A stretch of DNA of 64,000 bases from NCBI GenBank assembly GCA_902777325.1, contig CACYTH010000002.1, forward strand, positions 13,831-77,830. Direction: 5' to 3'. The stretch's first letter is position 1. Each line of letters starts with the position of its first letter. Origin of the DNA: an uncultured Coriobacteriaceae bacterium. GTDB taxonomy: Bacteria; Actinomycetota; Coriobacteriia; Coriobacteriales; Atopobiaceae. The translations under genes were made by a program, and so were the position numbers. Shown here piece by piece: positions 1 through 64,000 of this stretch. Under the pieces are notes generated by a model. It saw only the letters and a list, made by a program, of their open reading frames with translations. It ran no database searches and had not been told where the DNA came from.

Positions 1-38
1 TCGCGCCCTCGCGGGTTCGAGCCCATGCGGCTTCCCTA
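1..38 (+). other. possible 3' remnant of a tRNA cut by the window edge
   Basis: A T-loop-like GGGTTCGAGCCC lies at 13-24, followed by an acceptor-like CGGCTTCC at 28-35. The arm pairs badly: with the canonical 7-nt loop only two pairs form before a mismatch, and no CCA follows. A GGAAG...CTTCC acceptor would recall tRNA-Sec, but the 5' half is outside the window. This is a weak call. Confidence 0.2.
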
Positions 39-44
39 GACATG

Positions 45-69
45 AAAAAAGCCCCGGAGATGGGGCTTT
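45..69 (-). terminator. intrinsic terminator of the tRNA-His/tRNA-Lys transcript
   Basis: GCCCC (51-55) pairs with GGGGC (62-66) around a 6-nt loop. On the minus strand the hairpin is followed by six T, directly after the tRNA-Lys gene. Confidence 0.75.
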
Positions 70-78
70 GTAATCAAA

Positions 79-154
79 TGGTGGACCGGCAGGGGTTCGA
101 ACCCTGGACCTTGGGATTAAGAGTCCCCTGCTCTACCAGCTGAGCTACCGGTCC
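79..154 (-). tRNA. tRNA-Lys (anticodon CTT)
   Basis: Read on the minus strand, the gene has a 7-bp acceptor stem (GGACCGG/CCGGTCC), a GCTCAG D-arm, the anticodon loop CTCTTAA with anticodon CTT, a GGTTCGAACCC T-arm, and an encoded CCA end at 81-79. It reads AAG codons. It lies 27 bp downstream of tRNA-His on the same strand, so the two are probably cotranscribed and end at the hairpin at 45-69. Confidence 0.95.
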
Positions 155-181
155 ATATTCTGTTGTACGAGAACCAAACGA

Positions 182-258
182 TGGGGTGGGCGAAGGGACT
201 CGAACCCTCGACCTCCGGGGCCACAACCCAGCGCTCTGCCAACTGAGCTACGCCCACC
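182..258 (-). tRNA. tRNA-His (anticodon GTG)
   Basis: The minus strand shows a cloverleaf with the anticodon loop TTGTGGC (anticodon GTG), the extra 5' G (G-1) opposite C73 that is diagnostic of tRNA-His, a GGGTTCGAGTCCC T-arm and an encoded CCA. It is first in a two-tRNA transcript with tRNA-Lys. Confidence 0.95.
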
Positions 259-284
259 ATTTGGTCACCTCGTGACGCGGCTAG

Positions 285-322
285 ATTATAATGCCCCATC
301 CGAGACAAGAATGCAAGAAGAA
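285..322 (-). promoter_or_regulatory. candidate promoter of the tRNA-His/tRNA-Lys transcript
   Basis: A perfect TATAAT -10 hexamer reads on the minus strand from 290 to 285, about 27 bp before the tRNA-His 5' end. TTGCAT and TTCTTG sequences at roughly 305-318 are possible -35 elements, but their spacing is not ideal. The -10 core ATTATAAT is palindromic, so it could also fire on the plus strand. Confidence 0.45.
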
Positions 323-442
323 TTTTAAACTTTTGTGGGGTTCATGCAGCCATCACGTAGTCGCGGCCACGCGGCGCCGCAAGAGCGTTGCGACAATCTT
401 ATGCGGGTGATGGAATTGCTCATGGTTGTCTGGTTATGACAG

Positions 443-472
443 TTGACAGGACCTTCTCGAATTGCCAAAATT
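443..472 (+). promoter_or_regulatory. candidate promoter of tRNA-Ala
   Basis: A consensus -35 TTGACA is at 443-448 and a weak AT-rich -10 (AAAATT) lies about 18 bp later at 467-472. This puts the start of transcription shortly before the tRNA-Ala 5' end at 492. Confidence 0.5.
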
Positions 473-491
473 ACCTGTGCACTCAACAAAC

Positions 492-567
492 GGGGATGTA
501 GCTCAGTTGGGAGAGCGCTGCCTTCGCAAGGCAGAGGCCGAGGGTTCGAATCCCTTCATCTCCACCA
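492..567 (+). tRNA. tRNA-Ala (anticodon CGC)
   Basis: The gene begins GGGGATG, pairs with CATCTCC, and ends with discriminator A and encoded CCA. The anticodon stem CTGCC/GGCAG encloses TTCGCAA, giving anticodon CGC, which reads GCG. The T-arm is GGGTTCGAATCCC. It is a single transcription unit with its own promoter and terminator. Confidence 0.95.
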
Positions 568-581
568 TATGACTCAACGCG

Positions 582-612
582 CCCTTCTGGTCATCCAGAA
601 GGGTGTTTTGCT
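582..612 (+). terminator. intrinsic terminator of tRNA-Ala
   Basis: CCCTTCTGG and CCAGAAGGG pair perfectly (9 bp) around TCAT, followed by TGTTTT, 14 bp after the tRNA. Confidence 0.85.
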
Positions 613-641
613 ATCTATCGAGGAGACAGGCGGCTCCAGGC

Positions 642-765
642 GGCGACTGGTCCGTCGTCGCGGACGGAACGGGGGCCGGTTGCGTCCCTAGGAGCGGACC
701 AGTGGCGACTGGTCCGTCGATCTGGACGGAACGGGGGCTCGTTTCGTCTCCCGGAGCGGACCTGT
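642..765. repeat. tandem pair of 62-bp intergenic repeats with internal palindromes
   Basis: Two head-to-tail copies (642-703 and 704-765) align without gaps at 51 of 62 positions. Each contains TCCGTC and GACGGA arms that are identical between copies around a variable centre. Across the junction CGGACCAGT (695-703) and ACTGGTCCG (708-716) form a perfect 9-bp inverted repeat around GGCG. The copies sit in a 447-bp gap without a convincing gene. The rest of that gap (766-1014) shows nothing recognisable except the ribosome binding site of the next gene. Function unknown. Confidence 0.8.
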
Positions 766-1014
766 GCGCACCTGCCGTACGACACCCGGCCAGCCGACAC
801 GCGACAATTCCAAAGTGGCGCAATCGTGAGCAAAAGTGGGCGATTCGCAGCAAGCGTTTCTCGTTTGTTGGGCGTAACCTTTGTACATAGCCGTTTTTAA
901 CTGGGCAATCTTCAGCTGACAGCTCTATTTCTATTTGTGTCGGAGGCCTATGTTAAAGAAGAGTCATCGCAAACTTGTTGCGCCAAACGACGAGTAGAAA
1001 AGGAGCAGTGCAAC

Positions 1015-1218
1015 ATGTTAGACAGCACCGGGGTTGACCAAAGCGCAATCGATGTGGCTGATCAGGCACTCGATCGCATTGCCCTCGTGGCAACCGCAAT
1101 TCCCGCCATGGGAGTTGAGTGCGATGATTCCGCCTCCCGAGGCGCCGCCTATGTGCTACTTGACGCCGTGGACGAGCTGCGAGCCTTTGTCCGTGCCGTA
1201 GACGCAAGCCTCAAGTAG
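1015..1218 (+). CDS. small hypothetical protein (67 aa)
   Basis: I do not recognise this protein. The ATG at 1015 is chosen because AAGGAG sits at a good distance upstream (about 1000-1005); the frame is open further upstream but without a better start. The product is acidic and probably mostly helical (segments DQSAIDVADQALDRIA and YVLLDAVDELRAFVRAV), without membrane segments or a signal peptide. It stands alone between the 62-bp repeats and the convergent M24 peptidase gene and ends 58 bp before a strong hairpin. Codon use resembles its neighbours. A DUF family not recognisable by eye is possible. Confidence 0.6.
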   Translation: MLDSTGVDQSAIDVADQALDRIALVATAIPAMGVECDDSASRGAAYVLLDAVDELRAFVRAVDASLK

Positions 1219-1275
1219 CAAAAGACCGACATCAGCCGTACGTCATAGCCAACGGCCGCGGCTATCCACAAGAAA

Positions 1276-1304
1276 CCGGACGCACGTGCACCACGTGCGT
1301 CCGG
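1276..1304. terminator. bidirectional hairpin between convergent genes
   Basis: A perfect 13-bp inverted repeat (CCGGACGCACGTG / CACGTGCGTCCGG) with a 3-nt loop lies between the convergent ends of the small gene and the M24 peptidase gene. There is no T-run, so termination is inferred from position and stability. Confidence 0.55.
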
Positions 1305-1376
1305 ATAATCACACCAAGAGATTCGCCGCCTCAAAAGACCGCATAGGCTTTGCGCGCCACTCCCCCACTGTTGCCG

Positions 1377-2501
1377 CTATATCTCGATAATCCGCAGGTC
1401 ATGCGAGGATGCGGTAAAGGGCTGATACCCTTCCGCCGTCACCACGCCACAGTCCTCGAGGCGAATGCCAAACTTGCCCGGCAGGTAGATGCCCGGCTCG
1501 ACCGTCACCACCGATCCGGCAGGCACGGGCTTGTCCCAGCTACGTCCAAATCCCGGATGCTCGTGAATCTCGATGCCCACGCCGTGACCAAGGCCATGAC
1601 CATAGTACGCGCCATACCCAGCGTCGCTGATCACCTTGACGGACAGGTCGTGGATGTCCTTGCCGATCACACCGGGCTTGATGGCGGCCGCGCAGGTCTC
1701 GTGCGCCTTGCGCACCACGTCGTAGACGTGGAACTGCTCGTCGGAGGGCTCGCCCAGGCAGACCGTGCGCGTCATGTCCGCATGGTAGTCGTGGTAGAGT
1801 GCGCCATAGTCCATCACGATAAGGTCGCCGGCCTCCACCTTGCGCGCACCGGGACGCGCGTGCGGGTTGGCACCGTTGGGGCCCGACGCAATGATCGTGT
1901 CGAAGGACAGGCCGTCGGCGCCATGGCTAAGCATGTAGTTCTCAAGCTCCGCCCTGATCTGCTGCTCGGTCATGCCGCACTTGATGTAGCCGCAGATGTG
2001 CTCGAAGGCGGCGTCGGTTACACGCTGTGCCTCCCGCAGCAGCTCGAGCTCCTCGTCATCCTTGACCATGCGCAGATCGCAGATGTCGCCATGCAGTCGA
2101 GGGAAGGACGGCGCGATGGAGGCGCAGGAGCATTCGTGGGCAAGCGCGTCGTAAAAGGCGAGGCTGCAGGTGTCCTCCACCGCCACCACGCGGGCTCGGG
2201 AGCCAAGGATGCGCTCGGCTGCCCACTTGGCATGCCCGGTCAGCTCCATGTCGATCTGCCAGGGACCGTCTGAGCCCATACGCTCGACGAAGCTGTTGTA
2301 GTAGCGCGAGTCGGTGTGGAGCCACAGCCCGTCGGCCGTGACGAATCCCGTATGTGCGACCTCGTCGTCAAAGACGCCACCGCAACCGGTGAGCCAGCGC
2401 AGGTCGGGGTTGTTTCGCAGAATGACGGCGTCGTAGCCGCGCTCGTTCATAAGCTCGCGCAGGCACTCGACCCTGCGGGCAAGATCACTCGCACTAGACA
2501 T
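1377..2501 (-). CDS. pepP: M24 family Xaa-Pro aminopeptidase
   Basis: This 374-aa cytosolic metallopeptidase should remove N-terminal residues that precede proline. The N-terminal creatinase-like domain (about 1-135) carries LRNNPDLRWLTG. The C-terminal pita-bread domain (about 145-374) holds all five expected metal ligands: two Asp in DYGALYHDYHADMTRT, His in GHGLGHGVG, Glu in VTVEPG and Glu in IRLEDCG. The ATG at 2501 has a good Shine-Dalgarno (GGAGAG). The frame extends upstream through non-coding-looking sequence that I excluded. It follows the aroB-like gene by 135 bp on the same strand, an order common in Gram-positive bacteria. PepQ-type prolidase is the main alternative specificity. 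Confidence 0.9.
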   Translation of the reverse strand: MSSASDLARRVECLRELMNERGYDAVILRNNPDLRWLTGCGGVFDDEVAHTGFVTADGLWLHTDSRYYNSFVERMGSDGPWQIDMELTGHAKWAAERILGSRARVVAVEDTCSLAFYDALAHECSCASIAPSFPRLHGDICDLRMVKDDEELELLREAQRVTDAAFEHICGYIKCGMTEQQIRAELENYMLSHGADGLSFDTIIASGPNGANPHARPGARKVEAGDLIVMDYGALYHDYHADMTRTVCLGEPSDEQFHVYDVVRKAHETCAAAIKPGVIGKDIHDLSVKVISDAGYGAYYGHGLGHGVGIEIHEHPGFGRSWDKPVPAGSVVTVEPGIYLPGKFGIRLEDCGVVTAEGYQPFTASSHDLRIIEI

Positions 2502-2636
2502 GGACTCTCCTTCGTTTGCTTCGGATAACCCATGCACTGTAGCACTAATGCGCCGCGCGATGCACCTTTCCGGGCGGCGTGACACCCAATTGCCCGCACG
2601 CTCGCGCAGATGCCACACGCGACGCCGTCGCTCTGG

Positions 2637-3743
2637 CTAGCCCTCGCGGGAGGCGCACCAGGCGGCAACGTGCTCGGCGATGAGCTCGTCGGTCACGGCA
2701 GCCAGACGCACACGCCCCAACTTGCGCGGAAGCCCGAGAAGGAAGCGGTTGGAGCGCTTGAAGCGCTCCTGGCGGATCGCCTCGATAAGCGCGTCAGGAG
2801 CAATGCTCACCTGCGCCATGGGAAGCTCCAGCATCTCGAGAAGCTCGTCTTGGGCCAGCACGTCGTCCACCGCAAACATGCCCTCCCCCGCCGCGAGACG
2901 CGCCTGGAAGCGCAGGGCCTCCGCACGGGCAGTCGAGGGCGCGATGCTGGCGTCAAGGCACGTCAGAGCGCGCGCAAAGGCCTCTCCGTAGGCAAGGGAC
3001 TGCCTAAGCGCCAGCGCCGTGGACGAGAGGATCTTGCCACGCGTCTTGACCGTGTCGCGCAGCTGCTCGCAGAGCGTCTCCACGTCACCCGCGCAAAGCC
3101 CCTCCGCATGGTCCCAAAGGTGCTCGAAGGCCTTCTCGGAGTCGCACATGGCCGTGACCACCATGAGCACGCGGCTCATCAGCACGTCCTCAGGCACGAC
3201 ATTGCCAAAGACGACGTCGGTGTCAAAGAGCACGTGCTTGACGCCCGTGCGCACGGAAAGCACCGCCTGGCTGTCTCCCACGCCGATCGGACGGGGGCTC
3301 ACCGCTGCCTCGACGAGGCCCATCTGGGTGGTCGGCACCGTCACCAGGGTGGTTCCCGCGCACCATTGGGTGGCTGCGTAGGAGGCAAGCGAGCACACGT
3401 CGGCGTCGCCCACGGCAACGATGAGATCATCGGCGGTAAGGCCCATTTCGGCAAACTGGGAGAAGAGCGCACCAGAGGCCTCGAGCGTGAGAGCGGCAGG
3501 ACCGGCCACGACCTCCACGAGCGTCACCTCGAAGCCCGCGTCGGTCAGCTGGCGGCGCACGCGCTCCGTCAGCTCTGCGTCAACGTCGGAGCCAGACGCC
3601 AGAGCGGCGATGCGCGGACGCCCCACGGAGCCCTTGAGCAGCGCGGACGCATTGTCAATGACGTCCGTGCCCAGACGGACGTCAAGCGACCCTCCCGGCA
3701 GTGACACCCATTGGCGCGCCGCCATCGACGTCCTCTCGCTCAT
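2637..3743 (-). CDS. 3-dehydroquinate synthase-like protein lacking the catalytic residues
   Basis: The 368-aa product aligns along its length with AroB: a Rossmann-like N-terminus, the motif LVTVPTTQ (family QVPTTLL), the region around residues 215-235 and a C-terminal helical domain. The signature residues are gone. The VGGKT loop reads VSPRPIG, the Zn-ligand Glu of the AE..K helix is replaced (SRVLMVV), GHTFGHA reads YGEAFARA, and the HGEAV motif has no His. Known AroB needs these for Zn2+, NAD+ and substrate, so catalysis is unlikely. It starts at ATG 3743, overlapping the aroK stop by 4 bp (ATGA), which indicates translational coupling. It may be a pseudoenzyme partner of AroK or a repurposed protein. 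Confidence 0.75.
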   Translation of the reverse strand: MSERTSMAARQWVSLPGGSLDVRLGTDVIDNASALLKGSVGRPRIAALASGSDVDAELTERVRRQLTDAGFEVTLVEVVAGPAALTLEASGALFSQFAEMGLTADDLIVAVGDADVCSLASYAATQWCAGTTLVTVPTTQMGLVEAAVSPRPIGVGDSQAVLSVRTGVKHVLFDTDVVFGNVVPEDVLMSRVLMVVTAMCDSEKAFEHLWDHAEGLCAGDVETLCEQLRDTVKTRGKILSSTALALRQSLAYGEAFARALTCLDASIAPSTARAEALRFQARLAAGEGMFAVDDVLAQDELLEMLELPMAQVSIAPDALIEAIRQERFKRSNRFLLGLPRKLGRVRLAAVTDELIAEHVAAWCASREG

Positions 3744-4291
3744 AAGAGCCCCCTTTCCCACAGCAGGCTGCCGGCCTCGGTGGCCACCTGGTCAAACGTC
3801 TTGTTGCGGATGTCGATGGTGATGTCGGCCTCTCGCTGGTAGAGGGGCCTGCGATGGCGATAGAGCTCCGCCGCCTGCTCGACGGTGACAAAGTCCGGTC
3901 GGCGCTCGGGGTGCTGGATCTGCCGCAGGGAGTCCTCGAGGCTTCCGTCGAGGTAGACGATGGTGCCCATCTCGTGCATGAGCGCGCAGCACTCGGGCCG
4001 CTCGACGATCCCACCGCCGCAGCTCACCAAGAGCGACTTTCGCTTGGAGAGGTCGCGCAGCGCCCGCTCCTCGCCCAGGCGAAATGCCTCCTCGCCGTCC
4101 TCGGCAAATATGTCATTGACCGACTTGCACTCGAGGCGCTCCACAAGGCGGTCGGTGTCGATGTAGGCGCGATGGAACAGCCGCCCGAGGTTTCTCGCCA
4201 GCGTGGACTTGCCCGCTCCGAGGAAACCGACAAAGAACACGTGATCACACCCTTCGTGAACGATGTAGCCCCTCTCGCTCACCGCGCTCAC
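3740..4291 (-). CDS. aroK: shikimate kinase
   Basis: Shikimate kinase phosphorylates shikimate at O3 with ATP. The 183-aa length fits the family. Visible elements are Walker A GFLGAGKST (about 21-29), the shikimate-binding Asp in IDTDRLVE, an Arg in EAFRLGEE, the GGG loop in SCGGGIV, and the lid Arg in RRPLYQR, so the active site looks intact. The start is GTG at 4291, overlapping the yqeG stop by GTGA; the longer frame to 4372 lies inside yqeG and is unlikely. Its own stop overlaps the aroB-like ATG. The contrast between an intact kinase and a degenerate AroB neighbour is notable. Confidence 0.9.
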   Translation of the reverse strand: MSAVSERGYIVHEGCDHVFFVGFLGAGKSTLARNLGRLFHRAYIDTDRLVERLECKSVNDIFAEDGEEAFRLGEERALRDLSKRKSLLVSCGGGIVERPECCALMHEMGTIVYLDGSLEDSLRQIQHPERRPDFVTVEQAAELYRHRRPLYQREADITIDIRNKTFDQVATEAGSLLWERGLL

Positions 4292-4788
4292 TCGCCCTCG
4301 AAGGACCGGCCATGCAAGATCATGCGCTCGCCTATGCGCATGATGTGGGTGTACCAGAGGTCGGTCGTGCACTGCGGACGCACCAGAACGGTGCGGACGC
4401 CGGCAAGGTTGCCCGCCCAGACATCGGTATAGACCTGGTCCCCAATGAGGATCGCCTCGCTCGGCCGCACGCCCATCTTGCGCAGGGCCGCGCGCACCGC
4501 AAACGGGAAGGGCTTCATCGCATGATGGATCACGTCGCTGTCAAGCTCGGCAGCGGATCGCTCCACCTGCTTCGAGTGGAAGTTGTTCGAGACGATGCAG
4601 GTGGTCATGCCCGCCTCGTGCACGCGCCTGATCCAGTCCATGACCTCGGGCGGGGCCACCTTGGAGTTGCGCGGGACGCACGTGTTGTCGCGATCCATGA
4701 GCACGCAGCGCACACCGATGGACTTGAGCCAGTCGATGTCGATCATCTCGATGGCATGAATGTATCTTGTAGCACCGAAGACAGCCAT
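4288..4788 (-). CDS. yqeG: YqeG family HAD IIIA-type phosphatase
   Basis: The 166-aa HAD hydrolase carries motif I as LMDRDNT (Asp nucleophile and Asp acid/base), motif II Ser/Asn in IVSNN, Lys in MKPFPF, and motif III GDQVYTDVWAGN. This pattern and size match the YqeG / PGP phosphatase group; the substrate is not known from the sequence, though related enzymes act on phosphatidylglycerophosphate or unknown phosphomonoesters. It lies 6 bp after mltG and overlaps aroK by 4 bp, so it belongs to the same minus-strand operon. Confidence 0.85.
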   Translation of the reverse strand: MAVFGATRYIHAIEMIDIDWLKSIGVRCVLMDRDNTCVPRNSKVAPPEVMDWIRRVHEAGMTTCIVSNNFHSKQVERSAAELDSDVIHHAMKPFPFAVRAALRKMGVRPSEAILIGDQVYTDVWAGNLAGVRTVLVRPQCTTDLWYTHIMRIGERMILHGRSFEGE

Positions 4789-4794
4789 GGTTGC

Positions 4795-6096
4795 CTAACC
4801 GTACAGCGACTCGTTGATGGCCTGCTGGTGCTCCTCGTAGGTCTCGGAGAACTGATGGACCTTGTCGTTGATGAAGAAGTACAGGTACTTGGTCTCGGAC
4901 GGGTCCATGGCGGCCTGGATGGAAGCGAGGCTCGGCGAGCAGATGGGCGTCGGCGTGAGCCCCGTGTAGAGATAGGTGTTGTAGGGGCTGTCGGTCTGAA
5001 GGTCGTCAGCCGTGACCTCGCCGCCCGTCACGTACATCATCGTGGCGTCGCTCTGGATGGCCATGCCGATGGAGAGGCGGTTGTAGATGACCGACGCCAC
5101 CAGCGGGCGGTCCTCCTCCGTCACGGCCTCCTTCTCGATGATGGACGCGACCTTGATCAGGCCGTAGTCGCTGATGTCGATGCCGTACCTCTCGCGGAGG
5201 GTCTCGCGCGCCTTTGCCATGTCGAGCGAGGCGACCTCGGTGTTGTACTGGTCGAGCATGGTGCGGATCACAGCGTCGGCCGACGCGTCGTCGTCGCTCA
5301 TGGAGTAGGTCTTCGCAAAGAGGAATCCCTCGAGGGAGTCGTCGGAGACGTTCTCGAGGAAGGGGTAGTCATCCACGTAGTTGGACGCCTTTGCCTGCCC
5401 CAGGAACTCGTCGGCGGAGATGCCCAACTGGCTCTCCACGTTTGCCGCCGTCTGGGAGACGGTGAGGCCCTCGGCGAGCTTGAGCTGGTACTGCGTCGCA
5501 TTGGGGCCGCTCACCAGCTGCTTGACCACCTCGGAGATCGTGGCTCCGGTGATGAACTGGTAGGTGCCGCTCTTCAGGTTGGTGTCGGCGTTCTGCTTCT
5601 GGACCTCCTGGTAGAAGGCAGACTCGTCGGAGATGACGTGGTTGTCGATGAGCAACTGGGCGATCGCGGCGCCACCCGAGCCGTCAGGGATGACGACGAT
5701 GACCTCCTCGCCGGAGGGGTACTCGTCCGCAACGGGCTGATTGCGCTGGAAGAGCTTGGGAACCACGAGGAAACCCGCGGCGACGACGCCCATCACGGCG
5801 AGCACCACGAGAAGCATGACGAAGGGGAAGGCACCGTTCCTCTTGCTGGAGCCATTTCCGGCCTGCGACCTGCGCTTGCGTGCGGCCGCTGCGCGCTGGG
5901 TCGCACGCGCGGTGCGCTCCGACATCTGGACGGTGGAGGTTGGCTTCTGCGCCGCATGCGCTGATGAGCTGTTGGCAGCACGGCTGGTGGCGCTGCGCGG
6001 GGTGGCACTGCGGCGTGCGGTGCTTCCCTGCTCCGAAGAGTTGGAGAAGTGCGCCGCCCTCCTGCCTCGCGAATTGTCCTGGCTCGTGGGCATCAT
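4795..6096 (-). CDS. mltG: endolytic murein transglycosylase MltG
   Basis: MltG cleaves nascent glycan strands at the membrane and sets peptidoglycan chain length. The 433-aa product has a long Arg/Ser/Ala-rich cytoplasmic N-terminus (about 1-88), one membrane segment (about 90-112, FPFVMLLVVLAVMGVVAAGF), a LysM-like region and the YceG catalytic domain with the Glu in VASIIEKEAV. The family motif YNTYLYTGLTPTPI, which binds glycan, is also present. It begins 6 bp after the ruvX stop with two consecutive ATG codons (6096 and 6093). The low-complexity N-terminal tail is longer than in E. coli and typical of high-GC Gram-positives. Confidence 0.92.
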   Translation of the reverse strand: MMPTSQDNSRGRRAAHFSNSSEQGSTARRSATPRSATSRAANSSSAHAAQKPTSTVQMSERTARATQRAAAARKRRSQAGNGSSKRNGAFPFVMLLVVLAVMGVVAAGFLVVPKLFQRNQPVADEYPSGEEVIVVIPDGSGGAAIAQLLIDNHVISDESAFYQEVQKQNADTNLKSGTYQFITGATISEVVKQLVSGPNATQYQLKLAEGLTVSQTAANVESQLGISADEFLGQAKASNYVDDYPFLENVSDDSLEGFLFAKTYSMSDDDASADAVIRTMLDQYNTEVASLDMAKARETLRERYGIDISDYGLIKVASIIEKEAVTEEDRPLVASVIYNRLSIGMAIQSDATMMYVTGGEVTADDLQTDSPYNTYLYTGLTPTPICSPSLASIQAAMDPSETKYLYFFINDKVHQFSETYEEHQQAINESLYG

Positions 6097-6102
6097 CAGT
6101 CC

Positions 6103-6516
6103 TTACGATCGTCTGGCATCTAGCCAGGCCTGTAGAAACAAGGATGCGGCGACCATATCGACCTTACCGCGCATGGCACGCTCACTCATCCCCTCCTCAC
6201 GTAGGATACGCTTGGCCTCGCGTGAGGACAGCCGTTCGTCGGCAAATTCCAGAGGAAGGCCGCATGCCCGGGCGATTTGCTCCGCCTGGGCCATGATGCG
6301 CTCCGCCTGGGGACCGTCCTCCCCTGCCATGGTCTTCGGCCGCCCACAGACAAGCAGGTCAGGCTCGTAGTCCTCCAGCACGCGCCTGAAGGTGCGCGCA
6401 TGCTGGAGGACCTCCTGTGCAGGAAGGACGACGACGGGAGAGGCCACGGTGGCAGACGCGTCGCTTGCCGCGATGCCGATGCGGACCTCCCCTATGTCAA
6501 GCGCGAGGACGCGCAC
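6103..6516 (-). CDS. ruvX: RuvX/YqgF pre-16S rRNA nuclease, RNase H-like
   Basis: The 137-aa protein has the YqgF signature LALDIGEVRIGIA at the N-terminus (first catalytic Asp), LLVCGRPKTM with the following Glu region, and the C-terminal FADERLSSREAKRIL and DMVAASLFLQAWLD with the last catalytic Asp. The family processes the 16S rRNA 5' end and was originally annotated as a Holliday junction resolvase. The start is GTG at 6516, sharing one base with the alaS stop codon (TAGTG), so it is translationally coupled to alaS. Confidence 0.92.
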   Translation of the reverse strand: MRVLALDIGEVRIGIAASDASATVASPVVVLPAQEVLQHARTFRRVLEDYEPDLLVCGRPKTMAGEDGPQAERIMAQAEQIARACGLPLEFADERLSSREAKRILREEGMSERAMRGKVDMVAASLFLQAWLDARRS

Positions 6517-9161
6517 TAGGCCTCCAGCATCTCGCGGGCAGCGGCAAGAGCAGCGTCGATGCCGCTCACGTCGCTTCCGCCAGCCTGGGCCATCGTGGGC
6601 TTGCCGCCGCCGCGACCGCCGACGAGCGCGGCCACGTTGCGGATGACGTCGCCGGCCTTGAAGCCAGCGGCAACCGCCGCGTCGGTGCCGGCGGCGAGAA
6701 GCGCCACCTTGCCCTCGGGCGTTGCGGAGGCGAGCACGCAGGCGCAGGCAGCGCCAAGGCGGTCGCGCACCGTGTCCCAGGCACCGCGGATCTCCTTGCC
6801 GTCGATGCCGTCGAGACGTGCGACGACGAGCTTGTAGTCGCCCTTGTCGATGGCGGCTGCCACGGCATCGGCAACCTTGTTGGAGGAGCCACCGGTAAGG
6901 GCGGCGCGGAGCTTCTTGTCAGCCTCGCCCTTGTCGTGCTGCAGCGCGGCAATGCGGGCGGGAACCTCGGAGGGGCGGCACTTGAGCGCACGGGCAGACT
7001 CCTGGAGCTGGCCCAGGCACTCGTCGAGGTACTGGATGGCGCCGACGGAGGTCATGGCCTCGATGCGGCGCGCGTTGGAACCGACCGAACCCTCGGAGAC
7101 GATCTTGAACAGGCCGATCTCGGCGGTGTTGCGTGCGTGCGTGCCGCCGCAGAGCTCGCGGGAGAAGGGCACGTCGACGTCGTCGGTGGAGACCACGCGC
7201 ACCACGTCGCCGTACTTCTCGCCAAACAGCGCGACCGCGCCTGCGGCCTTGGCCTCCTCGATGCCCATGACCTTGGTGACCACCGGCTTGGCGGCAAAGA
7301 TCTCGGCGTTGACCATGCCCTCGATGCGGGCGATCTGCTCGGCGGTGAGGGCCTCGAAGTGCGTGAAGTCGAAGCGCAGGCGGTCAGGCGCCACCAGCGA
7401 GCCGGCCTGGTTGACGTGCTCGCCGAGCACCTTCTTGAGGGCGGCGTCGAGCAGGTGGGTTGCGGTGTGGTTGCGGCGGATGAGCTCGCGACGGCCGTGG
7501 TCGATGGTGGTGGAGACGGCGTCGCCCACCTTGACCGTGCCCTCTACCAGCTCGCCCACGTGGGCGACGAGGCCGCCCTCGTGATGGCGGGCGTCGGTGA
7601 CGTCCATCGTGAAGCCCTCGGCGTCGATGACGCCGGTGTCGGCGGACTGGCCGCCCATCTCGCCATAGAAGGTGGTGCGGTCGAGCACGAGCTCGACGAC
7701 GTCGCCGGCGGCAGCGCTCTCGACCTCGGCGCCCTCGCGCACGATGGCAAGCACCTTGGCGCCGTCGAGCGCGTCCTCGTCGTAGCCGAGGAACTCGGTC
7801 TCGGGCAGGCGGTCGGAGAGGGCAGTCCACACGTCGTTGAAGGTGCCCCAGGCGTCACGGTTCGCGCTTGCGCGGGCACGCTCGCGCTGCTCGGTCATGC
7901 AGCGGTCGAAGGCATCCATGCCCACGCCGTGGCCGGCGGCCTCGCAGATCTCGCGGGTGAGGTCGATGGGGAAGCCGTAGGTGTCATGCAGCTTGAAGGC
8001 GACCTCGCCGGGCAGGTCGGTACCCTCGTCGAGCTTGGCCAGCTCGGTCTCGAGGCTTGCCTCGCCAGCGTCGAGCGTACCGTTGAAGCGCTCCTCCTCG
8101 GCCTGGAGGATGCCCAGGATGAGGGCCTTGTTCTCGGTGAGCTCGGGGTACACGTCGGCCATCAGGCGCATGACCTCCTCGGAGTAGGCCGTGAGGAAGG
8201 TGCCCTCGATGCCCATGAGGCGGCCGTGGTAGACGGCGCGGCGCAGGAGGCGGCGCAGCACGTAGCCGCGGCCCTCGTTGCCCGGCAGGATGCCGTCGCC
8301 GATCATGAAGGTGACCGAGCGGCTGTGGTCCGCGACGATGCGCAGGGAGCGGTCGATGCGGGCGTCCTCGCCGTAGGTCTTGCCGGAAAGGCTCTCGCCC
8401 ACGCCGATGAGGGAGGTCAGCACGTCGCCGTCATAGTTGGTGCCCTTGTGCTGCATGATGGCGGCAATGCGCTCCAGGCCCATGCCGGTGTCGATGTTGC
8501 GGTGCGGGAGGTCGGGCAGCGAGCCGTCCTCCTGGCGGTCGTACTGGGTGAAGACGAGGTTCCAGAACTCGAGGTAGCGGTCGCCGTCATCGCCAGGGGC
8601 CTCTCCCTCGTACTCGGGGCCCTGGTCGAAGTATATCTCGGAGCAGGGGCCGCAGGGACCGGTGGGGCCGGCCGCCCAGAAGTTGTCGTCGGCGCCGAGG
8701 CGGGAGATGTGGTCGTAGGCGACGCCGTGGGAGTGCCAGAGCTCGATGGCCTCGTCGTCGTCCTCGAAGACGGTCATGTACAGGCGATCCTTGGGAAGGC
8801 CCAGGTGCTCGGGCTCGGTGATGAACTCCCAGGCCCAGGCGATGGCGTCGGCCTTGGAGTAGCCGCCGAAGGAGAAGTTGCCGAGCATCTCGAAGAAGGA
8901 GAGGTGGCGCGAGTCGCCGATGTTGTCGATGTCACCGGTGCGGACGCACTTCTGGCAGGAGCAGGCACCGATGTCCGGCATGGTCTTGAGTCCCTGGTAG
9001 TACTCCTTGAACTGGTTCATGCCGGCGTTGGTGAGAAGCAGCGACGGGTCGTCGGGCACCAGCGACGACGACGGGTAGAGCTTGCACCCCTTGGACTCGA
9101 AGAACTTGAGGAAGTCGTCACGAATCTCGGCCGTGGTCATGGTCTTGTAGTCAGCACTCAT
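6516..9161 (-). CDS. alaS: alanyl-tRNA synthetase
   Basis: AlaS charges tRNA-Ala. The 881-aa length is normal. Domains in order are the class II catalytic core (1-240; motifs around FFESKGC, TNAGMNQFKEYYQG and NIDTGMGLERIA), a tRNA-binding helical region, the editing domain with Zn ligands in HTATHLLDAAL and CGGTH, and the C-terminal DHHA1/C-Ala domain ending GGRGGGKPTMAQAGG. The ATG at 9161 is followed by ADYKTMTTAEIRDDFLKFF, the expected N-terminus. It leads the alaS-ruvX-mltG-yqeG-aroK run and is separated from the upstream sigma gene by a terminator. Confidence 0.98.
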   Translation of the reverse strand: MSADYKTMTTAEIRDDFLKFFESKGCKLYPSSSLVPDDPSLLLTNAGMNQFKEYYQGLKTMPDIGACSCQKCVRTGDIDNIGDSRHLSFFEMLGNFSFGGYSKADAIAWAWEFITEPEHLGLPKDRLYMTVFEDDDEAIELWHSHGVAYDHISRLGADDNFWAAGPTGPCGPCSEIYFDQGPEYEGEAPGDDGDRYLEFWNLVFTQYDRQEDGSLPDLPHRNIDTGMGLERIAAIMQHKGTNYDGDVLTSLIGVGESLSGKTYGEDARIDRSLRIVADHSRSVTFMIGDGILPGNEGRGYVLRRLLRRAVYHGRLMGIEGTFLTAYSEEVMRLMADVYPELTENKALILGILQAEEERFNGTLDAGEASLETELAKLDEGTDLPGEVAFKLHDTYGFPIDLTREICEAAGHGVGMDAFDRCMTEQRERARASANRDAWGTFNDVWTALSDRLPETEFLGYDEDALDGAKVLAIVREGAEVESAAAGDVVELVLDRTTFYGEMGGQSADTGVIDAEGFTMDVTDARHHEGGLVAHVGELVEGTVKVGDAVSTTIDHGRRELIRRNHTATHLLDAALKKVLGEHVNQAGSLVAPDRLRFDFTHFEALTAEQIARIEGMVNAEIFAAKPVVTKVMGIEEAKAAGAVALFGEKYGDVVRVVSTDDVDVPFSRELCGGTHARNTAEIGLFKIVSEGSVGSNARRIEAMTSVGAIQYLDECLGQLQESARALKCRPSEVPARIAALQHDKGEADKKLRAALTGGSSNKVADAVAAAIDKGDYKLVVARLDGIDGKEIRGAWDTVRDRLGAACACVLASATPEGKVALLAAGTDAAVAAGFKAGDVIRNVAALVGGRGGGKPTMAQAGGSDVSGIDAALAAAREMLEA

Positions 9162-9274
9162 GGGTCTTACATATCCTCTCCATGGTTGAAGGTCAACCGT
9201 TCAATGATAGTGCAAGTACCTCGATGCTGCAGCTATCTCACGTGTTTCACAAGACGAGGCACCACTTTGCACAT

Positions 9275-9307
9275 AAAAAGGCGCCAGCCTCCTTTGGGGC
9301 CGGCGCC
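9275..9307 (-). terminator. intrinsic terminator of the sigma factor operon
   Basis: GGCGCCAGCC (9280-9289) pairs with GGCCGGCGCC (9298-9307) with one G-A mismatch; on the minus strand the stem is followed by TTTTT. It lies 24 bp beyond the sigma factor stop and insulates alaS. Confidence 0.85.
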
Positions 9308-9330
9308 GCTCAGCGCAGTATTGGGAGGGC

Positions 9331-10155
9331 CTACGACATAAGGCCCTCGGGATCGATGCGCTCCTGCACCTGCTTGACCACCTTGCGCAGCAGTCGCGAG
9401 ACCTGCACCTGGGAGATTCCCAGCTTCTCGGCGATCTCGACCTGGGTCATGCCCTGCTCGAAGCGCATGCGCATGACCGCCTGCTCCCGCGGGGTAAAGG
9501 TGCTGATGGCCTCCTCAATCACCATGCGGTCGTCCGATGCGGCGAGGTCCCCGTCCTCGGCTGCGTAGTGGTCGAGGACGGAAGGCGCATCGTCGTCGGA
9601 GTCCTGCCCGGTGCCTTCGAGCGGCACGGAGCTGTAGGCCGTGGAGCTCTCCATGGCCTCGAGCACCTCGTCGACCGTGACGCCCAGACGCTCTGCGACC
9701 TCGGCCACCGAGGGAGGACGCTGCAGCTCGCGCGTGAGATCGTCGGTGGTGGTGTTGACCTTGGCCGACAGCTCCTGCAGGCGCCTCGGAATGCGCACGC
9801 TCCAGCCCTTGTCGCGGAAGTGCCTCTTAATCTCGCCCATGATGGTGGGCGTGGCAAAGGTCGTGAACTCGAGCCCGCGCGACGGGTCAAAGCGGTCGAT
9901 GGCCTTGATGAGGCCTATCGTGCCCACCTGCAGCAGGTCGTCCATGGGCTCGCCGCGGTTTTTGAACTTGCTTGCCAAGAAGCGCACCAGATTGAGATGG
10001 CTCACGATCAGCTGCTCGCGGGCCTCCTCGTCGCCATCCTCCTTGTAGAGGCGGAACAGCTCGCGAGTGCGCTCCTTGTCCCACGCCGCCTTGCCCTCGC
10101 GCACGGGGCGCTTGGCACGCTGACGACGGCGCTCCTCGGAGTCGCTACTCGCCAT
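9331..10155 (-). CDS. SigB/SigF-family RNA polymerase sigma factor
   Basis: The 274-aa protein has the group 3 sigma layout. Region 2 is LIVSHLNLVRFLASKF, DDLLQVGTIGLIKAIDRFD and TPTIMGEIKRHFRDKGW; region 3 is IPRRLQELSAKVN...RPPSVAEVAERLG; region 4 is MTQVEIAEKLGISQVQVSRLL, a helix-turn-helix. Family members direct general stress or differentiation regulons and are held by RsbW-type anti-sigma factors. One is encoded just upstream, and the start (ATG 10155) overlaps its end by 11 bp. Region 3-4 spacing includes an acidic, low-complexity stretch (residues 190-215). The regulon cannot be inferred here. Confidence 0.9.
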   Translation of the reverse strand: MASSDSEERRRQRAKRPVREGKAAWDKERTRELFRLYKEDGDEEAREQLIVSHLNLVRFLASKFKNRGEPMDDLLQVGTIGLIKAIDRFDPSRGLEFTTFATPTIMGEIKRHFRDKGWSVRIPRRLQELSAKVNTTTDDLTRELQRPPSVAEVAERLGVTVDEVLEAMESSTAYSSVPLEGTGQDSDDDAPSVLDHYAAEDGDLAASDDRMVIEEAISTFTPREQAVMRMRFEQGMTQVEIAEKLGISQVQVSRLLRKVVKQVQERIDPEGLMS

Positions 10156-10519
10156 AGGCCACCTCGGCTCGCTTGACCAGCGTGAGCTGCTGGCCGTCAT
10201 CGCTCAGAATGAACTCGTCGCACACGGCCGAGAGCAGCAGCTCGACGAAGCCGAGTGCGTCGTCGCCCTTGTCGACCTCGCTTGGCCCTAGGTCAAAGGT
10301 GGTGCGCACCTCGCCCTGGGCGAGCTCGAATGAGACCTCGCAGGACTCGGGCTCGGTCGCACAGCAGTACACGAAGCCCTCCTCGGCGGCCATGCGCACG
10401 TCCTCGACGTCGTCAACGCTCATCTCGCTGACCACGGCCAGGTTGGCAGCCATCATGCGCACCGTGCGGGCAAAGCCTGCCTCTGCCGGCACGCTCAGGT
10501 GCACGCTCTTGCTTGGCAT
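10145..10519 (-). CDS. RsbW/SpoIIAB-like anti-sigma factor, divergent GHKL fold
   Basis: The 124-aa product has the size and secondary-structure order of RsbW/SpoIIAB GHKL domains. The N-terminus VHLSVPAEAGFARTVRMMAANLA matches the first strand and helix, VEDVRMAAEEGFVYCC is the N-box helix, and ALGFVELLLSAVCDEFILSDDG corresponds to the G2-box region. The N-box Asn expected for Mg-ATP binding is not visible (AAEEGFVYCC), so kinase activity is uncertain. It overlaps the sigma gene by 11 bp, which strongly suggests a sigma/anti-sigma pair. No RsbV-like anti-anti-sigma gene lies beside it. Confidence 0.7.
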   Translation of the reverse strand: MPSKSVHLSVPAEAGFARTVRMMAANLAVVSEMSVDDVEDVRMAAEEGFVYCCATEPESCEVSFELAQGEVRTTFDLGPSEVDKGDDALGFVELLLSAVCDEFILSDDGQQLTLVKRAEVAYGE

Positions 10520-10528
10520 TCTCTCCCC

Positions 10529-11080
10529 CTACTCCTCGTCGCTCGCTTGAGCCACGGGCGCATAGGTCACGTAGCCTGCCTTGCGGGCGGGCGCCTCGGG
10601 TGCCTTCTCCGCCACGGGCTCGACCTCCTGCTGCTCGGGCGTGCCCTTGCCGATGAGCTGCTGGCCCTCGGGGATGGTGATGCCGCCAAAGCTGGCGACC
10701 TTGGAGACGACGCCCACCGCGGCACTCGTGGCGGTGTCGAGGATGCGGGACGCCGACTCGCCGACGCTCGACACGCCATGGGTGGCGGAGGAGACGTCGC
10801 CGAGAATGCCGTTGACCCTGTTGAGGCTGGTGTTTGCCTCGTCCATCGTCTCACCCAGCTTCTCGACGATAGGGGTGACTTCGCGAAGCGCCGGCTGCAG
10901 CTCGTCGACCACGCCGTCGAGCTTGGCGATGACCGGCGTGGCCTGGTCGATGGCCTCGGTAGCAGAATGCGAGACCTCGTCGAGGGTCGTGCGGGCCTTG
11001 CGCAGAGTGAGGGCGAGCTCGACGACTGCCCAGACGCCGGCGGCGACCAGCACGAGAAGAAGAATGCTCAGAGGCGACAT
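10529..11080 (-). CDS. DUF948-type membrane-anchored coiled-coil protein
   Basis: The 183-aa protein begins with one membrane segment (SPLSILLLVLVAAGVWAVVE, about 2-22) followed by a long helical stretch with heptad-like spacing (about 25-115: LRKARTTLDEVSHSATEAID and onward) and a Pro/Ala/Glu-rich tail. This matches the DUF948 (YtxG-like) general-stress membrane proteins. ATG 11080 is preceded by AAAAAGGAGC. It stands 9 bp upstream of the anti-sigma gene and is probably in the same stress-related operon, as in several Gram-positives. Molecular function is unknown. Confidence 0.7.
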   Translation of the reverse strand: MSPLSILLLVLVAAGVWAVVELALTLRKARTTLDEVSHSATEAIDQATPVIAKLDGVVDELQPALREVTPIVEKLGETMDEANTSLNRVNGILGDVSSATHGVSSVGESASRILDTATSAAVGVVSKVASFGGITIPEGQQLIGKGTPEQQEVEPVAEKAPEAPARKAGYVTYAPVAQASDEE

Positions 11081-11233
11081 GGTGTTGCTCCTTTTTATCA
11101 AGCCGCAAGGCGGCACAACGTTGCATAGATGGCTATATCTTACCCGTTTGCCCAAGAAAGCGTACGACGCAGGGGGCTATCGGAGCGGCGCGGGCGGCGG
11201 CCGCCTGACGAGCAGACGGGCAACGCCTGCGGC

Positions 11234-12559
11234 CTACTCCCCTGCGCGGTCGCGGCCCGTTGCCTCGACGCGCCACGCCTCCCAACCGCGCGGGCCAGGC
11301 TGGTAGAAGGCCCCACGCTCGAGACCGTCGGGGAGATACTGCTGGTCGACCCATCCCTCGGGGTAGTTGTGCGGGTAGAGGTAGGCCCCATACTCGTCCG
11401 AGCCAGGGCGGTGACGGTCGCGCAGGTGGTTGGGCACCTCCCTACGGGGACCGTTGCGCACCTCGGACAGCGCCGCGTCGATGCCGGCCTCCGCGGCATT
11501 GCTCTTGGGCGCCAGGCACATGTAGATGACCGCCTGGGCAAGGTTGATCCGGCACTCCGGATACCCAATGACCTCCGTGGCCTTGAAGGCGGCCTCGGCG
11601 ACGAGCAGCGCCTGCGGGTCAGCGTTGCCGATGTCCTCGGAGGCGAGGATGAAGATGCGCCGCGCGATGAACTTTGGGTCCTCGCCCGCGTCGATCATGC
11701 GGGCGAGCCAGTAGAGGGCGGCGTCTGGGTCGCTGCCGCGCATGGACTTGATGAAGGCGGAGATGATGTCGTAGTGCATGTCTCCGGACTTGTCATAGGT
11801 GAGGCCCCGGCGGGGATTAGCCTCGCGCACATGCTCCACCGTTATGGGTACGGGGCCCTCGGGCGCCGCGTCGCCCTCGGCGGGGGCGGCCATCTGGCTC
11901 GCCAGCTCGAGGGACGTGAGCGCCGCACGCGCATCGCCCCCTGCCAGGGTTACGATCTCGCCCATGGCATCGTCGGTGAGCTCGAAGGCTCCCGCCAGAC
12001 CGTACTCGTCTGCCGCGGCACGCTGCACGAGCTCGGTGATGGCGGCGTCGTCCAAGGGCTGCAGCTCCACCACCCGCGAGCGCGAGAGCAGGGCCGAGTT
12101 GACCTCGAAGTAGGGGTTCTCCGTCGTCGCGCCGATGAGCACCACGATGCGATCCTCGACCGCATGCAGAAGCGCATCCTGCTGCGAGCGGTTGAAGCGG
12201 TGGATCTCGTCGACGAACAGGATGGTGCGCCTGCCGCTGGAGAGCAGGCGGCTCTCGGCCGCCTCGGTCTCGCGACGGAGGTCCTTGACCGTGCCCGTGA
12301 CGGCGGACACCTCGACGAACTCCGCATGCGTGGTGTTGGCGATGATGCGCGCAAGCGTGGTCTTGCCCGTACCGGCGGGGCCGTAGAGTATGACCGAGCT
12401 CAGCGTGTCGTGCTCGATGGCACGCCTGAGCCACGAGCCCTCGCCCACGGCCTGGGCCTGCCCCACGTAGCCGTCGAGGGTCTGTGGGCGCATGCGGGCG
12501 GCCAGCGGGGCGTTGAGCTTGCGCTGGTAGCGTTCGATGTTTGAGAATAGCGTTTCCAT
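11234..12559 (-). CDS. rarA: replication-associated recombination protein RarA (MgsA), AAA+ ATPase
   Basis: The 441-aa protein matches RarA/Mgs1. The N-terminal LNAPLAARMRPQTLDGYVGQ is the family signature, Walker A is YGPAGTGKTTLA, Walker B is LFVDEIHRFN, sensor 1 is GATTEN, and the C-terminal tetramerisation region reads RRGLTYDKSGDMHYDIISAFIKSMRGSDPDAALYW. RarA acts at stalled replication forks. Starts at 12559 and 12568 are equally open; no clear ribosome binding site decides, and the transcript may be leaderless. It is divergent from the class-I glutaminase-like hydrolase gene. Confidence 0.92.
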   Translation of the reverse strand: METLFSNIERYQRKLNAPLAARMRPQTLDGYVGQAQAVGEGSWLRRAIEHDTLSSVILYGPAGTGKTTLARIIANTTHAEFVEVSAVTGTVKDLRRETEAAESRLLSSGRRTILFVDEIHRFNRSQQDALLHAVEDRIVVLIGATTENPYFEVNSALLSRSRVVELQPLDDAAITELVQRAAADEYGLAGAFELTDDAMGEIVTLAGGDARAALTSLELASQMAAPAEGDAAPEGPVPITVEHVREANPRRGLTYDKSGDMHYDIISAFIKSMRGSDPDAALYWLARMIDAGEDPKFIARRIFILASEDIGNADPQALLVAEAAFKATEVIGYPECRINLAQAVIYMCLAPKSNAAEAGIDAALSEVRNGPRREVPNHLRDRHRPGSDEYGAYLYPHNYPEGWVDQQYLPDGLERGAFYQPGPRGWEAWRVEATGRDRAGE

Positions 12560-12655
12560 AGGCCGCATTGTAGCGCGTATGCCCGACATGATGATGCTAT
12601 CCTCATTGCCGTGCCGCATTCTCCTTCTCCCGTCAACCGACTCTGGTGGTTTCTC

Positions 12656-13387
12656 ATGGCTCAGGACAACAACCGTCGACCCCTCATTGGCATCTGCTCG
12701 CGCCCAGGCGAGGAGGATCCTGAGCTCTCCTACATCAACTCGCACTACGCCAACGCCGTACAGGCGGCCGGAGGCATCCCCGTGGCGCTGCCCTATGGCT
12801 TCGAGGCGGCGTCCATCGCGCACGAGATCATCGAGCGCATCGACGGGCTCCTGCTCACCGGCGGCGGCGACGTCAGCGAGGAGGGCTTTGGCGGCAACAA
12901 CTACGCCAAGGGCTGCGTTGCGCGCATCTCCTTCATGAGCGCCGAGCGCGACGTGTTCGAGTGGGCGGCAGTCCGCGCCGCATGGGACACCAACCTGCCC
13001 TGCCTGGGCATCTGCCGCGGCATGCAGGTAATGAACGTCTCGTTTGGCGGCACGCTCGTGCGCGACATCTCAGAGACGCGCCCCGACTCCACCATCAACC
13101 ACCTGCAGCCCAAGCCTTGGAACGTGCCGGTGCATAAGGTCCAGATCGAGGCCACGAGTTGGCTCGCGCAGATCCTCGGCGGACTCGACTTTGAGGTCAA
13201 CTCGATCCACCACCAGGCCATCGCCGAGCCGGCTCCCGCCGGACGCATCGTCGCATGGGCGCCAGACGGCACGCCCGAGGGCATCGAGTTCGACGAGAAG
13301 CCCTTCTTCATGGGCGTGCAGTGGCACCCCGAGCAGATGGGGACCATGCCCCAGCTCTTCGAGGCCTTCATCGACGCCTGCCGCTAG
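12656..13387 (+). CDS. gamma-glutamyl-gamma-aminobutyrate hydrolase family (peptidase C26)
   Basis: The 243-aa class I glutamine-amidotransferase-fold hydrolase has nucleophile Cys in LPCLGICRGMQVMNV and the His/Glu pair in VQWHPEQM. VNSIHHQAI and LLLTGGGDV complete the PuuD/C26 pattern. Family members hydrolyse gamma-glutamyl amides (gamma-glutamyl-GABA in E. coli putrescine use, or folate polyglutamates). ATG 12656 is chosen over GTG 12611 because the domain begins there (RRPLIGICSRPG); the upstream ribosome binding site is weak for both. No other putrescine genes are nearby, so the substrate is open. Confidence 0.85.
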   Translation: MAQDNNRRPLIGICSRPGEEDPELSYINSHYANAVQAAGGIPVALPYGFEAASIAHEIIERIDGLLLTGGGDVSEEGFGGNNYAKGCVARISFMSAERDVFEWAAVRAAWDTNLPCLGICRGMQVMNVSFGGTLVRDISETRPDSTINHLQPKPWNVPVHKVQIEATSWLAQILGGLDFEVNSIHHQAIAEPAPAGRIVAWAPDGTPEGIEFDEKPFFMGVQWHPEQMGTMPQLFEAFIDACR

Positions 13388-13399
13388 GATCGCCTACCG

Positions 13400-14623
13400 C
13401 TAGAAGTGGGTGTAGTGCGGAAAGACGCCCGCAGCCTCGGGGAAGAGCGAGCACGCATAGGCGACAAAGTAGTCATCGGTCATTGAGGCGACGTAGTCCG
13501 CGGCCGTGAGGCAGAGGTCCTCCTGCCATCCGTAGGTGCCCCCATAGACGCCAAGCTGCTGGTTCTGCACGCGCACGTGATGGCGGAAGACCGGGGACTC
13601 CTCGCGGCCAGCCACCAGATCGGCCAGCACCTGCTCGTACACGCCCCTGAAGACCTCCTGCACCTGCGGCGAGAACTCGCCGTTGACCTCGCTCGCCCCA
13701 TAGATCTTCTCGTAGTTCTCGCGCTTGGCGCGGCGCATCTCCGCAAAGCCGGCCTCGCTCATCTCGATGCGGTCTTTGCCCAGGCTGTGCTCGATGACGT
13801 CGGTCACAAAGGCGCCAAGGGCCCAGGCGTTGTAGCCTCCGCCAAGGCCGTCGTCGAAGGTGGCCTCGTCGCAGAGCCCTGCACGGATGGCATCCTGGCG
13901 GTCCTTGCCCACGTAGGCGATGATGTCAGACACGCGCACCACGCAGCCCTCGAGGGTCATGGGCCTAAGCGCAGATATGGCGGCGTCACCCCGCTGCCAG
14001 CAGTCGGCCACGACGCGGTCGAACTCCTCGAAGCTCGCAAGACCGCTTGTCTCGAAGCGCTGCTGCTCGAACTCGCCGTTGTGGCAGATGACGCCATCGA
14101 GCGTCTGCAGGGAGATGTTTCGCTGGTTGAGGACGTCGAGCACGCGCACGCTCTGCACGTTGTGGAAGAACCAGCGCCCCGTGTGCTCGCGGAAGACGTC
14201 GTTCAGAAAGCGCTCGCCCGCATGCCCGAAGGGCGTATGGCCGATGTCGTGGCCGAGGGCGATGGCCTCGATGAGGTCGAGGTTGAGCCCGAGGGCGCGA
14301 CCGATGTCGCGCGCCACCCGCGCGACCAGCTGCACGTGCAGGCCGCGCCGGCAGAGGTCGTCGTTGGCGCGAAACGAGAAGACCTGCGTCTTACCGCTCA
14401 TGCGGTTGTAGGCCGGCATGTGGATGATCTTCTCGGAGTCGCGCACGAACGCCGGCCTGAGCGGCGTGGAGGCGTCGTGGGTGGGATCACGCCTGATGGC
14501 GGCGCTGTCGGGCGTGGCAAAGGGACTCGCCGCGCGCGTGGCGAGCATCTGCTCCACCTGCCGGCTTGCCGCGGGAGAGAGCTCGCGCGGGAGGTTGGGC
14601 GCACAGAGGTTGATGGGAGGCAT
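13400..14623 (-). CDS. dgt: dGTP triphosphohydrolase-like HD protein
   Basis: The 407-aa protein belongs to the dGTPase HD superfamily, which splits dNTPs to nucleoside and triphosphate. The N-terminus holds FVRDSEKIIHMPAYNRMSGKTQVF, typical of the family; the metal-binding residues appear as RGLHVQLVARVARDIG (His) and ALGHDIGHTPFGHAGE (HD pair), with a later Asp in VSDIIAYVGKD. ATG 14623 has TAGGAGC at a good distance; the longer frame to 14641 is discarded. It converges with the C26 gene, leaving 12 bp between stops. Confidence 0.88.
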   Translation of the reverse strand: MPPINLCAPNLPRELSPAASRQVEQMLATRAASPFATPDSAAIRRDPTHDASTPLRPAFVRDSEKIIHMPAYNRMSGKTQVFSFRANDDLCRRGLHVQLVARVARDIGRALGLNLDLIEAIALGHDIGHTPFGHAGERFLNDVFREHTGRWFFHNVQSVRVLDVLNQRNISLQTLDGVICHNGEFEQQRFETSGLASFEEFDRVVADCWQRGDAAISALRPMTLEGCVVRVSDIIAYVGKDRQDAIRAGLCDEATFDDGLGGGYNAWALGAFVTDVIEHSLGKDRIEMSEAGFAEMRRAKRENYEKIYGASEVNGEFSPQVQEVFRGVYEQVLADLVAGREESPVFRHHVRVQNQQLGVYGGTYGWQEDLCLTAADYVASMTDDYFVAYACSLFPEAAGVFPHYTHF

Positions 14624-14681
14624 GGCAGCTCCTAGTCTCACGGGTTTTCTGCTCTACCCTACCGCAAGGCGCGGACAAGAA

Positions 14682-14709
14682 GTGCGCTCGAGGACATCCC
14701 CGAGCGCAC
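14682..14709 (-). terminator. hairpin after the ATP-grasp-like/dgt boundary
   Basis: GTGCGCTCG and CGAGCGCAC pair perfectly (9 bp, 10-nt loop). On the minus strand it is followed by TTCTTGT, a weak U-tract. It lies between the ATP-grasp-like stop and the dgt start, so it could end the upstream transcript. Confidence 0.55.
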
Positions 14710-14743
14710 CGTGTCTACAAGTGGGGCTGGATTTGTGGCAGGC

Positions 14744-16099
14744 CTAGTCGCGCACCACCATGCAGGCCATCTCGCGGAGGTCGCCCTTGGCCGCATCCGA
14801 GTCGCTCGCGCTGCACGTGGCACCGATGCCGGCGAGCTTGCCGCCAAACACGTACAGCGACAGCATCGCGTTCTGCTCGCTCACGGTGGGCAGCCCCTCT
14901 GCGTCGGCCATGGCAACCCTCATGCCCTTCTGGGCGATGTACTCCTGCACGACGTAGTGGTGCTTGATGCCCTTGACCAGCGCCTTGCGCCAGTCGGCCT
15001 TGCGCATCGTCTTGCCAACATGGAAGCCGGAGACGTCTCGGCCGTCGGTCTCCCTGAGCACCCAGTTCTCCTGGTCGTAGAACTCGGAGAGGTCAAGCGA
15101 GGTCTCCAGCACGTAGGTGTCGGGGACGTGGGCCTCGATGAAGGCGTTCTCCTCCTCGCTCAGGAGCATGCGGCACTGCTTGCTGCGCAGCACCGAGAAG
15201 AAGCTCCGCACGCAGCAGGGCCACGAGCGATAGCCGCCGACGGTGCACACCAGGCCGCGCCTCGTCGCCTCGACCAGGGCGTCAAGGCCCTTCTCGACCG
15301 CGAGCGCCTCCTCCGCCTTGGCGCGCAGCCACACGCAGGTGACGGGACCCTGGTTGTCCACCAGCTGGGGAAGCCCGCCCACGGTCTGGATGCGCAGCTC
15401 GGAAAGGTCGGTCGCATGCGCGTAGTAGCCCATCTCGGTCAGGCGCGACACGGCAGTTGCCGTCTCGCTCGCGCGGGGCGAGCCCGCGACGTCAACGATC
15501 GCGAAGGACGGGTTGGTGGGGTGGTTGCGCCCCTCCTCGGCGTTTGCCCAGGACGCATAGGTGTTGAGCACGGCCTTGAGGCAGGCGACCAAGGGGTCGA
15601 ACTCCTCGATGTCGGCATGCTTGGCCGCAAAGGCGCGATAGGCGCCCGTGGTCTTGACGGCACGCATCGCCGCCACACTCGTGGCCATCCCGTCGACGCC
15701 ACCGGTCGTGACGCCCGCAATGTGGAAGTTGCTCGTCACGGGGTCGTAGAAGAGGTCCAGACGGGCAAGGGGCACGGCGGCGTGGCAGCCAGAGGGCACG
15801 CGCGTCAGGTGCTCCAGCTTGGTCGTAAGAGCAAAGAGCTTGCGGAAGTACGGGTCGCGCTGATAGCGCGCCATGACCTTCTCCATGATGGAGGCGAAGG
15901 TGGTGGCGGCGTTGTCGAGCATCTCGTACTGGTCGGCATCGAAGATGAGCGGATTGGTTGCCCACTGCAGGTTACCGTATTTGGCGAAGGCCTCGTCCAG
16001 GTGGGCGTCTCCCGCCTCGCGGCCAGCGGCGTCGCCGCTCATCTCGCCAAGTATTCGCAGGTATTCGTCCTGAAGCTTCGTAGCGCGCGCCTTGGCCAT
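14744..16099 (-). CDS. circularly permuted ATP-grasp-like protein (uncharacterised)
   Basis: The 451-aa protein is not one I can name with certainty. Its second half resembles the circularly permuted ATP-grasp / glutathionylspermidine-synthase-like group: LSEEENAFIEAHVPDTYVLE, then ENWVLRETDGRDVSGFHVG (a glycine loop and basic residue), WRKALVKGIKHHYVVQEYI, and a final strand LYVFGGKLAGIGATCS. The N-terminal half carries TTKLEHLTRVPSGC and LDLFYDPVTSNFHIAGVTTG. An unusual GGYRSWPCCVRSFFSVL segment follows the N-terminal lobe. The family ligates amino or carboxyl groups at ATP cost; the substrate here is unknown. Start ATG 16099 has GAGGAGC. An SGNH esterase lies upstream on the same strand. 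Confidence 0.5.
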   Translation of the reverse strand: MAKARATKLQDEYLRILGEMSGDAAGREAGDAHLDEAFAKYGNLQWATNPLIFDADQYEMLDNAATTFASIMEKVMARYQRDPYFRKLFALTTKLEHLTRVPSGCHAAVPLARLDLFYDPVTSNFHIAGVTTGGVDGMATSVAAMRAVKTTGAYRAFAAKHADIEEFDPLVACLKAVLNTYASWANAEEGRNHPTNPSFAIVDVAGSPRASETATAVSRLTEMGYYAHATDLSELRIQTVGGLPQLVDNQGPVTCVWLRAKAEEALAVEKGLDALVEATRRGLVCTVGGYRSWPCCVRSFFSVLRSKQCRMLLSEEENAFIEAHVPDTYVLETSLDLSEFYDQENWVLRETDGRDVSGFHVGKTMRKADWRKALVKGIKHHYVVQEYIAQKGMRVAMADAEGLPTVSEQNAMLSLYVFGGKLAGIGATCSASDSDAAKGDLREMACMVVRD

Positions 16100-16246
16100 C
16101 AGGGCTCCTCTCGTCAGCTCTCGTATAAGCCCGAAAACGAACATGTGCGTCGCGTCGCAAGTATAGCCATTTGCGCATGCACGCGCAGTGCCCTGTCGTT
16201 ATATGGAAACGGGCATCGGTGGGAAAACGCCCAGACGCCGCCCGAG

Positions 16247-17482
16247 CTAGAGGATGCCGTCAAGGGGAAGCGGTGCCGAGCCGGCCTCTGGTGCCTTGGA
16301 CTCCTGCACAGGACGCTTGCGCGGCTTGCGGCGCTTGCCCACCGACGAGGGGCGGAGGCCCGGCACACGCATGACGGCGTTGATGCGCGTGGCAATCTGG
16401 CGGCAGCCGCGCTCGTTGGGGTGCTCGAAGCCATCCGCAAGCAGGCTCGCATCATGCTCGAGCAGCTCGAGGCCGTCCAGAAGCGTCATGTTCTCGAAGG
16501 ACTCCACCTGGGCCGCAATGAGGTCGGGCACATGCTCGAAGCAGCTCATCGCATGCGAGGGATAGGCCTCCTCGTCGTGCCAGAGCGGCGTGAGCACGTG
16601 CACGGGAACCTGGGGCCAAAGGCGGTGCACCTCGCCCAGGTACCCACGGATGTCGAGCGAGACGCGCCGCGCGACGCAGGGCTCGTAGCGGTAGTTCTCG
16701 CCAAAGGCGACGATGATGCGCGCGGGATTGGTATAGCCGGCAAGGCCAAAGAGCGAGCCGGGCTGGAAGACCTGCCCGCCCACGCCCTGGTTGACCAGGT
16801 CGAGGTCGAGGCGCGCCGCGAGAAGGGCCGGCCACGAGAACGAGGGATCGCCCGACACGAAGCCCTGGACGATGGAGTCGCCGAGCGCCAGCAGCTGCCT
16901 GCGACGGGCCACGGGACGCACGAAGCTGCCATCGCAGATGACGTCGCGCACCACGGCACCCCTCAGGGCCGGCAGCCATATGCGCACGTGACGGGTGCGC
17001 TCCATGCCCGGGAGGGGCACGAGGCCCAGGCTGTCCTCTGGGTCGTGCCCGGCAAGCTCAAGCACCACGAGGTCCTGCTCGGGCATGCCGCACCAGACGT
17101 GACGGCCGTCCACGCTGGCGGAGATGCCGTCATGCGGGTCTGGGCCCGTTGGGCTGCGACGGTCGATGGCCTCAAGCACCGCGCGGGTGCCCTTTGGCTC
17201 GCCGTCCACCCGAACCTCGAGGGCCACCTCGCGCGCATCGGTCTCGAACTCCACGCAGACGCCCGCCGTCGTGCGCGCCATCTGGCGAAAGAGGCCAGGA
17301 TGCCATGCCTGGCAGCTGCCCAAGGTGCGCAGCTGCTCGTCGCAGAAGCGCAACGGCCTCACCCAGCGGTAATCCTGCTCGACAGCACTCACCTCGCCAT
17401 GCAGCAGACCGGCTGCCGGCATGGCGCAAAGCGCCTCGCGCGCCAAGGCGCTATCGAGATTCTCACGGAGTCCCACTGACAC
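16247..17482 (-). CDS. SGNH/GDSL hydrolase with N-terminal accessory domain
   Basis: The 411-aa protein has an N-terminal beta-rich domain (about 35-185, with VCVEFETDAREVALEVRVDG) like that of CE2-type carbohydrate esterases. The SGNH hydrolase domain follows: block I LALGDSIVQGF (Ser nucleophile), a Gly in VNQGVGGQ, and block V DGFEHPNERG with the Asp-His pair. Block III reads FGENYRYE rather than the usual GxND. It likely deacylates a carbohydrate or other ester. There is no signal peptide, so it should be cytosolic. The start is GTG 17482 after GAAGAGGT. A basic tail (KRRKPRKRP) precedes the C-terminus. Confidence 0.8.
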   Translation of the reverse strand: MSVGLRENLDSALAREALCAMPAAGLLHGEVSAVEQDYRWVRPLRFCDEQLRTLGSCQAWHPGLFRQMARTTAGVCVEFETDAREVALEVRVDGEPKGTRAVLEAIDRRSPTGPDPHDGISASVDGRHVWCGMPEQDLVVLELAGHDPEDSLGLVPLPGMERTRHVRIWLPALRGAVVRDVICDGSFVRPVARRRQLLALGDSIVQGFVSGDPSFSWPALLAARLDLDLVNQGVGGQVFQPGSLFGLAGYTNPARIIVAFGENYRYEPCVARRVSLDIRGYLGEVHRLWPQVPVHVLTPLWHDEEAYPSHAMSCFEHVPDLIAAQVESFENMTLLDGLELLEHDASLLADGFEHPNERGCRQIATRINAVMRVPGLRPSSVGKRRKPRKRPVQESKAPEAGSAPLPLDGIL

Positions 17483-17638
17483 CTCTTCAGATAAGCCGCG
17501 GTTTTGATCAGGGACAGTTTCCCATTCTACGCGAAAGAGCTTTTGTCATGGCGCAAAAGAACAGCATATGACGTCCAAAACAGACCCGTGGCATGCGCTA
17601 TGCTTAAGCATGCCGCATTACGACGCTCTGGAGGACCC

Positions 17639-18295
17639 ATGCCCAAGACCCTGTATATCATGCGCCATAGCGAGACGCTCTTCAACGTGCAAGGCAAGAC
17701 CCAAGGCTGGTGCGACTCCCCGCTCACCGAGCGCGGCATCGAGCAGGCACGCCTCACCGGCAAGGAGTTCGCCCGTCGCGGACTCGCCTTCGACCACGCG
17801 TACAGCTCCACCTCCGAGCGCTGCAACGACACGATCGAGCTGGCGACCGAGGCCGCCTTTGGCGAGCCGATGCCCTACGAGCGCCGCAAGGGGCTGAAGG
17901 AGCTCAACTTTGGCGCCTTCGAGGGCAAGGACCAGTGCCTCGAGCTGCATGACGACAACTTCGGCGACTTCTACGTCCCCTTTGGAGGCGAGCGCCACAG
18001 CGACGCCACCGCGCGCTTCGAGGCGGACCTGGTCGAGATCATGGAGCGCCCGGGGCACCATAGCGTGCTCGTCTGCTCCCACGGCGGCATAGCCATCAAC
18101 TTCTACGAGAAGTGGAAGGACCATGCACGCGTGCCGGTCACCATCTTCTCCAACTGCCTCACCTACGTGTACGAGTACGAGGACGGCGTCTTCAGCTGCC
18201 AGGACATGTTTGTGGCCGACCTCTCCTCGCTGGAGCGCCCCGGCCTGCCCAAGCAGGTTCGCATCATCGACCCGAGCCGCCGCGGCCCCCTCTAA
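17639..18295 (+). CDS. histidine phosphatase family protein (first of two tandem copies)
   Basis: The 218-aa protein belongs to the phosphoglycerate mutase-like superfamily. The catalytic motif reads YIMRHSETLFN, with Ser where RHG is standard; the second His lies in VLVCSHGGIA, and Glu in LKELNFGAFEGKD. ATG 17639 follows CTGGAGGACCC. It is followed after 3 bp by a paralogue with the same domain architecture (QGWCDSPLTE occurs in both), so the pair arose by tandem duplication. Activity is probably broad phosphomonoesterase rather than glycolytic mutase, since the length and the signature around GK/RT differ; the substrate is unknown. Confidence 0.85.
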   Translation: MPKTLYIMRHSETLFNVQGKTQGWCDSPLTERGIEQARLTGKEFARRGLAFDHAYSSTSERCNDTIELATEAAFGEPMPYERRKGLKELNFGAFEGKDQCLELHDDNFGDFYVPFGGERHSDATARFEADLVEIMERPGHHSVLVCSHGGIAINFYEKWKDHARVPVTIFSNCLTYVYEYEDGVFSCQDMFVADLSSLERPGLPKQVRIIDPSRRGPL

Positions 18296-18298
18296 GCC

Positions 18299-18886
18299 AT
18301 GGCACGCACCCTCTACCTCCTGCGTCACGGACAGACGCTCTTCAACACGCGCGGCATCGTGCAGGGCTGGTGCGACTCCCCGCTCACCGAGCTGGGCCGT
18401 CACCAGGCAGAGCTGGCACGCGACTGGTTCGAGAGGCGCCAGATCCGCTTTGACCACGTCTACTCGTCGTCTGCCGAGCGTGCCTCGGACACCGCCGACA
18501 TCGTGACGCGCGGCGCCGTCCACTGCGTGCGCACCAAGGGACTCAAGGAGTTCCACTACGGCATCATCGAGGGCAACAGCTACCAGCTGGTGCTGCCGGG
18601 CACCTACAACCCCTACGGGGACTTCCTCGTGCCCTTTGGCGGCAGCTCGGAGGACGAGGTTGTCGCACGCATGACCGAGACGCTCCGAGACATCATGGAG
18701 CGCCCGGGCCACGAGAGCGTGCTTGCGGTGAGCCATGGCGCCTGCACGCGCGCCTTCATCGCCTCGATTGACGCCACGAGCACCCTGCACGTGCCCAACC
18801 GCGTGTCCAAGAACTGCTCTGTGCATGTGATCGAGTACGACGACGGGCGCTTCAACCTAGTAGAGCGCTTCGAGCCAGAGGCTTGA
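18299..18886 (+). CDS. histidine phosphatase family protein (second tandem copy)
   Basis: The 195-aa paralogue of the preceding gene starts 3 bp after its stop. The catalytic motif is the usual LLRHGQTLFN, with Arg and Glu in GLKEFHYGIIEG and the second catalytic His in LAVSHGACTRAF. MERPGH and QGWCDSPLTE are shared with the first copy. The arrangement implies coexpression from one promoter upstream of 17639. The phosphomonoester substrate is not evident. It converges on the phosphatase gene at 18895, with 8 bp between the stops. Confidence 0.85.
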   Translation: MARTLYLLRHGQTLFNTRGIVQGWCDSPLTELGRHQAELARDWFERRQIRFDHVYSSSAERASDTADIVTRGAVHCVRTKGLKEFHYGIIEGNSYQLVLPGTYNPYGDFLVPFGGSSEDEVVARMTETLRDIMERPGHESVLAVSHGACTRAFIASIDATSTLHVPNRVSKNCSVHVIEYDDGRFNLVERFEPEA

Positions 18887-18894
18887 GCGCTCCC

Positions 18895-19701
18895 CTACTC
18901 TCCCTCGCGAACCGGCTCGTAGATCTCCTCGCCGTCATCGAGGCGCAGCATGAGAAGCTGACCAAAGCCGGCGCCGCCCGCGCACCCGCAGTCGATGTCC
19001 CAGCGGTCGGCCACGCCGCCCGTCTCGTCCGAGGCCCCCACGCGGACCATCCGGCACAGGCCGTCGTCGCCGGCAGAGCTCCTGTCGGGGAGGTCGGCCA
19101 TGTGGTCGAGGTAGCGCGTGGGCGTGTGCCCGGCAATCACGATGGGGCCCTCGCCGCGCTCGTTGACGAGACCCGTGGGATAGCCCCAGAAGTCCTCGCG
19201 AATCCACATGAGGTCGTCGCGGTACTGGTTGCCCACCAGCTTGTCGATGGCTGCCTCGTCCCAGGCCTCCACACCCTCGACGCTGACGCGCTTGGGGTCG
19301 ATGCCTGCATGGACCAGCAGGTAGCGCCTGCCGTTGACCTCCGTCTGCGCATAGAGCGGCAGGGTGAAGAGCCATCGCGCGAGCTCCACGCGCTCGTCGG
19401 CGGGAAGCTTGTGCAGCCCCTCCTGCGTGGGCCATGCGCCGTTGATCTCCCAGTTGAACTGCGAGGTGAGGTCGTCGGGATTGGCATAGTAGGACAGCAT
19501 GAGGTCCTCGTGGTTGCCCATGAGGACGGTCGTGTTGGGCAGGCTGCGGCAGCACTTGACCACCGCCATCGGGTCTGGCCCGCGATCGATCATGTCGCCC
19601 AGCATGAAGATCCGGTCGTCGGAAGAGGGAGAGACCCGCTCGAGCAGCCTGTCGAGCGTCCCGAAGTGCCCATGCACGTCAGAGAACACGTATGTTGCCA
19701 T
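18895..19701 (-). CDS. PP2A/Ap4A-hydrolase-like metallophosphoesterase
   Basis: The 268-aa calcineurin-like phosphoesterase starts MATYVFSDVHGHFGTLD and has the complete metal-binding series DVHG (DxH), GDMIDRGPD (GDxxDRG), MGNHED (GNHE), a His in LLVHAGID and GHTPT (GHTP). This layout matches bacterial serine/threonine phosphatases and symmetrical dinucleoside tetraphosphatases. ATG 19701 is preferred because the domain begins at once; ATG 19710 is an alternative. The acidic C-terminus follows a Gly/Cys-rich CGCAGGAGFGQL. It is probably cotranscribed after vsr, 93 bp downstream. Confidence 0.85.
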   Translation of the reverse strand: MATYVFSDVHGHFGTLDRLLERVSPSSDDRIFMLGDMIDRGPDPMAVVKCCRSLPNTTVLMGNHEDLMLSYYANPDDLTSQFNWEINGAWPTQEGLHKLPADERVELARWLFTLPLYAQTEVNGRRYLLVHAGIDPKRVSVEGVEAWDEAAIDKLVGNQYRDDLMWIREDFWGYPTGLVNERGEGPIVIAGHTPTRYLDHMADLPDRSSAGDDGLCRMVRVGASDETGGVADRWDIDCGCAGGAGFGQLLMLRLDDGEEIYEPVREGE

Positions 19702-19794
19702 TACCTGCATCCTCCATGCGACAGGCCGCCCCTCCTTCGGGCCTGTCTCGTAGACCGTCTGCGTGACAGGATAGCCCAAAGTGGTGCGTTCCCG

Positions 19795-20343
19795 CTACCT
19801 GCGTCTTCTTTTGGCGGCTCTTTTGAGTCCCTTGCGCCTCACCGAGAGCTTCCAGGGCTGCGTCACGCCCAACTCCACCAGCCGCGCGCCATCGCGCTCG
19901 CGCGACGAGCGCACCTCGCGGACGAGGTCGTCGGTGGTCGCGGCAAGGCGCTCGCCCTTGAGGCGGCACTCCCACACCACGAGCACCTTCCACCCCTGCT
20001 CGAGGAGCATCCTCTGGTCGCGCTCGTCCCGGCTGCGGTTGCGCTCGAACTTCTGCGACCAGAACTCGATGTTCGACTTGGGCATGGGCAGCGCGCAGTG
20101 CGGGCAGCGATGCCAGTAGCAGCCGTTGACGAAGACCGCCACCTTGCGCCCCGGGTAGCAGACGTCGGGCTTGCCCGCAGCCTTCTTCCAGTGCAGCCTA
20201 TAGCCACTGAGTCCGGCCTCGCGCAGCTTCTGCCGCACGAGCAGCTCGGGCTTGGTGTTCTTGGACCGGTTTGCCTGCATCACGTGACGCGTGGCAAGGC
20301 TCACGCGTGGCGCGTCGCGCCCCTCGTCTGTCTTGTCCGGCAT
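19795..20343 (-). CDS. vsr: very short patch repair endonuclease (Vsr)
   Basis: Vsr nicks next to T:G mismatches made by deamination of 5-methylcytosine. The 182-aa protein shows ATRHVMQANRSKNTKPELLVR (N-terminal family motif), the PD-(D/E)xK-like core GKPDVCYPGRKVAVFVNGCYWH, the Zn-binding HRCPHC, and FWSQKFERNRSRDERD. The basic C-terminus (RRKGLKRAAKRRRR) probably contacts DNA. A cytosine-5 methyltransferase normally accompanies vsr, but none is in the window. It starts 8 bp after the Zn-PLC-like gene stop on the same strand. Confidence 0.9.
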   Translation of the reverse strand: MPDKTDEGRDAPRVSLATRHVMQANRSKNTKPELLVRQKLREAGLSGYRLHWKKAAGKPDVCYPGRKVAVFVNGCYWHRCPHCALPMPKSNIEFWSQKFERNRSRDERDQRMLLEQGWKVLVVWECRLKGERLAATTDDLVREVRSSRERDGARLVELGVTQPWKLSVRRKGLKRAAKRRRR

Positions 20344-20351
20344 CGCCCTGC

Positions 20352-21323
20352 TCAGTCCTTGGATTCTTCGACCAGTGCGGGGTCGACCGGCGTGCCCGAG
20401 AAGTTCAGGTTGCCCGTGAGCCTCTCGGCGGCCGCCTCGTCAAACTCGGCGGAGAAGAACAGGGCCATCGTGTCAAACACCTGGTCGAGGGCCTCCTCGT
20501 AGAGGTCCCAGAAGCTGTCGGTCGTGGTCTCGTCGGTGAAGGGGTTCTTCCAGGGACTGTGGTCCTGGTTGGCAAACTCGGAGTCCGCCGAGGCGCGGTC
20601 GCGGTGGCTCATGGCCTTGACCAGCGAGTAGCGCGTGTGCGACACGGCACGGTCCACGACCGCCAGCGAGCTGGCCAGCCTTCCGCTCGGCGACCAGAAC
20701 GCGCGCTGGAGGATGCGGAACGACTTGACGGCACGGCTGTAGGTGTCCATCTCGAGCGTGCGGCTGTAGGTCCACAGGTTCATGTAGAAGTACAGCTTGT
20801 CGATGATGGCGAGCACGGCGTCGGAGGCGCGCAGGACCTCGCGGTAGGGCCTGTAGGTGGCGATCGTCTCGTGGCGCTTCTCGAAGAGCACCATCTCGTC
20901 AAGCTCGCGCTCGATCTCGGCGTGCACGATCGAGCCATCGGAGCGGTCGAGGTTCTCGATGCCGGCGTCGGTGATGGCAAACTGGTTGGCGTACACGAGC
21001 GGGTGCATGGAGCGGTCGAGCAGGTAGTGACAGACGAAACCCGCGGCATATGCCTCGCCCACCGGACGCTCGGACTTGGTGAGCATTGAGAGGGCGTCCT
21101 TGAGAGAGGCGATGAGCTTTGCCGGGCGTGCGTGGTGCATCAGGTTGCCCACGCGGCTCTGCTTGGAGATGCGGGGCTCAATGACCAGGTAAAACAGCGG
21201 GTCAGGGCCCTGATTGCCCAGCATGAAGGCATCGTGGGCGTCCTTGGACATCAGATTGACCTGCGACGATACGCCATCTGCGGCATCGCGGCCAAAGAAG
21301 TCATGCGTGAGAATCGCTGGCAT
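20352..21323 (-). CDS. zinc-dependent phospholipase C-like protein
   Basis: The 323-aa protein begins MPAILTHDFFGRDAADG and contains FMLGNQGPDPLFY, MHHARPAKLI, AGFVCHYLLDRSMHPLVY and IVHAEIERELDE. These His/Asp clusters match the all-helical Zn_dep_PLPC fold of clostridial alpha-toxin relatives. There is no signal peptide, so it is probably a cytosolic family member of unknown substrate rather than a secreted toxin. The ATG at 21323 is chosen because the conserved N-terminus begins there; the frame runs open far upstream opposite the UMF1 transporter and is only a shadow. Confidence 0.75.
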   Translation of the reverse strand: MPAILTHDFFGRDAADGVSSQVNLMSKDAHDAFMLGNQGPDPLFYLVIEPRISKQSRVGNLMHHARPAKLIASLKDALSMLTKSERPVGEAYAAGFVCHYLLDRSMHPLVYANQFAITDAGIENLDRSDGSIVHAEIERELDEMVLFEKRHETIATYRPYREVLRASDAVLAIIDKLYFYMNLWTYSRTLEMDTYSRAVKSFRILQRAFWSPSGRLASSLAVVDRAVSHTRYSLVKAMSHRDRASADSEFANQDHSPWKNPFTDETTTDSFWDLYEEALDQVFDTMALFFSAEFDEAAAERLTGNLNFSGTPVDPALVEESKD

Positions 21324-21542
21324 CGTAGATCCTTTCGGCGTGCATGGCGTCGCCCGACGGGCAACGTTCCCTCCTGAGAGTAACGCAACCCCGCGTGCCG
21401 AGACAATCACCTTGCCGCGAAGGGAGAGCCGCAGCCGCGCTACCGATTCATCTGCAACCTCGGCAGGCACATTGCTGCGCCGCGGCGCGTCACTTGCTAC
21501 CCTGAATGAGTTTACATGCGCACCACGCGGTAAGGGGGACCT

Positions 21543-22781
21543 ATGGCTCGGACAAAGTTCACAAAGGCAGAGATCAGCTGGATTCTGTATGACGTGGGCA
21601 ACTCCGCACTGGTGCTGCTCGCCACGAGCGTGATTCCCATCTACTTCAACTTCCTCGCCGCCAAGGACCCGGCGGTGGAGGAGGTGGCCGTCGGCGCCTG
21701 GGGTCTCGCCGAGACCATCGCATCGCTGATCATCGCCCTGCTCATGCCCGTTCTCGGCTCGGTGGCCGACATGAAGGGCATGCGCAAGAAGTTCATCGTC
21801 GGCACCGTGGGCATAGGCGCCATCGCCACCATCGCCATGGGCTTCCCCAGCACCTGGCTGCCGTTCCTGGTGATCTACGTCATCTCGGCCGTCATGCTCA
21901 ACTCGTCGTTCGTGTTCTACGACGCCCTGCTGGTGGACGCGACCACCGACGAGCGGATGGACGAGGTCTCGAGCCAGGGCTTCGCCTGGGGCTACGTCGG
22001 GTCGTGCATCCCCTTCATCGTGTGTCTTCTCGTGGTGCTCAACTACGAGAAGCTGGGCATGAGCTTCCAGACCGCCATGCTCGTCGCCTTTGCCATCACC
22101 ACCGCCTGGTGGGTGGCCTTCACCATCCCCATGCTGCGCAACGTCGAGCAGCGCAGCTACAAGCCCTATGAGCCCGGCGCCATCGGCAAGGCCATCACCG
22201 GCATCGGCAACACCCTCAAGAACATCTGGGCGGACGAGTCGCTGCGCTGGTTCATCCTCGCCTACTTCTTCTACATCGACGGCGTCCACACCGTCATCAA
22301 GATGTCCACCAGCTACGGAGCAAACCTCGGCATCGCCGGCACGCAGCTGGTGCTCGCCCTGCTGGTGACCCAGTTTGTCGCATGGCCGTCCTCGATCATC
22401 TACGGCAAGCTCGGTGCCAAGGTGGGCACCAAGAAGATGATCCTGGTGGGCATCCTGGGCTACTTCTTCATCACGCTCTACGCCGCGTTCTTCCTGCGCA
22501 CCGCCCGCGACTTCTGGGTCCTGGCCATCTGCGTGGGCCTGTTCCAGGGTGGCATCCAGGCACTCTCGCGCTCCGAGTTCGGCAAACTCTGCCCCAAGGA
22601 GCACGCCAACGAGTACTTCGGCTTCTTCGACATCTTTGGCAAGTACGCAGCCATCATGGGCACCGGCCTGGTGAGCGCCTTCACCTTCCTGACCGGCAAC
22701 CCCTCGCTCGGCGTCCTCTCCATCTCCATGCTGTTCATCATCGGCTTCGTCATTATGCTCAAGGTCTCCGACCACAAGTAG
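21543..22781 (+). CDS. MFS transporter, UMF1/Atg22 type
   Basis: The 412-aa membrane protein has about twelve hydrophobic segments and the UMF1 hallmarks: N-terminal ISWILYDVGNSA, PVLGSVADMKGMRKKF after TM2, FVFYDALLVD, and a second half opening with LRWFILAYFFYIDGVHTVIKMSTSYG. Bacterial members are thought to move small solutes or amino acids, but no substrate is established by sequence. A strong terminator follows, so it is monocistronic, divergent from the Zn-PLC-like gene across a 219-bp gap. Confidence 0.88.
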   Translation: MARTKFTKAEISWILYDVGNSALVLLATSVIPIYFNFLAAKDPAVEEVAVGAWGLAETIASLIIALLMPVLGSVADMKGMRKKFIVGTVGIGAIATIAMGFPSTWLPFLVIYVISAVMLNSSFVFYDALLVDATTDERMDEVSSQGFAWGYVGSCIPFIVCLLVVLNYEKLGMSFQTAMLVAFAITTAWWVAFTIPMLRNVEQRSYKPYEPGAIGKAITGIGNTLKNIWADESLRWFILAYFFYIDGVHTVIKMSTSYGANLGIAGTQLVLALLVTQFVAWPSSIIYGKLGAKVGTKKMILVGILGYFFITLYAAFFLRTARDFWVLAICVGLFQGGIQALSRSEFGKLCPKEHANEYFGFFDIFGKYAAIMGTGLVSAFTFLTGNPSLGVLSISMLFIIGFVIMLKVSDHK

Positions 22782-22806
22782 GCCGGATCCACGACAAGGT
22801 CTTGCC

Positions 22807-22843
22807 GCCCTCGCCGTCCCAGGATGGCGAGGGCGTCTTTTTG
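22807..22843 (+). terminator. intrinsic terminator of the UMF1 transporter gene
   Basis: CGCCCTCGCC (22807-22816) pairs with GGCGAGGGCG (22827-22836), followed by TCTTTTT. Confidence 0.9.
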
Positions 22844-22963
22844 CCCAGACCCACCCTCGCTTAGCTGGCGGCTCATTGAGATGTGGGGAGACTGGCCCAT
22901 CCCAACCCCATATCCCTCCTTCATGGCTAGACTTGACTTGTTGGCACATGGGAGGTGAGACGG

Positions 22964-24103
22964 ATGGCGCACAGGGATGTGGCCGCACTGGTCAGAGAGG
23001 CCCGCGACGCACTTGCCGCAGGCAGCTTCAGTCGCGCCGTGACGCAAATCGGCGAGCTTGCTCCCGTCTGGAAGGACGTCTCCCCCACCGAGGCAGTCGA
23101 CCTGCTGGAGCGTGCGGCCACCTTTGGCGACGCCTCCGTCATGCAGGCGCTCTACGAGAGCTTCGGCGAGTTCGTCTACGAGTCCTACGCGCTGGCCCTG
23201 GCGCTGCGCTGTGCCAACGAGCAGGCGGCGCGCTTCCTTTTGGACCGCGGCGTCGACCTTCTCGACAACGTCAGGCCGCCCACGATGGTCAGGGCGCTTC
23301 TGCCCAACGAGGCGACCTTCACCAGGTTTGCCCTCACGCGGCAGAGCCCGACGCTCTTTCTCAACCCCATGGACCCCACGATGTCCACCGAGGTCTTCGA
23401 GCCCTTCAGGGGCAGGGCGAACGAGCATCTGGCCGGCTCGGCCTACCAGTCCAAAACTGATCTCTCCGCGACCTGCGAGCTGGTGGCTCGACTCGCCTCG
23501 GAGGGCTGCTTTGACGCCGTCGTCTTTGACGATCTCTTTAGGGCGGCCATGGTGCGCGCCTGGCATGCGCTGCGCCACGAGGGCGAGCACGACGAGAAGA
23601 GCGCCGAGACGTGCCTCGCCTTTGGCACGCGCATGCTGGAGATGTACCACATGCACGGCCAGGGCGACCAGTACATGCGCCACATACTGGGCAGCCTGAT
23701 CGTCCCCAAGGTGCACCCGCGCATCGTAGAGTTCGTCTGTGACGAGGCGCCCGACGTCTTTCTCGAGCGGCTCGAGACGCTCAAGTGGCTGCAACGCGAC
23801 GTCGAGCTGGTCGCGCAGATGGTGCCCCACCTGAGGCCGGACACCGAGCAGCGCAACGGCAGGCTGCTTCTGGTTCTCGCCGAGGCTGGACGCATGGCGG
23901 AGCTGGAGCTTCTCGCCGACTGGCCCGACACGCTCACCACGGCAAACGTGGACGCGGCAATGCTTGCCGCCTCCGCGGCGGGCAATGCGCAGGCTTCGGC
24001 ATGGCTCTTGGCCCATCGTCCTCGCTCTGGCATGTCCGAGGCGACCGATGTCATCCAGGAAGGCGCATCCGACCTGGGTGACCTCTCCGACCTCCTGCTC
24101 TAG
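22964..24103 (+). CDS. helical-repeat (ankyrin-like) protein of a MoxR/VWA cassette
   Basis: The 379-aa protein is almost entirely predicted helix pairs, with ankyrin-like phrases such as ALALRCANEQAARFLLDRGVDLLD near residues 72-95 and MLAASAAGNAQASAWLLAHRP near 330-350. No catalytic motif is visible. The start is ATG 22964, preceded by GGGAGGTGA; GTG 22955 lies inside that ribosome binding site. It lies 9 bp upstream of the VWA-metallopeptidase gene, which is followed by the MoxR ATPase. A helical-repeat protein in this position probably serves as adaptor or substrate receptor, which is inference. The family is not recognised with confidence. Confidence 0.6.
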   Translation: MAHRDVAALVREARDALAAGSFSRAVTQIGELAPVWKDVSPTEAVDLLERAATFGDASVMQALYESFGEFVYESYALALALRCANEQAARFLLDRGVDLLDNVRPPTMVRALLPNEATFTRFALTRQSPTLFLNPMDPTMSTEVFEPFRGRANEHLAGSAYQSKTDLSATCELVARLASEGCFDAVVFDDLFRAAMVRAWHALRHEGEHDEKSAETCLAFGTRMLEMYHMHGQGDQYMRHILGSLIVPKVHPRIVEFVCDEAPDVFLERLETLKWLQRDVELVAQMVPHLRPDTEQRNGRLLLVLAEAGRMAELELLADWPDTLTTANVDAAMLAASAAGNAQASAWLLAHRPRSGMSEATDVIQEGASDLGDLSDLLL

Positions 24104-24112
24104 GGACACGCC

Positions 24113-25699
24113 ATGGCAGAGCAGCTCACCCATACCAAGCAGATGACGACCGACGAGCGCACCTGGGACCTTGCCGCACGCGTCATCGACCTGGCGCGCG
24201 GCCTCATCGTGGCCGACAACCCCTTCCTCTCTTCGGCGGTCGGCCTGCTCGACCCTAGGCCCGCAACCCTCGACGAGCCCTTTGCCTGCGACGGAAAGAC
24301 CCTCTTTGTCGATGCGCGGCGGCTGCTGCGCGCCTTCTCGCAGACGAGGACCGCGCCCGCCCACGACCTGACGCACGTGCTCGCCCACTGCATCCTGCTG
24401 CACCCCTTTGTCGGGGCATCGGTAGACGGCCCGTCATGGGACCTCGCGGCCGACATCGTGGCCGAGAGCCTCGTGACCGAGATCGTCGGAGAGCGCGACG
24501 GCGAGCGCGGGGCCAGGCAAAGGGACGTCTTCAGGCGGCTGTCCAAGGACCTTGACGGCCACGTCTCCACCGAGCGGCTCTACCGGGCCTTGCGCGACGG
24601 TGCGTACAGCGAGACGCGCCGGCAGTGGCAGGGCCTCTTCCATGTGGACGACCACGGGCTCTGGCCGTCCTCTCAGGCACCCGACCAGGGTGGAGGCTCC
24701 TCGGCACAGCCGCAACAAGATGACGGCCAGGACCAGGGTGGCAAGCCTCCGCTGCAGAGCCCGTCCATGACAAAGGCCGAGGCAAAGCCGGGCGATGGCG
24801 CGCAGGCTGGCGAGCCGAGCGACTCGCTTGGCCGACATGACGCGCCTGCCGACGAGACCCAAGGCGAGAGCCAGGACGACTCCTTCGGCCAGAGCGAGGC
24901 CAAGGGAGGCTCGAAGGCGCAGGCCCCGCTCTCCGACGCGGAGCGTTCGCGGGCCGAGAAGGCCTGGAGCCGCGCCGCCAAGAGCATGCGCGTCGACCTC
25001 GAGACGCTCTCGCGCACGCGCGGGTCGAGCCTGAACAACCTCATGCGCGAGCTTTCGGTCAGCTCGCACGAGCGTGTGGACTACCGCGAGTTTCTCCGGC
25101 AGTTTGCCGTCGAGCACGAAGACATGCGCCTCTCCGACGACGAGTTCGACTACGTCTTCTACACCTACGGCCTCGAGCTCTACCGCAACATGCCCCTCAT
25201 CGAGCCACTCGAGTACCGCAGCGAGAAGCGCATCCGCGACTTCGTCATCGTCATTGACACCTCGAGCTCGGTCAGCGCCAAGGTGGTGCAGGAGTTTGTC
25301 GACGCCACCTTTGACGTGCTCACCAGCGAGGGCGGATTCTTTGCAAAGACCAACATCCACATCATCCAGGCGGACGCGCGCGTGCAGAGCGACACCAAGA
25401 TATCGTCGCTCGCCGACCTCGACCGCTGGAGGCACAACATCAAGCTGCGCGGCTTTGGCGGCACGGACTTCAGGCCCGCCTTCAGGTACGTGCAGCAGCT
25501 GAGGCACGCCGGCGAGTTCGACGACCTCCAGGGGCTGGTGTACTTCACCGACGGCTGGGGCATCTACCCAGAGCGCATGCCCCCATACAAGTGCGCGTTC
25601 GTCTTCTACGACGAGGACCATCGGCCGGACCTGGTGCCCCCATGGGCCATCCAGGTGACCATGCATCCCGGCGCCTTCGAGAGCATGAGCGTCTACTAG
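24113..25699 (+). CDS. DUF2201-type putative metallopeptidase with VWA-like domain
   Basis: The 528-aa protein has an N-terminal putative metallopeptidase domain (about 15-175) with His residues in HDLTHVLAHCILLHP (84-98), a position where relatives carry HExxH. A Gln/Gly/Asp-rich linker (about 195-280) follows, then a C-terminal VWA-like domain (about 375-528) with the MIDAS motif DTSSSVS and a later GFGGTDFRPAF. The metal site here has Asp instead of Glu after His (HDLTH), so proteolysis is uncertain. VWA domains of this group pair with MoxR ATPases, as here: the ATPase gene starts 51 bp downstream. Confidence 0.8.
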   Translation: MAEQLTHTKQMTTDERTWDLAARVIDLARGLIVADNPFLSSAVGLLDPRPATLDEPFACDGKTLFVDARRLLRAFSQTRTAPAHDLTHVLAHCILLHPFVGASVDGPSWDLAADIVAESLVTEIVGERDGERGARQRDVFRRLSKDLDGHVSTERLYRALRDGAYSETRRQWQGLFHVDDHGLWPSSQAPDQGGGSSAQPQQDDGQDQGGKPPLQSPSMTKAEAKPGDGAQAGEPSDSLGRHDAPADETQGESQDDSFGQSEAKGGSKAQAPLSDAERSRAEKAWSRAAKSMRVDLETLSRTRGSSLNNLMRELSVSSHERVDYREFLRQFAVEHEDMRLSDDEFDYVFYTYGLELYRNMPLIEPLEYRSEKRIRDFVIVIDTSSSVSAKVVQEFVDATFDVLTSEGGFFAKTNIHIIQADARVQSDTKISSLADLDRWRHNIKLRGFGGTDFRPAFRYVQQLRHAGEFDDLQGLVYFTDGWGIYPERMPPYKCAFVFYDEDHRPDLVPPWAIQVTMHPGAFESMSVY

Positions 25700-25750
25700 C
25701 AGGAACTTGGGCCAAAGAGCGACCACAGGACGAGACAACGAGGAGCTGAC

Positions 25751-27265
25751 ATGAACATCAAGCAGGCAACCGAGCAGGTCGAAGGGGCCATTCGCGCGTA
25801 TCTCTCGCGAGACGAGCATGGCATCCTGCGCATCCCCTTCGAGATGCAGAGGCCGCTCATCCTCATGGGACCTCCGGGCATCGGCAAGACGGCCATCGTG
25901 GCGCAGATCGCCGAGCGCCTCGGCATCAACTTCGTCTCGTACTCCATCACCCATCACACGCGCCAGAGCGCGCTTGGCCTGCCCTATATCGATGACGACG
26001 AGTTTGGCGGCAGGAGCTACAAGGTGTCTCGCTACACGATGAGCGAGATCATAGCCGCGACCCACGACGCCATCGAGGAGTCCGGCATCACCGAGGGCGT
26101 ACTCTTTCTGGACGAGGTCAACTGCGCGAGCGAGACGCTTGCCCCCGCCATGCTGCAGTTCCTGCAGTACAAGACCTTTGGCCAGCACCGGCTCCCCCAG
26201 GGCTGGATCATCGTCTGTGCGGGCAACCCGCCCGAGTACAACCGTGCCGCGCGCGACTTCGACCCGGCGATGATGGACCGCATGAAGAAGATTGACATCG
26301 AGCCGGACCTCGACGTGTGGATGGACTATGCCGTGGCGCATGGCGTGCACCCCTCCATCACCACCTACCTCGCCAACAAGCCCAAGAACTTCTACAAGGT
26401 CCGCGCCGCCGTGAGCGGGGCACGCATCGTCACCGCGCGCGGATGGGAGGACCTCTCCCGCATGCTCGTCGCCTACGAGCACGAGGGCATGGGCATCTCG
26501 CAGGCGCTGGTGGCCCAGTACCTGCAGGACGGCGAGATCGCCGAGGACTTCTCGCTCTACTACGACCTCTTTGCCAAGTACCACGACGACTACAAGGTGG
26601 GCGACATCCTGGCCGGAAACGCTGGCCACGCCATCGAGCGGCGCGCGCGGATGGCCCCCTTCGACGAGCGCGTCGCACTGGTCAACCTCCTGCTCGATGC
26701 CCTGGTCGCCGAGACCCATGACGTCGAGGCGACGGAGGGCGCCCTCCGCGCGGTGCGCGTTGAGCTGGCTGGCAACAAGGAGGAGCTCGAGGGCTATGAC
26801 GGCGTGTCCTGCGTCGAGCGCCTTGCGGAGAGCGCGCGCAAGTCGGCCGAGGAGGCGCTCGCCAAGGGTGGCTCCAGCGCGGCGGCCCAGCGCGTGACGG
26901 TGGAGAAGGCGCAGGTCTGGGAGCAGATCCGCAGCCAGGCGGCCCAATGGGCCACGACGAGGAGCGGAGCCGAGAATGCCTTTGCCGCCGCCCGCGAGCC
27001 CTTCAACGAAGCAGCTCGCAGCCTTGCGGCACGCGTGGGCGCCGCAAGCGCACACCTGGACGCCGCCCTCGCCTTCCTCGACCTATGCTACGGTGATGGC
27101 CAGGAGATGCTCATCTTTGCCTCGCACCTCGCCGTCGACCCCGTGTTCATGCGCTTTGTCAGCGCGCACGGCTCGGAGGCCTTCGTGCAGCACAGCCAGA
27201 CGCTCATGTTCCACGAGCGCGGGCTCGACCTCCTGCGCGAGGTGGACGAGCTTCAGAAGCTCTAG
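25751..27265 (+). CDS. MoxR-family AAA ATPase
   Basis: The 504-aa protein has the MoxR-like AAA+ core: Walker A GPPGIGKTAIV (40-50), the Ser/Thr-rich sensor region HHTRQSALGLPYI, Walker B VLFLDEVNCA (about 117-126), sensor 1 VCAGNPPEYN and an arginine-finger region DPAMMDRMKKI. The C-terminal 200 residues are helical and unlike short MoxR proteins. MoxR ATPases work as chaperones that load metals or remodel VWA-domain partners; the partner is the gene just upstream. GAGGAGCTGAC precedes ATG 25751. A terminator closes the three-gene operon. Confidence 0.85.
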   Translation: MNIKQATEQVEGAIRAYLSRDEHGILRIPFEMQRPLILMGPPGIGKTAIVAQIAERLGINFVSYSITHHTRQSALGLPYIDDDEFGGRSYKVSRYTMSEIIAATHDAIEESGITEGVLFLDEVNCASETLAPAMLQFLQYKTFGQHRLPQGWIIVCAGNPPEYNRAARDFDPAMMDRMKKIDIEPDLDVWMDYAVAHGVHPSITTYLANKPKNFYKVRAAVSGARIVTARGWEDLSRMLVAYEHEGMGISQALVAQYLQDGEIAEDFSLYYDLFAKYHDDYKVGDILAGNAGHAIERRARMAPFDERVALVNLLLDALVAETHDVEATEGALRAVRVELAGNKEELEGYDGVSCVERLAESARKSAEEALAKGGSSAAAQRVTVEKAQVWEQIRSQAAQWATTRSGAENAFAAAREPFNEAARSLAARVGAASAHLDAALAFLDLCYGDGQEMLIFASHLAVDPVFMRFVSAHGSEAFVQHSQTLMFHERGLDLLREVDELQKL

Positions 27266-27290
27266 GCGCCGCGTACGATCGCTATGACAA

Positions 27291-27321
27291 GGGGGCTTCC
27301 GACGGTACGGAAGCCCCCTTT
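27291..27321 (+). terminator. intrinsic terminator of the MoxR/VWA operon
   Basis: GGGGGCTTCC and GGAAGCCCCC pair perfectly (10 bp) around GACGGTAC, followed by TTT. It may also serve the convergent larC transcript. Confidence 0.85.
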
Positions 27322-27357
27322 GCCGTCAAACCCTTGCGTGGGTCACGCGTGCCGCAA

Positions 27358-28824
<1,467 letters not shown>

Positions 28825-28826
28825 TG

Positions 28827-29621
28827 CTACTCCTCCCCCTTGTGGGCCCCTCGGACGCCCACATGGTCGATGAGCGCGGCCTGGTAGCCGGCTCCGAATC
28901 CATTGTCGATGTTGACCACGCTCACGCCGCTCGCGCACGAGTTGAGCATGCTGAGCAGCGCCGCGACGCCACCAAGCGACGCCCCGTAGCCCACGCTGGT
29001 CGGGCAGGCGATCACGGGGCACGATGCCAGTCCGCCAACCACGCTTGCCAGGGCACCCTCCATGCCGGCAACCGCCACGACCGCCGAGGCCTTCTGGACA
29101 TCCTCCAGATGGGCGAGCAGCCGATGAAGCCCCGCCACGCCAACATCGTAGAGCCTCAGCACCCGGCTTCCCAGCATCTCGGCGGTAAAGGCCGCCTCCT
29201 CCGCGCAGTAGAGGTCGCTCGTCCCCGCCGCGCACACGGCCACATAGCCCACGCCATCAGGCTCGGGGGGCTCGCCCACCATGGCCAGGCGCGGAATCTC
29301 GTGGTAGACGAACGCCTCCGCGTCCGCAGGGGCCAGCCCGGCCCTTACGGCCGCCGCCTTCTGCGCGTCGATCCTGGTGATGAGCACGCGCTTCTCCCCA
29401 GCGGAGCGCAGCGCGCCCACGATGCCCACGATCTGCTCGGCGGTCTTGCCCGCCCCGTAGACAACCTCGGACACGCCCTGGCGCACGCCGCGGTGAATGT
29501 CGGGCTTCGCATAGCCCAGGTCCTCAAAGGGTGCCGCTGACAGGCGCTTCTCCGCGTCGTCGGGTGACACCTCTCCGGCCGCGACGGCTCGAAGCAGCTG
29601 TTCCAAATCACGTCGTTCCAT
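28827..29621 (-). CDS. larB: nickel pincer cofactor biosynthesis protein LarB
   Basis: LarB carboxylates and hydrolyses nicotinic acid adenine dinucleotide, the first step to the pincer cofactor. The 264-aa protein has a short N-terminal helical region (RRDLEQLLRAVAAGEVSPDDAEKRL) and a PurE-like C-terminal domain with AVCAAGTSDLYCAEEAAFTAEMLG, VVAVAGMEGALASVVGGL and CPTSVGYGASLGGVAALL. ATG 29621 follows GGAGGAG. It is the first gene of a larBC operon and is divergent from larE. The accepted pathway is LarB, then LarE, then LarC. Confidence 0.93.
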   Translation of the reverse strand: MERRDLEQLLRAVAAGEVSPDDAEKRLSAAPFEDLGYAKPDIHRGVRQGVSEVVYGAGKTAEQIVGIVGALRSAGEKRVLITRIDAQKAAAVRAGLAPADAEAFVYHEIPRLAMVGEPPEPDGVGYVAVCAAGTSDLYCAEEAAFTAEMLGSRVLRLYDVGVAGLHRLLAHLEDVQKASAVVAVAGMEGALASVVGGLASCPVIACPTSVGYGASLGGVAALLSMLNSCASGVSVVNIDNGFGAGYQAALIDHVGVRGAHKGEE

Positions 29622-29785
29622 GACTCCTCCCCTCCTTATGGCATTATTCTTACACGAAGTGCCATGGTAGTCATGCGAGCATCGGCTTCTCGGCATGCCC
29701 GCCGCATGGTTTCCCAGCAGAGTAGTAGGAATTTGGGAACGCTCATGGCATACTAGTTGCCTAAATCACCGAGGAGGAGGTAGGC

Positions 29786-30619
29786 ATGTCCCATCCGATC
29801 GCATCGCAGGGGGCGCACGAGCGCCTGGCCGCACTCGAGTCCGCGCTCGAGGAGATGGGGTCCGTGGCGATCGCCTTCTCGGGAGGTGTCGACTCCACCT
29901 TCCTGGCTGCCGTCGCCCACAAGGTGCTCGGCGAGCACATGATTGCCGTCACGTCAGCCGGCCACGCCGCGCCCGAGCGGGACATAGAGCGCACCCGCGC
30001 CTTCTGCGCTGAGCAAGGCATCCGACAGGTGGTCGTGCCCTACGACGAGCTCTCCATCCCCGGGTTCGCCGAGAACACCAAGGACCGCTGCTACCACTGC
30101 AAGAAGGCCCTCTTTGCCCAAATGGCGGAGGCAGCGGCCGGCGCGGGCATACCCACCCTGGCAGACGGGTCCAACAAGGACGACGAGGGCGACTATCGCC
30201 CCGGCATGCGCGCCTTGGCCGAGATGGGCATCGCAAGCCCACTGCGCGAGGTGGGCATGACCAAGGCACAGATACGCGAGCTCTCCCGCGAGATGGGTCT
30301 TCCCACTTGGGACATGCCCTCGGCCGCCTGCCTGGCGTCGCGCTTTGCCTACGGCGACGTCATCACCGAGCTCAAGCTCAAGCGCGTGGAGCGCGCCGAG
30401 GACTACCTGCATGACCTGGGGTTTTCCCAGCTGCGCGTCCGCTGCCACGGCAACGACGGAGAGCTGGCACGCATAGAGGTGGAGGCAGGCCAGATCGCAC
30501 GCCTCGCCGAGCCCACGTTGCGCACGCAGGTGACGGAGCGCCTGCGCGAGCTGGGCTTCACCTATGTGAGCCTCGACATGACTGGGTTCCGCTCCGGTGC
30601 GATGAACGAGGTGCTCTAG
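29786..30619 (+). CDS. larE: ATP-dependent sulfur transferase LarE
   Basis: LarE adds sulfur to the pyridinium carboxylates during nickel-pincer cofactor synthesis. The 277-aa PP-loop ATPase has AIAFSGGVDSTFLAAVAHKVLG (ATP pyrophosphatase motif, about 28-45), ENTKDRCYHCKKALF (CxxC near residue 103) and SAACLASRFAYGD (Cys near 183), the region where sacrificial or Fe-S-ligating cysteines occur in the family. Three cysteines in these positions fit the [4Fe-4S]-type LarE, which is inference. GAGGAGGAGG precedes ATG 29786. It is divergent from larBC, so both probably share a control region at 29622-29785. No larA racemase gene is in the window. Confidence 0.93.
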   Translation: MSHPIASQGAHERLAALESALEEMGSVAIAFSGGVDSTFLAAVAHKVLGEHMIAVTSAGHAAPERDIERTRAFCAEQGIRQVVVPYDELSIPGFAENTKDRCYHCKKALFAQMAEAAAGAGIPTLADGSNKDDEGDYRPGMRALAEMGIASPLREVGMTKAQIRELSREMGLPTWDMPSAACLASRFAYGDVITELKLKRVERAEDYLHDLGFSQLRVRCHGNDGELARIEVEAGQIARLAEPTLRTQVTERLRELGFTYVSLDMTGFRSGAMNEVL

Positions 30620-30631
30620 CCTCGGCAGCCC

Positions 30632-31459
30632 CTACAGCAGCCCCCGCATGAAGAGCCCGACGCCACCGTCCGCGGCAGGAGGGGCCACGCTCTTGGCAGC
30701 CCGCTTGGCCGCGTCGTTGCCGTTTGCCATCGCCACGCCGTGACCGGCGGCCTCGAGCATGGTCAAATCGTTGTTGTTGTCGCCAAAGGCGTAGACCTGC
30801 TCGATGGGCCAGCCCATCTCCCGCGACAGCCACGAAAGGGCGGCACCCTTGGTCGCGTCCACGTGCATGGCCTCGTAGTTGCTCGCGCTCGTCTGCACGT
30901 AGTAGAGGCAGCCGGCCGCGGCAATCCCCTCGTCGATGGCCCGGGCACCCTCCGCGTCCACAAAGAAGAGGCTCAGCTTGGTGACGGGACCAACCGTGGG
31001 GAGCAGCTCGGGAATGCTCGCGTCGACGAAGGTGCGCCCGCCCTTGAGGTAGGCACGTAGCCCCTCCGGCACGTCTATCTGGTCAAACAGGTGCTTTCTC
31101 GCCTGCTCCGAGTAGGCGTGGCCGTCCGCGAAGGCATCAAAGATGACCGGCAGCTCACGCAGGCGCTCGTAGAGCCCCACGATCAGCTCGGTAGGCATGG
31201 CAACCTGATGGATGTCGCGGCCTGCCTGCACGTCATGCACGATGCCGCCGTTGCTGGCAACTATGTGGCGCACGCACGGGTGGGCGCGCATGGTCTCGGG
31301 CACGCCTCCCACATGGCGGCCCGTGCAGGGCACCAGCTCGATGCCAAGCTCGTCGAGCCTGTCCATGAGCTCAAGGTTTGCCGCAGGAATGGACTTGTCG
31401 GGGGCGAGAAAGGTGTCGTCAAGGTCGACAAAGAGCGCCCGCGGAGTCTCGGCGCTCAT
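30632..31459 (-). CDS. Cof-type HAD-IIB hydrolase
   Basis: The 275-aa protein has HAD motif I FVDLDDTFLA (DxD), motif II Thr in VPCTGRHVGG, a C2 cap (about 85-190), Lys in ATKGAALSWLSREMG and motif IV FGDNNNDLTMLEAAG. This is the Cof/YidA sugar-phosphate or pyridoxal-phosphate phosphatase group. The start ATG 31459 overlaps the stop of the SixA-like gene by 4 bp (ATGA). The substrate is unknown. It converges with larE, with 12 bp between stops. Confidence 0.88.
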   Translation of the reverse strand: MSAETPRALFVDLDDTFLAPDKSIPAANLELMDRLDELGIELVPCTGRHVGGVPETMRAHPCVRHIVASNGGIVHDVQAGRDIHQVAMPTELIVGLYERLRELPVIFDAFADGHAYSEQARKHLFDQIDVPEGLRAYLKGGRTFVDASIPELLPTVGPVTKLSLFFVDAEGARAIDEGIAAAGCLYYVQTSASNYEAMHVDATKGAALSWLSREMGWPIEQVYAFGDNNNDLTMLEAAGHGVAMANGNDAAKRAAKSVAPPAADGGVGLFMRGLL

Positions 31460-31932
31460 GCGCGCGGCCCACGCTCGAACCACAGCAGCCTGGCCTTGCT
31501 CAGCCTGCCGTCGGGAATCTCGAAGCATGCCACGCTGCCCTTGGGAAACGACATCATGCGGCCGGCGAGGTCGGAGGCGACGTCCTCCATGAAGGGGATG
31601 TGGCCCACCGCCACCACGACGCCCTCGGCTGCCATCACCTCGCCGTAGAAGAAGTCGTCATCCTGGGCGTAGAGCGACCGATGGTACTCGATCGCGTCGT
31701 GCGGAATGCCCAGCGCATCGCAGGCGACCTCCGCCGTCTGACGGGCACGTACGGCCTCGCTCGACCAAACCTGCAGGTCATCAAGGTCGTCCCTGAGGCT
31801 TGCGAGCGTGGTGGGATAGGCCTTCTGCAGGGCCTTGAGGCCATGTGGGGTGAGCTTGCGCTCGGCGTCGGACTGCCCGAGACGACGGTTCTCCGCATCG
31901 CCGTGACGGATGAGGATGAGCTTGCTGACCAT
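31456..31932 (-). CDS. SixA-like histidine phosphatase
   Basis: The 158-aa protein has LILIRHGDAENRR (RHG catalytic His), LTPHGLKALQKA, SEAVRARQTAEV (phosphate-binding Arg) and VAVGHIPFMEDVA (second His). Its short length and the GH motif match SixA, which dephosphorylates phosphohistidine on HPt proteins such as PtsI/NPr; the target here is unproven. It leads a two-gene operon with the Cof-type HAD gene. Confidence 0.85.
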   Translation of the reverse strand: MVSKLILIRHGDAENRRLGQSDAERKLTPHGLKALQKAYPTTLASLRDDLDDLQVWSSEAVRARQTAEVACDALGIPHDAIEYHRSLYAQDDDFFYGEVMAAEGVVVAVGHIPFMEDVASDLAGRMMSFPKGSVACFEIPDGRLSKARLLWFERGPRA

Positions 31933-32008
31933 GGGGACTCCTTCTGCTCGTGAGGTTCTGTCCCTATCCTAGACCATCGTGCGGCCGTGTTGCCCGCCTG
32001 GGCAGCCT

Positions 32009-33049
32009 CTACAGGAAGCGATAGCTCACGCTGCGCAGGCCCCACTCGTCGGCGGTGCTCGCGCCAAACGCGCGGAAGACGGCCGGGGTCAGGTCGAGTC
32101 CGCGCGAGCCGCCGCCCATGCCACCGCAGTCGGTGACCGTGGCGACGATGCTCATCCCGTTGTAGACGATCTGGATCTGACGCCCGTAGAAGCGGCTGGG
32201 ATTCATGGACATGGGCATGGCCACGGTAGGGACGGAGTTGTCCAGAGGCACGCCGGAGGCGGTTGCGGTGGATCCGGGAGGGGTGTTGTCCTCGATCGTG
32301 TACGCCGAGGCGATGCAGGTCACCCAGCCGTCGCCGGTCAGCTCCTGCGGCGCCTCCTGGACGTCGCCTGCCGCGGCAGCGGCGGCGAGCGCCTCCTGGC
32401 GGGCCTTCTCCTCGGCCTCGCGCCTGGCCTGCTCCTCGGCGGCCTTGCGCGCGGCCTCCTCGGCTGCCTTGCGGGCGGCCTCGGCCTCCTCCGCCTCGAG
32501 CCGGTCGGCCTTCTCGCTCAGCTCCGCGACCTTCTCGTCGAGCTCCGAGCGCTTGTCAGCCAGCTCCTCGAGCTCGGCCGCCTGCGCATCCTTGGCCTCG
32601 CCAATGGCTGCCATGCGCTTGTCGAGCTCGCGCTTGTCGTCGTTGAGCTGCTCGATGCAGTCTGCCTGCCAGTCGCTCACCTTCTGTGCGTAGTAGACCT
32701 GCGAGATGAGGTCGTCCATGGTCTCGCTCGAGAGGATCAGCGCGAGGATGCGCGCATCGGAGTTCTCCTTGTAGCTGGACGAGATGATGTTCGCCAGGCG
32801 GTCGCGATCCTCGATGATCTGGGTCTGAAGCTCGACGCTCTGGCTTGCGAGGTCGTCAACCTGCTGCTGAAGTTCCTCGACATGCGCCTCGCCCTCGGCA
32901 ATCTGCCCGGCCAGCTCGTCCAGGTCCGCCTGGACGGCAGCCACCTGCTCGCGCACCTCCTGCGAGGTCTCCGCCCATGCGGGGGCAGGCGCAGAGGCGA
33001 GCGCAAGGGCGAGGGCAAGGCTCAAGGCTCCTTTAGTTCTGCGGTTCAT
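32009..33049 (-). CDS. secreted coiled-coil protein with 3D (double-psi beta-barrel) domain
   Basis: The 346-aa protein has a signal peptide (residues 1-27, cleavage near APAWA-ET), a long coiled coil (about 28-225) rich in Glu/Gln/Ala and ending in repeats of AARKAAEE, and a C-terminal 3D domain (about 238-346) with the conserved Asp residues in TVTDCGGM and SRGLDLTPAVF. The layout resembles the CwlO/PcsB coiled-coil region joined to a stationary-phase-survival-type lytic transglycosylase domain, so a role in peptidoglycan remodelling is likely. ATG 33049 follows GGAGGAACAG. The frame continues upstream without a sensible start. Confidence 0.85.
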   Translation of the reverse strand: MNRRTKGALSLALALALASAPAPAWAETSQEVREQVAAVQADLDELAGQIAEGEAHVEELQQQVDDLASQSVELQTQIIEDRDRLANIISSSYKENSDARILALILSSETMDDLISQVYYAQKVSDWQADCIEQLNDDKRELDKRMAAIGEAKDAQAAELEELADKRSELDEKVAELSEKADRLEAEEAEAARKAAEEAARKAAEEQARREAEEKARQEALAAAAAAGDVQEAPQELTGDGWVTCIASAYTIEDNTPPGSTATASGVPLDNSVPTVAMPMSMNPSRFYGRQIQIVYNGMSIVATVTDCGGMGGGSRGLDLTPAVFRAFGASTADEWGLRSVSYRFL

Positions 33050-33316
33050 CCTGTTCCTCCTCTCTGCCGGGCGCGTGACGCGTACATGTGTGCGCAAACG
33101 AGCACAACTGTACCATGAAGCGTGCCAACACCTGAAACCCACTGCGTGCATCGTGTGAAAACCGCAGGTAAAAGGCTCGATGTGGTCACGTGGACGCCGA
33201 GGGGCGCGCTCTTGTGCCACCCTCTCCGCGCTTTGGGACCGATGGCGTCGGCCGCTTGCGCTACCATGATTCTTCTCAGCCGCGCGCCCGCGGACCCTTA
33301 TGACCAGGTGGTGACC

Positions 33317-34408
33317 ATGCTCAAGGTACGCAATGCCATACTCCATGTGTTCGACTTCGAGACGGGAGGCAGCTACCTCTCCGACCGAGAGCTCGACCTC
33401 TCGGAGAGGCCCACGCGCTCCTACGTGCAGCGTCATCTCCGCAAGGTGTCGACCAGCCCCGAGAGCCACCATGGCGAGTTCTGCGAGGGCAGCGCCTTTG
33501 CCGAGAAGATCGCTGACTACTTTGCCGGACGCGAGGAGTTCGTGGCCCTCTCGCAGGACATCGGCCAGTACTTCTGGGAGGAGCTGCGCAAGAGCGACGA
33601 CCCTGGTCAGTGCGACGTGCTGGTGGCCGACTTCGAGGACACCGACGCCGTCCAGGGCAAGGCGCGCGCCGCCGGCACCGCCATCGGCGACGCACTTGCC
33701 CAGGCCATGGAGCAGGACGCCTATGACGCGCCTCCCGCAAGGCGCTTTGCCGTGATCCTGCTCCCGCGGCGCCAGGCCTTCGTCCACGACCTGCGCAGCG
33801 TCGACGGCCAGACCTCAAACGACGTGGTACGCACCGACGCGGCACTCCCCAACCCCACCCAGAAGGTGGAGTCGTACCTGCTCGTCGACGCCGACACCCT
33901 GTCAATCGACTTCAACGACCGCCCTCGCCAGATAGCGGGACGCGACAGCCTCATCATCCCCGACGGCCTGCTGCAGTGCACCACGCAGGCCTCCAGCCGC
34001 GAGGTCATCGCCAGCGTCACCAAGATCGTGGAGGACGTGGCCGAGGAGTACGGCATCACCCCCGCGCTGGCCGTGTCCGAGGCAAAGGCCTACGTGGCCG
34101 AGCGTGCGGAGATGGGCGAGGTCGTCATGCCGCAGGAGGTGGGCGAGCGCGTGTTCGAGGACGCCCCGCAGATGCGCGAGACCTACGAGCGCAAGGCGCG
34201 CGAGGAGCGCCTGCCCGAGGAGGTTCCCGTGCGCCGTGGCGCCGCAAACCGCATGACCAAGAGCCACCGCATCCGCACGGACACGGGCATCGAGATAACC
34301 TTCCCCTCCGAGCTCGCCCGCAAGCCCGAGCTGCTCGAGATCGAGCGCGAGGAGGACGGCACCATGCGCATCACCCTCAAGGGCATCGCGCACATCGAGA
34401 ACCGCTAG
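33317..34408 (+). CDS. nucleoid-associated protein (NdpA/YejK family)
   Basis: The 363-aa protein matches the NA37 group: KVRNAILHVFDFETGGSYLSDRELDL at the N-terminus, HLRKVSTSPESHHGEF, and LLPRRQAFVHDL with LVDADTLSIDFNDR in the middle. NdpA binds the nucleoid in E. coli; a physiological role is not defined. ATG 33317 is preceded by AGGTGGTG. It is encoded alone, divergent from the 3D-domain gene across 266 bp and convergent with the DUF2804 gene. The C-terminal third (about 245-363) is charged. Confidence 0.8.
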   Translation: MLKVRNAILHVFDFETGGSYLSDRELDLSERPTRSYVQRHLRKVSTSPESHHGEFCEGSAFAEKIADYFAGREEFVALSQDIGQYFWEELRKSDDPGQCDVLVADFEDTDAVQGKARAAGTAIGDALAQAMEQDAYDAPPARRFAVILLPRRQAFVHDLRSVDGQTSNDVVRTDAALPNPTQKVESYLLVDADTLSIDFNDRPRQIAGRDSLIIPDGLLQCTTQASSREVIASVTKIVEDVAEEYGITPALAVSEAKAYVAERAEMGEVVMPQEVGERVFEDAPQMRETYERKAREERLPEEVPVRRGAANRMTKSHRIRTDTGIEITFPSELARKPELLEIEREEDGTMRITLKGIAHIENR

Positions 34409-34429
34409 GTGCAGGCGCCTCGAAGGGGC

Positions 34430-35467
34430 TCAGTACCGGTTGTGCACGTGCTCCGCAAAGCCGCGTAGCTCGCTCAGCTCCAGCGTCGAGCCATCGTCGA
34501 GCCTCACGAAACCGCTGAAGGTGCCAAACACCTGGTGCTGATCGCTTATCACGATGTGCAGGATGTCGAGAAGGTCGCTGCGATCCAATGTCGGCGTGAA
34601 AATGAGGTCCAGCCGGTTCTCCTCGTCATGGACCCACCACGGCGCGAGATAGTTGAGGCTCCCATCCTCAGCTTTGGGAATGTCAAAGGTAAGACGCCCG
34701 AGCTTGTGTGCCACACCGTCCACGAAGACCATGTTCTCGCTCGCCGCAGAGGTGTCGCCAAAGCCATACCCGAGGTTGAAGCCCACCACATGGCCCGCCT
34801 GGCGGCCCTGCGCGGCGCTCCAGTACCACACGTTGTCGTAGGTCCAGACCCCGCGGCCCCAGTCGAGCAGGCCAAAGGCGTCGTCGCCAAACTCCCACAG
34901 CTGCGCGCCGTGGCAGAAGGCGCCGCGCGCCCGCATACCGATGATCTTGCGGTTATAGTAGAAGGCGCGCTCGTTCTCAGCCCAGGGCGTGGCGATGACC
35001 ATGGAGTCGCGTGGCTCCTCGTCGAGCAGCAGCTCCACCTCGAGGTCGCGTCCGGGCGTGAAGTCGCTCATCGCAAACGAGAGGCGCCTGCCCGCCGGCG
35101 TGTGCACGAAGCTCACCTTGCAGCGCTTGTTCTCCCAGCTGATGTCACCCTCATCCGAGCTCGTCGGCAGCCCCATCCGACCCATCGGCAAAACGACCAT
35201 CTCGCTCGTCGTGGTTTGGCTGGCCTGCTCGAAGTCAATCACGGCCGCAGAGACGAGCCCCGCGTAGCCGAGGTCAGAGAAGGTAAGCGCCACGGCATAG
35301 TGGTCGTCGTTGACCAGGTAGTAGTCCCAATCCTTGATTCGCCAGGCAGGAGCTGCAATACGGTCGTGCGAATAGTCGAAGGGCGGGCGCAGCGCATAGC
35401 CCGGCTCGCGCAGGTGGCCCCTCTCGTCCAGCAACGGTCCGGTTCCCTCGATCAGATGCTCGGCCAT
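34430..35467 (-). CDS. DUF2804 domain-containing protein
   Basis: The 345-aa protein carries the DUF2804 pattern: N-terminal GTGPLLDERGHLREPGYALRP, RIKDWDYYLVNDDHYAVALTFSDLGY, FYYNRKIIGMRARGAFCHG, FDWGRG-like LLDWGRGVWTYDNVWYW and C-terminal FGTFSGFVRLDDG. It is predicted to be beta-rich. No enzymatic role is assigned to this family, although it resembles lipocalin/calycin-type folds. It is monocistronic and followed by the convergent nucleoid-associated gene. No membrane segment or signal peptide is visible. Confidence 0.88.
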   Translation of the reverse strand: MAEHLIEGTGPLLDERGHLREPGYALRPPFDYSHDRIAAPAWRIKDWDYYLVNDDHYAVALTFSDLGYAGLVSAAVIDFEQASQTTTSEMVVLPMGRMGLPTSSDEGDISWENKRCKVSFVHTPAGRRLSFAMSDFTPGRDLEVELLLDEEPRDSMVIATPWAENERAFYYNRKIIGMRARGAFCHGAQLWEFGDDAFGLLDWGRGVWTYDNVWYWSAAQGRQAGHVVGFNLGYGFGDTSAASENMVFVDGVAHKLGRLTFDIPKAEDGSLNYLAPWWVHDEENRLDLIFTPTLDRSDLLDILHIVISDQHQVFGTFSGFVRLDDGSTLELSELRGFAEHVHNRY

Positions 35468-35477
35468 AGCGCCTCCT

Positions 35478-35524
35478 CAAAAAGGGACGGGCCCGGACGA
35501 GATCACAGCTCATCCGGGCCCGTC
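35478..35524 (-). terminator. intrinsic terminator of the SPFH operon
   Basis: GACGGGCCCGGA (35486-35497) pairs with TCCGGGCCCGTC (35513-35524) around a 15-nt loop; on the minus strand TTTTT follows. It lies between the small Cys protein stop and the DUF2804 start. Confidence 0.88.
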
Positions 35525-35543
35525 AGCTGGGTATTTGCGATCC

Positions 35544-35741
35544 CTACCTGCCACGATAGCGCATCATCACCTGACGCAGCTCTGCCTCTCCGTCAATGTA
35601 GGCAGCGAGCGCCTGCTCGGGGTCTTTGCCGTGGAAGATCTTGCAGAGCCCGCAGAGGTCGCAGTTGGCTATGCACTGGAAACGCTCTCGCACGTATGCC
35701 GCGCGCTCCTCGCGCGTGGACGAGCCTACGCTTGGTGCCAT
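35544..35741 (-). CDS. small cysteine-rich protein (65 aa) at the end of the SPFH operon
   Basis: I do not recognise a named family. The 65-aa product has three Cys in CIANCDLCGLCKIFHG, i.e. four Cys counting CxxxCxxCxxC, which could bind Zn2+ or an Fe-S cluster, followed by a short helical C-terminus (PEQALAAYIDGEAELRQVMM). ATG 35741 has a strong ribosome binding site (GGGGAGGAG), and the gene begins 4 bp after the ribbon-helix-helix gene stop and ends before a terminator. The frame upstream of 35741 overlaps that neighbour and is discarded. Confidence 0.65.
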   Translation of the reverse strand: MAPSVGSSTREERAAYVRERFQCIANCDLCGLCKIFHGKDPEQALAAYIDGEAELRQVMMRYRGR

Positions 35742-35745
35742 GGCC

Positions 35746-35934
35746 TCACTCCTCCCCCCTTGGCTTCTGCGCGCGGTCACCTTGCGCGGGAAGCCGTCCC
35801 GCTCGACGCAGCGCATCCCGCAAGATCCATTCCACCTGCCCGTTTGCGCTGCGCATCTCGTCGGCAGCCCACCTCTCGATGGCCTCCCAGACCGATGGGT
35901 CTATGCGGAGCGGATACTGCTTGCGCTTAGCCAC
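35746..35934 (-). CDS. Arc-like ribbon-helix-helix DNA-binding protein
   Basis: The 62-aa protein fits the Arc/MetJ ribbon-helix-helix fold: a beta strand KRKQYPLRID, helix A VWEAIERWAADEMR and helix B NGQVEWILRDALRRAG. The start is GTG 35934, 10 bp after the SPFH gene stop. SPFH genes followed by this type of small Arc protein are a recurring arrangement. It could autoregulate the operon by binding the palindrome GTGATATCAC at 37023-37032. It has a short charged C-terminal tail. No toxin partner is adjacent. Confidence 0.8.
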   Translation of the reverse strand: MAKRKQYPLRIDPSVWEAIERWAADEMRSANGQVEWILRDALRRAGRLPAQGDRAQKPRGEE

Positions 35935-35944
35935 GGTACGCCGC

Positions 35945-36940
35945 CTAGTTGTAGAGGGTGCCGGTGTTGACTACGGGCTGCGCCTCGCTCTCACCGCACA
36001 GCACCACCATGAGGTTGGTTGCCATCGCGGCCTTGCGCTCATCATCGAGCTCGATGTTGCCACCCTGGCTCAGCTGGTCGACGGCCATCTCGACCATACC
36101 AACCGCACCCTCGACGATCTTCTTGCGGGCGGCGATGATGGCCTCCGCCTGCTGACGGCGCAGCATCGCCTGGGCGATCTCTGGAGCGTAAGCCAGATGG
36201 GTGAGGCGTGCATCGATCACGTCGACGCCGGCGACCTCGAGGCGACGGTCAAGCTCGATGCGCAGGGCCTCGGAGACCTCCTCGATGTTGGTACGCAGCG
36301 TGATGGCGCTGGCCAGCGTGTCGTCGTCCTCCATGTGGTCGTAGGCGTAGATGCTGGCCACGTGGCGCAGGGCCGTCTCGGTCACGGTATAGACGAAGCT
36401 CTCGTAATCGTCCACGTCAAACACGGCCTTGGCGGTGTCCACGACGCGCCAGACCACGACCGTGGCAATCTCGATGGGGTTGCCCATCTTGTCGTTGACC
36501 TTGATGCGCTCGCCGTTGTAGGTGCGGGCACGCGTGCTGATCTTGGAGCTGTGCTGGTGGCCGCGCGACTTGAGCGCTGAGGCCTTGTCCGTGGTGGCGA
36601 CCTCGTCCACCGAGAGAACCTGCTGGCTCGATGCGCCCAGGTCGCGGGAATAGAAGGGATTGGCCCAGCGGAGGCCCTCGTCACGGACGGTCCCCACGTA
36701 CTTGCCAAAGAGCACGCAAACGCGCGCCTGGCCCGGCTGCAGGGTAAAGAACCCGCAGGTGGCGATAATGGTCGCCGTGAGAAGCAGCGTGAAGAAGATG
36801 ATCGCGAGCACCGCGGCAAACCCGCTGTCGGCAACTATCAGGCTCACGATAAACCCGATGATACTCACCAGATACCCCAGAACGACCACGCCAAGCATGA
36901 ACCAACCACTTGCAGCATGTGCATTCTTCTCGACACTCAT
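35945..36940 (-). CDS. SPFH/Band 7 domain membrane protein
   Basis: The 331-aa protein has two N-terminal hydrophobic segments (about 12-35 GWFMLGVVVLGYLVSIIGF and 42-62 AVLAIIFFTLLLTATIIAT), then a stomatin/prohibitin SPFH domain (about 70-260) with LQPGQARVCVLFGKYVGTV and RLEVAGVDVIDARLTHLAYAPEIAQAML. The C-terminus is an amphipathic helix ending NTGTLYN. SPFH proteins assemble in membrane microdomains and scaffold proteases or transporters. ATG 36940 follows AAAGGAA; the frame to 37090 covers the promoter and is not coding. It is the first gene of a three-gene operon. Confidence 0.88.
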   Translation of the reverse strand: MSVEKNAHAASGWFMLGVVVLGYLVSIIGFIVSLIVADSGFAAVLAIIFFTLLLTATIIATCGFFTLQPGQARVCVLFGKYVGTVRDEGLRWANPFYSRDLGASSQQVLSVDEVATTDKASALKSRGHQHSSKISTRARTYNGERIKVNDKMGNPIEIATVVVWRVVDTAKAVFDVDDYESFVYTVTETALRHVASIYAYDHMEDDDTLASAITLRTNIEEVSEALRIELDRRLEVAGVDVIDARLTHLAYAPEIAQAMLRRQQAEAIIAARKKIVEGAVGMVEMAVDQLSQGGNIELDDERKAAMATNLMVVLCGESEAQPVVNTGTLYN

Positions 36941-37019
36941 CGTACGTTCCTTTCGTGGCGGAGGGCTGCCCTCCCCTGTGGAGGCGCTACCCCCGTAGCA
37001 GCTCCCTGCTGCTGAACTC

Positions 37020-37048
37020 ATTGTGATATCACTTTGGTTTCTTGTCAA
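37020..37048 (-). promoter_or_regulatory. SPFH operon promoter with palindromic operator
   Basis: A consensus -35 TTGACA reads on the minus strand at 37048-37043; with 17-bp spacing the -10 would be CACAAT (37025-37020). The perfect 10-bp palindrome GTGATATCAC (37023-37032) overlaps the spacer and -10, the expected site for a repressor such as the ribbon-helix-helix product of this operon. Confidence 0.55.
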
Positions 37049-37090
37049 GAGAATTCGATCTTGGTTCAGGCGGCAAGTCACCAAAGACAA

Positions 37091-37117
37091 GGGGCAGCCC
37101 CAACAGGAGACTGCCCC
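37091..37117 (-). terminator. intrinsic terminator of the amino-acid ABC operon
   Basis: GGGGCAG (37091-37097) pairs with CTGCCCC (37111-37117) around 13 nt; the minus strand continues CTTGTCTTT. It lies 27 bp after the ATPase stop. Confidence 0.75.
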
Positions 37118-37143
37118 AGAACACGCGAGATATGAGAGGGTGC

Positions 37144-37881
37144 CTACGACGCCTCGAGCACCGCCTTGAGGAATCCCTTCAGACGATCGCTCTTGGGGGC
37201 ACCAAAGACCTGGTCGGGCGTACCCTCCTCGGCGATGACGCCGCCGTCGATGAACAGGACGCGGTCTGCCACCTGGCGCGCGAAACCCATCTCGTGGGTC
37301 ACGACGACCATCGTCATGCCCTCGATGGCCAGCTTCTTCATGACGTCGAGCACCTCGCCGACCATCTCGGGGTCGAGCGCCGAGGTCGGTTCGTCAAAGA
37401 GCATCAGTCCGGGCTTCATGGCCAGCGCACGGGCGATGGCCACGCGCTGCTTCTGGCCACCGGAGAGGCTGCGCGGCATCGCGTCGGCCTTGTCGCCCAA
37501 CCCCACGCGAGTTAGCAACTCATGCGCCGTAGCCTCCGCGGTGGGCCTGTCCATCTTCTTGCGCAGAATGGGGGCGATGGTGATGTTGTCGAGCACGGAG
37601 AGGTGCGGGAACAGGTTGAACTGCTGGAACACCATGCCTACGTCCTCGCGCAGCTCGTCGATGTTCTTGGCATTCTCGTCCATCAGGTGGCCGTCCACCT
37701 TGATGGTGCCGGACGTGGGCTGCTCGAGGCAGTTGATGCAACGCAGGAAGGTCGACTTGCCCGACCCGGACGGACCGATCACGCACACGACCTCGCCCGT
37801 CTCGATGTCGCAATCGATGCCCTTGAGAATCTCCTTCTCGCCGAACGACTTATGAAGGTCGCGAATCTCCACCTTAATCAA
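37144..37881 (-). CDS. polar amino-acid ABC transporter ATP-binding protein
   Basis: The 245-aa GlnQ/HisP-type ATPase energises amino-acid import. Walker A is [10 protein letters not shown]-loop [14 protein letters not shown], signature [15 protein letters not shown], Walker [15 protein letters not shown], and H-loop VTHEMGFAR. The proposed start is TTG 37881, giving [18 protein letters not shown] after AAGGTG; GTG 37872 is an alternative. The TTG start overlaps the permease stop by 8 bp. It is the last gene of a binding protein-permease-ATPase operon. Confidence 0.92.
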
Positions 37882-38527
37882 GGGACACCTTCCTCTCCAC
37901 AATGCGTGCCAGAACGGTCAGAAGATAGATGACGATGAAGTACAGGATGCCGACCATGATCCACACCTCGAAGGAGCGGAAGGTGCGCGCGATGATCTGC
38001 GAGCCCATCTTGGTGAGCTCGGCCAGGCCCAGCACCGAGATGATGGACGTGTCCTTGATGGTGATGCACCACTGGTTGACCACTGACGGAATGCAGATGC
38101 GAATCGCCTGGGGGATGACGATGCGCCACGTAGTCTGGCTCTTCGAGAGACCGAGGCTGCGCGCCGCCTCGGTCTGGCCGGGATCCACGGCCTGGATGCC
38201 GCCGCGGAAGATCTCGGACATGTAGCCGCCCGCGTTGAGCGAGAGCGCGATGACGCCTGCGGTGAAGGCAGTCATGCGAATGCCCAGCACGCCCGTGAGG
38301 CCGAAATAGATGAAGTAGCCCTGCACGAGCAGCGGCGTACCGCGGATGATGGCGACGAACGTGCGGTTGATCGCACGGAAGAGGGGGACGCTGGACATCC
38401 CCATCAGCGAGGCAACGATGCCTATGACCATGGCGATGGCGAGCGACACAAAGGACAGCTCAAGCGTCAGCCGCATGCCCATCAAAAACAGCGGCATCGA
38501 CTGCGCTAACAGTTCAAAGAATCCCAT
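37874..38527 (-). CDS. polar amino-acid ABC transporter permease
   Basis: The 217-aa inner-membrane protein has about five transmembrane segments and the HisM/GlnP signatures: [21 protein letters not shown], a membrane region [17 protein letters not shown], and the EAA loop [22 protein letters not shown] that docks the ATPase. It probably forms a homodimer, since only one permease gene is present. ATG 38527 follows AAGGGAACTGCACCC; the longer frame upstream covers the hairpin at 38614-38642. Confidence 0.92.
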
Positions 38528-38613
38528 GGGTGCAGTTCCCTTCTTCTGGCAACCCAACAAAGCGTGCCCGACGACCCTTGACACACGGCATAGCGGCATC
38601 TTGGCACATAGAG

Positions 38614-38642
38614 GACCCTCTCCGCGCTATGCGGAGAGGGTC
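38614..38642 (-). promoter_or_regulatory. intercistronic hairpin between binding-protein and permease genes
   Basis: GACCCTCTCCGC and GCGGAGAGGGTC pair perfectly (12 bp) around GCTAT. No T-run follows on the minus strand, so it more likely stabilises the upstream message or attenuates than terminates fully. This favours high binding-protein output relative to the permease and ATPase. Confidence 0.7.
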
Positions 38643-38667
38643 TACGGAACACGTTGACTAAGGCATT

Positions 38668-39468
38668 TTAGCCGAGATACGTGGCAACGATCTCGTCATA
38701 CTTGCCGTTTGCCCTGATGTTGGCAAGACCCTTGTTGAACTTGTCGAGCAGCTCGGCGTTGCCGTCCTTGACGATAGCGAAACCGTACGGGGTGGCGAAC
38801 TCGTCGGCATTCTCGCCGATGAGCTTGAAGTCGACGCCCTCGGCGCCGTCAGAGGTCGCAAACTGCTGGATGGCGAAGCTCATGACGGGCGTGTCCTCGA
38901 AGCAGCAGGCGGAGTTGCCAGCGGAGACGTCCTGGTACATGGTGGCGGAGTCATCGAAGGTGACCGTCTCGAAGCCATACTGGCTCGCGATGCTCTCAGC
39001 CCACAGCGAGCTCTGGGTGCCGTTCTTGACGGCGACCTTCTGGTCCTTGAGGTCGTCGAGCGAGGCGATCTCGCTGGAGGCAAGTGCGGCGGCGCAGACG
39101 GTGGAGTCATAGTAGGGATCGGAGAAGTCGAAGATCTCGGCGCGCTCCTCGGTGATGGACATGCCGGCGATGACGCCGTCAGCCTGGCCGGTCTTTACGT
39201 ACTCGAGTGCGGTCTGGAAGCCCACGGAATCCATGGTGTACTCAAAGCCCTGGTCCTCGGCGATGGCAGCAAAGAGGTCCATGTCGATGCCGACCATCTT
39301 GCCGCTGGCATCTGCAAACTCAAAGGGAGCAAACAGAGTGTCGGTGACGATCTTGTAGCTTGTGCTTCCACCTGCAGCGCCACTATTGCCGCAAGCCGCG
39401 AGTCCCATGGACGCAACGGAGCCCAAACCGAGCATGAGAGCCTGACGACGACTGAGCATTACGGACAT
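38668..39468 (-). CDS. amino-acid ABC transporter substrate-binding lipoprotein
   Basis: The 266-aa family 3 solute-binding protein starts with a signal peptide ending in the lipobox LAAC (Cys about 25), so it is membrane-anchored. The n-region SRRQALML has a twin-arginine, which hints at Tat export. The mature domain shows FAPFEFADASGKMVGIDMDLFAAIAE, GQADGVIAGMSITEERAEIFDFSDPYYDS and KVAVKNGTQSSLWAE, typical of polar amino-acid or cystine binding. GAGGAGGAACATC precedes ATG 39468. First gene of the operon. Confidence 0.92.
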   Translation of the reverse strand: MSVMLSRRQALMLGLGSVASMGLAACGNSGAAGGSTSYKIVTDTLFAPFEFADASGKMVGIDMDLFAAIAEDQGFEYTMDSVGFQTALEYVKTGQADGVIAGMSITEERAEIFDFSDPYYDSTVCAAALASSEIASLDDLKDQKVAVKNGTQSSLWAESIASQYGFETVTFDDSATMYQDVSAGNSACCFEDTPVMSFAIQQFATSDGAEGVDFKLIGENADEFATPYGFAIVKDGNAELLDKFNKGLANIRANGKYDEIVATYLG

Positions 39469-39558
39469 GATGTTCCTCCTCTTAAACAAGAAGTCTTCGC
39501 TCCCCACCAAGAGCATTGTCTATGAAATCATTTTCACACTAATGTGTCGCGCCAACCA

Positions 39559-39564
39559 ATTATA
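39559..39564 (-). promoter_or_regulatory. candidate -10 of the amino-acid ABC operon
   Basis: A TATAAT hexamer reads on the minus strand at 39564-39559, about 90 bp before the binding-protein start, in an AT-rich gap unlike its surroundings. The -35 is not convincing. A palindrome GGTTAACC is at 39572-39579. Confidence 0.4.
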
Positions 39565-39647
39565 AGCAGACGGTTAACCAGCCTGTTACTTTACATTTGA
39601 ACAGTAAATAGGGCAAATATGCATTCACTTTATTGGAGGAGGACTCG

Positions 39648-39711
39648 CCGCGAAAAGGACAAGGGACTCCGCCCGGATTGTCGTCTTCCGCCCTGATTGT
39701 CCTTTTCGCGG
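39648..39711. repeat. long inverted repeat with internal direct repeats downstream of glgB
   Basis: A perfect 15-bp inverted repeat (CCGCGAAAAGGACAA at 39648-39662 and its complement at 39697-39711) encloses a 34-nt loop. Inside are two 15-bp direct repeats TCCGCCC[G/T]GATTGTC at 39668-39682 and 39687-39701 (14 of 15 identical, 19-bp period). It begins 9 bp beyond the glgB stop but lacks a terminator T-run on the minus strand. It may be a terminator-like or small mobile repeat. Confidence 0.75.
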
Positions 39712-39720
39712 ATGGCGAGC

Positions 39721-41592
39721 CTACTTCTTGGGCTCCTCGGTAGGCTCGTCCTCCTCAGTCCGCTCCTCCTCGTCGGCTGCCTGCGGCTCGTACACCTTGA
39801 GCAGCACGCCCGAGAAGGCCGGCATGCTGATGGTCAGCTTGCCGTCCACAAAGCCCATGCGCTCGCCGCCGGGCGTGGTGGCGCCGTTGAAGCGGTCCCA
39901 ATCGGTGTTGAGCAGCACCTCGCAGGCAGCCGCGCCAGGAATCTCGAGCTCGTAGCCCTCCTGCAGCTCGCCGCCCATGTTGAGCACGGCCACCAGTCTC
40001 TCGCCGGCGTTCTTGCGCTCGATGGCATAGAGGCACCTCTGCTCCTGGTGGCAGTCGAGCCACGAGAACCCGGGGCCGTAGTAGTCCCACTCGCTCAGCG
40101 CGCCATGGTCGAGGTAGAGCGCAGAGAGCTCGGCCATGTAATGGGCAAAGGCGTCGTGGATCGGGTAGTCGAGCATGCTCCAGTCCTGCTCGCGACGCTC
40201 GTCCCACTCGCGCATCTGCCCAAACTCACCGCCCATGAAGTTGAGCTTCTTGCCAGGATGCACATACATGTACAGGTAGAAGACGCGCGCCTGCGGGAAC
40301 TTGTCCCAGTAGTCGCCGTACATCTTGTTGAGCACCGTGGCCTTGCCGTGCACGTTCTCGTCGTGCGACAGCGGCAGCAGATAGCGCTCGTTGGGGAAGT
40401 ACATCATCGAGAAGGTCAGCTTGTGGTAGTTGTCCCGGCGCTCGTCAGGGGTCTTCTTGAAGAAGTCGAGCGTGTCGTTCATCCAGCCCATGTCCCACTT
40501 GTAGTCGAAGCCCAGGCCGCCCTCCTCCGGGGCCTTGGTGGTGCCGGGATAGTCTGTCGAGTCCTCCGCGGCAAGGATGCAGCCGGGGTGCATGAGCTTG
40601 AGGCCGCCATTCATGCGGGTGACGAAGGCGACGTTCTCGTTGTTGACGCCGCGCGCCGGGTCGCCCATCCAGTAGATGATGCGGCTGATAGCGTCCATCC
40701 TGAGGCCGTCAAAGTGATAGGCGTCCATCCAGTAGTTGGCGCACGACTGCATGAAGCTGCAGCTCTCGCCACGTGAGTACATGAAGTTGCAGCTGCCCCA
40801 CTCGGAGACGCCCACGTCGGTGTTGGGATACTCAAAGAGCGCCGTGCCGTCAAAGTTGCGCAGGCCCCAGTCGTCCAGCGCAAAGTGCACGGGAACGAAG
40901 TCGAGAATGGCGCCGATGCCGGCCTGGTGGAGCTTGTCGATGAGCTCCATCAGCTGCTTGGCCGTGCCATAGCGGCTGGTAGGCGCAAAGAACCCCGTGC
41001 CCTGGTAGCCCCAGGAGGCGTCATCGGGATACTCGGCGATCGGCATGAACTCCACGTAGTTGTAGCCGGCCTTGGTGAGGTAGTCGATGAGCGGCTCGGC
41101 GAGCTCGTCGTAGGTGTACCACAGGCTCGGGTCGTCGGCAGGCTCGGTGGCCGCCTCGCCATCCTTCTTGTGCCAGCTGCCCAGGTGCATCTCGTAGATG
41201 TTGAGCGGCTCGCCGATCCGCGGAGTGCGCCTGGCCAGCCAGTCGCCGTCGTGCCACTCATAGCCCGTGATGTCGCGCACGACGGAGCGGTGGTTGGGCC
41301 TGAGCTCAGAGCCGAAGGCGTAGGGGTCGATGTGGTCCTGATACCCTCCGCCCGGCAGGTAGACACGCAGCTCATAGGGGTCGCCGTCGATGAGGTCGGG
41401 CACCCAGCCCTCCCAGAAGTTGCCGTCGTGGATGCGCCTCATCTCGGTCTCGAAGCCGTCGTGATGCACGATGGTCATGCCGACGGCAGCCGGTGCAAAC
41501 GCGCGGACCACCGTGCCCTCGGCTACGGTATGGGCCCCCAAATACTCGTGCGCGTCGAAGATCTGGCCTGCGTAGAACCCCTGAATGTCCAT
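39721..41592 (-). CDS. glgB: 1,4-alpha-glucan branching enzyme
   Basis: GlgB introduces alpha-1,6 branches into glycogen. The 623-aa protein has an N-terminal CBM48 (about 10-110: RAFAPAAVGMTIVHHDGFETEMRRI), the GH13 barrel with YVEFMPIAEYP, nucleophile Asp in FDGLRMDAIS, acid/base Glu in ILAAEDSTDYPG and transition-state Asp in LSHDENVHGK, and a C-terminal beta domain. It lacks the longer N1 domain of E. coli GlgB. The acidic tail (EEERTEEDEPTEEPKK) is unusual. No other glg gene is in the window. Confidence 0.93.
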   Translation of the reverse strand: MDIQGFYAGQIFDAHEYLGAHTVAEGTVVRAFAPAAVGMTIVHHDGFETEMRRIHDGNFWEGWVPDLIDGDPYELRVYLPGGGYQDHIDPYAFGSELRPNHRSVVRDITGYEWHDGDWLARRTPRIGEPLNIYEMHLGSWHKKDGEAATEPADDPSLWYTYDELAEPLIDYLTKAGYNYVEFMPIAEYPDDASWGYQGTGFFAPTSRYGTAKQLMELIDKLHQAGIGAILDFVPVHFALDDWGLRNFDGTALFEYPNTDVGVSEWGSCNFMYSRGESCSFMQSCANYWMDAYHFDGLRMDAISRIIYWMGDPARGVNNENVAFVTRMNGGLKLMHPGCILAAEDSTDYPGTTKAPEEGGLGFDYKWDMGWMNDTLDFFKKTPDERRDNYHKLTFSMMYFPNERYLLPLSHDENVHGKATVLNKMYGDYWDKFPQARVFYLYMYVHPGKKLNFMGGEFGQMREWDERREQDWSMLDYPIHDAFAHYMAELSALYLDHGALSEWDYYGPGFSWLDCHQEQRCLYAIERKNAGERLVAVLNMGGELQEGYELEIPGAAACEVLLNTDWDRFNGATTPGGERMGFVDGKLTISMPAFSGVLLKVYEPQAADEEERTEEDEPTEEPKK

Positions 41593-41644
41593 ATGCGACT
41601 CCTAGCGTCACCGTCTGCCGACAGGCAGTGCTGCCAAAAAGTGA

Positions 41645-41673
41645 ACTATATTTAATTTTATGGACCCACAAAA
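41645..41673 (-). promoter_or_regulatory. candidate glgB promoter
   Basis: On the minus strand TATAGT (41650-41645) lies 17 bp after TTTTGT (41673-41668) in an AT-rich stretch about 53 bp before the glgB ATG at 41592. A moderate match only. Confidence 0.4.
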
Positions 41674-41728
41674 GGCATGGCAACGCCATTAGGCCAAACC
41701 TACGAGAAACGCCGTTAGCGCAGGTGCA

Positions 41729-42907
41729 CTAGAGCCCCTTGGGCACAGGTGGCAGACCGCTCGAGCGCGAGGTGCGGTCCGCCGTGGGCGTGGAGGTCTC
41801 ATGCGCAACCGGCGCCGAGGGGACGACGCCCGCCGGAATGGCCGAGGCAGCCTCGGGCACGGTGAGCGTCTCGAGGGGCCGGTAGTCAGATGCGGTCTGC
41901 GGCGTGGTAGGGACCGGTATCTCAAAGAGAGCCGCTTCCGCTGGTACCTCGCTAGGGGCAGCTCCCTCAATGGGAGTGAGCGGCGCCACGGGCAACTCGG
42001 AGGCCGCCTCAAGGGCCTGCGTCTGAGCCTGGGCCTGAGCAACCTCCCTCTCCATGAACGCCCCGCGCGTCACGTCCTGCCCACGGCGCAGCTCGAGGCC
42101 GCTCTTGATCACAAAGGGCAGGTACAGGGCAATGACGACCAGGTAGTACATGATGGTGGGCATCGCATCCTCACCTTGGACCACGTACTCGGTCTCGAGC
42201 GGCTCCCCAAACAGGGCAATGCTCGGCAGCACCAGCACGAAGTCGTCAAAGCCATGGAAGAGGCTCACGCCGCCAAGGCGGTGGGTCCGAAGCAGGATGA
42301 CGCAGAGCATGAAGGAGTACATGCCCGTCTGGCACATCTTGAGCAGCGCCTGAATGACGGACAGGCTGTCCACGAAGTCGGTGGTGACGTCTACGTGCGC
42401 AAAGCCAAAGAGCACAGACGTTATGACGATCGCACGCACGACGCCCTTGTGCGTGGAGCCCAGAAGGGCCAAGAGCCCGTTGAGGACGACGCCGCGAAAC
42501 ACCGTCTCCTCCATGACGCCGATGCCCACGCAGAGCACCGCCGTCTCGGCCAGGCGCACCGGCCAGTCGCTGGCAATGGGCGTGCCGTCCTCGAACGACC
42601 ACACCAGCTCGAGAATCATGAGGACGATCGATATGGCGATGCACCACCACCCGAAGCGGAAGGTGTAGGCCACATCGTCTCGCGATATGGACACCAGGCT
42701 CCTGCCACCCAAGAGCAGCACCATGGCAATTGCCGCCAATGACCCCAGGGTCTCAATCACAATGTCGGTCCACAGCGACTCATAGGGGATGTTCAGAAAG
42801 ACGACGACGAGAAAGGCGAGGACCTCCGCCACGACTATTGCGCCGAGAGCCAGCACCGCAAATAAAAACTTGATGCGTCCCTTGCGTGTCAGCGACTTCT
42901 CGTCCAT
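41729..42907 (-). CDS. CPBP family intramembrane metalloprotease with long proline-rich tail
   Basis: The 392-aa membrane protein has about seven to eight hydrophobic segments and the CPBP (Abi) motifs: EETVFRG in a transmembrane helix, FGFAHVD, and HGFDDFV. Family members cleave within the membrane (Rce1-like) or protect against bacteriocins. The last 115 residues (about 280-392) form an Ala/Pro/Glu-rich cytoplasmic tail not needed for the family fold, and are perhaps an interaction region. ATG 42907 follows GGAGGAACA. It is divergent from yaaA. Confidence 0.85.
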   Translation of the reverse strand: MDEKSLTRKGRIKFLFAVLALGAIVVAEVLAFLVVVFLNIPYESLWTDIVIETLGSLAAIAMVLLLGGRSLVSISRDDVAYTFRFGWWCIAISIVLMILELVWSFEDGTPIASDWPVRLAETAVLCVGIGVMEETVFRGVVLNGLLALLGSTHKGVVRAIVITSVLFGFAHVDVTTDFVDSLSVIQALLKMCQTGMYSFMLCVILLRTHRLGGVSLFHGFDDFVLVLPSIALFGEPLETEYVVQGEDAMPTIMYYLVVIALYLPFVIKSGLELRRGQDVTRGAFMEREVAQAQAQTQALEAASELPVAPLTPIEGAAPSEVPAEAALFEIPVPTTPQTASDYRPLETLTVPEAASAIPAGVVPSAPVAHETSTPTADRTSRSSGLPPVPKGL

Positions 42908-43058
42908 TGTTCCTCCGAAGCGACATTCGACCCGCGCGCCTTATGCGCCCTTCTCTACGGTACCCATTTTGGCACCGGTCCAACCCGTGCGCTAGCATAT
43001 CGCCAAGACGCGTACGCGCCTCCCGACCGCGCCGCGCCGGACAGAAGGAGCGACCCAC

Positions 43059-43835
43059 ATGAGCTTTGCGCTGATCGTATCGCCCGCAAAGAAGATGAAC
43101 GTGGTGGAAGGACCACCCGACGCCACGGCGCTGCCCCGCCTCATCGACCAGACAGAGCTCCTGCTCGAGCAGCTGCGCACGCTCAGCCTCGAGCAGGCCA
43201 AGGCGCTCTGGAAGTGCAGCGACCGGCTCGCCCGGCAGAACTACGAGCGTCTGGCCACAGCTGACCCACGCTCGGCCACGACTGCCGCGGCGATCGCCTA
43301 CGAGGGCATCCAGTACCAGCATCTGGCGGCCCACGTCCTCGACGAGGACGCCCTTGCCTACCTCAAGCAGCACCTGCGCATCCTCTCGGGCTTCTATGGG
43401 GTGCTCAACCCCCTCGACGCCGTGGTCCCCTACCGCCTCGAGATGCAGGCGCGTCTGGCCATGCCCGCACGCGGCGTGCGCCCGGCCACGCGCGACCTCT
43501 ACGCCTTCTGGGCGGACACGCTTGCCAAGGTCCTCGCCGAGAGCTTTGACACCGTCGTCAACGTCGCCTCCGTCGAGTACGCGAAGGCCGTGACCCCCTA
43601 CCTGCCAGGGCTCGGCGTGCGCATGCTCACCTGCCTGTTTGGCAGCGTCCGCGCATCCGATGGCAAGCTGGTCCAGCGCTCCACCGAGGCCAAGGCCGCC
43701 CGCGGAAGCTTTGTGCGCTGGTGCGCAGAGCAACACGTCGAGGACACCGAGGAGCTCATTGCGTTCGCCGACCGCGGCTACGCCTTCGACCAGGCCCGCA
43801 GCAGCGACGACACTCTCGTCTTCGTGCAGCAGTAA
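43059..43835 (+). CDS. yaaA: peroxide stress protein YaaA
   Basis: YaaA (DUF328) lowers free iron and protects DNA under H2O2 stress in E. coli. The 258-aa protein begins LIVSPAKKMNV and holds AIAYEGIQYQHL, ILSGFYGVLNPLDAVVPYRLEM, FWADTLAK and KAARGSFVRW, all family blocks. ATG 43059 follows AAGGAGCGACCC. It is alone between a divergent CPBP gene and a convergent DUF5052-like gene. The C-terminus ends in RGYAFDQARSSDDTLVFVQQ. Confidence 0.9.
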   Translation: MSFALIVSPAKKMNVVEGPPDATALPRLIDQTELLLEQLRTLSLEQAKALWKCSDRLARQNYERLATADPRSATTAAAIAYEGIQYQHLAAHVLDEDALAYLKQHLRILSGFYGVLNPLDAVVPYRLEMQARLAMPARGVRPATRDLYAFWADTLAKVLAESFDTVVNVASVEYAKAVTPYLPGLGVRMLTCLFGSVRASDGKLVQRSTEAKAARGSFVRWCAEQHVEDTEELIAFADRGYAFDQARSSDDTLVFVQQ

Positions 43836-43868
43836 AAAGCGCCCGGGCAGCGTCGAGGCTGCCCGGGC
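43836..43868 (-). terminator. intrinsic terminator shared by yaaA and the DUF5052-like gene
   Basis: GCCCGGGCAG (43841-43850) pairs with CTGCCCGGGC (43859-43868); the minus strand then reads GCTTTTTACT. It is a good terminator for the minus-strand gene and a hairpin for the yaaA transcript. Confidence 0.85.
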
Positions 43869-43891
43869 ACCATCACGCCTTGTCGTTCCAG

Positions 43892-44545
43892 CTAGTCTTC
43901 CAAGAGCTTGGTGTCGATGATCTGGAAGTTGGCCCGATGGATGTAGAGGGCCTTGTTGTCGATCATGAGCTTGGTGGTCTTGGGCAGGTCGGTCTTGACC
44001 TCCCAGTACACGTTGTTGCCGGAGTACGCGACGATGGGCTGGCCGGTCTGGGACTTGATGACCACCACGCGACTCTTGCCGAAGTAGTTCTTGTACTGGT
44101 TGAGCGTGTAGGAAAGCGAGGTTATGGTGAGCGGAGACCCGCCATGGCTCTCGATGAACTCAGGCGTTGTGAAGTCCAGCGCGGGCGTCAGGCCCTTCTC
44201 GGCAAAGATGCAGGTGTCGCCGCAGGTCTCCATCTCGCGCCCGTCGATGGTGATGGTGATCACGCTCGAGAGCTCCCACTGCTCGAAGGCGACGCCCGTC
44301 TCGGTGTAGCCCGATGTCTTGACCTTGTTGCCGCTCAGGTTGACGCGTTTGCCCGAGGTCTTGAGGGTCTGCTGGCCATAGTTGTCGTACGTGGTGATGA
44401 CGAAGGAGTTACCCACCAGGTCTCCCCTGAGCTCGCCTATCCGCGTGCTGCACCCAGGGACGTTCGAGGAGAACCACAGCACTCCGACGAGTGCCAGCAC
44501 CAGTGCGACGGCCCCGCCTATCGCGATCTTCTTCACCTTGCTCAC
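43892..44545 (-). CDS. DUF5052-like membrane-anchored protein
   Basis: The 217-aa protein starts with a basic residue cluster and a membrane anchor (about 8-28, AIGGAVALVLALVGVLWFSS) followed by CSTRIGELRGDLVGNSFVITTYDNYGQ, the characteristic N-terminus of DUF5052 proteins of Actinobacteria, then a beta-rich domain. The Cys after the anchor (VPGC) might be lipidated but the lipobox is poor. GTG 44545 is used since GGAGGAGG sits just upstream; a TTG at 44560 is inside the ribosome binding site. Function unknown. Confidence 0.65.
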   Translation of the reverse strand: MSKVKKIAIGGAVALVLALVGVLWFSSNVPGCSTRIGELRGDLVGNSFVITTYDNYGQQTLKTSGKRVNLSGNKVKTSGYTETGVAFEQWELSSVITITIDGREMETCGDTCIFAEKGLTPALDFTTPEFIESHGGSPLTITSLSYTLNQYKNYFGKSRVVVIKSQTGQPIVAYSGNNVYWEVKTDLPKTTKLMIDNKALYIHRANFQIIDTKLLED

Positions 44546-44750
44546 GGAAACCTCCTCCAACGGGTATCGGATGCATGGATTCTACCCTTAAGTGCAATCG
44601 CCTAGCCCAACGCGCCTTCAGCTTCTGGCTCGGATTGTCGTTGGTTCATAGGCTTTACGTGGTATCCGACAACGGAGAGTCCCTCTCACCTACAATGCGA
44701 ACGTTACACATTCGCCGCATAGGCAAAACGCTCCACATGAAGGGCTCCAC

Positions 44751-46934
44751 ATGTTCTCATTTTTAGCGGGACTCATTTTTCTCGCCGGACTTATCGCATA
44801 CATAGGTCTCACCTGCCGTTATGTCCTTACGCAGAAGTCTCTGCACGCACCCGTCTCGCGCGCGACCCTCATCTGGAACGCCCTCTTCGGCCTCGTTCTC
44901 GTCTGGCTTACCGTGTGGGGGTTCATCGGCCTCATCGATGGAGGCCCCTTCGCTCCCCTGGCACCGCTTGGCGTCGCCCCCGCCCTCGTTGCCCTCTCGC
45001 AGCTGACCCTTAGGCGAGAGCGCATCCATGCGCGTCTGGCCACGCTCGAGCCGCGACTGCGCCACCGTGCGGAGTGGGGCCTCATCCTTCTGTTCTGCGT
45101 GATCGCCCTCTTTACCATCGAGTGGCCGTGGAGCTGGGCCATCGGGCTCTTTGGTCCCACGTTCTGGTGGCTCGAGCTGACACTCATCTTGCTTGCCACG
45201 CTCTTCTTCTACCTCGTCGGACGTCGTCACGGCGAGGCGGCCTTCGTGTCGCTCGCCTTCTTTGCCTTCATCGGCGTCGCGCAGTACTTCGTGCGCAAGT
45301 TCAAGAACGCCGCGATCCTGCCCAACGACCTCCTCGTCCTGGGCACCGCGGCCGCCGTGGCCGAGCAGTACACCTACTCGTTCGACCCCAAGGCGGTCAC
45401 GGGCGTGGTCTTCATCATGGCCGGCGTCTGCGTGCTCTCGCTGCTGCATCCGAGCTGGTCGGTCCAACCGGACGACAAGCAGCGTGGCAACCTGCGCAAG
45501 GACGGCCTCATGGGCGTGGCCTCGGCACTGCTTTGCGCAGCCCTGGTGCTTGGCCCCAACTACATGAAGGTCTTCCAGGTGCAGATCATGTACTGGTACT
45601 CCATCAGCTACTACGAGAAGCAGGGCTTCCTGCCCACCTTCATCGCGGTCTGGCAGGACCTGCCCATCCACAAGCCCGACGACTACTCGACCGAGGCGGC
45701 CGAGCGGGCGACCGACAAGCTCGCCACTGCCTACGAGGAGGGCATTGGCGCCAGTGACGCACGCAAGCAGGCCGTCGAGCAGTTCGAGGAGATCAAGCCG
45801 AGCATCGTCGTGGTCATGAACGAGTCCTTTGCCGACCTGTCCGACCTCGACGGCATGCACTGCGGATACGAGGGCCCCCAGTTCTTCAACAGCATCGACG
45901 ATGCCCTCTACCGCGGCGAGCTCTTTGTCAACGTGCACGGTGGCGGAACCTGCAACACCGAATTCGAGTTCCTCACCGGCAACTCCCTCGGCTACATCGG
46001 AGCGGGCAAGTACCCATACTCCACCTTCGTGCTCGACCCGGTGGACAACCTGGCCCGCCAGATGGGCTCCCTGGGCTACACCACCACGGCCATGCACCCC
46101 AACTACGCCTCCAACTGGAACCGTAACAAGGTCTACGCGGGCTTCGGCTTTGACAGCTTCATGGACATCGAGGCCTTCGGCGGCATGCCCCAGCGCGGAC
46201 TCGACGGCCGCAAGAAGATGGAGACCCCCACGGGCGTGCCCATCTTCCACAGCGGCGTGTCCGACCAGGCAACCTATCAGGCGACCCTCGACCTGCTGGC
46301 CGCAGACGAGGCACCGCAGTTCGTCTTCGACGTGACCATGCAGAACCATGGCTCGTACAACCAGAACAACATCCCCGAGGACAAGCTCACGCACTACTAC
46401 CCCACGGGCACCTACGAGAACCCGGGCTTTGCCGAGACGCCCGAGCGGCTGAACGAGTACCTCTCCTGCATCGAGGAGTCCGACCGCGCGCTCGAGTGGT
46501 TTGTCGACGAGCTCAAGAAGCTCGACCGCCCCGTGGTCCTGGTCTTCTTTGGCGACCATCAGCCCTCGATGACACCCGACTACAATGACGCCTGGTACAC
46601 CAACGAGGACGACCTCACCCACTCGCAGCGCGTCTATCACGCCGAGTACGTCATGTGGGCCAACTACGACGTGGCCGGCAACAGCCAGACCAGCACCGAG
46701 CGCGCCATCAGCCCCGACGCGCTTGCCAGCACCCTGCTCAACGCCATCGGAGCGCCGGTCAGCCGCTATCAGGAGGCCCAGCTCGCCGTCAACCAGGACA
46801 TTATCGCCACCAACCTGCACGGGTACCTCGGGGCCGACGGCACCTGGTACACGCCGGAGGGCGAGAGCCCCTATCGCAGCCTCTACGACGAGATGGCGCT
46901 GGTCGAGTACCTCAACTTTGCCGAGCAGCTCTAG
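44751..46934 (+). CDS. LTA synthase-like phosphoglycerol transferase (sulfatase fold)
   Basis: The 727-aa membrane enzyme has about six N-terminal transmembrane segments (residues 1-270) and an extracellular alkaline-phosphatase-fold domain (about 345-700). Visible active-site elements are the Mn2+-binding Glu in VVVMNESFADLSD, the catalytic Thr in GGGTCNTEFEFLTG, and the distal FFGDHQPS with Asp-His. It should move glycerol-phosphate from phosphatidylglycerol onto an envelope polymer, as LtaS does. ATG 44751 has GAAGGGC. A GH5 gene starts 7 bp after its stop. Confidence 0.85.
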   Translation: MFSFLAGLIFLAGLIAYIGLTCRYVLTQKSLHAPVSRATLIWNALFGLVLVWLTVWGFIGLIDGGPFAPLAPLGVAPALVALSQLTLRRERIHARLATLEPRLRHRAEWGLILLFCVIALFTIEWPWSWAIGLFGPTFWWLELTLILLATLFFYLVGRRHGEAAFVSLAFFAFIGVAQYFVRKFKNAAILPNDLLVLGTAAAVAEQYTYSFDPKAVTGVVFIMAGVCVLSLLHPSWSVQPDDKQRGNLRKDGLMGVASALLCAALVLGPNYMKVFQVQIMYWYSISYYEKQGFLPTFIAVWQDLPIHKPDDYSTEAAERATDKLATAYEEGIGASDARKQAVEQFEEIKPSIVVVMNESFADLSDLDGMHCGYEGPQFFNSIDDALYRGELFVNVHGGGTCNTEFEFLTGNSLGYIGAGKYPYSTFVLDPVDNLARQMGSLGYTTTAMHPNYASNWNRNKVYAGFGFDSFMDIEAFGGMPQRGLDGRKKMETPTGVPIFHSGVSDQATYQATLDLLAADEAPQFVFDVTMQNHGSYNQNNIPEDKLTHYYPTGTYENPGFAETPERLNEYLSCIEESDRALEWFVDELKKLDRPVVLVFFGDHQPSMTPDYNDAWYTNEDDLTHSQRVYHAEYVMWANYDVAGNSQTSTERAISPDALASTLLNAIGAPVSRYQEAQLAVNQDIIATNLHGYLGADGTWYTPEGESPYRSLYDEMALVEYLNFAEQL

Positions 46935-46941
46935 GGTCGCC

Positions 46942-48036
46942 ATGACGCGCGCACCGGAACCGATACGCGGAGTCAACCTCGGCAACTGGCTCGTGCTCGA
47001 ACGCTGGATGGAGTCGGACAGCGCACCCGGCCCCTTTGCCGGCACTGTCGCAGACGACGAGAAGGGCCTGCGCAAGGAGCTTTCCGCCAGCGACCTTTCG
47101 GACAGGCTCGCCGCGCATCGCGCCAGCTACGTCACGCGCGACACCTTTGCCTGGCTCGAGCGCAACAGGTGCAACCTCGTGCGCCTCCCCGTGCCCTTCT
47201 TCGTCTTTGGGGACGACACGCACGAGAGCTGCATCGATCACGTGGACCACGCCATGGACTGGGCCGCCGAGTGGGGCATCCCCGTGCTCATCGACCTGCA
47301 CACCGTCCCCGGCGGACAGAACGGCTTTGACAACGGCGGGGCAAGCGGACTCTGCACCTGGCACCACACCTCCCTGCAGGTACGCCAGACCCTCGCCGTG
47401 CTGGAGCAGCTCGCGCTGCGCTACGCCAACCACCCTGCCCTCTTTGGCATGGAGCCCATGAACGAGCCGGCCAGCAGGCGCATCTTTGCCCAGAGCATGA
47501 GACGCTACGGGGCGGATCACCCCAACCGCGTCGAGCGATCCACCCCCATCCCCCACGGCGTTCTCGCGCAGTTCTACCTGCTGGCATACGAACGCCTGCG
47601 CCCCATCCTCGGGCCCGACGTGCCCCTCGTCTTCCACGACCAGTTTGAGCTGGGGGCGTGGGACCACTTCATGCCGGCCAAGCGCTACCAGAACGTCTGG
47701 ATCGACACGCACCAGTATGTGGGCACCTTCGTGCGCGCCACCCGTCTCACCAGCCTCCGTGCACACGTGGCCGCGGCGCGCGCCACTGGCCTGCGCATCG
47801 CACGCGCAAGCCGCCATCACCCCGTGCTCGTGGGCGAGTGGTCGCTGGCAAACAACCTCAAGGGGCTCAAGGACGCCAGCGGGCAGGAGCGCGACCGCAT
47901 CATGCGCGTCTACGCCACCGAGCAGATGAGGGCCTTCGAGAGGGGGCGGGGCGGATGCTTCTGGGCGCTTCGCAACGGGCGCTACGACACCTGGAGCCTC
48001 GAGGCGTCCATAGCGCACGGCTGGATCGAGCTCTAG
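46942..48036 (+). CDS. glycoside hydrolase family 5 protein
   Basis: The 364-aa protein matches GH5 exo-1,3-beta-glucanase-type enzymes: IRGVNLGNWLVLERWM at the N-terminus, NLVRLPVPFFVFG, PVLIDLHTVPGGQNGFDNGG, acid/base Glu in MEPMNEPAS (about residue 174) and nucleophile Glu in VLVGEWSL (about 298). There is no signal peptide or membrane segment, so it should act in the cytosol on imported or internal glucosides. It is translationally linked to the LTA-synthase-like gene. A role in processing an envelope glycolipid is possible but unproven. Confidence 0.88.
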   Translation: MTRAPEPIRGVNLGNWLVLERWMESDSAPGPFAGTVADDEKGLRKELSASDLSDRLAAHRASYVTRDTFAWLERNRCNLVRLPVPFFVFGDDTHESCIDHVDHAMDWAAEWGIPVLIDLHTVPGGQNGFDNGGASGLCTWHHTSLQVRQTLAVLEQLALRYANHPALFGMEPMNEPASRRIFAQSMRRYGADHPNRVERSTPIPHGVLAQFYLLAYERLRPILGPDVPLVFHDQFELGAWDHFMPAKRYQNVWIDTHQYVGTFVRATRLTSLRAHVAAARATGLRIARASRHHPVLVGEWSLANNLKGLKDASGQERDRIMRVYATEQMRAFERGRGGCFWALRNGRYDTWSLEASIAHGWIEL

Positions 48037-48192
48037 GCCCTCCCTGATGCATATGCGTATCTGACGTGCTGTTTTCAAGCCGTGACGATTGCATCCATCT
48101 TGCAAAACCCTGCACAATGAATACTCACGTAGGGTATTATCTTTCCGCACACGTCTTTATGGGACTATTGAAAGCATTCATTGGAGTCACGC

Positions 48193-49671
48193 GTGGCAGT
48201 TAGCACAGACACCACCTCACAGAGCACGGGTAGCGCCACAGGTGCTTCGGGCATGGCTCCCGCCACCTCCTGGAGCGGTCCGGTCAAGAGCGCCAGGCGC
48301 AAGCGTCGCTTCGTCATCCGCACCGCCGTCATTGCCACCCTGCTTGCAGCCTATGCCAGCGGCATCTGGTACTTCTCAAGTCACTTTACCCCCGGTACCA
48401 CCGTCGATGGCGTCGACGCGAGCGGCATGACCACCGACCAGCTGGCCGAGGCGATCCAGGAGCGCGCCGCCTCCTACGAACAGCACGTCACCAACGACAA
48501 TGGCTTCGACCTCACCGTCACCGCCGAGGACATCGGGCTCTCCACCGAGGGCACCCAGGTTGCAAACGAGGCCCTCGCGCGCACCAACCCGGCACTCTGG
48601 CTCCCCTACCTGGTCTCGCCCAAGCACATGCTCATCGATGCCCACCTCCAGAGCAACGACGAGGCCCTCACCGCCATCGTCGAGGGCGCCGTGGCGGACT
48701 TCAACAAGGACGCCGAGCAGCCCACCAACGCCAAGGCCGCCTACGACGACGAGACCAAGTCGTTTGTGGTCGTCCCCGAGTCGATCGGCACCGCGCTCGA
48801 CGCCGGCAAGATCGTCGAGAAGGTCACGGTCGCCTGCCGCGAGCTGAGCCCCGACGTCACCCTGGACGACAGCGTGCTCCTGCAGCCCACGGTCGACTCC
48901 AAGAACGAGACGCTCACCGCCTCCGTCGAGAAGGCAAACGGCATGATCGCCAACGAGATCAACGTCGTGTGCGACGGCGAGACGGTCGCCACCATCGACA
49001 AGCCGACCATCACCAGCTGGATCAGCTTCAACGACGAGAACGAGGTCGTTGTCGATGGCGTCACCAAGTGGGTGGAGGCCAACGACGCCATCAAGGAGGC
49101 CGGCAACGCAAGCGACGAGGAGCACGTCTGGGCCCTCAACGCCGACGAGACCTCTACTGACATCCACCGCGTGCTCAAGCGCCAGCCGGGCACTGATGCC
49201 GAGGTCAAGCGCACCGTCATCGAGACCAAGCCGGTCGCGACCCCGGGCGCCAAGGAGCGCGGGCGTCACATCGACGTCAACCTCACCACGCAGTTCGTGC
49301 GCTTCTATGACGAGAACGGCAAGGTGATCTGGGACTCCTACTGCGTGTCCGGCGGCTGGGACACCGAGTACCAGGAGATGCACTCCACGCCGACGGGCAC
49401 CTTTGCCATCGAGGCCAAGGAGACCAACCGCACTCTTGTCGGTGCGGACCGCAACGGGGACAACAAGCCCGACTACGAGTCCTTCGTCAACTACTGGATG
49501 CCCTTCCTCAACTACGACTACGGCTTCCATGACGCCACCTGGCGCGCCGAGTTTGGCGGCGACATCCGCTACTGGTGGGGCAGCCACGGCTGCATCAACC
49601 TGCCGTACGAGAAGGCCGAGCAGCTCTACGGCCTCATCAACGTGGGCGACACTGTCTACATTCACGAGTAA
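48193..49671 (+). CDS. L,D-transpeptidase with peptidoglycan-binding domains
   Basis: The 492-aa protein has a Thr/Ser-rich cytoplasmic N-terminus, a membrane anchor (about 41-62, RTAVIATLLAAYASGIWYF), repeated PG_binding_4-type domains (about 65-330; DGVDASGMT begins the first) and a C-terminal YkuD domain (about 355-492) with catalytic His and Cys in GSHGCINLP. YkuD enzymes make 3-3 crosslinks or attach proteins to peptidoglycan. The start is GTG 48193 with GGAG eight bases before; TTG 48181 is less likely. A terminator follows at once. Confidence 0.9.
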   Translation: MAVSTDTTSQSTGSATGASGMAPATSWSGPVKSARRKRRFVIRTAVIATLLAAYASGIWYFSSHFTPGTTVDGVDASGMTTDQLAEAIQERAASYEQHVTNDNGFDLTVTAEDIGLSTEGTQVANEALARTNPALWLPYLVSPKHMLIDAHLQSNDEALTAIVEGAVADFNKDAEQPTNAKAAYDDETKSFVVVPESIGTALDAGKIVEKVTVACRELSPDVTLDDSVLLQPTVDSKNETLTASVEKANGMIANEINVVCDGETVATIDKPTITSWISFNDENEVVVDGVTKWVEANDAIKEAGNASDEEHVWALNADETSTDIHRVLKRQPGTDAEVKRTVIETKPVATPGAKERGRHIDVNLTTQFVRFYDENGKVIWDSYCVSGGWDTEYQEMHSTPTGTFAIEAKETNRTLVGADRNGDNKPDYESFVNYWMPFLNYDYGFHDATWRAEFGGDIRYWWGSHGCINLPYEKAEQLYGLINVGDTVYIHE

Positions 49672-49680
49672 CGCAGCATC

Positions 49681-49712
49681 GGTCCGCTCGCCTTTGGCGG
49701 GCGGACCGTTTT
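49681..49712 (+). terminator. intrinsic terminator of the L,D-transpeptidase gene
   Basis: GGTCCGC and GCGGACC pair (with further G-C pairs inward) and GTTTT follows, 9 bp after the stop. Confidence 0.85.
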
Positions 49713-49822
49713 ACTAGCACATCACATGCCATTGGCGCAAGTGCCATGCCAGCAAAGATGTTCGTTTTTTCCGCAGACGTTATACAGAAGGCATCCACAA
49801 ACGTAATAACTAGGTAAACCGG

Positions 49823-49872
49823 CGCCCTCATTTGGGGGCGCTTCACCCTGCCAATACTAGAATGGGCAGGCA
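49823..49872 (+). promoter_or_regulatory. two hairpins in the serC leader
   Basis: GCGCCC...GGGCGC (about 49823-49842) and CCTGCC...GGCAGG (about 49847-49872) lie in series 30-80 bp before the serC start. Neither has a T-run. They could form an attenuator or stabiliser; no known riboswitch consensus is visible. Confidence 0.4.
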
Positions 49873-49900
49873 AGTTAAACGACCTGAAAGGTTGAGACAC

Positions 49901-50992
49901 ATGAGCAGAGTCTATAACTTCTCCGCTGGCCCGGCAGTGCTGCCCGAGGCAGTCCTCAAGGAAGCCGCCGACGAGATGCTCGACTACCGCGGCTGCGGCA
50001 TGAGCGTCAACGAGATGAGCCATCGCTCTCAGATGTTCCAGGACATCATCGACGAGGCTGAGGCCGACCTGCGCGACCTTATGGGCATTCCCTCCAACTA
50101 CAAGGTTCTCTTCCTGCAGGGTGGCGCCCACCAGCAGTTTGCCGCCATCCCGCTGAACCTCTGCAAGCTCCCGGGTGCCTCCGGCAAGGCAGACTACATC
50201 AACACCGGCATGTGGTCCAAGAAGGCCCTGGCCGAGGCAAAGCGCTTCATCGACGCCCAGGAGATCGCCACCAGCGCCGACAAGACCTTCTCCTACATCC
50301 CCGACTGCTCCGACCTGCCCGTGCGCGAGGATGCCGACTACGTCTACATCTGCGAGAACAACACCATCTACGGCACCGTCTACCACGAGCTGCCCAACAC
50401 CAAGGGCAAGGTCCTCGTCTCCGACGTGAGCTCGATGTTCCTCTCCCAGCCGGTCGACGTCACCAAGTACGGCGTCATCTACGGCGGCGTGCAGAAGAAC
50501 GTCGGCCCCGCCGGCCTGGCCATCGTCGTGGTGCGCGAGGACCTCATCCCCGAGGACGACCTCGCCGACGTGCCCATCATGATGCAGTGGCGCCCGCAGG
50601 TTAACGCCAACTCGCTCTACAACACCCCCAACTGCTGGTCCATCTACATGTGCGGCAAGGTCTTCAAGTGGCTCAAGTCGCAGGGTGGCCTCGAGGGCAT
50701 CTACCAGCACAACCTCGCCAAGGCCCAGGTGCTCTACGACTACCTCGACTCCTCCGAGCTGTTCAAGGGCACCGTCCGCAAGGAGGACCGCTCCCTCATG
50801 AACGTGCCCTTCGTCACCGGCGACACCGACCTTGACGCGCTCTTCGTCAAGGAGTCCAAGGCCGCGGGCCTTGAGAACCTCAAGGGCCATCGCTCGGTTG
50901 GCGGCATGCGCGCCTCCATCTACAACGCGATGCCCATCGAGGGCGTCGAGGCCCTCGTTGCCTTCATGAAGGACTTCGAGGCTAAGCACTAG
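49901..50992 (+). CDS. serC: phosphoserine aminotransferase
   Basis: SerC transaminates 3-phosphohydroxypyruvate to phosphoserine with PLP. The 363-aa protein has RVYNFSAGPAVLPEAVLKEA, LFLQGGAHQQFAAIPLNL (substrate/PLP loop), YICENNTIYGT, and the PLP-binding Lys in YGGVQKNVGPAG, all family marks, and ends near RASIYNAMPIEGVEALVAFM. ATG 49901 follows GAAAGGTTGAGACAC. It is followed by a hairpin and then two serA genes, so the locus encodes the first two steps of serine synthesis. No serB is present. Confidence 0.95.
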   Translation: MSRVYNFSAGPAVLPEAVLKEAADEMLDYRGCGMSVNEMSHRSQMFQDIIDEAEADLRDLMGIPSNYKVLFLQGGAHQQFAAIPLNLCKLPGASGKADYINTGMWSKKALAEAKRFIDAQEIATSADKTFSYIPDCSDLPVREDADYVYICENNTIYGTVYHELPNTKGKVLVSDVSSMFLSQPVDVTKYGVIYGGVQKNVGPAGLAIVVVREDLIPEDDLADVPIMMQWRPQVNANSLYNTPNCWSIYMCGKVFKWLKSQGGLEGIYQHNLAKAQVLYDYLDSSELFKGTVRKEDRSLMNVPFVTGDTDLDALFVKESKAAGLENLKGHRSVGGMRASIYNAMPIEGVEALVAFMKDFEAKH

Positions 50993-51006
50993 CACGGTCA
51001 CCGTCA

Positions 51007-51046
51007 CCAGGAGCAGGAGGGGTCACCTTTCTGCTCCTGGTCTTTT
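51007..51046 (+). terminator. intrinsic terminator or attenuator between serC and serA
   Basis: CCAGGAGCAG and CTGCTCCTGG pair perfectly (10 bp) around 14 nt, followed by TCTTTT. It sits 15 bp after serC and 18 bp before the serA start, so it would set the SerC:SerA ratio or act as an attenuator. Confidence 0.8.
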
Positions 51047-51064
51047 AACGATAAGGAATCCGCT

Positions 51065-52231
51065 ATGTACAAGGTACACTGCCTCAACAACATCGCGAAG
51101 GTGGGCACCGACCGCCTCGGCGAGGGCTTCGACCTCACCGAGAACATCGATGAGGCCGAGGCCATCATGGTGCGCTCCGCCAGCCTCCACGAGCTCGACT
51201 TCTCCGACGACCTGCTCGCCGTCGCCCGCTGCGGCGCCGGCGTCAACAACATCCCCCTCGACCGCTGCGCCGAGAAGGGCATCGTCGTCTTCAACACGCC
51301 CGGCGCCAACGCCAACGGCGTCAAGGAGATGGTCATCGCCGGCATGCTGCTCGCCGCACGCGACATCGTGGGCGGAATCGAGTGGGTTGACGAGAACTCC
51401 GACGACCCCAACGTGGGCAAGGCTGCCGAGAAGGCCAAGAAGGACTTTGCGGGCACCGAGCTTGCCGGCAAGAACCTCGGCGTCATCGGACTTGGCGCCA
51501 TCGGCGCCATGGTGGCAAACGCCGGCCGCAGCCTCGGCATGCATGTCTATGGCTACGATCCCTACCTTTCGGTCAAGTACGCGTGGAGCCTCGACCGCCA
51601 TGTCCGCCACGTCAACAACATCTCCGAGATCTGGGCGAACTGCGACTACATCACCATCCACGTGCCGGCGACCGCCAAGACCAAGGGCATGATCGGCCGC
51701 GAGCAGATTGCCGCCATGCGCGACGGCGCCGTGGTGCTCAACTATGCCCGCGACGCCCTCGTGGACGAGCGCGCCATGGCCGAGGCCCTGCAGGAGGGCC
51801 ACATCCGCCGCTACATGACCGACTTCGCCAACTCCGTGACCACCAGCATGGCCCACGCCACCGTCACGCCGCACCTGGGCGCCTCTACCAAGGAGGCCGA
51901 GGACAACTGCGCCATCATGGCAGCCGACGAGCTTCGTGACTACCTGATCAACGGCAACATCACCAACTCGGTCAACTACGACGCGGTCGACATGGGGCCG
52001 ATGGAGGGCGCCATGCGTCTGGCCGTCTTCCACCTCAACCGTCCCAACATGATCGGCCAGATCACCTCCATCATCTCCTCCGCCAACATCAACATCGAGA
52101 ACATGGTCGACAAGAGCCGTGGCGACATCGCCTACTGCCTGCTCGAGCTCAGCGACGAGGCCCCCGAGGAGGCCATCGCCAAGCTCTCCGAGGTCGACGG
52201 CATCTACCGCGTGCGCGCCATCCGCCGGTAG
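51065..52231 (+). CDS. serA: D-3-phosphoglycerate dehydrogenase, ACT type (copy 1)
   Basis: SerA oxidises 3-phosphoglycerate to 3-phosphohydroxypyruvate. The 388-aa protein has the N-terminal substrate lobe (MVRSASLHELDF, GAGVNNIPLDRC), the NAD fold with GLGAIGAMVANAGRSLGMHVYGYDPYL, catalytic Arg in NYARDALVDE and His in TPHLGAST, and a C-terminal ACT domain (about 315-388, RPNMIGQITSIISSANINIENM). The Glu of the catalytic dyad, normally before that His, is not obvious (TDFANSVTTSM). A serine-binding ACT site would give feedback control. A second copy follows after a terminator. Confidence 0.92.
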   Translation: MYKVHCLNNIAKVGTDRLGEGFDLTENIDEAEAIMVRSASLHELDFSDDLLAVARCGAGVNNIPLDRCAEKGIVVFNTPGANANGVKEMVIAGMLLAARDIVGGIEWVDENSDDPNVGKAAEKAKKDFAGTELAGKNLGVIGLGAIGAMVANAGRSLGMHVYGYDPYLSVKYAWSLDRHVRHVNNISEIWANCDYITIHVPATAKTKGMIGREQIAAMRDGAVVLNYARDALVDERAMAEALQEGHIRRYMTDFANSVTTSMAHATVTPHLGASTKEAEDNCAIMAADELRDYLINGNITNSVNYDAVDMGPMEGAMRLAVFHLNRPNMIGQITSIISSANINIENMVDKSRGDIAYCLLELSDEAPEEAIAKLSEVDGIYRVRAIRR

Positions 52232-52254
52232 GGCTCCCTGTCCCAAGCGCTTGA

Positions 52255-52288
52255 GGGCGCTCGTCTCCAAGGGACGAGCGCCCTTTTT
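52255..52288 (+). terminator. intrinsic terminator of serA copy 1
   Basis: GGGCGCTCGTC (52255-52265) and GACGAGCGCCC (52273-52283) pair perfectly (11 bp), then TTTTT. Confidence 0.92.
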
Positions 52289-52423
52289 GCTTGCAGGCGG
52301 GTTGCATCCCAGATGCCGTGGCATCGTAGGCCTTCTGTTGGTTTGCAGCACCTTATGCCGCTTTGGACAAAGCAGTCGTAGAATCGGAAGGCACTCATCG
52401 AAACCGATGCAAAAGGAGCGTCA

Positions 52424-53596
52424 ATGTATCGCGTTCACTGCATGAACAACATCTCACAGTCCGGGCTGGACAAGCTCTACAAGAACTTCGCCCCAGCCAA
52501 GGACCTCTCCGTGGCCGACGCGGCCATCGTGCGTAGCACCAACATGCACGACATGGACCTGCCCGAAGGCCTTCTCGCCATCGCGCGCGCCGGTGCGGGC
52601 GTCAACAACATCCCCATCGACCGCTGCACCGAACAGGGCACGGTGGTCTTCAACACGCCTGGTGCCAACGCAAACGCCGTCAAGGAACTCGTGGTCGCCG
52701 GCATGCTCATGGCCTCTCGCGACATCATTGGCAGCGCCGAGTGGGTCAACGCCCATGCAGACGACGAGCAGGTGGCCTCCGACGCGGAGAAGGCCAAGAG
52801 CCAGTTTGGCGGCAACGAGATCGCCGGCAAGACCCTGGGCGTCATCGGCCTTGGCGCCATCGGTGCCATGGTCGCAAACGCAGGCCGAAGCCTCGGCATG
52901 CACGTGCTTGGCTTCGACCCCTACCTCTCGATCACCGCCGCCTGGAGCCTCGACCGTCACGTGCACTACGTGCAGCGCCTGGGCGAGATTCTCGAGAACG
53001 CCGACTACATCACCATCCACGTCCCGGCAAACGACAACACGCGCGGCATGATCGGCCGCGACCAGATTGCCCAGGCGAAGGACGGGGTCGTCTTCCTCAA
53101 CTTTGCCCGTGACGCACTGGTGGACGAGCAGGCCATGGCACGCGCGCTCGAGAACGGACACGTGCGCCGCTATGTGACCGACTTCGCCAACCCGACCACC
53201 ACGCACATGAAGAACGCCCTCGTGCTCTCGCACCTCGGCGCCTCCACGCGCGAGGCCGAGGCCAACTGCGCCGCCATGGCAGTCGACCAGCTGCAGAGCT
53301 ACCTGCTCGAGGGCAACATCGTCAACTCGGTCAATTTTGGCGACGTCGACCTCGGACCCATCCAGACCGACGAGCGCATCGTAGTGCTGCACCGCAACAT
53401 CCCCAACATGATCGGCCAGTTCACCCAGATCATCGCCGAGTGCGGGCTGAACATCGAGAACATGGCCAACAAGCGCCGCGGCGACAACGCCACCACGCTC
53501 ATCGAGACGAGCGGCCCGTGGGACTACAGCGTCGTCGAGTACATCAGCCAGATAGAGGGCGTCTACCGTACCCGCATGGTGGCTCCCGCCAACTAA
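52424..53596 (+). CDS. D-3-phosphoglycerate dehydrogenase, ACT type (copy 2)
   Basis: The 390-aa protein is a close paralogue of the gene just upstream and shares IHVP, GLGAIGAMVANAGRSLGMHV, NFARDALVDEQ, HLGAST and the C-terminal ACT domain (IPNMIGQFTQIIAECGLNIENMANK). As in copy 1, the region before the catalytic His (TDFANPTTTHM) lacks an evident Glu. It has its own leader (192 bp after copy 1, with a terminator between), so it is probably regulated separately. It could be a second SerA or a related 2-hydroxyacid dehydrogenase. AAAAGGAGCGTCA precedes ATG 52424. Confidence 0.88.
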   Translation: MYRVHCMNNISQSGLDKLYKNFAPAKDLSVADAAIVRSTNMHDMDLPEGLLAIARAGAGVNNIPIDRCTEQGTVVFNTPGANANAVKELVVAGMLMASRDIIGSAEWVNAHADDEQVASDAEKAKSQFGGNEIAGKTLGVIGLGAIGAMVANAGRSLGMHVLGFDPYLSITAAWSLDRHVHYVQRLGEILENADYITIHVPANDNTRGMIGRDQIAQAKDGVVFLNFARDALVDEQAMARALENGHVRRYVTDFANPTTTHMKNALVLSHLGASTREAEANCAAMAVDQLQSYLLEGNIVNSVNFGDVDLGPIQTDERIVVLHRNIPNMIGQFTQIIAECGLNIENMANKRRGDNATTLIETSGPWDYSVVEYISQIEGVYRTRMVAPAN

Positions 53597-53630
53597 GGCC
53601 CTCCCCCTGCGCCTCATAGCCCCAAACGAA

Positions 53631-53664
53631 GGGCGGCTCCTCTCTCTTGAGAGGAGCCGCCCTT
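53631..53664. terminator. bidirectional terminator between serA copy 2 and the 75-aa gene
   Basis: GGGCGGCTCCTCTC and GAGAGGAGCCGCCC pair perfectly (14 bp) around TCTT, with TT on the plus strand. It lies between the convergent serA copy 2 and the small gene at 53711-53938. Confidence 0.85.
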
Positions 53665-53710
53665 GTATTCAGATGTGTCCTTGCGGCCCCAGCGGCCGCC
53701 CCAAGGCCGA

Positions 53711-53938
53711 CTAGATGGCCTTGTTGTACTTGACGAGCAGGATGTCGTTGCCATGGTGCTCGGCATGCGAGGCAAACCACTTCTCGACGTCCTTCGCAAG
53801 CAGGCGGATGGTGTCCGCCTCAAAGAGACGCTCGTGCCCGAAGAAGACGGCCTTGTACTGGCCGCTCAGGTACCAGCCGTTGTAGCAGGCCTCGAAGACC
53901 TTGCGCTCGAGCTGTTTCATGTCCCTGATCTGGGTCAT
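53711..53938 (-). CDS. small hypothetical protein (75 aa)
   Basis: I do not recognise a named family. The 75-aa product starts MTQIRDMKQLERKVFEACYNGWYLSGQY and ends LAKDVEKWFASHAEHHGNDILLVKYNKAI, mixed alpha/beta with several aromatic residues. ATG 53938 has a good ribosome binding site (AAGGAGG, 9 bp upstream), which supports it being real. The longer frame to 54082 runs into the non-coding stretch upstream and is rejected. It stands alone, between the serA2 terminator and a 330-bp gap. Confidence 0.65.
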   Translation of the reverse strand: MTQIRDMKQLERKVFEACYNGWYLSGQYKAVFFGHERLFEADTIRLLAKDVEKWFASHAEHHGNDILLVKYNKAI

Positions 53939-54268
53939 CGTTGATTCCTCCTTATGGTATGGCCCAACAGGTCTGCGGTAGGTTATGCGGTTGCGCGACC
54001 GGTGTCCATACTCCAAAAACCGGAACCACAGGCCGCACACAACGTGGAATCGCTCCCATACGGCAGGGGCGGGTGACGGCACCTGGCCGCCTCCCGCCCC
54101 TGTTCTGGGCTCTGCTGCACCCTTGCCGCAAGGGTGCGCCTATGGGCGTCTTACCACTGCGGATGCATGCAGCGAGACATGCATGCGGAGCGCATGCGCG
54201 AGAAGTAGGCACAGGGAAAGACCCTGTCAAGCCACATGAAGGCCCTTAGCTGCATCCATTGCAGGTTC
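53939..54268. other. 330-bp gene-free stretch with three stable hairpins
   Basis: No supported gene was found. Perfect stems are CAGGGGCGGG/CCCGCCCCTG (54064-54102), GCACCCTTG/CAAGGGTGC (54117-54137) and ACAGGG/CCCTGT (54211-54227), followed toward 54260 by GCATGC-rich sequence (about 54165-54195). Overlapping reading frames on both strands lack ribosome binding sites and codon bias. A small RNA is possible. Confidence 0.5.
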
Positions 54269-54469
54269 CTACTCATTGCTCGTGCCCGCCCTTCCGAGAA
54301 CACCGCTGACGCCTACTTCAAAAGGAAATGTTCCTGCCCTGTTGAAAGCAGCAATGAACATGCGAATTGCATTTGAGGGTGTGGTTCCTATCGACTCTGT
54401 CGCCTCGAAAAAGCGCTCTTTCTCGGCAGGCAGAACCTTGGCTACGACTGGAGTCATCTTGTCTGACAT
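54269..54469 (-). CDS. RelB/DinJ-like antitoxin without an adjacent toxin
   Basis: The 66-aa protein fits the ribbon-helix-helix RelB/DinJ N-terminus (VVAKVLPAEKERFFEATESIGTTPSNAIRMFIAAFNRAGTFPF, where TPSNAIRMFI is typical), but the C-terminal toxin-binding part is short. No RelE/YafQ-like toxin reading frame lies downstream (54268 to 53939), so it is orphaned or an independent regulator. Ribosome binding site for ATG 54469 is weak. Repeated TGGTATG sites upstream suggest autoregulation. Confidence 0.7.
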   Translation of the reverse strand: MSDKMTPVVAKVLPAEKERFFEATESIGTTPSNAIRMFIAAFNRAGTFPFEVGVSGVLGRAGTSNE

Positions 54470-54488
54470 GGTGACCGTGTTTCGTTTA

Positions 54489-54518
54489 TGGTATGACTTG
54501 GTATGTTTTGGTTATACC
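54489..54518 (-). promoter_or_regulatory. candidate autoregulatory operator of the RelB-like gene
   Basis: TGGTATG occurs at 54489-54495 and 54499-54505 (10-bp spacing, one helical turn) and a related GGTTATACC at 54510-54518. A possible -10 (TATAAC, minus strand 54516-54511) overlaps the third site. This is the layout expected for ribbon-helix-helix autoregulation. Confidence 0.45.
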
Positions 54519-54677
54519 CTGTAATACATAGTAGCACCCAATTGCCTTATGGCAACGACTTTTCTCGCCAATTTGCCAACGGTTTTCGAAGAGGTAACAC
54601 TTGGCCCAGAAGCCCCTCGGGGAGCCTGCGGCACCTCTAACATGAGCAGGTCAGCCCACGACCAGAGAGGAACTGCC

Positions 54678-55088
54678 ATGCCTCTTGACGACAACTCCCC
54701 CATCGAGGAGATCAGGGACTTCTTTGCCCATGACCTCTTTGCCTACGAGGCCTGCGGATGCAGGATCGTCGAGGCCGCGCGGGGACATGCGGTCGCGGCG
54801 TTCGACATTGCGCCCATCCACCGCAATGCCATGGGCGGCGTGATGGGAGGTGCCATCTTCACGCTCGCCGACTACGCGCTGGCCGTGGCCTGCAACGTTG
54901 GTGAGAAGCCCACCGTCTCGGTCTCGAACAGCATCGAGTTCCTCTCTGGGGCACGTGGAGACCGCCTGATCGCCACATGCGACGTCGACAAGAGCGGACG
55001 CTCGTTGGGGTTCTATACTGTCGAGGTGCGCGACGAGCTGGGCACGCAGGTTGCGCGGATGACGGCCACCTGCTTCAGGCGGTCGTAG
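54678..55088 (+). CDS. PaaI-type hotdog-fold thioesterase
   Basis: The 136-aa hotdog-fold protein has the PaaI/YbgC pattern RNAMGGVMGGAIFTLADYALAVACN (the helix with Asp that carries the catalytic acid) and SVSNSIEFLSGARGDRLIATCDV. It probably hydrolyses acyl-CoA; a paaK gene lies 2 kb downstream on the other strand, but no operon links them. ATG 54678 follows GAGAGGAACTGCC. The frame to 54549 would add an N-terminus with no ribosome binding site and is not used. The cardiolipin synthase gene follows after 65 bp. Confidence 0.85.
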   Translation: MPLDDNSPIEEIRDFFAHDLFAYEACGCRIVEAARGHAVAAFDIAPIHRNAMGGVMGGAIFTLADYALAVACNVGEKPTVSVSNSIEFLSGARGDRLIATCDVDKSGRSLGFYTVEVRDELGTQVARMTATCFRRS

Positions 55089-55153
55089 GAAAGGCACTTC
55101 AGACCACCGTCTTGCGGTGGCTGGTACCACGGCAGTCTTTGAGGGGGATACCA

Positions 55154-56710
55154 ATGAGCTCGAACACCATGGAGACCGAGGCGTCGGTCCAAAACGGCAT
55201 CAAGCGCGCCGTCTTTGCGGCAATCGCCATCGTGCTGGAGGTCGCGTTCATCCTTGTGATGAACATCAAGTTCGCCGAGCAGGCCGAGTGGATCGCCATC
55301 GGCACGCGCCTCCTCGCCGCGCTCATCGTGCTTGTCATCTACAACGACAACAGGCCGTCGTCCCTCAAGATGTCGTGGATCATCTTCATCATGGCGATGC
55401 CCATCTTTGGCGTCACCCTCTACCTGCTGGTAGGCCTGAACAGCCACACGCGGGCCATGCGGGAGCGTTACCAGAAGGTCGATGAGCGACTCTTCCCCCT
55501 GCTGCCTGATGGCGAGGACTCCATCAGGCGGCTTTCCGAGCAGGATAACCGCGCAGCCAACATCGCGCGATACGTGTACCGCGCGTCGGGCTACCCCCTC
55601 TACGAGGACACGGCCATCACCTACTACGACGACGCCGCAAAGGGCATCGAGGCGCAGAAGCGCGACCTCGCGCGTGCGCAGAAGTTCATCTTCATGGAGT
55701 ACCACGCCATCGAGGACGCCGAGAGCTGGCACGCCATCCAGCGGGTCCTGGAGGATCGTGTGCGTGCTGGTGTGGACGTGCGCGTGTTCTACGACGACAT
55801 GGGGTCCATGGGCTTCGTCAACACCGACTTCGTCGACCGCCTGGAGGCCGTGGGAATCAAGGCGAAGGTGTTCAACCCCTTCATGCCGGGCCTCAACCTC
55901 TTCCTCAACAACCGCGACCACCGCAAGGTGACGGTGATTGACGGCCTGGTGGGCTACACCGGCGGCTACAACCTGGCCAACGAGTACTTCAACATCACCC
56001 ATCCCTTCGGCCACTGGAAGGACACGGGCGTCAGGCTCGAGGGAAAGGCCGTAAAGAGCCTCACCGCCACCTTCCTGGAGATGTGGAACGCGGTGAGCGA
56101 CTCAGACGTCGACGACGTCTCCTATCGCCACTTCCTGCCCGAGCTACCAAGCGCGCCCGACGCCCAGGGCTTCGTGCTTCCCTACGCCGACAGCCCGATG
56201 GACGACCAGATGGTGGGCGAGGACGTCTACATCTCGGTCGCCGAGTACGCGCAGAGCTATGCGTGGTTTGTCACGCCCTACCTCATCATCACAGACGAGA
56301 TGACCCACGCCCTCGGACTTGCCGCAAAGCGTGGCGTGGACGTGCGCGTCATCACGCCCGGCATACCCGACAAGAAGATGGTCTACGAGCTCACGCGCTC
56401 CTACTACCACAGTCTCGTGCGCAACGGCGTGCGCATCTTCGAGTACACGCCGGGCTTCTGCCACTGCAAGATGAGCGTGGCAGACGACGTGCTTGCCACC
56501 TGCGGCACCATCAACATGGACTACCGCAGCCTCTACCATCACTTTGAGAACGGCTGCCTCTACTACGGCTCCGACGCCGTCGCTGACACCAAGCGCGACT
56601 TCGAGTGGATGTTCGCCCAGTCACGCGAGGTGACCGAGAGCTATCGCGCCCCTGGTGCCGGCATGCGCCTGAGGATGCTCTTCCTGCGCCTGTTCTCCCC
56701 GCTCATGTAG
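55154..56710 (+). CDS. cls: cardiolipin synthase (phospholipase D family)
   Basis: Cls condenses two phosphatidylglycerol molecules to cardiolipin at the membrane. The 518-aa protein has two N-terminal transmembrane segments (about 20-42 and 48-75, with the PLDc_N motif) and two HKD domains: HRKVTVIDGLVGYTGGYNL with ANEYF, and HCKMSVADDVLATCGTINMDYRS. The second HKD motif has the Cys variant HCK. ATG 55154 follows GAGGGGGATACCA. It is followed by a hairpin at 56754-56790 and convergent with the ACT-domain gene. Confidence 0.92.
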   Translation: MSSNTMETEASVQNGIKRAVFAAIAIVLEVAFILVMNIKFAEQAEWIAIGTRLLAALIVLVIYNDNRPSSLKMSWIIFIMAMPIFGVTLYLLVGLNSHTRAMRERYQKVDERLFPLLPDGEDSIRRLSEQDNRAANIARYVYRASGYPLYEDTAITYYDDAAKGIEAQKRDLARAQKFIFMEYHAIEDAESWHAIQRVLEDRVRAGVDVRVFYDDMGSMGFVNTDFVDRLEAVGIKAKVFNPFMPGLNLFLNNRDHRKVTVIDGLVGYTGGYNLANEYFNITHPFGHWKDTGVRLEGKAVKSLTATFLEMWNAVSDSDVDDVSYRHFLPELPSAPDAQGFVLPYADSPMDDQMVGEDVYISVAEYAQSYAWFVTPYLIITDEMTHALGLAAKRGVDVRVITPGIPDKKMVYELTRSYYHSLVRNGVRIFEYTPGFCHCKMSVADDVLATCGTINMDYRSLYHHFENGCLYYGSDAVADTKRDFEWMFAQSREVTESYRAPGAGMRLRMLFLRLFSPLM

Positions 56711-56753
56711 GGGCGTCTCTGACGGGCTCAGAGCCCACTTGCCCGCACGACAG

Positions 56754-56790
56754 AGCGGGGGCCGAGCAAAAGCCCGGCCCCCGCTGTCTT
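56754..56790 (+). terminator. intrinsic terminator of cls
   Basis: AGCGGGGGCCG (56754-56764) and CGGCCCCCGCT (56775-56785) pair perfectly (11 bp), then GTCTTTG. Also lies between convergent cls and the ACT gene. Confidence 0.8.
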
Positions 56791-56812
56791 TGCCTCTGTC
56801 TGCTCGCCTAAG

Positions 56813-57241
56813 CTACGAGACGATGTCGTCCCAGTGCAGCAGCTTGAAGCCGGCGCCGGAGATGGCCTTCTCCGCCGCGTCGCGGTCGGCCGGGTTGATC
56901 TTGAGCACGTCGATGGCGGTGTCGCCGTTGGACTGGAAGCAGTAGCCGTACTCGATGTTGACCTTGGTGGAGTCAAGTGCCTCGAGCATCTCGGCCAGGG
57001 CGCCCGGACGGTCGGGGAGCTCGACGGCCAGGACCTTGGTCTTGGTGGCGCGGAAGCCAGCCTCCTCGAGGACGTCGACCGCGTGGAACACGTTGTCGCA
57101 GATGATGCGCACCAGACCGTACTCGGAGGTCTCGGCGATGGTCAGGGCGCTCATGTTGACGTTGGCGTCCGCCAGGGTGCGGCACAGGTCCGCGAGGCGT
57201 CCCTCGGAGTTCTCGAGGAACACGGTGAGCTGCATGATCAT
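56813..57241 (-). CDS. tandem ACT-domain protein downstream of paaK
   Basis: The 142-aa protein consists of two ACT domains: LTVFLENSEGRLADLCRTLADANVNMSALTI (1-65) and VLAVELPDRPGALAEMLEALDSTKVNIEYGY (70-142). It binds a small ligand, probably an amino acid, and has no catalytic domain. ATG 57241 shares bases with the paaK stop (TAATG); ATG 57235 also possible. Pairs of paaK with a small ACT protein are common in anaerobes, usually with indolepyruvate oxidoreductase, absent here. Confidence 0.88.
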   Translation of the reverse strand: MIMQLTVFLENSEGRLADLCRTLADANVNMSALTIAETSEYGLVRIICDNVFHAVDVLEEAGFRATKTKVLAVELPDRPGALAEMLEALDSTKVNIEYGYCFQSNGDTAIDVLKINPADRDAAEKAISGAGFKLLHWDDIVS

Positions 57242-58548
57242 TACTTATCCTCTCCCCTCAGGTCGATGACGCGCTTTGCCTTGCCCTCGCTGCGCGCGAT
57301 GGTCTTGGGTTCTACCAGCTTTACCTTGATGCCGACCGAAAGGGCAGTCTTCATCGCCGACTGGATGTCACGCTGCAGCCTCTCGATGGACGAGATCTGG
57401 TCGAAGTCGAAGTCGGGGTTGACCTCGGCCTTGAGCGTGACCACGTCGAGGTGGTTCTTGCGCGTGAGCTCGATCTGGTACCAGCTGGCCACCTGCGGGA
57501 AGGTCTTCATGACGTCCTCGATCTGGGACGGGAAGACGTTGACGCCGCGGATGATGAGCATGTCGTCGGTGCGGCCGTGCAGGCGGTCGATGCGACGGTG
57601 CGTGCGGCCGCAGGCGCACTCGCCCGGGATGATGCGCGTGATGTCGCGGGTGCGGTAGCGCACGACGGGCGTGGCCTCGCGGTCGATGGTGGTGAGCACC
57701 AGCTCGCCCCACTCGCCGTCGGGCAGGACCTCGCCGGTCTCGGGGTTGATGATCTCGGCATAGAAGTGGTCCTCGGCGAGATGGAGGCCGTTTTGCTCCA
57801 TGCACTCGATTGCGACGCCCGGGCCCATGGTCTCGGTGAGGCCGTAGACGTCAAGCACCTTGTAGCCGAGCTTCTGCTCGAGGTCGGCACGGAAGTTGTC
57901 GGAGAAGGCCTCGGCGCCATGGATGCCGGCGCGCAGGTGGAAGTCCTTCTTGGGGTCGAGACCCATGGCGAGGGCAGTGTCGGCGATGTACATGGCGTAG
58001 CTCGGCGTGCAGCACAGGATGGTGGAGCCCATCTCGCGCAGCACGCGAATCTGGCGCTCGGTGTTGCCCGCGCTGATGGGGATGGTCATGCAGCCGGCCT
58101 TCTCGCAGCCATAGTGGGCACCGAGACCACCCGTGAACAGACCGTAGCCGTAGCAGATCTGCGCCACGTCATCGGAGCCGCCGTCGGCATACCAGATGCC
58201 GCGCGCAAAGCAGTCGCCCCAGATGTCGAGGTCGTGGTCAGTGTAACCAGCCACTGTCGCCACGCCAGTCGTACCGCTCGACATATGGATCTCACGCACC
58301 TCGTTCTTGGGTACGGCGAAGAAGCCAAAGGGATAGTTGTCGCGAAGGTCCTGCTTGGTGGTGAAGGGAGCCTTCTTGACGTCATCAAGGGTCTCCACGG
58401 CATAGGGGTCAAAGCCAGCCTGATCAAAGAGGTCGTGATAAAAGGGGACGTTCTCATAACAATTGATCACGGTCTTCTTGATGCCCTCGAGCTGGATGGC
58501 CTCCAGCTGATCGTGAGGCATCGTCAGGATGTCCTGCGGTTGCTTCAT
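57241..58548 (-). CDS. paaK: phenylacetate-CoA ligase
   Basis: PaaK activates phenylacetate (or a related aryl acid) to the CoA thioester with ATP. The 435-aa adenylate-forming enzyme has P-loop HMSSGTTGVATV, DVYGLTETMGPG (A5 motif), GELVLTTIDREATPVVRYRTRD (A6-A7) and RGVNVFPSQIED (A8, hinge), with a C-terminal KRVIDLRG. ATG 58548 begins the family N-terminus. Without an adjacent oxidoreductase the acid source is uncertain; amino-acid fermentation to aryl acids is likely. Confidence 0.92.
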   Translation of the reverse strand: MKQPQDILTMPHDQLEAIQLEGIKKTVINCYENVPFYHDLFDQAGFDPYAVETLDDVKKAPFTTKQDLRDNYPFGFFAVPKNEVREIHMSSGTTGVATVAGYTDHDLDIWGDCFARGIWYADGGSDDVAQICYGYGLFTGGLGAHYGCEKAGCMTIPISAGNTERQIRVLREMGSTILCCTPSYAMYIADTALAMGLDPKKDFHLRAGIHGAEAFSDNFRADLEQKLGYKVLDVYGLTETMGPGVAIECMEQNGLHLAEDHFYAEIINPETGEVLPDGEWGELVLTTIDREATPVVRYRTRDITRIIPGECACGRTHRRIDRLHGRTDDMLIIRGVNVFPSQIEDVMKTFPQVASWYQIELTRKNHLDVVTLKAEVNPDFDFDQISSIERLQRDIQSAMKTALSVGIKVKLVEPKTIARSEGKAKRVIDLRGEDK

Positions 58549-58729
58549 CGATTTGCCTTTCTTACCGTTGGGGCCTCTCGCCCCACTCGCACCGAGTTGT
58601 GCGCTCGGCCATTATAAAAAGTCATTGTTTCATGCAGTTCACAGAGCCATGACAGCTTAGAACCCAACCCTATGCATTTTAGTGGCTTGATAGGGTAAGG
58701 TTGAGGTGAATCCTAAAGAAGGGCACCCC

Positions 58730-59077
58730 ATGAAGTGGTTCTGGCAGCGTGAAGACAAGCCAAGGCGGGAGAAGGCCATCCCGGCAGGCGCCATACGACG
58801 CAAGCTCCGCTACACCGGCCGCGTGCAGGCCGTGGGGTTTCGCTACACGGCCAAACGCTGGGCCGATAGTCACAATCTTACCGGCTGGGTCATGAACCTC
58901 ATCGGCGGGGACGTCATGCTCGAGGTGCAGGGCACACCCGCTCAAGTGCAGGCCTTCATGGACGACGTCGCCAACGAGTCCGTGCGCGAGGGCGCCTTCA
59001 TTCGCGCCACGCTGGTGCAGAACGACGCCGTGGAGCCCGTGCCCGAGGACAGGTTCTCGATCCGCAACGTCTACTGA
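58730..59077 (+). CDS. acyP: acylphosphatase-like protein with basic N-terminal extension
   Basis: Acylphosphatase splits acyl phosphates. The 115-aa protein has the active-site loop RYTGRVQAVGFRYTAKRWA (catalytic Arg in GFR) and Asn in GWVMNLIGGDV, then VEVQG-like LEVQGTPAQVQAFM. The N-terminal 28 residues (MKWFWQREDKPRREKAIPAGAIRRK) are a charged extension absent from typical 90-aa enzymes. ATG 58730 follows AAAGAAGGG. It lies 24 bp upstream of the PrsW gene, so the pair is likely cotranscribed. Confidence 0.88.
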   Translation: MKWFWQREDKPRREKAIPAGAIRRKLRYTGRVQAVGFRYTAKRWADSHNLTGWVMNLIGGDVMLEVQGTPAQVQAFMDDVANESVREGAFIRATLVQNDAVEPVPEDRFSIRNVY

Positions 59078-59101
59078 GCATCGCATCGAAAGGCTACCTC
59101 T

Positions 59102-59884
59102 ATGCATTATTTGCTGTTTCTCGCCGTGCTTCCCTCCATCATCCTCGCGAGGCACGTGCTTGCCTACGACCGCATCGAGAAGGAGCCGTTCGGGCTTCTG
59201 GCGCTCCTGTTTGTGATGGGGGCGCTCACATGCTTCCCCGCAGGCGTCCTTGAGGGGATCGGCTGTGGGCTCGTGGAGTCGCTCACCAGCAACACGACCA
59301 CCATCTCGCGCCTGACCTACCTGCTCATCGTGCCACTCTCCGAGGAGGGGGTGAAGTACCTGGCGCTACGCACCACGCGCAAGAACCCCAACTTCAACTA
59401 CACCTTTGACGGCATCGTGTATGCCGTGATGGTGGGACTGGGCTTTGCGACCCTTGAGAACATCCTCTATGTGATGGACAGCGGCACCCTCGACGTCGCC
59501 ATCATGCGTGGCGCGTTCTCGGTGCCGCTGCATTGCACCTGCGCCGTGTTCATGGGCTACTACTACGGCGTGTGGCGTGGCCAGCTTGCGCGCGGCTCAC
59601 GCGCCGAGGCGGCGCACGCACGTCGGCTCGCCCTCGTCGTCCCCTGCCTCATCCATGGCATCTTTGACTACAGCCTCGACACCGAGTCGCTTCTCATGAT
59701 CTTGGGGCTGCTCGCGTTCGTGCTCCTGATATTTGCCGGCGCCGCGCGCCAGGTTCGCGTGGCCTCTGCCAACGACGCGCCCATCGCTGCCGTCGCAGAT
59801 CTCACCACGCCCATTCCCGCATCGCACAAGGGCCTGCGCGGGTGGCGCAAGCAGGGAACCCCTCCCCCGCCGTTCAACATGTAG
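59102..59884 (+). CDS. PrsW family intramembrane metalloprotease
   Basis: The 260-aa membrane protein has about seven hydrophobic segments and the PrsW motifs: SEEGVKYLALR (EExxK), TLENILYV (Glu) and PCLIHGIFDYSLD (His and Asp), which bind Zn2+. PrsW cleaves anti-sigma factors in Bacillus; here a target is unknown. It ends in a proline-rich cytoplasmic tail (GTPPPPFNM). ATG 59102 is the first start. It converges with the ROK-like gene, 15 bp between stops. Confidence 0.88.
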   Translation: MHYLLFLAVLPSIILARHVLAYDRIEKEPFGLLALLFVMGALTCFPAGVLEGIGCGLVESLTSNTTTISRLTYLLIVPLSEEGVKYLALRTTRKNPNFNYTFDGIVYAVMVGLGFATLENILYVMDSGTLDVAIMRGAFSVPLHCTCAVFMGYYYGVWRGQLARGSRAEAAHARRLALVVPCLIHGIFDYSLDTESLLMILGLLAFVLLIFAGAARQVRVASANDAPIAAVADLTTPIPASHKGLRGWRKQGTPPPPFNM

Positions 59885-59899
59885 GTGCTGGCAAGGCAC

Positions 59900-60808
59900 C
59901 TAGCGCGCCATGGCAGACGCGACCGCGCCTATCAGCTTGGCGCTGGCACCGAGCTCGGAAAGCACGATGTTGGGCTTGGGCATCTGCGACATCTGGAGGT
60001 CGGCCATCATGGAGCGCATGGAGATGTGCACGGCCTCGAGAAGCGCCGGCTGCACGCTGATGCCCCCGCCCAGGACGACCGTGTCTGGATCGACGATGCA
60101 CTGCAGGTTGAAGATCCAGGTGCAGAGGTCCTTGGCGTAGTGGTGCAGGCCGCGCAGTGCTGCGACGTCGCCGGCATTGACCCACTCGAAGAGGCGGACG
60201 CCGTCGATCGTGTCGTCGTCCTCAAGCCCCTTTGCGGCGAGGATGGAGCGCCTGAGCCCCTGCCAGCTGCAGAGACCCGACATCGCATCCAGCGAGCGAT
60301 ACTCCCCCAAGATGGGCGTGTGCCGCACGAAGGAGAACTCGCCGGCAAAGGAGTGCGCGCCGCGCAGCACGCGACCGTCGACCACGATGCCGCCGCCGAT
60401 GCCCGAGCCAATGGCCAGCACCACGCCCACCCGCGAGCCGCGCAGCGCCCCTGCGGCATGCTCGCCCAGGGCATAGGCCTTGCCGTTGTTCTCGATGGCC
60501 ACAGGAAGCCCGCAGGCAAACGAGAGCTCGGCCCCCAGGTCGACGCCGTCAAGGTAGGCAAGGCGGCCTCCCCCGATGACCATCCCCTGGCAGTCGCTCA
60601 CGTCGACGGTCCCCGGCACGCTCACGCAGACGCAGCGCGCGTCCTGGCCGTGGGAGCGGACGAGCGCGGCCAGCTCATCGACGAGCTCGGATGCGCTTGA
60701 GCACGAGACCTCGACCGTGCCCTCCTCCAGAAGCTCAAGGGCAGGCGACACCATGCCCCAGAGCACGTGATGGAGCCCGACGTCGAGGGCAAAGCAGTTG
60801 CTGGGCAT
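59900..60808 (-). CDS. ROK-family protein with degenerate kinase motifs
   Basis: The 302-aa protein has the ROK fold: N-terminal ALDVGLHHVLWG, the central GVVLAIGSGIGGGIVVDGRVLRG, AGEFSF, and VLGGGISVQPALLEAV. Three kinase marks are missing: the DxGxT phosphate loop reads DVGLHH, the catalytic ENDAN motif reads ENNGK (Asp lost), and the CxCGxxGC Zn site is absent. A sugar-binding role without phosphotransfer is likely, but sugar kinase activity cannot be ruled out. No N-terminal HTH is present, so it is not a typical ROK repressor. The structured element at 60935-61534 lies upstream. Confidence 0.8.
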   Translation of the reverse strand: MPSNCFALDVGLHHVLWGMVSPALELLEEGTVEVSCSSASELVDELAALVRSHGQDARCVCVSVPGTVDVSDCQGMVIGGGRLAYLDGVDLGAELSFACGLPVAIENNGKAYALGEHAAGALRGSRVGVVLAIGSGIGGGIVVDGRVLRGAHSFAGEFSFVRHTPILGEYRSLDAMSGLCSWQGLRRSILAAKGLEDDDTIDGVRLFEWVNAGDVAALRGLHHYAKDLCTWIFNLQCIVDPDTVVLGGGISVQPALLEAVHISMRSMMADLQMSQMPKPNIVLSELGASAKLIGAVASAMAR

Positions 60809-60934
60809 AGCATCTCCCGTCTGTACCTGCGCGTTTTGTGGCTAGGTACTAGCACTAGCGCATTTGCCTGCCCGCCAGGGTGACACCCGCGCACCCGCTC
60901 GCCATACGAGCCAAATACGCCAGCAAGCGGAGTG

Positions 60935-61534
60935 GCCACACGCCATGAGAGCTCAATCGAGTTCGTCGCGAGCCTTCGCCCTACGCCTACACCAGCTTCT
61001 CCGTGTTCCGTCAGCAGGCAGACAAGTCTGAGCGTTTGGGAGCGACCCTTGGCTTCTTGCCCGAGGAGCACGCCACATGCTCCCGTTTGTTGGCCCTGCG
61101 GGGGACTGGTTGCCCCCAGATTTCACCGAGATTCAGAAGGTTTAGCAGACCTTTGCCCAATGGGCTCGTCATACGGCTACTCTTGCCAGCTACTCCTGTT
61201 ATACACGGCTTTCGCCGCTTCAAGACGAACAGCACAGGTTGGCCTTCCTTGCCTGCTGTCGCGCGGTGCTACCCGCCTAGGTCCAAGGTTATTCCCCACC
61301 GGGGCGTCTATTGGCGCTGCCAGGAGTTCTGCACGTTCGAAGCGCTGATGCGCGCGCCGGAGCTTGGACTTGGGAGTTTCTCCCTCGACGACGGCCTTCG
61401 CAAGCCTGCCGAACGGTTCGCACGCACGGGTATCCCGCGTGCGGCTTCCGCTCCATACGCCCCGCCTCGGAAGGGTTCAATCCCCTTATGCACCGAGGTC
61501 CGACGAACTCGATTCAACTCTCAAGGTACGTGGC
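60935..61534. repeat. 600-bp non-coding element bounded by 34-bp inverted repeats, probable structured RNA on the minus strand
   Basis: The arms at 60935-60968 and 61501-61534 are inverted copies with 28 of 34 identical positions (20 of 22 in the inner part around ATCGAGTTCGTCG). Differences give three G-U pairs in a minus-strand RNA but one in a plus-strand RNA. The interior carries hairpins, among them GGCGAAAGCC (GNRA loop on the minus strand, around 61214-61225), GGGAGAAACTCCC (61374-61386), GGGGG...CCCCC (about 61099-61116), and GC-rich stem 61399-61450. No credible gene fits inside. The whole 855-bp gap between the ROK-like gene (60808) and recQ (61664) is gene-free; 60809-60934 and 61535-61663 hold a promoter-like region and an 8-bp hairpin (61614-61633). 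Confidence 0.7.
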
Positions 61535-61613
61535 GGCCAACCTCCCTGGCCGCCCTCGACGTGACCATAGTATGCCCAGCGGAATCCGGAAGCTATCGTG
61601 ATTTTTGTACGTT

Positions 61614-61633
61614 CACCTCAATATTTTGAGGTG
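61614..61633. terminator. AT-rich hairpin downstream of recQ
   Basis: CACCTCAA and TTGAGGTG pair perfectly (8 bp) around TATT, 30 bp after the recQ stop. The minus strand continues GAACGTACAAAAATC, without a T-run, so termination is uncertain. A second 8-bp hairpin (GGCGGCCA/TGGCCGCC) lies at about 61532-61554. Confidence 0.4.
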
Positions 61634-61663
61634 ATTGGAAGAAGTCTGTGCGTATGGGCTACG

Positions 61664-63295
61664 CTACCTGCAAAGCTCCTCGAGAAAGGCGTCGCCGTAT
61701 TTGCTTAGCTTGACCTCGCCCACGCCCGGCACCTCCAGGAGATCCTCCCGGCTCCGCGGGCGCCTGCGCACCATGGCCCTCAGCGTCCGGTCCGAGAAGA
61801 TCATGTATGGGGCAACATGCGCCTCGCTTGCCAGGCTCTTGCGCAGCACGCGCAGGCGCTGGAAGAGCTCCTCGTCAGACCCGTCGTGCACCCACGCGTC
61901 TGCCACTGCGTCCAGTCGCTCGTCTCGCTCGCGCCGCACGTCGTCCAGGGCCCTTCCGCCCGCACCAAACACGCGGCCTCCGGCCTGGCGCCTGCGCTCC
62001 ACCTTGAGGTAGCGCTCGGCCGTCTCGCCCGTGCAGACCGAGCAGCCACCACAGCCGTCTGGCGGCAGCACCATCCGCTGTCCGAAGTAGCGCAGCACGC
62101 GCGCACGCAGGCAGCTCGTGCTCATGGCATAGCCGATCATCTCGCCCAGGAGCCGCTCGCGCTGCTCGCGCAAGAAGCGCTGCTCGGCTGGGGTGACGCC
62201 CTCGGCGTACTCGATGTTGTCGATGAAGAAGTGCGCCGTGCGGATGTCCCCCCTGCTCCACAGCAGGTAGCAGGCGGCAGGGTCTCCGTCCCTGCCGGCA
62301 CGCCCGGCCTCCTGGTAGTACTCCTCCAGAGACTGCGGCATGCCACAGTTGATGACATAGCGCACGTTGCTCTTGTCGATGCCCATGCCAAAGGCGTTGG
62401 TCGCCACCAACACGTGCACGTCGTCGTTGACAAAGGCCTGCTGCGAGAGCGTGCGCTCGGAGTCGGACATCCCCGCGTGATAGGAGGCCGCCTTGATGCC
62501 GGCATCCTGGAGCCTCTCGCAGATCTGCTCCACCTTCTTGCGCGTGAGCGCGTACACGATGCCCGACTCCCCGGGGTGTTGCCTCGCATAGTTGACCGTC
62601 CAGCGCTCGCGATCCTTGGGCGTGAGCTCGAAGGAGGCAAGCTGCAGGTTGGGCCTGTCGAAGCCGCTCACCTCGATCACGGGATCGCGGAGGCCCAGAA
62701 GCTCGCGCACGTCGGTCTGCACGCGGGCCGTTGCCGTGGCCGTGAGCGCGGCCACGCGCGGACGGTTGGGCAGGGAGTCCACAAAGTCCCTGATGGCACG
62801 GTAGGCGGGCCTGAAGTCCTGGCCCCACTGGCTCACGCAGTGTGCCTCGTCCACCGCAACCAGAGGGATGTCTGCCGCCGCCGCAAAGGCGCGAAACCCT
62901 GGGTCGCCCAGACGCTCCGGGGCCACGTACATGAGGTCGTACCAGCCCGCCAGCGCCCGCCGGAGGACCTCGGGCCGCACGCGCGGCTTGAGTGTCGAGT
63001 TGTAGAACGAGCCCCTGATGCCCGCCTCCTTGAGGGCGCGCACCTGGTCGGCCATGAGCGAGATGAGCGGCGAGACCACAAGCGTGAGCCCCCCGAGCAC
63101 CACCGCCGGCACCTCGTAGCACACCGACTTCCCTGCTCCCGTGGGCATCACGGCCATGACGTCGCGGCCCGCGAGGACCGCCGCGATGACACGCTCCTGA
63201 CCCGGCCTGAAGCTCTGGTAGCCAAAGTGCTCGGACAGCGCCTGCCGGGCATCGTCGATGGTGGGTTGTATGCGCTGCGTTGAGTCCACGCTCAT
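61664..63295 (-). CDS. recQ: ATP-dependent DNA helicase RecQ, short form
   Basis: RecQ unwinds DNA 3' to 5' in recombination and repair. The 543-aa protein has Walker A MPTGAGKSVCYEVPA, VDEAHCVSQWGQDFRPAY (motif II and the aromatic-rich loop), GMGIDKSNVRYVINCGMPQ and QEAGRAGRDG (motifs V-VI), Zn-binding Cys in CLRARVLRYF and PDGCGGCSVC, and a C-terminal HRDC domain (about 470-540, LRVLRKSLASEAHVAPYMIFSD). The stretch between Zn domain and HRDC is only about 65 residues, so the winged-helix (RQC) domain is absent or much reduced. ATG 63295 is the family start. Confidence 0.92.
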   Translation of the reverse strand: MSVDSTQRIQPTIDDARQALSEHFGYQSFRPGQERVIAAVLAGRDVMAVMPTGAGKSVCYEVPAVVLGGLTLVVSPLISLMADQVRALKEAGIRGSFYNSTLKPRVRPEVLRRALAGWYDLMYVAPERLGDPGFRAFAAAADIPLVAVDEAHCVSQWGQDFRPAYRAIRDFVDSLPNRPRVAALTATATARVQTDVRELLGLRDPVIEVSGFDRPNLQLASFELTPKDRERWTVNYARQHPGESGIVYALTRKKVEQICERLQDAGIKAASYHAGMSDSERTLSQQAFVNDDVHVLVATNAFGMGIDKSNVRYVINCGMPQSLEEYYQEAGRAGRDGDPAACYLLWSRGDIRTAHFFIDNIEYAEGVTPAEQRFLREQRERLLGEMIGYAMSTSCLRARVLRYFGQRMVLPPDGCGGCSVCTGETAERYLKVERRRQAGGRVFGAGGRALDDVRRERDERLDAVADAWVHDGSDEELFQRLRVLRKSLASEAHVAPYMIFSDRTLRAMVRRRPRSREDLLEVPGVGEVKLSKYGDAFLEELCR

Positions 63296-63358
63296 CGCTT
63301 CCCTCGTGGTGGTGGTATCCTTTGTGACTCGACCCACTACCCTACACCAAGGAATCCC

Positions 63359-64000
63359 GTGAGAAGCTCGCGCGCCATCCACATCGCATCCGCAGCCTTT
63401 GCCTGCCTCCTCTGGAGCGGCTCGCTGATCGCATCAAAGCTCAGCTACGACACGCTGGGCCCCATGTCACTGGGGCTCATCCGCTTTGCCATCTCCACCG
63501 TCGTGTTCTTTGCCATCCGCCTGGTCATGCGCGATCATGAGATGCCCGACCTTCGTGGCATGGCGGCCATCGCCCTCACGGGCTTTCTGGGCACGACGCT
63601 CTACTTTGCCGCCGAGAACTACGGCGTCGCCATGCTGCCCGCCTCGACCTCGTCGCTCATCGTGGGGTCGTTTCCAGCCATGGCGCTTGTGCTCGAGTGC
63701 CTGATAGACAAGGTGCGCCCCCAGCCGGCAAAGACCTTGGGCATCGTCCTGGCGTTTGTGGGCGTCGCCCTGCTCGCCCTCACCGAGAGCGCCGAGGGTG
63801 GCTCGGACGTGATGCTCGGCAGTCTCATCCTCATGTTTGGCGGCCTGTGCTGGGCGCTCTACAACTTTGCGATGCGCCTCGTGCTGGGCACCTACTCGTC
63901 CCTCACCATCACCACCTGGCAGACCCTCTTTGGCGCGTTGGGATTCATCCCCTTCGTGCTCTATGAGGGTGTCCCGCAAAGCCTGCCCTCGCCCACCACC
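63359..64000 (+). CDS. EamA/DMT-family transporter (truncated by window end)
   Basis: This 214-residue partial protein has about seven transmembrane segments with EamA repeats (AFACLLWSGSLIASKLSYD, LRGMAAIALTGFLGTTLYFAAENYGVAMLPASTSSLI, TLGIVLAFVGVALLAL), the drug/metabolite transporter pattern. It starts with GTG 63359 behind AAGGAA and continues past base 64000 without a stop. It is divergent from recQ, 63 bp between starts. Transported substrate unknown. Confidence 0.88.
   Translation, partial: MRSSRAIHIASAAFACLLWSGSLIASKLSYDTLGPMSLGLIRFAISTVVFFAIRLVMRDHEMPDLRGMAAIALTGFLGTTLYFAAENYGVAMLPASTSSLIVGSFPAMALVLECLIDKVRPQPAKTLGIVLAFVGVALLALTESAEGGSDVMLGSLILMFGGLCWALYNFAMRLVLGTYSSLTITTWQTLFGALGFIPFVLYEGVPQSLPSPTT

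Follow-up and report, generated by a model that had tools for sequence, protein, structure and literature searches.

The window, which is the whole 64,000-nucleotide stretch of DNA from an uncultured Coriobacteriaceae bacterium that was analysed here (contig CACYTH010000002.1, positions 13,831 to 77,830), carries on its minus strand the gene order alaS, yqgF, mltG, yqeG, aroK, P-aroB, pepQ. Our subject is the gene at 2637 to 3743 and its product, referred to here as P-AroB. The features are the following:

1377..2501, minus strand: PepQ-like M24 peptidase, downstream of P-AroB (profile search, synteny)
2637..3743, minus strand: P-AroB, an AroB-fold protein of 368 aa read as catalytically dead (open reading frame, profiles, fold, residue columns)
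3003..3005, minus strand: codon of P-AroB Arg247, the R264 equivalent (Arg or Lys in 64/64)
3039..3041, minus strand: codon of P-AroB Arg235, the K250 equivalent (Arg in 60/64)
3740..4291, minus strand: the local AroK, with an ATGA overlap with P-AroB (PF01202, 126.5 bits; residue table)
3893..3895, minus strand: codon of the AroK lid Asp (RPD, not RPLL/RPLF; residue table)
4288..4788, minus strand: YqeG-type HAD phosphatase (TIGR01668, 120.5 bits)
4795..9161, minus strand: mltG, yqgF and alaS, conserved upstream genes (open reading frames, same order in relatives)

The P-aroB frame begins with an ATG at 3743, ends with a stop at 2637-2639 and overlaps, with its start, the stop of the upstream aroK by 4 bases (ATGA). 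The GTG at 4291 as the start codon of AroK is our choice, and the names mltG, yqgF and alaS were read from the open reading frames, with no family search behind them. In the loci read that extend that far, P-aroB directly precedes pepQ. An annotation or frame artefact is ruled out by the presence of a copy in 18 of 18 genomes of the window's genus. Antisense to P-aroB there is a 364-codon open frame (window 2610-3704, plus strand), which we take to be the high-GC mirror of the coding strand.

In profile searches P-AroB scored 31.3 bits against the Pfam family PF01761 (cut-off 24.2) and 50.2 bits against the NCBIfam aroB profile TIGR01357, well under its cut-off of 305, while membership of TIGR04425, the AroB-related sugar phosphate phospholyase profile, is ruled out by 15.5 bits against a cut-off of 400. 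The best solved relative by phmmer is the M. tuberculosis AroB (3qbd, 1e-12). An AlphaFold model built on an alignment of 80 sequences (pLDDT 96.4, pTM 0.94) matches V. cholerae AroB with a Foldseek TM of 0.85 and A. baumannii AroB (5eks) with a VIA Z of 40.6 and an rmsd of 2.5 over 351 aligned residues. The model shows the AroB fold in full, and with it the fold-wide similarity to 3-dehydroquinate synthase that the original prediction had noticed is borne out.

P-AroB is not the only AroB of its genome. PF01761 searched over the window's genome found two places, P-AroB (33.7 bits) and a canonical AroB at G000:C4:62035 onward (158.4 bits), in which every scored active-site residue is present. 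The latter lies in an aromatic-synthesis cluster that also holds DAHP synthase, tyrA, aroA, aroC, pheA and an aroE-aroK fusion; these names were read from open reading frames, and aroA, aroC and the kinase domain were confirmed by family searches. Since this canonical AroB has all its active-site residues, the chorismate pathway does not depend on P-AroB, and of the two ways out originally offered for such a genome, another AroB elsewhere proved to be the right one and salvage that skips the AroB step need not be invoked. The fusion in the cluster also means that the genome contains two shikimate-kinase domains. Within L003:3806-12962, which covers the cluster, two DAHP synthase-like frames accompany the AroE-AroK fusion.

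To describe the active site, columns were located by motif in the window genome's own canonical AroB, with labels that we take to follow the Aspergillus nidulans AroB numbering, and were read over 64 P-AroBs, 54 from the window's family and 10 from its sister family (L007, which ends at a contig edge, and duplicate fetches of the same genomes were left out). Neither zinc-ligand His is kept in any of the 64, the zinc-ligand Glu column holds Glu in one, and D146, K197, N162 and D119 are each kept in none; of the NAD-binding GGG..D motif, the third Gly survives in 3/64 and the Asp in 0/64. In 41 intact AroBs (24/24 from clusters and 17/17 from pepQ loci) every one of these columns is fully wild type. 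The claim that zinc ligands and catalytic residues had been replaced in this protein thus holds well beyond the window, and a pseudoenzyme of AroB fold, as had been proposed, is supported by the loss of metal, NAD and catalytic residues on an intact fold. P-AroB is like AroB (TIGR01357, PF01761/PF24621) in its whole fold and in its aroK-aroB-pepQ position, but differs from it in being without zinc ligands, NAD motif and catalytic residues and in reaching 50 of the 305 TIGR01357 bits.

Basic residues persist at other columns of the old active site. The R264 position holds Arg or Lys in all 64 P-AroBs, and Arg is found at the K250 position in 60, at the K356 position in 51, at the K152 position in 43 (with Lys in 3 more) and at the H275 position in 42. 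We take the K152, K250, R264, H275 and K356 positions to hold the carboxylate and phosphate of the substrate, as in the A. nidulans structure, and because basic residues persist at these substrate-anion positions we read the P-AroB pocket as probably still anion-binding. Such a pocket is not universal, since the Arg at the K250 position is missing from the P-AroB of three genomes (G047, G027 and G024). Many residues are invariant over 54 P-AroBs, for example W127, R278, R282, H358 and W362.

The window's family is Atopobiaceae, as judged by named relatives including Olsenella and Thermophilibacter, and P-AroB was found in 139 of its 140 genomes, with 35 genera searched; 137 of the 140 match at E 8.1e-69 or better, and two (G047 and G027) were assigned by locus. 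G062, where 8,000 of the 13,001 bases of L199 beside pepQ read N, is for that reason uninformative on the loss of AroK or P-AroB, and its reading as a co-loss of both was dropped. The sister family (f10), which we take to be Coriobacteriaceae, has P-AroB in 63 of 65 genomes at E 4.2e-65 or better by hand count; the exceptions are G305, whose locus is rearranged, and G317 (72% complete), with a weak match alone. In other families the best match in the same search was 1.3e-53, and rows without a match there are not to be read as absences, as G263 holds an intact-looking aroB (L202) that the search had missed. The full-length P-AroB matches listed have no internal stops; a TGA occurs in a single broken fragment, from G086. 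In L166 (G061, 3589-7590) and L162 (G305, 455-8600) the locus is rearranged and P-AroB is split, with its C-terminal piece in frame behind an AlaS stretch, an arrangement that may be an assembly error or a tandem duplication.

Outgroup families have an intact AroB in this position ahead of pepQ, mostly in the order aroC-aroK-aroB-pepQ. These intact pepQ-locus AroBs have in common with P-AroB the motif AEGMRFxARL and a C-terminal EHxxAW-like tail, a signature that cluster AroBs are without, except for L143, which has a locus-type sequence. Because the outgroup AroB shares both the place and the C-terminal signature, we regard P-AroB as the locus AroB after the loss of catalysis, and that P-AroB is a dead enzyme descended from the pepQ-locus AroB is almost certain. 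Degenerate AroBs also occur at the pepQ locus outside the two families (G175/G284, G253/G314, G304 and G143), and G175, G284, G253, G304 and G143 have a second, better-scoring AroB place in the genome; the loci of other families with such degenerate copies are L142, L177, L144, L178, L179 and L151. The P-AroBs of both families form a single clade (SH-aLRT 100), and a constraint that groups all degenerate AroBs with P-AroB in one clade is rejected (p-AU 3.3e-5), in a tree from which L164, L165, L152, L153, L147 and L134 were left out and which, like our other trees, is a quick search with SH-aLRT as its only support and with long branches present. In another tree L164 and L165, both on long branches, join each other, and their position is uncertain. 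We take it as shown, at the level of sequence, that P-AroB underwent its predicted loss of catalysis in the common ancestor of the two families. Other lineages went through similar losses; one common origin for all of them is rejected, and the number of origins is at least two. A picture of real decay is given by G320, whose pepQ-locus AroB (L200, 5232-5972) is truncated to about 240 aa with altered active-site motifs, while its pepQ is intact; AroC was not found in this genome and AroA was found.

Over 15 pairs, 14 of them P-AroB pairs, the dN/dS of the locus AroB lies between 0.04 and 0.38, with 0.20 for the independent degenerate pair L142/L177, and over the same pairs it lies at 0-0.09 for AroK and 0.01-0.24 for PepQ. 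P-AroB evolves faster than AroK in 15/15 pairs and faster than PepQ in most; it is under purifying selection, mostly looser than that on its neighbours. The fold is kept up even in the 1.0-Mb genome G047, whose P-AroB is only about 22% identical and whose model (pLDDT 91; Z 36.8, rmsd 2.9, 351 aligned) has the same fold. With its catalytic residues lost, purifying selection and orthologues over many genera, P-AroB is a pseudoenzyme under selection.

The neighbouring AroK had been credited with all active-site motifs, which is correct for the P-loop, D34, R58, GGG, R117 and R136 and incorrect for the lid, where shikimate kinases have RPLL and the window's AroK has RPD, with Asp in place of Leu119. 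Beside P-AroB the Leu119 position is Asp in 53 and Glu in 1 of 54 AroKs (L051, L059 and L069, second fetches of the same genomes, were left out of this count); beside intact AroB the lid is RPL in 13/14 and RPM in 1/14, and beside the other degenerate AroBs the position holds Y, Y, Y and F (n=4). Further changes are R58 to Ser in L144 and L178, and in the f7 genome (G145) Leu119 is kept beside a degenerate AroB, but Gly80 is Asp. A study of the M. tuberculosis shikimate kinase places Pro118 and Leu119 in the wall of the shikimate pocket and names Arg58, Arg117 and Arg136 as residues that bind substrate or product (PMC7144000). Because a lid residue at a shikimate contact has changed, the local kinase may have shifted off shikimate, which we offer as a correlation within few lineages.

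AroC was not found in 5 of the 140 family genomes (G016, G025, G026, G027 and G047), in 2 of the 65 sister-family genomes (G258 and G287) or in G145, the sole f7 genome, and a P-AroB-type gene is kept in every one of these genomes. Nor was a true AroA found in any of them (matches of 66-82 bits, cut-off 287), and canonical AroB was not found in G258, G145, G047, G025 and G016; G026 and G027, each with a second match in the AroB search, were not counted as lacking it, and G287, with a masked stretch near its cluster, was left out of the pathway-loss argument. Canonical AroB is present in G105. The clearest case is G258, which is 99% complete and consists of one contig: 51 probes of about 20 kb (1,019,681 of 2,115,681 bases) contained no N, so that any masked stretch must be shorter than 22 kb, and no aro gene was found there beyond the locus itself, except for one weak 33% DAHP-synthase-like match. 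The assemblies of G145, G047, G025 and G016 are drafts, 86-94% complete, and nine 20-kb probes of G047 were free of N. Genomes that keep P-AroB thus appear to lack chorismate synthesis, one of them (G258) being complete. AroK still adjoins the P-AroB-type gene in G258, G145, G026 and G016 and is gone from beside it in G024 and G025 (both of one genus), in G027 and in G047; in these four genomes, too, P-AroB precedes pepQ. In G047 (L165, about 5900-6400) and G027 (L174, about 4000-4500) an open reading frame that by eye looks like a GxGD prepilin peptidase occupies the place of aroK, between yqeG and P-aroB. Most genomes of genus g70 (G191 and others) have two chorismate synthase matches.

Because P-AroB is selected for even where the whole pathway appears to be lost, it probably does something else. 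The window's genome and most relatives have a second aromatic cluster with an AroB of its own, and the copy at the aroK-aroB-pepQ locus, judged by its residues, lost metal binding, NAD binding and catalysis while its fold and reading frame stayed under selection. We propose that the old substrate pocket, with its arginines at the K152, K250, R264, H275 and K356 positions, might hold a phosphate- or carboxylate-bearing ligand and relay this to another protein through direct contact. That protein would usually be the adjacent AroK, which would have moved away from shikimate as well; a second partner would have to exist, since P-AroB outlives AroK in some genomes. As a whole, this explanation of a dead locus AroB repurposed as an anion-binding partner outside chorismate synthesis has, in our estimate, about an even chance of being right, and the particular role of P-AroB as an anion-binding, non-catalytic partner protein outside that synthesis is put forward tentatively. 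It is possible, if rather unlikely, that the aroK-aroB pair was converted more than once in Coriobacteriia into an altered-pocket small-molecule kinase and an anion-binding dead cyclase working outside the shikimate pathway. Such a two-protein module would point to an ancestral second role of the locus AroB, one that outlived catalysis and even the whole pathway.

We chose the reading as an anion-binding partner because a dead AroB beside an altered kinase resembles two known systems, SKL1/SKL2 and QutR. Plant SKL1 and SKL2 are described, in the accessible part of the report, as ancient shikimate kinase duplicates that lost kinase activity, gained other roles and were kept by selection, with the RPLL lid motif not conserved in SKL1 (PMC2593004). 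Like P-AroB, they are shikimate-pathway duplicates retained under selection after losing their old activity; unlike it, they derive from shikimate kinase, belong to plants and, in that part of the report, come without an AroB-derived partner. Fungal QutR-type repressors are thought, in the accessible text, to be inactive AROM derivatives that still recognise the inducer (PMC10512348). So far as that text goes, they resemble the P-AroB proposed here in that dead shikimate-pathway domains are thought to bind an inducer and act by protein contact, and they differ in being made of shikimate kinase, dehydratase and dehydrogenase domains and in serving eukaryotic transcription control. Apart from that text, the activator QutA is described as holding a DHQS-like part.

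The best-surviving alternative, which we nevertheless consider unlikely, is a new enzyme, in which the AroB fold would use newly conserved residues to catalyse some other reaction, free of metal and NAD, on a different substrate. The many invariant residues over 54 P-AroBs, among them W127, R278, R282, H358 and W362, and the conserved charge of the pocket would suit such an enzyme. AroB-related sugar-phosphate cyclases (2-deoxy-scyllo-inosose synthase 2gru, ValA 4p53, DDGS 5tpr, TIGR04425) combine the AroB fold with a changed substrate, but the entries for those among the structural matches (2gru, 4p53, 5tpr) include bound NAD and metal, whereas P-AroB has lost both sites and reaches 15.5 of 400 bits for TIGR04425. 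Nor do the former catalytic positions show any evident set of conserved acid-base residues.

That P-AroB assists AroK had been suggested from the start, and a helper that activates or stabilises AroK in a shikimate kinase role inside the pathway would account for the ATGA overlap and for an adjacency to aroK that is conserved in nearly all loci read. As an only role this is not supported, because four genomes (G024, G025, G027 and G047) keep P-AroB with no AroK next to it, and it also persists in genomes without detectable AroA, AroC or canonical AroB; with the lid of AroK changed at a shikimate contact and a second shikimate kinase fused to AroE in the canonical cluster, we think a helper within the pathway quite improbable. 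A remnant kept solely for the translation or transcription of pepQ, its protein being irrelevant, is very improbable: pepQ does follow P-aroB immediately wherever the loci read extend to it, and P-aroB evolves faster than most neighbours, but its dN/dS is far below 1, Trp, Arg and His residues are invariant over 54 proteins, the fold is intact, the full-length matches listed are free of internal stops, and real decay looks different, as in G320 with its truncated AroB before an intact pepQ. A divergent and still active 3-dehydroquinate synthase with relocated metal ligands, in spite of similarity over the full fold, is hardly credible for a protein with no His at either ligand position in 64/64, a canonical AroB in the same genome and persistence where the rest of the pathway appears to be missing.

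Our literature search, outside which most subscription papers lay, found no description of the P-AroB family, and in the accessible part of one paper that links dehydroquinate synthase with a pseudoenzyme, the pseudoenzyme is TrpC-TrpF (PMC11528492). Routine annotation likely labels P-AroB genes as 3-dehydroquinate synthase, and such labels would credit common gut bacteria with two AroBs, or apparent auxotrophs with one. The family offers a natural experiment: several lineages have lost catalysis, some have lost the pathway or the adjacent AroK, and still the protein is retained. Culturable Olsenella-type and related bacteria would allow a direct test of whether a textbook enzyme has a concealed non-catalytic role, as an anion-binding partner or otherwise.

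Follow-up and report, generated by a model that had tools for sequence, protein, structure and literature searches.

The element between the recQ and ROK-family genes of the window, by which we mean the whole stretch of 64,000 nucleotides analysed here, is a ROOL RNA gene, present in single copy and encoded on the minus strand; we hold both this identity and the strand with very high confidence. Because the family ROOL (RF03087) is already known, the element adds no new kind of RNA but a new member, from a divergent chromosomal branch and in an unusual context.

Identity and fold of the RNA

Searching the region with cmscan against Rfam 15 returned ROOL as the sole match, running from 61521 to 60951 on the minus strand. 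The match is full-length (RF03087 model positions 1-574 of 574, not truncated) and scores 247.4 bits (E 3.8e-55) against a gathering cut-off of 99.1, while GOLLD gave no match in the window in the same kind of search. An earlier note on this DNA had described a 600-bp unit that might encode a large structured minus-strand RNA and had proposed an Infernal search against Rfam together with a search for covariation among homologues. The element and its strand stand as described there; what the earlier note failed to recognise is that the RNA belongs to a known family, and the actual extent of the unit is 60951-61521 together with the outer pairs of the closing helix. A BLASTN search of phage and plasmid records with the element gave no matches, so its identity would have been missed by nucleotide search used alone. 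On the same covariance model the window copy scores below most Bacillota ROOLs, which mostly exceed 300 bits, and it therefore represents a divergent branch. Like RF03087 ROOLs, it combines a full-length model match with the same helices, covariation in the same pairs, a variable linker in the same place and a size of about 570 nt; unlike them in general, it belongs to a G+C-rich, divergent Coriobacteriia branch. A crude consensus scan found no sigma-70 promoter-like site at the element, and a consensus terminator scan found a single terminator-like site, which lies on the plus strand and is close to the chance expectation.

The inverted arms at 60935-60968 and 61501-61534, identical at 28 of 34 positions, are the ROOL closing helix P1, an RNA helix rather than a transposon end. 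Their match is beyond chance, since the best 34-nt ungapped inverted match reached 25 (mean 22) in 200 dinucleotide-preserving shuffles of the 1.5-kb region and at most 27 in 40 other 1.5-kb stretches of the window. Read on the minus strand, the six mismatches comprise three G-U pairs, one A-C (G-U on the plus strand), one U-U and one G-G; the arms and their G-U bias, three on the minus strand versus one on the plus strand, thus survive the recount as the earlier note had reported them. Three parts make up the helix: 16 pairs of the Rfam model, then an extension of 8 bp that other copies share, then a tip peculiar to this copy. The 16 pairs, placed by mapping the Rfam structure line onto the window, join a 5' strand at 61500-61515 to a 3' strand at 60954-60969, both on the minus strand; among eight Coriobacteriia copies (the window copy and seven others), 9 of these 16 pairs have changed on both sides and 92% of cells are paired. 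The extension, which lies beyond the modelled Rfam helix, joins 61516-61523 to 60946-60953 on the minus strand and has at most one unpaired position per copy in all eight. Outermost, 61524-61534 pairs with 60935-60945 at 9 of 11 positions (minus strand), a portion largely specific to the window copy.

Covariation extends through the whole structure. The eight copies, of which the seven further ones all lie above the cut-off in the RF03087 model, were aligned with MAFFT without structure, and the Rfam structure was then laid on this alignment, which was not fitted to the covariance model. Both sides have changed in 59 of 150 pairs, compared to 26.8 +/- 3.3 in shuffles (0 of 500 reached 59) and at most 18 in slid structures. 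Paired cells make up 79% (shuffles 73%, slid structures at most 50%), and the covariation score is 0.310 (shuffles 0.168, slid structures at most 0.117). G-U cells exceed A-C cells by 120 to 56, indicating that the minus strand is the strand selected as RNA. Covariation among homologues is found, and the selection on minus-strand pairing that had been read from the two arms is seen across copies.

The GNRA-capped stem noticed earlier on the minus strand (GGCGAAAGCC) is present: it is the GAAA-capped hairpin GCGGCGAAAGCCGU at 61205-61218 (minus strand), which corresponds to helix 17, the best covarying helix, with 5 of 5 pairs changed on both sides among the eight copies. Some model pairs fail to form in the Coriobacteriia clade, such as parts of helices 5, 7 and 24, which we attribute to local register shifts of the divergent branch and to the alignment. 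A poorly alignable stretch between GUAGCCGUAUGACG and UUCUGAAU in the Coriobacteriia alignment fits the variable linker of ROOL. For the candidate kissing loop J6/8-L8 (bridge B4), with the loop placed by eye and not from a published figure, the window copy forms 3 of 5 pairs and the seven others 4-5 of 5.

The minus strand folds more stably than its own shuffles, with a z of -4.4; for the plus strand z is -3.2. The longest internal open reading frame, of 208 aa at 61003-61629 on the plus strand, has a gc3 of 0.64 and a gc2 of 0.59, unlike the neighbouring genes (gc3 about 0.87-0.88); their codon-position G+C pattern is absent from the internal frames, in agreement with the earlier judgement that no credible frame lies inside.

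A patchy but apparently old chromosomal branch

The family model detected ROOL in 2 of 18 genomes from the genus, in 4 of 140 from the family and in 5 of 398 drawn as a sample of the class; one more copy, from Eggerthellaceae, came to light in a motif scan of named genomes. The window's genome holds one copy and the other positive genomes at most two. Two arrangements of paired copies were observed: in G415 (MAG S20M_St_21) two different copies lie head to tail, 36 bp apart (L067:6735-7932), and in G082 (MAG RGIG5826) two copies lie 8 kb apart.

In a maximum likelihood tree of 26 ROOLs, the eight Coriobacteriia copies all fall together in a single clade (100/100) that sits on a long stem. The window ROOL is sister to a congener's copy, followed by other members of the family and then by other families, so that the clade roughly follows host taxonomy and is not scattered among viral ROOLs. 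Judged from this single clade, its long stem and its host-like order, the branch looks old in the class, with no sign of recent import from any viral ROOL sampled. We found no mention of ROOL in Coriobacteriia in the literature searched; the original 2017 description lay outside that search, and we therefore do not claim the range extension as certain. What we newly describe is a branch of ROOLs in Coriobacteriia that is chromosomal, lacks nearby tRNAs and in some cases neighbours defence-type genes.

The gene lies downstream of recQ (61664-63382, minus strand; Pfam DEAD, Helicase_C, RecQ_Zn_bind and HRDC) and upstream of the ROK-family gene (59900-60808, minus strand; Pfam ROK, E 2.9e-31), both outside the RNA. 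The spacing between these two genes is 855 bp in the window versus about 160 bp without ROOL in the congeners G013, whose RecQ is 88% identical to that of the window, and G011. The congener G015 has its ROOL on the other side of recQ, at a distance of about 9 kb and ahead of an Abi_2 (AbiD-like) gene. Nucleotide similarity between the window and G015 ends at 61530 and about 60946, near the ends of the extended P1, as does similarity among the closer copies in general. Empty sites, together with similarity that ends near P1, indicate that the unit gained, lost or moved is approximately the RNA gene alone. The 160-bp gaps of the congeners align poorly with the window flanks, and exact junctions are not readable from them. 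The patchy sites may have arisen by transposition, by ordinary recombination, or from an ancestral set of sites followed by many losses. Just after recQ, at 61610-61632, lies a palindrome, CACCTCAAAATATTGAGGTG, which is possibly the recQ terminator; a similar one follows recQ in G015.

Genomic context and alternative explanations

The literature presents ROOL as an RNA of phages and prophages that frequently lies near tRNA islands (PMC12286853). Among the viral ROOLs that we inspected, 10 of 12 have 4-12 tRNAs within 3 kb, some plus tmRNA. The window copy differs from such phage and prophage ROOLs, which mostly sit among tRNAs and tmRNA, in being chromosomal and in having no tRNA array nearby: 60 kb separate it from the nearest tRNA. 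The available flanks of the other seven Coriobacteriia copies (at most 3 kb, some shorter) contain none. Three of nine copies from Bacillota genomes lie inside tRNA arrays and six have no tRNA nearby, so that Coriobacteriia are not alone in having chromosomal ROOLs without tRNAs.

The known association with phages (PMC12286853), together with the single, sporadic copy (5 of the 398 genomes), would suit a decayed prophage remnant, in which a ROOL delivered by a phage was left as a non-functional relic. We consider this unlikely: the RNA keeps its complete structure, which is under selection for pairing within the clade; the copies from Coriobacteriia group together, roughly in the order of host taxonomy, instead of falling among viral ROOLs; and no phage hallmark was found among the five proteins at or near the window copy that were scanned against phage families. 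That scan matched the RecQ helicase and one transporter-like protein only, as expected of general families. The fact that ROOL shares its strand with recQ and the ROK gene also raises the question whether it could serve recQ as a 3' UTR or regulatory element, or the ROK gene as a 5' element. This is very improbable, as other copies adjoin different genes in different orientations, congeners have the recQ-ROK pair without ROOL, and the terminator-like palindrome near 61610-61632 separates ROOL from recQ, and its counterpart follows recQ in G015, where that site holds no ROOL.

The earlier note had also offered a non-autonomous mobile element as an alternative. In such a MITE-like element a transposase would recognise the terminal inverted repeats and the RNA fold would be incidental. 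Indirect evidence in its favour comes from the congeners without ROOL at the recQ-ROK site and from copies at unrelated sites that share no common sequence beyond P1, where similarity ends. Against it, a MITE is expected in several near-identical copies, not in one per genome or two at most; the arms covary as an RNA helix instead of being conserved in sequence; and the full internal ROOL structure is retained. No transposase was found beside ROOL, as had been stated before, and the flanks of the empty sites align too loosely for a target duplication to be read. Given the RF03087 match and the internal covariation, we regard incidental folding of a MITE-like element as having hardly any probability, and the element is best described as a ROOL RNA gene.

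Several genes around the other Coriobacteriia copies are of a defence type. Besides the AbiD-like gene in G015, they include an antitoxin-toxin pair, a UvrD-type helicase and a type I restriction locus (G082), which, in this small sample, hints at defence neighbourhoods for these ROOLs. In G015, G082 and G094 a WYL-domain regulator is encoded at 0.1-3 kb from ROOL (L063:1091-1669, L064, L066:2925-5014). There is one close homologue of this regulator per genome, and that of the window's genome is on a different contig from ROOL. None was found at the Bacillota and viral loci, a provisional result, since a wrong reading frame had entered part of the profile. As G082 and G094 may share one ancestral locus, we treat the WYL association as a lead only. 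Two further genes were observed in these surroundings. The window's contig carries, outside the window (L061:8070-8987), an Abi_2/AbiD-like gene whose G015 homologue has ROOL directly upstream. In G082 a 1606-aa RNA polymerase beta'-like protein is encoded a few kb after the second ROOL (L065:1394-6214), near the type I restriction locus, and matches PHROG 25354 (E 5e-239).

Possible assembly and role

ROOLs are among the largest natural RNA-only assemblies known. Those studied assemble from RNA alone into octamers about 28 nm across, whose interior is empty apart from the linker (PMC12286853, PMC12515178); cryo-EM structures are given in PMC12286853 and, according to the commentary PMC12515178, by Ling et al. 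By homology with these structures, we infer that the window copy assembles in the same manner. Its transcript would run leftward, on the minus strand, from the recQ-ROK intergenic region, would be closed by the long P1 helix and would adopt the branched ROOL fold that the covariance-model match and the covariation demonstrate; a hollow homo-octameric cage would then form without protein, with the variable linker inside.

Two known RNAs are useful for comparison. The 520-nt long non-coding RNA of Ligilactobacillus salivarius is abundant, non-essential and carried by the megaplasmid pMP118 (PMC5643018), and is treated as ROOL in PMC12286853. Like the window copy, it is a non-phage ROOL with partial presence among strains (34 of 45 strains, PMC5643018); unlike that RNA, whose expression was measured, the window ROOL is chromosomal and known from sequence alone. 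GOLLD, which forms an RNA-only 14-mer cage in phages and prophages (PMC12286853), resembles ROOL as a large, phage-linked, cage-forming kind of RNA often near tRNA islands, but is unrelated to it in sequence and structure.

As to function, the context suggests a tentative role as an accessory RNA in the phage-host contest, a reading that we consider possible although not probable. The RNA would be kin to the ROOLs of phage tRNA arrays and would persist by itself as a gene of the chromosome, which lineages acquire or lose as one unit. More speculative still, and doubtful in our view, is the proposal that Coriobacteriia harbour a domesticated chromosomal branch, a bare RNA gene that moves between sites without phage or tRNA array and serves in anti-phage defence, partly under the neighbouring WYL-domain regulator. 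The lone chromosomal branch, with its empty recQ-ROK sites in congeners, separates the RNA from the tRNA-array setting of phages and offers a simple one-gene system for asking what the job of the cage is without the phage.

Elsewhere in the window, a conserved stretch at 54.2-54.5 kb was considered as a second RNA and rejected in favour of the more likely reading, a small minus-strand gene resembling antitoxin genes. At 54269-54469 (minus strand) it contains a frame of about 66 aa (MSDKMTPVVAKVLPAEKERFFEATESIGTTPSNAIRMF...) with the look of a RelB/DinJ-type antitoxin, without a called partner, and the DNA of this region is 81% identical in G015. Finally, two consecutive D-3-phosphoglycerate dehydrogenase-like genes, 60% identical to each other, follow a serC-like gene at 51065-53596.
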